A stretch of DNA of 20,091 bases from IMG/VR virus record IMGVR_UViG_3300044522_000743, positions 1 through 20,091 of that record. One strand, 5' to 3'. Within the stretch, counting starts at the first letter, position 1. Each line of letters starts with the position of its first letter. Below the pieces are notes generated by a model. That model was not told the DNA's origin, did not search any database, and saw nothing but the letters and a program-made list of their open reading frames with translations. The position numbers and the translations under genes are program-made. This DNA comes from a virus. Shown here one piece after another: positions 1 to 20,091 of this stretch.

Positions 1-224
1 ATCTGGTACTCGCCTTCGGAAGGCTGAGACCATGTGGCTGTAGGATCTTGTCTGGTATCGACACCAGAAAACCCTGTCGATATTTCGACCGACAGGATCT
101 CGTTTCCGGTGAAACCTGAAATCGCGTAGGCATCCTCGCCGTAGATGCGGCGAGTGAAAGTCCGTGCCACGCCCTGGCTACAATCCAGAATCTTGCGATC
201 AAGAGGTTGAGGCTCAGTGAACAT
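1..224 (-). CDS. Partial phage protein downstream of the capsid gene (unknown function)
   Basis: The reading frame begins with ATG at 224 and stays open to the left edge of the window, so at least 74 residues are seen and the C-terminus is missing. It starts MFTEPQPLDRKILDC. A GGAG Shine-Dalgarno lies 8 nt before the ATG. It follows the major capsid gene after a 33-nt gap on the same strand. In many phages this position holds a head-completion, neck or virion-decoration protein, but I recognise no motif in the visible part, so that role is only inferred from position. Confidence 0.72.
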   Translation of the reverse strand, partial: MFTEPQPLDRKILDCSQGVARTFTRRIYGEDAYAISGFTGNEILSVEISTGFSGVDTRQDPTATWSQPSEGEYQ

Positions 225-257
225 GACACGGACTCCACGACAGGAGGTCTACTTGGA

Positions 258-1394
258 TCAAAGGGCGGTTAGGAATGGAGTCCGGCTGCGGACAGCGAAC
301 TCTGGACGGTAGACCATGGCTCCGAAGAGCGTGTCGAACGTCAGGATGTAGGTGAACTGCTTCGGATCGTAGCTCACCATGAAGCGGACAGGGATGCCGC
401 GATAGTAAGCCATCGAAGCTTGGACACCCACGGATGGGGGCGGCAGTTCCAGAGGACGGTAAGCCACAGCGATGGCTCGCTTGTGGAACAGGATGTTGTG
501 GTAACGCTGCTTGCCAGCGTTCGTGCTGGTTCCGACTTCCATCGGAATGTCCAGATCCCAGTCCACGTTGACACCAAAGGTGGTGTTCACGCGAGCCGAG
601 GTTCGGACGCCAGCGGCGATGCCTTCACCTACCGATGTCTGAGCTGTCCACTCAGCATCTGTGATGATGTTGGTGAACGTCGATGGACGCACCAGCAAGT
701 GCATGTTGGCAGTGTCGTCGGTGGGGCATTTCGCCTCCGTCAGCGCCTGCCACATCGACGCCAGTGTCTTGATTGGCAAGCTGTGAGTCGTCGCACCGGA
801 AGGCGTATCGATAGGAGCAATACCCTTGTTCTTCAAGCCTTCCCACTCAGCTGTGGACATGCCGTTGTCCGGTGTTGACGGGTTCACTCGGAACAGCGAA
901 TCGCCGTTCGGTGTTCCAAACAACGTGGCTCCACTGCCGTTGTAGATCAGCGTGGCGATCCGCTTGTTCACGTAGGTCGTGAACTTCTTGATCGCTTCGT
1001 CGATGAACATGCGTCGCAGCTCTTCTGGACGGGCTGCGAGAGCCTTGTCCATGTCAGGCACAACGAATGCGTAGGTCGGGTGCTGATCCAGTGTCAGGAA
1101 TCGACGAATCGTTCCGACAGGGTTCAGGGTTACGTCCGTACCGTAAGCGGTGGACATGTTGACCACTTCGCCAGCAGAGTCTGGGAAGTTGATTTCGATC
1201 GTCTTGCCCTGATAAGCAGAGCTGGACGGGTCGATGTCGGTCATAACGAGGTCGAGCAGCTTGTTAGGCCCGACGAGTGCTTCCTGCGATTGCTGGAAAG
1301 CTGAAATGATGTTCCCGAATAGGGAATCGTATTTGTTGGTGGATGGCGTTGAGCCTGACCACCCGAAATCTCTTGTACCTGGTGCAATTGCCAT
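258..1394 (-). CDS. Major capsid protein (HK97-fold type, probable)
   Basis: This 378-aa protein has the size and pattern of a phage major capsid protein. A central helical stretch (about residues 108-150, including the run DMDKALAARPEELRRMF) precedes mixed alpha/beta sequence. The C-terminal third contains HKRAIAVAYRPLELP, then a segment ending GIPVRFMVSYD and FDTLFGAMVYRPEFAVR. That C-terminal arrangement (a lone hydrophobic strand, a GIPVR-type strand, then an LFG-type strand) is common in HK97-fold coat proteins. It lies directly downstream of a coiled-coil scaffold-like gene, the usual order. The ATG at 1394 is preceded by a small hairpin with AGGA in its loop. No N-terminal propeptide is obvious. 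The family call is by pattern, not by alignment. Confidence 0.85.
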   Translation of the reverse strand: MAIAPGTRDFGWSGSTPSTNKYDSLFGNIISAFQQSQEALVGPNKLLDLVMTDIDPSSSAYQGKTIEINFPDSAGEVVNMSTAYGTDVTLNPVGTIRRFLTLDQHPTYAFVVPDMDKALAARPEELRRMFIDEAIKKFTTYVNKRIATLIYNGSGATLFGTPNGDSLFRVNPSTPDNGMSTAEWEGLKNKGIAPIDTPSGATTHSLPIKTLASMWQALTEAKCPTDDTANMHLLVRPSTFTNIITDAEWTAQTSVGEGIAAGVRTSARVNTTFGVNVDWDLDIPMEVGTSTNAGKQRYHNILFHKRAIAVAYRPLELPPPSVGVQASMAYYRGIPVRFMVSYDPKQFTYILTFDTLFGAMVYRPEFAVRSRTPFLTAL

Positions 1395-1403
1395 CGCGAG
1401 TTA

Positions 1404-1421
1404 ACCCCATTTTCCTGGGGT
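1404..1421 (-). promoter_or_regulatory. Hairpin in the leader of the capsid gene, SD-like AGGA in the loop
   Basis: ACCCCA (1404-1409) and TGGGGT (1416-1421) form a perfect 6-bp stem with a 6-nt loop. On the coding strand the loop reads GGAAAA and, with the last A of the stem, shows AGGA. The stem ends 9 nt before the capsid ATG. This AGGA is the best Shine-Dalgarno candidate for the gene, so the hairpin may present it or restrict access to it. There is no T-run, so it is not an obvious terminator. Confidence 0.45.
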
Positions 1422-1442
1422 GCGCGACTCAAACCGACACCG

Positions 1443-2261
1443 TCAGTCGTCCACTGCTACAATGGTCGCTCCGTTGGCTACGGCTTGAGCCAACGCACCC
1501 TGATTCTGTTGCATCCAAGCGGCATCTCGCAGACGTGCGGATACCGTTGGCAGTTTCGTAGGTGCTGGCCCGCCGCGACCTTGCAAATCACCGTATCCCT
1601 TGAACTGCAATGAAGGCGTCTGGGGAGGCTGGAAGCCTTGTGGCCTCTGAGCCTGCTGCGATGGCTGGGCAAATCCTTGCGGAGCCATCTGTGGTCGGGA
1701 CTGTTCGAAGAGCTGGCGTCCTGCCTGCTGCTCCACCACAGATCCCTGTTCGAACGCCTGATTCATTTGTCCTGGGACTGACGATGCGTCTGCCGGTTCG
1801 GCCTGAGCGTTTTCTTGCGAAACGCTCTGGAAAAGCTGGGGGAACTCCTGATATGCCGTGTTAACGACATCCTGCAAAATCTCTGGAGTGAGTTGTTCAA
1901 CCATCTCCGGAGAATAGCCAACCGCCCGAAGGATCTGGGTTGGCGTTACCCCTTCAGCGAGAAGACCGTCAAGTGCGCCCTTGAATTGGTCTTCGTGCTG
2001 TGTCCACAACTGATTCTTTGTATAGCCTTGATACTCGTTGTACTGCTCTTCCGTGAGCTGGAGTCTCGGGTCGGCTTTCACTTCCTTATAAGCCGTTGCA
2101 AGCTGGCGAAGCAGGTCGTCTGCCTCTGCCTTTTGCGACCGAAGATCCTCAAGTTCCTTCTCTGCTCGTTGCTTCGCCTGACGAAATCGTTTGATCGCCG
2201 AGTTCTGCTTCTCGTAGAGGTGGTAAGGAACGGGTTGTTGCTCAAAGCCATTCGAAGACAT
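1443..2261 (-). CDS. Scaffold-like protein
   Basis: The protein has 272 residues from the ATG at 2261, which has AGGAG 10 nt upstream. An upstream in-frame TTG at 2315 lacks an SD and lies in a regulatory-looking repeat, so it was not used. Residues about 17-62 are a charged heptad-like helix (coiled coil), followed by a helical region to about 140. Then come a Gln/Pro-rich disordered linker (about 155-225) and a short C-terminal helix ending VDD. A coiled-coil, Gln-rich protein immediately before the major capsid gene is the usual profile of a phage scaffolding protein, which would guide procapsid assembly. Identity rests on position and composition. Confidence 0.7.
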   Translation of the reverse strand: MSSNGFEQQPVPYHLYEKQNSAIKRFRQAKQRAEKELEDLRSQKAEADDLLRQLATAYKEVKADPRLQLTEEQYNEYQGYTKNQLWTQHEDQFKGALDGLLAEGVTPTQILRAVGYSPEMVEQLTPEILQDVVNTAYQEFPQLFQSVSQENAQAEPADASSVPGQMNQAFEQGSVVEQQAGRQLFEQSRPQMAPQGFAQPSQQAQRPQGFQPPQTPSLQFKGYGDLQGRGGPAPTKLPTVSARLRDAAWMQQNQGALAQAVANGATIVAVDD

Positions 2262-2283
2262 CAGTTTGGTACTCCTGTATACG

Positions 2284-2321
2284 GTATTGTCCAATACTTT
2301 TTGAGTGCCTGTCAATACCAG
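2284..2321 (-). promoter_or_regulatory. Paired GTATTG elements upstream of the scaffold-like gene
   Basis: The 63-nt gap before the scaffold-like gene holds the palindrome GTATTG-TC-CAATAC (2284-2297). On the coding strand it also holds CTGGTATTGAC (2311-2321), which matches the first half of the motif found at 6694-6715 and 16537-16558. TTGACA at 2310-2315 resembles a -35 box, but no good -10 sits 16-18 nt further. A promoter or regulator-binding site for the scaffold/capsid genes is plausible but unproven. Confidence 0.35.
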
Positions 2322-2324
2322 ATA

Positions 2325-5147
2325 TTAAACTGGCTTGTTCTTGCCAGAACGACGTAACCCTTTTTGGATTTTCACGTCTTGAGGCACAGCCTCTGAGACT
2401 TGAACGCCTTCCGGCAAAACGCCTGCAATCTCGTCTAAAGACGCCGGAGGAACAAAGTTCTGTGCTGGCGTCTCGTTGTATCTGTCAAACGGAGAAACCG
2501 TTCCAGGAAGAGCCATTCCCTGGCTTGCCATGCGGTTATAAGTTGTGCTGGCCAGATTTTGGGCTATCTCGTCGTTAGGGTTGTTTTGAAGTGCTGCCGC
2601 ATGAAAATCAGCACCTTGAGACAACTTGCCTTTGTCGTACATGTCAATCACAGCAGCGATATTCTCTTCGGTGACACCAATGCCTCTGCCCTTGAGATAG
2701 CTTTCGACGGCTTGAATTGGGTCGCCTTGACCGGCCATTTCAAGGATTTGCTCTGGAGTTGTGCCAATCAGATCTTCGGTATCAGACTTGTCTATCCGAA
2801 AGACGTTTGGCTTTCCAGACGTGTCGCCTTCTGGATTCCTGAGGTTGGCAACCTGATCGATCAACTCAGAATGCAGGTCTTGCGAAACAGCGTCGCGCAG
2901 AAGCAGTCTTTGCTGCTCTATGGGCAATAACTTATCGATATACTCCAGACGCTGAGGAGCTTGGGCGAGCAGTTGGTCGCGAATCTTGGCGTACATGTCG
3001 CTTTCCGACTTGTAGACGCTGTTTTCTGCTTCCTGAAGCTGCATTCTTTCGTAAAGCGAGCCGTTCCCTCGTCTTGGGATATCAACACCCTCATGGATAT
3101 CAGCCCCAGCCATGTTGAACTCGCTAGCCTTGGCTGTGTTAAAATCTTTGGCAAGTAAGGCTTGAGACTCCATCGCACCTTTGATCCTGCTCAGAGGGAT
3201 AGCAATCTGGTCGGCGTATTCCTTGTGCAAATCAACGGACTCGGGAGTGCCAAGGATCTTCTTGATTTCTTGGATATCCAGCGGCGTATCTGCACGCACA
3301 ATATCCTTGCTATTGCCGATTCTGATAGGCTCTCCCGCCAAGAACTCGTTTAATCGCTGATCATCTTCAAAGTCGCGAGGCACTTGGGCAAGCCTGTCTT
3401 TTGTCTTTGCGCCCAGGTCTTCAAACGGCGATGGCACTTCGAATTCTCGCAAGCCAAGGCCGCGAATATCTTCGGGCTTGTCCTTGCTGTTGTTTTGCCC
3501 TGTGGCCTTTGCGTAATCTACTGCAATATCACTGGTTACGCCGGTCTTCATCGGGTGCGTGAAAGTGGATTTTGTCGCTCTTGCAACCTGTTGCGGGTCA
3601 AGCTGGTTTCTAAGCCTTTCGGCCAACTCGTCAGCATTTCGTTTGCCAGCTGAGGTTTTGGTGCTAAGAGCCTCTTTCTGGCCTTTCAGATTTGCACTTT
3701 TCGCCGAGATCTTGTTGCCGACAGCATTTAACAGCTTGGTAAGGGCGGGATCTTGCGATTCGGATGCGAGCTTGCCAAAGATGCCGCTCAAGGTGTCTGC
3801 ACCTTCGATCTGAGTGTCACTTTCGCCCTTTGCTGCGCGATACTTTGACTCGTCGATGTATTTCTTCGACTTCGTAGGGTCGAACTGCCCACCCACTTTT
3901 CGCTGTGTCGTATCTCTGGCGGCTTGTCCCAGAGCCTCCATATGCGATCTTAAAGCCAGCTCTTCGTCGCGAGTCAATGGCTTAGACTCCGAGGTGTCCT
4001 CGCGGCCTTCCTTGAGGATGGACGGCAGATCCGTATTAAGCCTTTCCTCGACCATTCGCTTGTGCGGATATTTGACGGGAGCAAACACTTCTTTTAACGG
4101 GTTTTCTTTTGACTGGGGCAGCTCATTTGCAGTTGGCCCAGCAACAACAGCAGCAGCTTCAGGTGGAAGCTCTTGTGTAGGAGGCTTTAATCTACCTTTC
4201 TTACTCTTTTTGGCTGGCACGATTTCTGTTGTAGGACTCGTGCTTTGGCCCTGAGTCGCAAACCCAAGTGCCTTTATCTCAGAGACAATGTCCTGAGGTT
4301 GCTCGCGTGGCATTCTGACCGCAGAACCCGTTTCGGTTGTAGGAGAGACACGAATCTTTGCTCTCCAGCCTTTACCAGCCTGATTCTGCGACGGTACAGG
4401 CCCAAAGGTCGTTCCCGTGTCTGACGGGCCGTTCTTTGGCGGGTCTGGTGGCGACTGGCGACTGGATGCGTCGCTAAATGGATCGCCTTTCCGCTTTTTG
4501 AATCTTGGCCCTGACGGCTTGTCTGGCCCATTGGGCTGCTTGGGAGCAGGGCCAGAGCCATACGGTGGCGGATCTCCAGGCTTGTTCTGGGTGGCTCGCC
4601 AGCCCTTCTGGAGGTCGTTCAGGGCATCAAGGGGAACGTAGTTACGGTGGCTGTCCGTATTGGGGCCGTATCCTTTGCCGATGGTATGACGTGAGCGTGG
4701 GTCAATCAGCGAGCCAGTGAACCTTGGGGACTTGGCTGTCCCCATGGTGCGATCAAGGCCTTCGACGTTGATTCCGTTGTCTTTGAGGTACTTAACCGTG
4801 GCATCCAAGCCGCTATACTGGCCTTGAACTTTGGCTCGCTGCTTGTTTTCAAACGTGCCGAAATCGACTGCCGTGTGATCTTTGATCACGTTGCCGGAGT
4901 GGATGTACTTTGTCTTTCCTGCCGAGTAGTTTGCCACATAGAGGTCGCCGGTGTCCTGATCCGAGATCAGGTCGTACTTGCGAACCTTGCCTTTGGCGTC
5001 CCTGTGACTTCCGACCAGATTGACGTAGCTCTGCTTGCTTTCGCTGTGATTGCGTGGCAAGTCAAAGTTCTCAGTCTTTTTCTTGCCACGCCACGCTTTA
5101 GGAGTGATGCGGCTGAAAGCTCTCGATGCGGCGCGTGCGAAACCCAT
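2325..5147 (-). CDS. Large 940-aa putative internal or accessory virion protein
   Basis: The ATG at 5147 follows an AGGGGTGATC-type Shine-Dalgarno, 9 nt after the stop of the preceding gene. The basic N-terminus (MGFARAASRAF, then RGKKK) leads into a probably folded segment at about 40-185. A Pro/Lys-rich disordered stretch follows (about 188-330). The rest, to 940, is mainly charged, helical and low-complexity, with a basic tail (GLRRSGKNKPV). No signal peptide, membrane segment or enzyme motif is visible. The place between a Pro-rich protein and the scaffold/capsid genes, and its size, suggest an ejected internal virion protein or a large capsid-associated protein. I do not recognise the family. 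Confidence 0.8.
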   Translation of the reverse strand: MGFARAASRAFSRITPKAWRGKKKTENFDLPRNHSESKQSYVNLVGSHRDAKGKVRKYDLISDQDTGDLYVANYSAGKTKYIHSGNVIKDHTAVDFGTFENKQRAKVQGQYSGLDATVKYLKDNGINVEGLDRTMGTAKSPRFTGSLIDPRSRHTIGKGYGPNTDSHRNYVPLDALNDLQKGWRATQNKPGDPPPYGSGPAPKQPNGPDKPSGPRFKKRKGDPFSDASSRQSPPDPPKNGPSDTGTTFGPVPSQNQAGKGWRAKIRVSPTTETGSAVRMPREQPQDIVSEIKALGFATQGQSTSPTTEIVPAKKSKKGRLKPPTQELPPEAAAVVAGPTANELPQSKENPLKEVFAPVKYPHKRMVEERLNTDLPSILKEGREDTSESKPLTRDEELALRSHMEALGQAARDTTQRKVGGQFDPTKSKKYIDESKYRAAKGESDTQIEGADTLSGIFGKLASESQDPALTKLLNAVGNKISAKSANLKGQKEALSTKTSAGKRNADELAERLRNQLDPQQVARATKSTFTHPMKTGVTSDIAVDYAKATGQNNSKDKPEDIRGLGLREFEVPSPFEDLGAKTKDRLAQVPRDFEDDQRLNEFLAGEPIRIGNSKDIVRADTPLDIQEIKKILGTPESVDLHKEYADQIAIPLSRIKGAMESQALLAKDFNTAKASEFNMAGADIHEGVDIPRRGNGSLYERMQLQEAENSVYKSESDMYAKIRDQLLAQAPQRLEYIDKLLPIEQQRLLLRDAVSQDLHSELIDQVANLRNPEGDTSGKPNVFRIDKSDTEDLIGTTPEQILEMAGQGDPIQAVESYLKGRGIGVTEENIAAVIDMYDKGKLSQGADFHAAALQNNPNDEIAQNLASTTYNRMASQGMALPGTVSPFDRYNETPAQNFVPPASLDEIAGVLPEGVQVSEAVPQDVKIQKGLRRSGKNKPV

Positions 5148-5156
5148 TGATCACCC

Positions 5157-6677
5157 CTATGCGTATTGACGCCCATTTCTCCATGGTCTGCCAGACTGGC
5201 CGACCGCATCCTGCATCGGAATCATGTTTCGCTTCGGTATTTTTGGTGGATTAAGCACCCCTGCATCTGGAGCCGTAGGCTCTTGACCAGCGGCTGAAGG
5301 AGCCTGGCCTACGCTTGGACTTTGGCTTTGGCCACCAAACATGTTTCTGTACGCCCACATGGCCATACTGCCAAACGGGTTTGATCCATACGCAGTTGGG
5401 TCGTTAGGACTTGATGGTTGAACTTGACTTGGCGTAGCTGCTCCAGTTGGCGCAGGTGGCCCAACTGGAGTCGCCGCCTCTCCTGTCGGAGTCATTGCCG
5501 CTTGCATCTCTGCATTTCGCCTTGCACTCCACTGGGCAACGTCTGAACCTCGAACACCTCTGGCACGGGCGTTTCGATTCTGGATCGTGGCACTAGTAGA
5601 ACTCATGGGGTTTCCACCGCTAACAGGGCCAGACATCCTTGCTTCTGCTGGGGAGACCATCGCCTTGCCATCAGTCAGGACTCGATATTCGTCAGGACTC
5701 ATGGCTGCACCAGAACCCCTGCTGTCCTTGTACATCTGGTTGTATTGACTGGCTCTTGCAGCTTCGTCTTGCGGGTTCAAGCGTCGAGCCGAACCAGGAA
5801 TAAGTCCGTTGCCATCTCGCCCATACCCGCCACCAGGGTTATAGTTCTGAGGCTGCGTATAGGTCTGGCCATTAAACGTCTGGGTCGCCCCTGGTATATT
5901 CATGGGCCGACCAAATGACGCAGACCCTTCTGCTGGCTGACCAGCCATGACATTGCGAGCCATGGACGTGTCTTGACGTGGCTGAATCTGGCCACCTCGA
6001 TCAACAAAATATCCGCCACCTGGGCCAACATTTCGTACATCAAACTGGCTTGGATTGTTGGGGTCACGCCCCTGCATCCGCATTCTGTCAAAAGCGTCCT
6101 GCCTTTGCCTCCATCGGCCAACCATTGCTTCCATTCCAGGCATGGCAGCATCACTCATAGGCATTCTTGAGCCTGTCGCAGGAGCGGCTGGATCGACTGC
6201 TTCGCCGACAGGAGCGGTGTTCATCTTGGGGACAGATGGAGCAGCTGGCTGTGTCCTAGGCGTCATTCCCGCAGCTTGCCCATATGGAGTCTGAGCAAAC
6301 TGATCCACCATGCCTCTTGACGGGGCCGGAGAAACCGTAGCACCAATGTTTGGGATGTAAGGCGTAGGCCTGACTGCCGGTGGGCCTCCAGGTGGACGCA
6401 CTGCTGGTGGGCCAGGTGGCCTGACCGCTGGCAGATTAGATCCTGGCGGGTTCCCAGTAGGAGGGCCTCCTCCAGTGGTTGCCGGTGGCCCATAGCCTGG
6501 ACTAGCTGACGGCAATGGATTTGGGGCCACTGGCCGTGGAGCAAATGGCCGTGGAGCCATCGGAGGTGCAACTGGCTGCATGACGCTTTGGACGCCCTGC
6601 GGGTTATTATTCATTGCCGCAGCAGAATTTGGACGCCATTTCGACCGATTTCCGCCCATCGTGACAGGCATAGCCAT
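5157..6677 (-). CDS. Pro/Gly-rich 506-aa putative structural protein
   Basis: The ATG at 6677 has GGAGGTGA 7 nt upstream. The sequence is dominated by Pro, Gly, Ala, Gln and Met and looks disordered almost throughout. Residues 40-54 repeat APRP-type units and residues 83-106 hold three PAVRPPG-like units. The only less biased stretches are about 170-235 (Met/Arg-rich helix around RWRQRQDAFDRMRMQGRD) and 430-450. It has no cysteine, signal peptide or transmembrane segment. With the following 940-aa gene it forms a two-gene block ahead of scaffold and capsid, consistent with virion assembly or internal proteins. Function unknown. Confidence 0.75.
   Translation of the reverse strand: MAMPVTMGGNRSKWRPNSAAAMNNNPQGVQSVMQPVAPPMAPRPFAPRPVAPNPLPSASPGYGPPATTGGGPPTGNPPGSNLPAVRPPGPPAVRPPGGPPAVRPTPYIPNIGATVSPAPSRGMVDQFAQTPYGQAAGMTPRTQPAAPSVPKMNTAPVGEAVDPAAPATGSRMPMSDAAMPGMEAMVGRWRQRQDAFDRMRMQGRDPNNPSQFDVRNVGPGGGYFVDRGGQIQPRQDTSMARNVMAGQPAEGSASFGRPMNIPGATQTFNGQTYTQPQNYNPGGGYGRDGNGLIPGSARRLNPQDEAARASQYNQMYKDSRGSGAAMSPDEYRVLTDGKAMVSPAEARMSGPVSGGNPMSSTSATIQNRNARARGVRGSDVAQWSARRNAEMQAAMTPTGEAATPVGPPAPTGAATPSQVQPSSPNDPTAYGSNPFGSMAMWAYRNMFGGQSQSPSVGQAPSAAGQEPTAPDAGVLNPPKIPKRNMIPMQDAVGQSGRPWRNGRQYA
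6360..6431 (-). repeat. PAVRPPG tandem repeat within the Pro-rich gene
   Basis: These 72 nt encode residues 83-106 of the 506-aa protein: PAVRPPG at 83-89, PAVRPPG at 91-97 and PAVRPTP at 100-106. The underlying DNA is also repetitive (gcctgaccgctgg / cgcactgctggtggg), so the units probably arose by short tandem duplication. Confidence 0.7.
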
Positions 6678-6693
6678 GCTTCACCTCCGTACT

Positions 6694-6715
6694 CTAATTG
6701 TTCTGGCCAATACTG
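6694..6715 (-). promoter_or_regulatory. Copy of the 22-nt motif upstream of the 506-aa gene
   Basis: On the coding strand this reads CAGTATTGGCC, AGA, ACAATTAG. It matches the copies at 16537-16558 and 18939-18960 at all 15 invariant positions. It lies in the 47-nt gap before the 506-aa gene, 16 nt upstream of the ATG and just ahead of the Shine-Dalgarno. A phage-specific promoter or operator is the simplest reading. Confidence 0.45.
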
Positions 6716-6724
6716 ATAATTGTA

Positions 6725-6835
6725 TCAGCATTTTCCTTTCTTGTATTCCTTCTTCTGCATTGACTTAGACTCCTTCTTCTCGTGAGCCTTTGTCTCTTTT
6801 TTCTCGGCCATCTTTGGTGCGGCTTTTTTAGCCAT
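6725..6835 (-). CDS. 36-aa lysine-rich basic peptide
   Basis: The ATG at 6835 has GAGGA 8 nt upstream, overlapping the stop of the peptidase gene. A longer in-frame reading from 7003 would run through the peptidase gene in another frame and has no SD. The peptide MAKKAAPKMAEKKETK... contains 14 lysines in 36 residues and ends GKC. It is strongly basic, lacks hydrophobic segments and probably is helical or disordered. Such peptides can neutralise DNA or RNA or bind anionic partners, but the actual role is unknown. It may be cotranscribed with the peptidase. Confidence 0.6.
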   Translation of the reverse strand: MAKKAAPKMAEKKETKAHEKKESKSMQKKEYKKGKC

Positions 6836-6846
6836 AGTCTGGTTCC

Positions 6847-7638
6847 TCAAGCAAGAATCGGTGGTAGGTTTGACGGATCGGCCACAGTGGCACTGACGCA
6901 GTAGGCATCCCACCCTCTGCCTTCTACGTTTCTCTCGGTGATCCAGCAGTAGCCATTCCAGCCCCACTGAGTTCCCCATGAGTTTTGCATCAAGATGGCC
7001 CATTTTCCGCTGGGCATTTTCTTCATCCCAACTCCGCCTGTTACAGCGTGATTGTGCATTCCGGCTCGGTTGCCTGGGACTCCATCTTTGTCGAGGACGT
7101 TAAAGTTGGCGTTGACCGGCACAGAAAAGTTGAACGGCATTCTGAGCTGTGATGCAATACATAAGTCTTTAAAGGTGTTGAGTCTGTATCCGATCTCAAC
7201 TTTGAACCGCTTGGCGTCATCTCTGGCCGACTGAGGGATTCGTGAAGGATTAATTGTCGCATAAGGAACCAGCGGCTCAGAGCAAGTACCCTTGTTTTCA
7301 AGGTAGACCAGAGCTTCCGCAATATTTGATCCAACGTCCCAACCATTACATAGATCAGCATAGACGAGCCAAGGACTGAGAGCGACATAAGCAGCACCAG
7401 AAACGTACCGAGCGATTTCCAGACTGCTTGCCGCTGCATGGCCATTGCAAGCCCCTTTGCCGTTCTGGTCTTTAATCTTGACCGGATACTTTAGGTCTTC
7501 CCTTAGGTCGAATTCTTTCCATTCGCTTTCGGGGATGTCTGGGAGTTGCTTGCCAGTGGCCAGCATGAGCGTAGATTCATGGCTTCCCAAGTATCTAAGC
7601 TCGCCGTCAGGTGTCACCCAGCCAAGCAGATTGCTCAC
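6847..7638 (-). CDS. Papain-like (C1A-type) cysteine peptidase
   Basis: The 263-aa protein carries the full papain signature. Oxyanion-hole Gln58 and nucleophile Cys64 lie in DQNGKGACNGHAAASSLE with the Q-x5-C spacing of papain. His197 lies in MHNHAVTGGVG, and Asn219 in MQNSWGTQWGWNGYCWI. The Trp usually following the catalytic Cys is Asn here, as in some shorter bacterial and viral relatives. No signal peptide is seen, and residues 1-50 are too short for a classical inhibitory propeptide. The GTG start at 7638 overlaps the preceding stop by GTGA and has GGAGGTGATC upstream, so it is translationally coupled to the thioredoxin-like gene. It could be a peptidoglycan or envelope peptidase, a virion-maturation protease or an entry protease; the window does not decide. 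Confidence 0.9.
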   Translation of the reverse strand: MSNLLGWVTPDGELRYLGSHESTLMLATGKQLPDIPESEWKEFDLREDLKYPVKIKDQNGKGACNGHAAASSLEIARYVSGAAYVALSPWLVYADLCNGWDVGSNIAEALVYLENKGTCSEPLVPYATINPSRIPQSARDDAKRFKVEIGYRLNTFKDLCIASQLRMPFNFSVPVNANFNVLDKDGVPGNRAGMHNHAVTGGVGMKKMPSGKWAILMQNSWGTQWGWNGYCWITERNVEGRGWDAYCVSATVADPSNLPPILA

Positions 7639-8132
7639 TTGATCACCTCCACCAGCTTGATAATGTCAGCCTTGGTCTGAGGACTCGTAGACTTGACGAT
7701 CTTTCCTGCCTGATCCTGCAAAATGACGGTCGGTAAACCTATCTGACCAACGGTGGTTTGAAACCCGAGTCGATCTATGTCCACTTCCCCTGCGATGTAC
7801 GATCTGTACTGAATCCCACGCGATTCTAGCAATTTGCGAATCTCTGGATCGGTACGCCATGCTTGTTGCTCCGGTTTAGACTCGTCAACAACAACCGAAA
7901 ACCATTTGATGCCACTGACCGGCTCAGGCTTGGTTTCATCCTCGTCTGGTACTGGTGGCGGGACTGGTCGAACACCACCCTGTTCGATGGCGATGACACT
8001 TCCACTGGACTTGCCCACAAAGTAGGTAAATCCAGCGTGGCTAAACACCACCCGCTCCTCGACTGCTGGCGGAACCAGAGTCGAGGGAACAGGCTGTTGA
8101 GCCAGTAGAACTGCGATCAGAAGTCCGATCAC
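7635..8132 (-). CDS. Exported thioredoxin-like protein lacking cysteines
   Basis: I chose GTG at 8132 because GGAGG lies 7 nt upstream and it overlaps the previous stop as GTGA; an ATG at 8147 is possible but has no SD. The 165-aa product starts MIGLLIAVLLAQQ, a short signal peptide or membrane anchor. A small beta-rich segment (25-52) and a Pro/acidic linker (56-72) come next. Residues about 76-165 read like a thioredoxin fold, with strand WFSVVVDES, helix, strand, then GLPTVILQDQAGKIV with cis-Pro-like Pro134 and a C-terminal helix. There is no Cys at all, so redox activity is excluded. It is coupled to the downstream cysteine peptidase. A chaperone, inhibitor or envelope-binding role is speculation. 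Confidence 0.72.
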   Translation of the reverse strand: MIGLLIAVLLAQQPVPSTLVPPAVEERVVFSHAGFTYFVGKSSGSVIAIEQGGVRPVPPPVPDEDETKPEPVSGIKWFSVVVDESKPEQQAWRTDPEIRKLLESRGIQYRSYIAGEVDIDRLGFQTTVGQIGLPTVILQDQAGKIVKSTSPQTKADIIKLVEVIK

Positions 8133-8317
8133 AGGCCGACCTCCCATTGAACAGATTTGAGCTGCGACTGAATCGACTCTTCACGCTGATTCATGGCCGA
8201 TTTCACGCTGGTCTCGTCGATGCTCACCAGCTCGCCGTTGGCCAGCTTGGAGAGCAGTTCGCGGATCACCTCCACGATAATTGGTGTTAACAGGCGGATG
8301 ATGATCTTGCTGATCAT
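8129..8317 (-). CDS. Small 62-aa protein with hydrophobic/amphipathic N-terminus
   Basis: The start at 8317 overlaps the preceding stop as ATGA, with GGAAG about 9 nt upstream. Residues 1-25 (MISKIIIRLLTPIIVEVIRE...) form a hydrophobic to amphipathic helix that could sit in a membrane. The remainder is polar and helical (about 33-56). It lies in a run of small membrane-type genes and is coupled at both ends, which supports it as real despite its size. A lysis accessory role is possible; no family recognised. Confidence 0.65.
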   Translation of the reverse strand: MISKIIIRLLTPIIVEVIRELLSKLANGELVSIDETSVKSAMNQREESIQSQLKSVQWEVGL

Positions 8318-8547
8318 TTGCTTGCTTCCACTTCATAAATATAAATTGCTTTGGGGCTGAATAAGCCGCGAGGTTTGGCCAAGAGGAATCTTGGTGGTCG
8401 TGGTTTGCCGTTGATGGGACGGGGAGGCAGGAATTGAACCTTGACCTCTTTTTGCTCGACTGTGGTGGTCGTTGTGGTCACTGTCTGTTTTGAACACTGG
8501 CCAGACTGACAGGATTGAGCTGTGTAGATCATGAACTCTGCGAACAA
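8314..8547 (-). CDS. Small 77-aa protein, Thr-rich, unknown
   Basis: The frame ends in an ATGA overlap with the next gene. I prefer the TTG at 8547 because an extended Shine-Dalgarno AAGGTGATCC sits immediately upstream; an internal ATG at 8532 has a poor SD. The protein has a CQSGQC pair at about residues 13-18, a run of six threonines, and a basic Pro-rich C-terminal half (PPRPINGKPRPPRF). No clear signal or membrane segment. It follows the tandem hairpins at 8578-8674, so its expression may be set separately from the genes before it. A 90-aa frame across the same bases was judged a shadow. Confidence 0.55.
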   Translation of the reverse strand: MFAEFMIYTAQSCQSGQCSKQTVTTTTTTVEQKEVKVQFLPPRPINGKPRPPRFLLAKPRGLFSPKAIYIYEVEASK

Positions 8548-8577
8548 GGATCACCTTACCTCTCTTGGGTTTAGGGT

Positions 8578-8674
8578 ATGTTCCCGAAACAGATTTCGGG
8601 AACATCTGTCAACCATTTTGCTGACACCAGCAAAATGGTAACCGTCTCGCCTGTCCTCACGACGGTGAGACGGT
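8578..8674 (-). other. Three tandem hairpins between small genes
   Basis: Hairpin 1 is a perfect 12-bp stem, 8578-8589 with 8594-8605, loop CAGA (ATGTTCCCGAAA / TTTCGGGAACAT). Hairpin 2 is a perfect 12-bp stem, 8612-8623 with 8628-8639, loop ACAC (ACCATTTTGCTG / CAGCAAAATGGT). Hairpin 3 pairs ACCGTCTC 8641-8648 with GAGACGGT 8667-8674, with an alternative inner CTCAC/GTGAG stem. Spacers are 6 and 1 nt. None is followed by a T-run on the coding strand, so these are not standard intrinsic terminators. They may be RNA-processing or stability elements, or protein-binding sites. Confidence 0.75.
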
Positions 8675-8689
8675 AGGCGGGGAGACTGC

Positions 8690-8875
8690 TCACTTCTTCG
8701 GGTCTCTGAGAGACCTGCGATAGGCTGCGATTGCGTAGATGATTGCGGCAGCAGCATACATGGTTTGCGGAATCGAAGGGTCAATTGAACTGCCTTGAAC
8801 CGCTTTATCTGTGACGATTTGGGCTACTGGCACGATCCATCCATAGTCAGGGTTGATAACTTCTTCGATCCGCAT
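8690..8875 (-). CDS. Small 61-aa probable membrane protein
   Basis: ATG at 8875 with AAGGG 8 nt upstream, 4 nt after the stop of the previous gene. Residues about 39-53 (MYAAAAIIYAIAAY) form a short hydrophobic helix followed by a basic tail (RRSLRDPKK), the positive-inside pattern of a single-pass protein with a cytoplasmic C-terminus. A weaker hydrophobic stretch is at 12-21. It sits in a cluster of three small membrane proteins. A holin or holin-like role is possible but no family is recognised. Its stop lies 15 bp from the tandem hairpins. Confidence 0.65.
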   Translation of the reverse strand: MRIEEVINPDYGWIVPVAQIVTDKAVQGSSIDPSIPQTMYAAAAIIYAIAAYRRSLRDPKK

Positions 8876-8879
8876 GTCA

Positions 8880-9098
8880 TCAGCCCTTTGGTGCTGGTGG
8901 CGTTTGGCCAGAGTTCAGGTAGATGAGCGTTTGGGCGATTCCGAACGCCAATGCCATGCCCAATGGGCTGGTGGTCGCAACGATAGAATCAAGGTGTTGG
9001 CTGAGAACTCCCAGTGCCGTCACAGCGCCTGCAAGAGCCATGCGAATGATGATCGCTCTGGCTTGCTGGGCGTTGATTTGTCCAATCCAGTCGTTCAT
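8880..9098 (-). CDS. Small 72-aa holin-like membrane protein
   Basis: ATG at 9098 with AAGGA 8 nt upstream. Two hydrophobic segments are visible, about residues 16-33 (IIIRMALAGAVTALGVL) and 47-62 (GMALAFGIAQTLIYL), with a short polar tail TPPAPKG. Two short membrane helices in a 70-residue protein next to other small membrane genes is the profile of a class II holin, a pore-former that triggers lysis. The call is by architecture only. Confidence 0.65.
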   Translation of the reverse strand: MNDWIGQINAQQARAIIIRMALAGAVTALGVLSQHLDSIVATTSPLGMALAFGIAQTLIYLNSGQTPPAPKG

Positions 9099-9109
9099 AT
9101 CGGAGTCCT

Positions 9110-9355
9110 TCAGATCGGCCTTGGTTTGGGTGGCACTGGGATGACGGATGGGTTCCAGACGTAGTTTGGGTCGTCCAGATAGTTCTGAAACACCGGAGCT
9201 GGGGCATTTACAAGCTGGGTGACCAACTGGGCGTGCCGTCTGGAATCCACGGAATACCGCTCGATAGCCTTTTGGCGTGCCAGCCGTTTAGCCTGTTCCT
9301 CTGGCGTTATTTTGGGTTTGCCCCTGAGCCAGTCGAGTAATTCGCGTCCGGTCAT
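9110..9355 (-). CDS. Small 81-aa basic protein, unknown
   Basis: The start overlaps the previous stop as ATGA (9352-9355), with AAAGGGGA upstream. The first half is a charged helix (about 17-36, EEQAKRLARQKAIERYS); the C-terminus is Pro-rich (VIPVPPKPRPI). No membrane segment or enzyme motif. It is sandwiched between two small holin-like genes and coupled to the first, so it could be an accessory or antiholin-type partner, but nothing in the sequence proves this. Confidence 0.65.
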   Translation of the reverse strand: MTGRELLDWLRGKPKITPEEQAKRLARQKAIERYSVDSRRHAQLVTQLVNAPAPVFQNYLDDPNYVWNPSVIPVPPKPRPI

Positions 9356-9561
9356 TTGGATATCCCCTTTGGAACGGTGAAGCAGTGGCCCAGGACGATT
9401 CCAACTCCGAGTGCAAAGCTGAGGCTGTGCTGATTGACTTCCCAGATCGCTTCAGACCATGTCACGCCACCAGACTGCCACTTGATCAGATCAACAATCA
9501 GCAGCACGATTGCAACTGTGATCAACACGACAAAGTTCTTGGCGGCAGCACTGAAAGTCAT
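9352..9561 (-). CDS. Small 69-aa holin-like membrane protein
   Basis: The ATG at 9561 overlaps the previous stop by one base (TGATG). Residues about 9-26 (NFVVLITVAIVLLIVDLI) and 46-62 (SLSFALGVGIVLGHCF) are hydrophobic helices separated by a polar loop with two Trp, and the tail ends KGISK. Two membrane spans and small size fit a holin. It directly follows the adhesion module, and a second holin-like gene lies just downstream, so the two may act as a pair or as holin and antiholin. Assignment by architecture only. Confidence 0.65.
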   Translation of the reverse strand: MTFSAAAKNFVVLITVAIVLLIVDLIKWQSGGVTWSEAIWEVNQHSLSFALGVGIVLGHCFTVPKGISK

Positions 9562-10136
9562 CAGATTGGCCCGTTAGCTGTTCCGTTGGATGTTCCGTTG
9601 CCGTTATTTACAGGCCAGAGAGGTGGCAGGCTTGCGAAGAATTCGCCCACTGTTGGAACCGCTTGCGTCCCCGCCTGAACAGCCTGAACCATGCCGTAAA
9701 ACAAGCTCCAGATTGAGTCGCGGTAAGCGATCGCGGCATCACCTTCAGACTTGTAAGTCGTGATGTTGGAGAGCGTCCAGCTTGTGGCTGAAAGGATGCT
9801 ATCGTATTGCTTAACCGAAACTGCCTGGTCGAGAAACGAGCCGATGCCGTTGCCGATTTCGGTGAGTCGTTGGATGACGTAGGCTTGCTGTTCCTCTGCC
9901 GTCAGATCAATGACCGACCATGTATCAGATACGGATGTGCCATTGAAAGCAAAGCTCTGAGAAAGTCGCTGTGTGGCAGGGTTATAGCTTGGGATGGGCG
10001 ACGAGGTGTAAGGGTAATAGCCGTATGTGGCTAAGGATGCATCATCCAAAGCGTTGAAATTGGATACAGTCGTGAAGGACTGTGGTAGCCACTGTGGGCT
10101 GGAGATACCGTTTGGACTGACTTGGCAATACTGCAT
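9561..10136 (-). CDS. 191-aa tail-fibre-associated or assembly-like protein
   Basis: ATG at 10136 with TAAGGAG 6 nt upstream, 9 nt after the LamG gene stop. The N-terminal half is beta-like with aromatic residues (YGYYPYTSSPIPSYNPATQRL). A segment WSVIDLTAEEQQAYV then leads into a helical C-terminal half (about 80-170), and the tail is Asn/Gly-rich. A short beta domain followed by a W-x-V-x-[DL]-LT-x-EE-type turn and helices is seen in several small phage proteins encoded after tail-fibre genes, some acting as fibre assembly factors. I infer such a role from this pattern and position; similarity was not tested. Confidence 0.65.
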   Translation of the reverse strand: MQYCQVSPNGISSPQWLPQSFTTVSNFNALDDASLATYGYYPYTSSPIPSYNPATQRLSQSFAFNGTSVSDTWSVIDLTAEEQQAYVIQRLTEIGNGIGSFLDQAVSVKQYDSILSATSWTLSNITTYKSEGDAAIAYRDSIWSLFYGMVQAVQAGTQAVPTVGEFFASLPPLWPVNNGNGTSNGTANGPI

Positions 10137-10145
10137 GTTTGCTCC

Positions 10146-12251
10146 TTATGCGTTGGGGAATGCGGATGTGGGCAAGGCGATCTCACGGGCTATGCCTTTA
10201 GTTGTTCGGAAGTCGTCAATATTTCCGTTGAATGCTAGGACGGTCGCCATGTATCCCACGACAAGAGTGCCTGTGGAAGAAAAATCATTGACCCAATTGG
10301 AACCAGATGAAGTTACTGCCTGCAATACACCATTGACACCAAGTTTAATTGTTGATCCGCTGCTGCGTGTTGCCTGTAGGAAATACCAAGTGTTTAGAGA
10401 TGGAGTCCAATTTGTATAAGCAAATACAGAGGCGTTTCCGTGTCGGCCAAGTCGCAGGCGTTTTGTTCCGGCAGAATCTTCAAGGCCAAACCACCAGTGC
10501 GTAAAACCCGCAGACGTAGTTGATGTCATCGTGTTAGCGATGCCCATGATAGTATTGGTTGTCGGGAGTGCCGAAAAGTTAACCCAGCATTCGATTGTGA
10601 AATCTCCAAGCCCAAACGCAATTGAAGCATGGCTTGCAACTGTTAAATAGTCCCCAGTTCCATCAAAATACGCAGATGCTCCACCAAACTGGCTTTGAGT
10701 CGTGCTGATTTGAGCGTTGCCGACTGGAGTCACTGCCAGTGCATTTGCCGAATTATCTGTAAATATCGTGCTTCCGTTTGCCCCATCCATGTGCAGGAGC
10801 AGAGAGACGTTGCTGAAATAGCGGTCATTTCCGGTGGCGAATTCTGGTAGTGCCGCAGCGGGTGGCGTGAATACTGATGTGTATCGGGCGTATTTGGTGA
10901 TGCGGAGGTCGTCCATATAACCGTTGTAAGTGAAAACACTTGATTGAGTGTCTACAAACCCGCTGATTCGCATTGCATTGTCAGTTAGATTGGTTGAAGA
11001 AGTAACGCTTGTTTGCGAGACTCCATCCACGTAAAGCGTAACCGTTGTACCGTTTCTGACTAATGCAACGTGCTGCCACTGATTGGCAACTCGCCCTGTT
11101 GTAGTTGATAAAATTGTGGCATTATTTAGATAAACCAGAAACCCGCCATCGTTTTCGCGAAGCATAAGACCGTTTGTGCCTGTTGCCGCCGTCCTGAAGT
11201 CGATCATTCCTCGCAGGCTTGATCCAGATGTGAGGGAATAAAACCACCCTTCAATTGTGTAATTGCCTGTGCCGAGCGCGAACACAGAATTGGCGGGAAT
11301 TGTTAATGAGTCTCCAGTACCGTCAAAGTATCCTGATGCAGCACCGAACTTGCTTTGGGTCGTTGATATTTGGGCATTAGCAGCAGCAGTCACCGTCAAA
11401 GCCGATGGCCCAGCATCCACAAAGTTCGTCGATGCGTTCGTGCCATCCATGTGCAGCAGGAGCGATGTGTAATTGTAGTAAGGGTCGGCCACCGTGGATG
11501 ATGCGGTTGTTGGCAATGCTGCTGTGGGAGGCGTGAAATTGGAGACGTAGCGAGCAAATCGGGAAATCCTGAGGTCGTCGAGGTAGCCGTTTAATGGAAA
11601 GACGTTGCTATCTTTCTCTGCACCAATCTTCAGCGGCTTGCTGTTATTGTACAGCGTTGAACTAAATGTTGCTGTTGTACCAGCGATGCCGTTTAAATAT
11701 GGAGTAAATGTGCTGCCATTCCGAACTAGGGCAAAATGATACCATGTTCCGGTAGCAGCGGCAGTAGCAGAAAACAGTACGTTGCTGGGTCCGTTCCACG
11801 TATTCGCGGCTGTGCTTAAGTAGAATGCAAACTGCGAGCTACTGTTAAGAACGATTACCCATCCGCCAAAAGTGTTTCCCGTGCCAAATGGAGTGACAAT
11901 GGTCGGGGTTCCAGAGACTGAGTTAAAATACACCCATCCCTCGATTGTGAAATCGCCAGACGTAAGGTCAAGTGCAGCGGAATATGGGATCTGGACAGCA
12001 TCCCCGCTACCATCGAAATACGCGCTCGCTCCACCGTACTTGCTCTGGGTTGTGGATATTTGGGCGTTACCAACTGGAGTCACTGCAATTGCATTTAAAC
12101 TGCTATCGGTAAACGTGGTCGATCCATTCGTACCGTCCATACTGAGCATCAGCGAAACGGCTGAATAGTAAGGGTCGCCACCATCTATGACGATACCTCC
12201 ACCACCACCGATACCAGTCTTTTTACGATTGCGGATAATGTTGGCTAACAT
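10146..12251 (-). CDS. Protein with three LamG/concanavalin-like repeats (host adhesion)
   Basis: I chose ATG at 12251, which overlaps the tail-fibre stop as TGATG with GGAGG 11 nt upstream; the longer reading from 12284 lies inside the fibre gene. The 701-aa product has a basic start (IIRNRKK), a Gly run (15-19), then three homologous jelly-roll units at about 27-249, 256-469 and 477-698. Each has LLHMDG-type, NAQISTTQS, YFDG[ST]GD, FTIE[GC]W, a Trp-x-x-x-A-hydrophobic-x-RN/S strand, and DDLR-type motifs. LamG-like folds bind glycans or glycoproteins. Coupling to the tail fibre suggests a virion adhesin for host-surface sugars. No catalytic residues of a glycosidase were recognised. Confidence 0.88.
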   Translation of the reverse strand: MLANIIRNRKKTGIGGGGGIVIDGGDPYYSAVSLMLSMDGTNGSTTFTDSSLNAIAVTPVGNAQISTTQSKYGGASAYFDGSGDAVQIPYSAALDLTSGDFTIEGWVYFNSVSGTPTIVTPFGTGNTFGGWVIVLNSSSQFAFYLSTAANTWNGPSNVLFSATAAATGTWYHFALVRNGSTFTPYLNGIAGTTATFSSTLYNNSKPLKIGAEKDSNVFPLNGYLDDLRISRFARYVSNFTPPTAALPTTASSTVADPYYNYTSLLLHMDGTNASTNFVDAGPSALTVTAAANAQISTTQSKFGAASGYFDGTGDSLTIPANSVFALGTGNYTIEGWFYSLTSGSSLRGMIDFRTAATGTNGLMLRENDGGFLVYLNNATILSTTTGRVANQWQHVALVRNGTTVTLYVDGVSQTSVTSSTNLTDNAMRISGFVDTQSSVFTYNGYMDDLRITKYARYTSVFTPPAAALPEFATGNDRYFSNVSLLLHMDGANGSTIFTDNSANALAVTPVGNAQISTTQSQFGGASAYFDGTGDYLTVASHASIAFGLGDFTIECWVNFSALPTTNTIMGIANTMTSTTSAGFTHWWFGLEDSAGTKRLRLGRHGNASVFAYTNWTPSLNTWYFLQATRSSGSTIKLGVNGVLQAVTSSGSNWVNDFSSTGTLVVGYMATVLAFNGNIDDFRTTKGIAREIALPTSAFPNA
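10158..12173 (-). repeat. Three diverged copies of a ~220-residue LamG-like unit
   Basis: Approximate limits in DNA are 12173-11505, 11486-10845 and 10823-10158. Shared coding segments include GNAQISTTQS (AANAQISTTQS in copy 2), YFDG[ST]GD and LLHMDG. Copies 1 and 3 are more alike at the start (AVTPVGNAQISTTQS in both) than either is to copy 2 (VTAAANAQISTTQS). This indicates duplication within the gene followed by divergence, or gene conversion between units. Confidence 0.8.
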
Positions 12252-14113
12252 CAGAAGTTTTGACCTCCAATGTAACCTTGCCAAGTCGTTCCACCATCAG
12301 AGGTAAAGAATGCGAACGAATCCACCTTGCCTATCGCAGATGTAATCGTTGGCGGAGTTCCACCAGCCCATTTAATTGACGTGGGCCAACTAACTGACCT
12401 TGGTATCCCGTCAGCAGTGAATATCAGCGTAAATGAAGCACCGGAACCGCTTGCAGGAACGTTTGTTATAGATATGGGCGTGGTGATGGCTGCGTTGAGG
12501 CTGACCGTGAAGATGTTCGATGTTTCGAGATTTAATGTCAGCGTGCCGGATGAAATCGTTGGGCTGGAGACAGATTCGCTGTAATCACGAAGTTTGGCCC
12601 TGAACAGCTCGTTATCCTGTAGATTCTGCGCCCCTGTAAAGGCGTTTGCACCAGCAGTGATGTAACCGGAGGGGTTGCTTGTGCTGTAGCCGTCGGTAAT
12701 TCCGTAGCCTGACAGCGTGGTTGGCTTGCCTGTGATGTTCGCAAACGTCAGGCAGGATGTCGTGGCATAGTTGCCCAGCGGTTGATAAGTTGCCGTGGCA
12801 TTGGCTGTGGTCAGATAGACCGTCAGGTTTGGCGTGCCTGTAATATTCGCATACGTGAAATTTGCCGATGGGAGCTTGGCGTCCAGTGCGGTTTGCAAGC
12901 CTGTCACGTTCGCGATGCTGTGCGTGTGGCCCAAGACTGCGTAGGTTGCGTTGGCACTGGATATGGTCAGGTAGGGAGTCAGGTTGGCCGAGGTTAAACC
13001 GTCAGTGATGCCATATCCAGCGAGCGTTGTGGGCGTGCCTGTCAGGTTGGCAAAGGTCAGGTTTGCGGATGTGAGATAACTGCCAATTGCAGCATAGCGA
13101 CTGTCCGCATAGCCTTGAGTTAGGATTGAATAATCGGTCATAATGGGAGTACGAAGTAAAGTCCGATTAGCGTTTTGGAACACGAGTTCCGCTGACTCTC
13201 CTATTTTCAAAGTAGTTTTATAGTCATAGGCATGGTCAAACGCTAAAGATGGATCTACGGCGGTTAAATCGTTTGTTGCAGTAAGGTATATCTGGCTAGG
13301 TCGCCCAAAAGCAGTACCGTTGCTATATCTTGAAATTTGCGAAATCGAAAATAGGTCTATCTCTGCTACAACACCGCCAGATACTTTATCCGCATTGGTG
13401 TTTGGGGCGTAAGCGCCGGCAGTTCCTACAGCATATCGAGCATGAATGCCGCCGTTAATTGCGTGAGGATCATATACCTGTGTAGTCCCCGACGGTCGCT
13501 GTGTGGCCTGCACATCAAAAGTAGCAGTGGTAAGGGTGTTGGCATTGACCTTAGTAGACGATTCAAGATACACCTCGCCATACTGGCCAAGCAGCAATCG
13601 TCCTGTCTTTGAGGTGTTTGCAGTACCTGTGTCGTTGGCGTTAAACCCAATAGACTTATACTGTAGAATTGTAGAACCGGACGACGAATATAAGCTACCG
13701 TCAAATATAGTCTTTGTAACCGTACCCGATGTGTTACTTGTCAATATCCCACGGGAATAGCCCTGAATGGGGCCACTGGCCGATGTAATGGAACTGTATT
13801 TTGGGAATTGAGATAACGTGCCTGCGGTGGTCTGCGTATCTTTCCAGACCTGAATATAATTGGCGTCTACAATGGTCGTGACATCGTTTGCAGTCAGCGA
13901 AACATTCCCCGTACGATTATTGAACGCCGTAACACCACCCGGCTGGGCCGACAGCACCCCATTGCCCGTGATCGACAGATTATCCCCAACGATGATTCCA
14001 CCGAGCGTGGCGTTTGTGGCTGGAACCAGCGTCGTGCCTGTGATTGTTACTGGGGCAGGGTTTACAGCTACTTTTTCGGCGACGTTTTGCTTGACTACGA
14101 TGATGTCAGCCAC
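12251..14113 (-). CDS. Tail-fibre protein with fibre repeats
   Basis: GTG at 14113 is chosen: GGAGG lies 9 nt upstream and the start overlaps the preceding stop (GTGGCTGA). The earlier ATG at 14170 lies inside the neighbour. The 620-aa product has an N-terminal part with LGGIIVGDNLSITGNGVLSA and VTAFNNRTGNVSLTANDV, a pattern common in phage fibre proteins. The middle is beta-rich (90-330). Collagen-free fibre repeats follow at 349-476 (LTGTPTTLAGYGITDG twice, and NVTGLQTALDAKLP). The C-terminal beta domain (510-620) ends in GGTTWQGYIGGQNF. It should be a trimeric receptor-binding or fibre-shaft component. No intramolecular chaperone is seen. Confidence 0.88.
   Translation of the reverse strand: MADIIVVKQNVAEKVAVNPAPVTITGTTLVPATNATLGGIIVGDNLSITGNGVLSAQPGGVTAFNNRTGNVSLTANDVTTIVDANYIQVWKDTQTTAGTLSQFPKYSSITSASGPIQGYSRGILTSNTSGTVTKTIFDGSLYSSSGSTILQYKSIGFNANDTGTANTSKTGRLLLGQYGEVYLESSTKVNANTLTTATFDVQATQRPSGTTQVYDPHAINGGIHARYAVGTAGAYAPNTNADKVSGGVVAEIDLFSISQISRYSNGTAFGRPSQIYLTATNDLTAVDPSLAFDHAYDYKTTLKIGESAELVFQNANRTLLRTPIMTDYSILTQGYADSRYAAIGSYLTSANLTFANLTGTPTTLAGYGITDGLTSANLTPYLTISSANATYAVLGHTHSIANVTGLQTALDAKLPSANFTYANITGTPNLTVYLTTANATATYQPLGNYATTSCLTFANITGKPTTLSGYGITDGYSTSNPSGYITAGANAFTGAQNLQDNELFRAKLRDYSESVSSPTISSGTLTLNLETSNIFTVSLNAAITTPISITNVPASGSGASFTLIFTADGIPRSVSWPTSIKWAGGTPPTITSAIGKVDSFAFFTSDGGTTWQGYIGGQNF
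12686..13069 (-). repeat. Tail-fibre repeats (GxPTTLxGYGITDG type)
   Basis: Two clear copies lie at 12998-13069 and 12686-12754, encoding residues 349-372 and 454-476. They share LTFAN[LI]TG[TK]PTTL[AS]GYGITDG, with two partial units between them (NFTYANITGTPNL and related YLTxxNAT segments). These match the repeat seen in many phage tail fibres. Recombination between such copies is a known route to fibre length change; that is background, not seen here. Confidence 0.75.
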
Positions 14114-14462
14114 GGCTGTAGACCTCCACGTCTCCTGCCACGATGGTTCGTTCGTACTGGTTCGTGTCAATCATGACCAGATACCAACTGCCAACCCCAA
14201 CAGTCAGATTGGACGTTTGGGTGTCTGTCCACTTGACTGCAATTGAGCCATTTGCAGCGTTTAAGACTTGTATAGTCGCTGTTTCGTTGCTTGACGTGCT
14301 TTCGATGACCGACTCAAACGCATAGCCCGTGACGTTGGTCGGCACAAACGTGGTCGTCCCGTTTGCGACGACATTCGTGCCGATCTGATAGGGCATGGTC
14401 ACGTCATCACCAGCGATAAACTTGACTTTGATCTTGGCTGGAAGCTGTTCGTAATTGCTCAT
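14106..14462 (-). CDS. 118-aa structural protein, possible baseplate/fibre adaptor domain
   Basis: ATG at 14462 overlaps the upstream stop by one base (TGATG), with GGAG 10 nt before it. The protein is mostly beta-strand, with KIKVKFIAGDDVTMPYQIG near the start and WYLVMIDTNQYERTIVAGDVEV at the end. This layout recalls small domains of phage upper-baseplate or fibre-anchoring proteins of the BppU N-terminal type, but I cannot confirm the family. Its stop overlaps the tail-fibre start, so it probably works with that protein, for example as an attachment domain. Confidence 0.7.
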   Translation of the reverse strand: MSNYEQLPAKIKVKFIAGDDVTMPYQIGTNVVANGTTTFVPTNVTGYAFESVIESTSSNETATIQVLNAANGSIAVKWTDTQTSNLTVGVGSWYLVMIDTNQYERTIVAGDVEVYSRG

Positions 14463-14770
14463 CAGACAACTGCTCCAATCCAGGCTCCGTTGGTGGTCAC
14501 GCCTTTATTGTTTGTGACCAGCACCGTAAGCGACTTGATGCCGGTCGATCCAAACGAGACAGTCACAGAACCCGTGGAGCCGCCAGAAACGATGGTCACA
14601 CCAGTTCCGGCAGTCCATGCAAATGTCAGATTTGGAGCGTGGCATTCTGCACTGAACGTGTACTGGCCCGTTGTCAGATAAGGGCCGTTTGGAGCGTTGA
14701 CGATACAGTTGGGCAGAATCAGCCCGTTCATGATCATGGATGCGGCAGGGTTGCCTCGTCTCATTCTCAT
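14462..14770 (-). CDS. 102-aa Ig/PKD-like beta-sandwich protein
   Basis: The start overlaps the previous stop as ATGA (14767-14770), with GGAG 8 nt upstream. After a basic start (MRMRRG) come alternating strands: YTFSAECHAPNLTFAWTAG, VTIVSGG, GSVTVSFGSTGIKSLTVLVTNNKG. This matches the rhythm of PKD or Ig-like domains (W in strand C, a G-x-x-x-L-x-V-x-V-x-N ending), which phages often place on capsids, tails or fibres for weak surface binding. No signal peptide, so probably a virion decoration or adhesion protein. Confidence 0.7.
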   Translation of the reverse strand: MRMRRGNPAASMIMNGLILPNCIVNAPNGPYLTTGQYTFSAECHAPNLTFAWTAGTGVTIVSGGSTGSVTVSFGSTGIKSLTVLVTNNKGVTTNGAWIGAVV

Positions 14771-14931
14771 CGTTTTAGCTCCAGCATGCCCTGAACTGTC
14801 GCCGGACGCTTTGACCTGACCTCTTCGTAGGCCAGACGCTCTGCTTCGGGGCGAGGGATGTTACCCAGATACTCGATGATCGCGGAACGCTCTTCAAAGT
14901 GGTCGCGTTCACTCGGATTCAGCTTGAGCAT
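14767..14931 (-). CDS. 54-aa protein of unknown function
   Basis: ATG at 14931 has GGAAGGGGAAGG just upstream, inside the 3' end of the portal gene; the two genes overlap by 23 nt in different frames. A longer reading from 14976 has no comparable SD. The product (MLKLNPSERDHFEER...) is charged and probably a helical hairpin, with LAYEEVRSKRPATV near the end. The stop overlaps the next start as ATGA. Function unknown; placement suggests a small virion-assembly or connector factor. Confidence 0.6.
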   Translation of the reverse strand: MLKLNPSERDHFEERSAIIEYLGNIPRPEAERLAYEEVRSKRPATVQGMLELKR

Positions 14932-16525
14932 CGCCTTCCCCTTCCTGAGGTTGTTCAGGTGGCATAGGTGGTGCAAGTGGAGCCTGTGCAGCGGCCAGCA
15001 TGGCGTTTTCCTGCTGAATCAGCTGCATGGTCTGCTGAACCTTGGCAAACGCTTCATCGATAGGAATATTCAGGTCGTCGGCGATCATCTCGGCGCGACT
15101 CTTGAGATTGAAGTTAAGCTGGAACGAATCGTGAGCGTCACGTTCTGGGCCAGGACGATTCTTGGTCATGACTGGCCAGATCATCCGAAAGGACGTATCG
15201 AAGTCAGCCAGAGCAGCTTGGATCTCAGCTATCTGGTTCTCAACGTAGAACGCTCCCGCTTCATCCTGAGGCTGGGCGTTCATGAGCTGGGCGAGGCAGA
15301 CCGTGAGGCATTTCTTGGCAATGCGACGCTCAAAATACTCAAACTGACGCTGGCGAGCTTCGGCCCGTTCGATCAGGGGTAATTGCTCGGACATGATCGC
15401 CACGCCAGAGGTTCCGCCCTGCTGTTCCATGCGGATGGTCGAGGCAGGCACGCCCAGCATTTCGACGATGTGGTCGATGTAGGCGGTCAGGTCGTTCCAA
15501 TCGTAGGTGGTAAACGACAGGTCGGGGGCAAGGAAGTCGGCGATCGCATCCTTGCCGTTCATCATCATGTTGTCGGTGGTTTCCAGGCGGGTGTACTGGC
15601 CTGGTTTCTGGTCTCTGGGTAAATTCCAGTCCGCTTTGACGTTCTTGAGGATGCCCTTGGGTCGCCAGTGGGTTATCTGGTCGGCAATATCTGACAACCG
15701 GCGATTGACGTGCAGATTCAGGTGAGCCAGTTGCTGACCAACCCCTGAGACCCAGAACGAGTTGCGGGGCAACTCAAAGTGGACAAACTCAAACGGGACA
15801 GTTCCCAGATAGTTGGGCTGGGGATAGCCGAACTCTTCCTTCATGCCCTGAGTCATGTTGGTCGAGACGTTTTGAGTGCTTTGCACCATGGGAGTCGGCG
15901 AGGAATATTTGCTGACTTCCTCAGCCGTAAAAACCCGAGCGACCCGCTTTGGGCCGAAGTTGGAGAGTGTGGCGACGCACCATGGTTCCAGAGATTCATC
16001 AGACGTAAAGATCGGCACAAACTCGGACGAGTCCCAGAGCCGCATCTTGACGGGAACCCGATAGGCATCGACTCCATCGTTTGGCAGAAACTCGATCGCA
16101 GCAACATCGTTGATGTAGGTGGTACGATCGGCCATCTGCATGATGGAGTCGAAGTTGTTGGCCTTGTAGACCGAGTTGAGCATCTCGGTGGCAATAGGGT
16201 AGCCGTAGATCTCGCGAGTCGGCCCTTTGCGGTAAAGGTGGGTCGAGAGAACGTCGGCTGTCCGCCGCATGATCATGCTGAACCGGACGGCAGACTCTCT
16301 GGCTCTATCGCTGCCCAACCACTCCGCGATATAAGGGGCGAAGTTGCCGTCATAGCAGTCGCGGCAGATTCCGGCGATCGACAGGCGGGACTGGTCGTTC
16401 TGGAACCCTGACTCGATAGCTTCTTTCAGCTCATCAGGCGTGTCGGCAACCAGGACACGAGCCACCGCACCGATGTTTCGGCTTGGGTTGACAATCGGGG
16501 CGAACAGGTTGCCTAGAGTCAGCAT
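14909..16525 (-). CDS. Portal protein
   Basis: This 538-aa protein has portal-like organisation: an alpha/beta wing region (about 60-250), a conserved core with RNSFWVSGVGQQLAHLNLHVNRRLSDIADQI (255-285), GILKN, and a helix-rich region with ML-GVPASTIRME...GGTSGVAI (356-377). That GG-T/S-G motif plus long helix (about 380-415) is typical of phage portals forming the dodecameric DNA channel. The last 60 residues are Gln-rich coiled coil and Pro/Glu-rich. It follows the terminase closely, the usual order. The ATG at 16525 has AGGA 11 nt or less upstream, directly after the 22-nt motif. Confidence 0.85.
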   Translation of the reverse strand: MLTLGNLFAPIVNPSRNIGAVARVLVADTPDELKEAIESGFQNDQSRLSIAGICRDCYDGNFAPYIAEWLGSDRARESAVRFSMIMRRTADVLSTHLYRKGPTREIYGYPIATEMLNSVYKANNFDSIMQMADRTTYINDVAAIEFLPNDGVDAYRVPVKMRLWDSSEFVPIFTSDESLEPWCVATLSNFGPKRVARVFTAEEVSKYSSPTPMVQSTQNVSTNMTQGMKEEFGYPQPNYLGTVPFEFVHFELPRNSFWVSGVGQQLAHLNLHVNRRLSDIADQITHWRPKGILKNVKADWNLPRDQKPGQYTRLETTDNMMMNGKDAIADFLAPDLSFTTYDWNDLTAYIDHIVEMLGVPASTIRMEQQGGTSGVAIMSEQLPLIERAEARQRQFEYFERRIAKKCLTVCLAQLMNAQPQDEAGAFYVENQIAEIQAALADFDTSFRMIWPVMTKNRPGPERDAHDSFQLNFNLKSRAEMIADDLNIPIDEAFAKVQQTMQLIQQENAMLAAAQAPLAPPMPPEQPQEGEGDAQAESE

Positions 16526-16536
16526 GGACTGGAGTC

Positions 16537-16558
16537 CTAAGTGTTTTGGTCAATACCA
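16537..16558 (-). promoter_or_regulatory. Copy of the 22-nt motif upstream of the portal gene
   Basis: On the coding strand it reads TGGTATTGACC, AAA, ACACTTAG and ends 11 nt before the portal ATG. The last seven codons of the preceding 81-aa gene (G-I-D-Q-N-T-stop) overlap it, so it does double duty as coding sequence. It shares 15 invariant positions with 6694-6715 and 18939-18960. The preceding bases add an inverted repeat CAATA/TATTG around CTGG. Confidence 0.45.
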
Positions 16559-16782
16559 GTATTGCAGTTATCGGCATCACCGTCAATAAGTTTTCCATAC
16601 ATAACCCCTTCCTCTTCCATGTACTGATACTCGTCCATGGTCGGGCCAGGGCAGGGGCATTCTTCGGTATATTCGTAGCCGCACGGGCAAACGTCGATTC
16701 CGTGGCGGTAATTGCAGTCTAGGTAGAAGACGACAGGTATCCAGCCATCAGGACGGACAGGTTTCCGGCAGTTTACAGGCAT
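16537..16782 (-). CDS. Cysteine-rich 81-aa protein, possible zinc-binding
   Basis: ATG at 16782 has AAGGA 7 nt upstream, 9 nt after the terminase stop. The protein has seven cysteines, with the cluster C32-P-C34-G and C42-P-C44 spaced like a zinc ribbon or knuckle, and C5 and C23 upstream. Acidic residues dominate the C-terminal half (MDEYQYMEEEG, DGDAD). It sits between terminase and portal, where small accessory packaging or regulatory proteins occur in some phages. Metal binding is inferred from cysteine spacing only; no family recognised. Confidence 0.65.
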   Translation of the reverse strand: MPVNCRKPVRPDGWIPVVFYLDCNYRHGIDVCPCGYEYTEECPCPGPTMDEYQYMEEEGVMYGKLIDGDADNCNTGIDQNT

Positions 16783-16791
16783 TGCAAGTCC

Positions 16792-18186
16792 TTAATCTAC
16801 ATAGGCAAAGGATTGGGCCAGGCAGTCGGCCAGGTCGGGGGAATGTCCAAGCATGTTGACGACCTCGTCCTTGTCGGTAATACCAAGGGCATCGGTAGGG
16901 CCGAGGACGTAGCGGATGGCCATCAGTTCGCGTTTAAGCGATGGCATGAGCTGCTGGGGGATAGAAAATGGCCGGAACCAAGTGCCATTTGGGTCGAATC
17001 GGCTCCGGCACATCCAGTAGGCGTAGGAACGCATGTTGCGGAACTGTTTGTTGGCAGGGCGACCGCCCATGAAAGGGGTTGGGTTGTGGATACCGATCGA
17101 GCGGAGCCGGAATGCAAAGTCAGCCCCGATACCAGCGGAGTCGAAGGTGATCCGGTGATCGGAAACGTCCCACTGACGCTTGAATTCGAAGGCTTTCCAG
17201 GCAGTTTGCTCGAGAGAGGCGGTATTGGATTCCCAGTAGGTGATGATCCCGTTATCGTCGCGGACGATGACCACAGAGCGGTCTCCTCCTCCGCCCGTGC
17301 CAAGGTCGATGGCGATCCGTTTAGGCCCACCCTGGACGTGTGGAGTGCGTTCGCAGGGGAACATCCAGTCGAGTGGGATCAGCGAGGCGGAATCTGCCTC
17401 GGGGAACTCGGCCTTGATGTGGGGTTTCCACCAGAGCGAGCCTTCGCCCCATTCCCGCTTCATCTTTTCGAGCCAGCCCTTGGATGCCATACCTCGGGCG
17501 GAGTGTTCGACGGAGATGTCGGGGGAGTCGGTGGACGGGATCTTGATCAGGCTGACCTTCTTGTCGGGCATGGACATCTGCCGCATGCACCGCTCGTAGA
17601 AAACGCCGTCCGGACGGAGCGGGTTTCCGATCAGGAGAGTTCTGTGAGGTGCGAGGGAGTCGAGAGCCTCGTAGATCTCGCGATCGACACCGGACGCCTC
17701 ATCGACGATGAATGCCAGATTGCCAGCGTGGTGACCAGAGAGGCGTTCTTTCTTCTTGGTGGAGTAAGCCAGCACCCACCAGTCCTCGGCGATCTCGATC
17801 TTCATTGGCTGTTTGTAAACTCTTGCTTTCGGGAAGAGTTTGTAGGGGCATTCATGAAAGGCCTTGAGTATGTACGACCAACAGACTTCCTTGAGCTGGG
17901 TCTCAGAGGGAGCCGTGACGATGACTTTGCTGTTCTTGTGGTACATCAAGTACCAGAGAACGAGAGCGGCCACAGAAAAGGACTTGCCAACAGAGTTTCC
18001 TGCCATGCAGAGTGTGGTCTCTGAGGTACGGAAGCTCTCGGCAAGGTCTGCCTGTTTGCTCCAGAAAGGAGGTCTACCGAGGACGACTTTGTTGAACCGC
18101 GAGATAGAGTTACGGCAGGGGTCGTATTCGTTGAGCAGCCAAGGCGGGGTCGGCTTGGAGATCATGAAGTCGGCGGAGACTTTCAA
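16792..18186 (-). CDS. terL: Terminase large subunit (DNA-packaging ATPase and nuclease)
   Basis: I chose TTG at 18186: AGAGGA lies 6 nt upstream and the start overlaps the upstream stop (TTGA). A TTG at 18231 and an ATG at 18222 lack an SD. The 464-aa product has Walker A AGNSVGKS (62-69), Walker B FIVDEA (D162, E163), the coupling motif LLIGNP (184-189), and an RNase-H-like nuclease with IAIDLG (D294), TFDSAG (D349) and the C-terminal SPDLADCLAQSFAY (D451/D454). Both halves are intact, so it should power DNA translocation and cut the genome concatemer. Small terminase is upstream, portal downstream. Confidence 0.95.
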   Translation of the reverse strand: MKVSADFMISKPTPPWLLNEYDPCRNSISRFNKVVLGRPPFWSKQADLAESFRTSETTLCMAGNSVGKSFSVAALVLWYLMYHKNSKVIVTAPSETQLKEVCWSYILKAFHECPYKLFPKARVYKQPMKIEIAEDWWVLAYSTKKKERLSGHHAGNLAFIVDEASGVDREIYEALDSLAPHRTLLIGNPLRPDGVFYERCMRQMSMPDKKVSLIKIPSTDSPDISVEHSARGMASKGWLEKMKREWGEGSLWWKPHIKAEFPEADSASLIPLDWMFPCERTPHVQGGPKRIAIDLGTGGGGDRSVVIVRDDNGIITYWESNTASLEQTAWKAFEFKRQWDVSDHRITFDSAGIGADFAFRLRSIGIHNPTPFMGGRPANKQFRNMRSYAYWMCRSRFDPNGTWFRPFSIPQQLMPSLKRELMAIRYVLGPTDALGITDKDEVVNMLGHSPDLADCLAQSFAYVD

Positions 18187-18425
18187 GAGATGTCCTCTTG
18201 GGATAAACGCTCGTCCATCCATTCGATACAAGCGGCCTTAGACTCTTTGATGCAGTCGAAGTACCCGTGTGCTATGGGGAGATCGGCGTGACATTCTGGG
18301 TTTATACGCAGGACAAATATTGAGTACTTTTCTTCGCCGCTACAAAGATACACAGATGCCCGCCAATCGCCTTTGGTAAGTCTCCAGGATTTGCCATCAA
18401 TCGTACACCAGTTCTGGGCAATCAT
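18183..18425 (-). CDS. 80-aa protein of unknown function within the terminase operon
   Basis: The start overlaps the small-terminase stop as ATGA, with AGGAG 8 nt upstream; the stop overlaps the large-terminase start. The protein is mixed alpha/beta with five cysteines (7, 28, 45, 57, 66), two of them in the C-terminal helix IKESKAACIEWMDERL. A gene between the two terminase genes and coupled to both suggests a packaging accessory or a small immunity/host-takeover protein hitchhiking in the operon. No family recognised. Confidence 0.65.
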   Translation of the reverse strand: MIAQNWCTIDGKSWRLTKGDWRASVYLCSGEEKYSIFVLRINPECHADLPIAHGYFDCIKESKAACIEWMDERLSQEDIS

Positions 18426-18817
18426 TCTTCTGGCTCCTGAGGTGAGATATCGATGTATTCGATGGATGGCATGGGTGTATCCGAGACGATCGGCCCCTGA
18501 TCCGGCCCATCTGCCAGTGAGTAGGCGATGTTCTTTTCCAGTGAGGAGAGGAGGTCGAACTTCTCCCGCTGGAGTTCTGCGTAATCGACAGCGATGGCGT
18601 TCTTGATGTTGGAGTTGGACATCTCCAGCTGCACCCGTGTGGCGGTCATAACGTCCTTAGGCGAGAAAATGTTGTCGGCATTTTCTACGATGCGAGCTAT
18701 AGTCTGTGCAGACTTGATCTTCTGTTCATGAGTGACAGGCCAATCTTCCCTGATGGCCTTGCGGAGCATGGAGAGTATCTCCCTGGCCGGAATGCCGTCG
18801 ACGTTCCCTTGACCCAT
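18422..18817 (-). CDS. Putative terminase small subunit
   Basis: The ATG at 18817 has GGGAAAGGGGAAG directly upstream, so the 131-aa form is preferred over the 157-aa reading from 18895. The N-terminal half is helical and charged (about residues 8-60, EILSMLRKAIREDWPVTHEQ and QTIARIVENADNIFSPKDV), compatible with a helix-turn-helix DNA-binding domain. A helix at 70-100 may mediate oligomers, and the tail (PDQGPIVSDTPMP...) is flexible and acidic. Size, composition and position two genes before the large terminase point to the pac/cos-recognising subunit. No direct family motif was identified. Confidence 0.6.
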   Translation of the reverse strand: MGQGNVDGIPAREILSMLRKAIREDWPVTHEQKIKSAQTIARIVENADNIFSPKDVMTATRVQLEMSNSNIKNAIAVDYAELQREKFDLLSSLEKNIAYSLADGPDQGPIVSDTPMPSIEYIDISPQEPEE

Positions 18818-18938
18818 GTCTTCCCCTTTCCCTCTAAGGACTTGAGATTCTTTTGGAAGTACCCTATTGCGGAACAGGAAGTTCACGTTTACCATAGGTA
18901 TGGGTTGGCCGGATGCATGGGGTACACCCAGTGGCCAC

Positions 18939-18960
18939 CAGTATTGACCCGCACACTTAG
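18939..18960 (+). promoter_or_regulatory. Copy of the 22-nt motif, opposite orientation
   Basis: The plus strand reads CAGTATTGACC, CGC, ACACTTAG. It matches the portal copy at 17 of 22 positions, with the long half-sites GTATTGACC and ACACTTAG identical. Its 3' end merges with a palindrome ACACT-T-AGTGT (18953-18963) that overlaps the -10 of the candidate promoter. It points away from the small-terminase gene, unlike the other copies, so an operator rather than a directional promoter is a possibility. Confidence 0.4.
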
Positions 18961-18987
18961 TGTAAAAGTTTCCCAGGTAATTTACAA
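18959..18987 (-). promoter_or_regulatory. Candidate sigma70-type promoter for the packaging operon
   Basis: On the coding strand TTGTAA (18987-18982) and TACACT (18964-18959) are separated by 17 nt. Each matches the consensus at four of six positions. It lies about 140 nt upstream of the small-terminase start. It is a modest match and would be expected to occur by chance now and then; its position after a terminator-like hairpin is the main support. Confidence 0.3.
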
Positions 18988-19137
18988 GCCAAAGCCAAAG
19001 CCTTGTTGTTGTTCTTGATGCTGAACAAACTCAGGAAAACGACAACAAGCGGTTTCCAGAAAACGGTCAATAAAAAAAATCGCCACCACCCGCTACAGGT
19101 CAGTGAGCCGATTACGGAAAATCGTGAATATCCAGAA

Positions 19138-19165
19138 GGGGGTGTGGCAGGGGGCCCACACCTCC
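19138..19165. repeat. GC-rich inverted repeat in the non-coding region
   Basis: GGGGGTGTGG (19138-19147) pairs with CCACACCTCC (19156-19165): nine Watson-Crick pairs and one G-U, loop of 8 nt. It abuts a second stem, CCCACTT (19164-19170) with AAGTGGG (19188-19194), which shares bases with it, so the two are mutually exclusive at the junction. Either could act as an RNA hairpin or a protein-binding site. Confidence 0.6.
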
Positions 19166-19209
19166 CACTTGCTGATGGTCAAGCGGGAAGTGGGTCGGCG
19201 TCCAGTGGA

Positions 19210-19229
19210 ATATAACCGTCCAGTTATAT
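19210..19229. repeat. AT-rich inverted repeat ATATAAC / GTTATAT
   Basis: Perfect 7-bp arms (19210-19216 and 19223-19229) around CGTCCA. A competing stem pairs ACCGTC (19215-19220) with GACGGT (19237-19242). The symmetric AT-rich arms resemble an operator more than an RNA terminator, as no T-run follows on either strand. Confidence 0.5.
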
Positions 19230-19253
19230 AAGCCTAGACGGTGAAGGAGCGGG

Positions 19254-19283
19254 AAAAAGGGAAAGTGTGCTAGAGTGTCACAC
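19254..19283 (-). terminator. Weak intrinsic terminator after the small AT-rich genes
   Basis: On the coding strand, 7 nt past the stop of the 107-aa gene, GTGTG and CACAC (19283-19279 and 19269-19265) form a 5-bp stem with a 9-nt loop. It is followed by TTTCCCTTTTT. The stem is short and the tract is interrupted by C, so termination would be partial. Confidence 0.35.
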
Positions 19284-19290
19284 ATCGACG

Positions 19291-19614
19291 TTATTCACTA
19301 AAGCCTTTTAGCTTGATACGATTCATAGGCTTTAGTGCATTATCTACCATACTCTCCGCGATTTCGTTCCAATCCACTTTAGAAAGTGAATAGGTAATCA
19401 GGTCCAACAAGACACCGTCAAGCCTTTTAGCTTTATCGTTATGATCACGTTCGATTACGTTTTCTAGGCTAGCGATTAATTCGGAACGTGTATCACCTGT
19501 ATTGATGATACGTTCCAAGTATTCTTTATAATACAGGTATGTATCATAATCGTTTTGAATATGAATCCATACGTTCCAAGTTTCCTTGGAATTCCACCCG
19601 TTATACTCTACCAT
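19291..19614 (-). CDS. 107-aa protein with NGWxxxETWNV signature (DUF7249-like)
   Basis: ATG at 19614 has AAAGGA 7 nt upstream and starts 4 nt after the previous stop. The product begins MVEYNGWNSKETWNVWIHIQND, the signature of a family of small proteins common in phages and some microbes (I recall the name DUF7249; not verified). A helical remainder (about 23-100) with many acidic and basic residues follows. No known biochemical function. It lies in a small AT-rich cluster upstream of the packaging genes, the type of place where early or host-interaction genes are found. Confidence 0.75.
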   Translation of the reverse strand: MVEYNGWNSKETWNVWIHIQNDYDTYLYYKEYLERIINTGDTRSELIASLENVIERDHNDKAKRLDGVLLDLITYSLSKVDWNEIAESMVDNALKPMNRIKLKGFSE

Positions 19615-19618
19615 GTTA

Positions 19619-19750
19619 TCATCCTTTTTTCTTGTTTGTTGTTGGCGTTGTTGCCATTGTACTTACCGATTGAATACGTTCGATCGTAGCCAATTGTGCC
19701 GATATGAACTCGACTAGATCGGCTAGTTGTTGTTGCGTTAATGTGATCAT
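19619..19750 (-). CDS. 43-aa small protein, unknown
   Basis: ATG at 19750 with AGGA 8 nt upstream; the frame ends 4 nt before the next ATG and its last codons supply that gene's Shine-Dalgarno (AAAAAAGGATGA). The peptide is MITLTQQQLADLVEFISAQL..., an amphipathic helix with a Thr/Lys tail (TTPTTNKKKG). It is too short for family recognition. Fit between two genes, SD and coupling make it credible, but conservation would be needed to be sure. Confidence 0.5.
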   Translation of the reverse strand: MITLTQQQLADLVEFISAQLATIERIQSVSTMATTPTTNKKKG

Positions 19751-19797
19751 GTGTGGTGTCCTATAGGCCAAAAAAAGACTTTTGAAAGAAACGACGA

Positions 19798-20061
19798 TTA
19801 TTCATCATCATCATCATCAGGGAATTCAACGTACGTTTCTATAGCATCCTTCACATGGTCATATGCCATATTTTCAGACTCTACTTGTGACTCAGACCAC
19901 ATTAGACCGGGTTTAAAATCGCTAGTTGATAGCATTCTGTATAGTTGAGAGTTTTGGCCACTATGATTTAATGCACAATATGCATGAATAGCCTCATAGC
20001 ATTCCTCGTAGTCAAAATCGTGCATTCTTGTCATATGATCGGCAATGTCATCAATCGTCAT
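19798..20061 (-). CDS. 87-aa acidic protein, unknown
   Basis: I chose ATG at 20061 because AAGGA lies 7 nt upstream. TTG at 20067 would leave no room for the SD, and the frame also stays open to the window edge, so a longer form cannot be fully excluded. The protein is acidic and helical, with paired aromatic and acidic residues (DFDYEECYEAIHAY) and a terminal PDDDDDE. The Asp run comes from six TCA repeats on the plus strand (19802-19819), a potential slippage site. No family recognised. It heads a three-gene AT-rich cluster. Confidence 0.65.
   Translation of the reverse strand: MTIDDIADHMTRMHDFDYEECYEAIHAYCALNHSGQNSQLYRMLSTSDFKPGLMWSESQVESENMAYDHVKDAIETYVEFPDDDDDE
19802..19819. repeat. (TCA)6 trinucleotide repeat
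   Basis: Six perfect TCA units on the plus strand lie at the 3' end of the 87-aa gene, where they encode an Asp run. Copy-number change would alter only the acidic tail length. Confidence 0.8.
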
Positions 20062-20091
20062 TGTCAATTCCTTTTCATGTAGTTGTTTGTG

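Follow-up and report, generated by a model that had tools for sequence, protein, structure and literature searches.

Two adjacent hairpins in a non-coding gap of a phage genome, termed B and C, match palindromic elements found in and upstream of two families of host regulator genes, dinD and PDC-M59A. The identity of these two elements is well supported by the sequence comparisons described here. We tentatively propose that the hairpins are copies, carried by the phage, of palindromic control elements from these two regulator families and that they may act as decoys. The window, meaning the whole stretch of DNA that was analyzed, is a 20,091-base IMG/VR virus record in which genes for a portal, a large terminase and a major head protein, as well as all genes around the hairpin cluster, are on the minus strand.

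The hairpins lie in a 142-nt non-coding gap on the minus strand (8548 to 8689). Hairpin C (8578 to 8605) has the form ATGTTCCCGAAA-N4-TTTCGGGAACAT and hairpin B (8612 to 8639) the form ACCATTTTGCTG-N4-CAGCAAAATGGT, each with a perfect 12-bp stem and a 4-nt loop. Hairpin A (8641 to 8674) has an 8-bp stem (ACCGTCTC/GAGACGGT), with inner pairs broken by mismatches, and is clade specific. C and B are separated by 6 nt and B and A by 1 nt; these exact coordinates confirmed the three stems reported at 8578 to 8674 in an earlier note on this DNA. The upstream flanking gene (8690 to 8875, minus strand, with its stop at 8690) encodes a small membrane-type protein of 61 aa, which is kept in relatives and had no match in PHROGs. 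The downstream flanking gene (8314 to 8547, minus strand) encodes 77 aa and has a TTG start at 8547, which aligns with the ATG of relatives L042 and L049. On the transcribed (minus) strand, the loop of C is TCTG, the complement of CAGA, the commonest loop in the gene-borne copies; C is antisense oriented and B, whose inner stem is GC/GC, is sense oriented.

B and C were the strongest short-loop hairpins of the window. No 12-bp stem was present in 30 simulated sequences of equal dinucleotide make-up, and 11-bp stems occurred at a mean of 0.1. The folding z-scores of the cluster were -7.0 (plus strand) and -5.8 (minus strand), and 0 of 200 shuffles folded as well. The stem cluster is far beyond chance, as the earlier note had supposed for perfect 12-bp stems with tetraloops. 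That note had also argued against a standard terminator, and an intrinsic (Rho-independent) terminator was ruled out by the absence of a T-run 3' of any stem on the minus strand and by a terminator scan of the window, which reported nothing at the cluster. Searches with Rfam covariance models at the gathering score gave no match in the window, ruling out an Rfam RNA family, and no tRNA was found. No promoter-like or terminator-like site was reported at 8540 to 8700, the promoter part of this result being weak. Repeats of the cluster were absent from the rest of the window record, and no near DNA relatives of the 1-kb region were found among phage isolates.

The same site was compared in 44 loci that were found via the nearby peptidase gene, independently of the hairpins. 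Compensatory base changes, for which the earlier note had proposed such an alignment, were detected in both B and C. The inner stem of B was GC/GC, CC/GG or CG/CG, with both sides changing together, and C of locus L018 had a T-A to C-G exchange; single mismatches in the stems were few. These two-sided changes in the aligned sequences indicate that the stems are under selection. Relatives also gained or lost whole stems within the gap: the hairpins were entirely absent from L049, A occurred alone in L037, L041, L044 and L045, A and B were present in L016, L032 and L043, most relatives had all three, and a more distant relative, L143, had C alone. The step from A only to A plus B consisted in the insertion of a bare 28-bp unit, with no duplication of the target. 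A scan for hairpin A returned 36 viral stretches, all on contigs already known from the phage group of the window, which ruled out A as a widespread element; that A derives from a third regulator family would be a guess. A phage-encoded Bro-N partner was absent from 12 of the 13 related records checked. The exception, G534 (locus L049, also L394), lacks the hairpins at this site and is the only Bro-N encoder of the 13, and no dinD-type palindrome was seen around its Bro-N gene.

A scan of 84,980 bacterial and archaeal genomes detected C in 43 contigs spanning many phyla. Forty of these 43 copies were located at a PDC-M59A gene, either in frame (in intact, truncated or decayed genes) or, in a single case, 60 nt ahead of its start codon. 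All 16 genomes checked for copy number had one copy each; this result, together with the single cluster in the window record, ruled out a dispersed host repeat of the REP/BIME or MITE type. The product of the C-bearing gene, of about 341 aa, matched PADLOC PDC-M59A at E=1.8e-104, a label that makes it a candidate anti-phage gene, and the palindrome encodes DVPETDFGNI. A sub-threshold match to ORF6N was present at the N terminus of 16 of 21 members. In an AlphaFold model of low confidence (pLDDT 61), the palindrome residues (93 to 102) were located in a loop following a better-predicted N-terminal domain. A fold search of the PDB with this model found nothing at E<=0.001 and a sequence search detected no significant solved structure; a weak match to DdrC was dropped as the fold search was not significant. 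The PDC-M59A gene belongs to type III restriction loci, where it is flanked by mod and Doc toxin/res, and the order in Ilyobacter is mod, res, PDC-M59A and then Doc. A Doc toxin gene also follows PDC-M59A in the type III restriction-modification loci L311 (173 to 6676), L315 (49 to 3437) and L341 (895 to 7450). Truncated or decayed copies of PDC-M59A in Chlorobiaceae (L280, L301, L357, L358 and L367) kept a perfect palindrome with the reading frame broken nearby.

Hairpin B was found inside dinD in several viral contigs, where it encodes DHFxxVxKMV (also given as D-H-F-x-D-V-x-K-M-V). The products of these genes matched NCBIfam DinD (NF008573) and contained a Bro-N domain (PF02498). DinD also matched a type I specificity subunit and PADLOC PDC-S13, the label by which it is a candidate anti-phage gene. 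Among annotated phages, B-type palindromes were present in the dinD genes of streptococcal satellites and of an Akkermansia phage. The DinD/Bro-N family, from which palindrome B would derive, comprises regulators that bind DNA and are common among phages, satellites and bacteria.

Homologues of PDC-M59A and dinD were then collected by protein searches that were blind to the palindrome. In PDC-M59A homologues, a palindrome was mostly present at the same codon position with a differing sequence. One variant, GTTCACG/CGTGAAC, had P-to-H and G-to-V replacements that occurred together, and another, CATGGTACCGAAA/TTTCGGTACCATG, formed a 23-bp perfect stem in L347, a Chlorobiaceae genome in which the palindrome lies inside the coding sequence at codon region +266. 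Further alleles were of GGTACC types or had the sequence ATGTCGACGACA/TGTCGTCGACAT. The dinD alleles included GTTG/CAAC (with loops AAAC or AGTC), TTCC/GGAA and ATCACTTTCCC/GGGAAAGTGAT, and Zymomonas dinD had a different palindrome slightly further on. The palindromes of both families thus stay symmetric while their sequence changes, even at an amino-acid cost. Selection on the nucleic acid was assessed by redrawing synonymous codons from each gene's own usage and counting hairpins as good as the real one. A P value of <=0.01 was obtained for 9 of 14 PDC-M59A and 6 of 14 dinD genes, in which the sequences differ between subgroups, the homologues being related and so not independent trials. The remaining 5 PDC-M59A and 8 dinD genes missed this threshold, and some of them carry imperfect or upstream palindromes.

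Palindromes were also detected upstream of these genes. Thiothrix dinD has no in-gene palindrome and has B types at -60 and -55. Bernardetia dinD has copies at -449, at -169 and in the gene, all with the inner stem TTCC/GGAA, and the Streptococcus satellite Javan302 carries one B-type element upstream of dinD and another inside it. In L303, C is located at -60 of PDC-M59A and the in-gene palindrome differs from it. The site in both families was therefore linked to its own gene and was under selection at the nucleic-acid level, and the combination of upstream and in-gene positions is as expected of a site through which a product acts on its own gene. These patterns suggest that the palindromes are self-associated and probably autoregulatory sites of host defense regulators. 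A comparable arrangement has been described for RptR, an autoregulated repressor of a type I restriction island, which has palindromic sites with three 6-bp motifs, in the promoter only, about 58 to 31 bp upstream of its own start codon (PMC12255303). The sites found here similarly span about -60 to -33 of defense-linked, putative DNA-binding regulators. They differ from those of RptR in being mostly 24 to 50 bp long, in occurring also inside coding sequence, in being variable between alleles and in being copied by phages.

To look for copies in viruses, 2.9 million viral contigs were scanned for the C stem, the loop being left free. The stem was present in 116 viral stretches, compared with 0 for a control palindrome with shuffled arms of equal composition. 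The flanks of these copies were mostly unrelated outside the phage clade of the window, and the stems usually extended beyond the searched letters, to ATG...CAT. The B stem was found in at least 119 viral stretches, with many unrelated flanks. The 4-nt loops varied almost freely. Outside this phage group, and among the matches listed, 23 of 49 distinct contexts of C and 40 of 78 of B were intergenic when open reading frames were called crudely, with about 10% of these contigs left non-coding. Free-standing B-type palindromes also occurred in annotated phages of Flavobacterium, Fusobacterium and Streptococcus. In the streptococcal prophages EJ-1 (L386), Javan316 (L403) and phiARI0468-1 (L404), dinD-type palindromes were located in non-coding DNA immediately behind the lysin gene. 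DinD itself is encoded by streptococcal satellite phages, which, with the palindromes of the prophages, raises a possible helper-satellite link.

B- and C-type elements were found within 300 nt of each other in three loci outside the clade (L095, L136 and L211), whereas three control arms gave 0 such loci. By blastn, L136, L095 and the window had nothing but the hairpins in common. L136, a 4.3-kb virus fragment, contains two arrays of C-type and B-type elements, at 2815 to 2920 and 3230 to 3420, and one of these holds both the CCC/GGG and the CAC/GTG alleles of C, the PDC-M59A palindrome; the CAC allele was also free-standing in further viruses. In Desulfoluna (L297, 3080 to 3210), a bacterial intergenic region close to a MerR-type gene also has a B-type and a C-type element, with about 60 nt between them.

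The elements thus occur in phages, match a host defense-locus element and lie outside the phage's own genes. Our preferred, still tentative, explanation is that B and C are copies of host control elements that serve as decoys. Each regulator would bind the palindrome, putatively as double-stranded DNA, and would control its own expression through the copy in its gene and/or the one about 60 nt upstream of the start. The phage has its free-standing copies next to each other in non-coding DNA of the late region. Once infection is under way, phage DNA (or transcript) in high copy number would present these sites and could draw the regulator off its own locus or target, the phage gaining by titration. 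There is a precedent for phage copies of a short host-defense nucleic-acid element in the pseudo-ToxI repeats of phage PhiTE and the CRISPR-repeat mimics (Racr), which act as RNA on known systems. As in those cases, the phage of the window carries an element of a host defense locus outside its own genes; unlike them, the palindrome here comes from regulator genes, its binder is putative and an array holds several different elements. Against decoy action, the phage could be harmed if the titrated regulator represses toxin or restriction genes, and an orientation bias among free-standing copies is not expected of a symmetric DNA site. This bias was determined relative to co-directional flanking genes, with 23 copies presenting the antisense and 9 the sense loop (P = 0.02), and is itself weak.

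The same bias would favor a reading in which the elements act as RNA, with a control hairpin in the regulator mRNA and phage transcripts that pair with this mRNA or soak up an RNA-binding partner. Stable hairpins form on both strands, and the in-gene and -60 positions would both be transcribed. Stem mismatches in the genes, however, were not mainly G-U, as A-C was about as common among the few cases, and the near-free variation of the loops and the opposite orientations of C and B in the window are also at odds with an RNA mode of action, which we consider unlikely.

A lower probability was assigned to selfish mobile palindromes that insert without a function for their carrier, in the manner of Rickettsia palindromic elements (RPE). 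RPEs are dispersed, multicopy elements that occur in frame in many protein genes and in non-coding DNA. Palindromes B and C resemble them in being in frame in dinD and PDC-M59A and also present between genes, with many unrelated flanks, and the bare 28-bp insertion that separates A-only from A-plus-B relatives would fit such mobility. They differ in that RPEs are longer and in that the palindromes are not spread over many unrelated genes, C being single copy per genome and at PDC-M59A in nearly all of its bacterial contigs. Other features likewise make selfish insertion rather improbable: the codon position is fixed in both gene families, the palindrome at that position has evolved into different ones through compensatory changes, copies occur at -60 of the same genes and no mobilizing gene was seen.

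The earlier note had offered a binding site for a regulatory protein as one role of the stems, and this suggestion stands in putative form, as the stems match two regulator genes. Its proposals of a stability cap or an RNase III site gained no support. A local phage RNA function of this kind, whether in capping, in processing or in weak termination between late genes, is suggested by the position between co-directional late genes, the strong folding without coding overlap and the streptococcal prophages with B-type palindromes just after lysin. It is very unlikely, in that unrelated viruses share the sequence as well as the structure, the stems lack a T-run and are also found in the coding sequence of bacteria and in front of regulator genes, and relatives manage without one, two or all of them. 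Nothing pointed to a role tied to the holin/peptidase neighborhood, in which the note had placed the stability cap: the same 28-bp stems are found next to unrelated genes in viruses that are themselves unrelated and in two bacterial regulator genes, and it is from those genes, not from this neighborhood, that they take their identity. The PeSLs of T4-type phages are stem-loop cassettes with an early promoter and a terminator (Arbiol 2010, Comeau 2014, cited in PMC4503421). The hairpins resemble PeSLs as small stem-loop modules that are gained and lost between phage genes, but no promoter or terminator was seen at the window cluster, and PeSLs are not known to match host genes.

Equally doubtful are phage operators that would deliberately place late genes under DinD-like (SOS-linked) or PDC-M59A control. 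In favor of such operators, sites precede terS in Flavobacterium phage Fpv5 and the 77-aa gene of the window, and others are found in temperate streptococcal phages. On the other side, several sites are downstream of genes or near attachment sites, the window cluster has no reported promoter-like site and mixed arrays of B and C are better explained by a sink than by one switch.

A broader version of the proposal that phage copies act as decoys is conceivable, if on the doubtful side: Bro-N/ORF6N defense regulators across phyla would hold an allele-specific recognition palindrome in their coding sequence, gene, surface loop and target would change together, and phages would array copies as decoys. 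If so, an arms race would be fought with 28-bp palindromes. Decoy action would mean that phages can counter defense with bare palindromic DNA or RNA and no protein. The matches link an unexplained non-coding structure of phages to two widespread, poorly understood families of candidate defense regulators, and the palindrome and its alleles provide a sequence handle for what DinD and PDC-M59A may recognize. In a literature search of partial coverage, no description of the stem sequence, of PDC-M59, of PDC-S13 or of intragenic palindromes was found, nor any paper on a palindrome conserved within dinD or in its upstream region, and novelty is accordingly provisional. A palindrome that stays symmetric inside a gene despite changing sequence and peptide would be an unusual coding constraint in its own right. 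Elsewhere in the window, positions 10146 to 12284 encode a protein of 712 aa, probably a tail or adhesion protein, in which a concanavalin/LamG-like repeat occurs in three similar copies.
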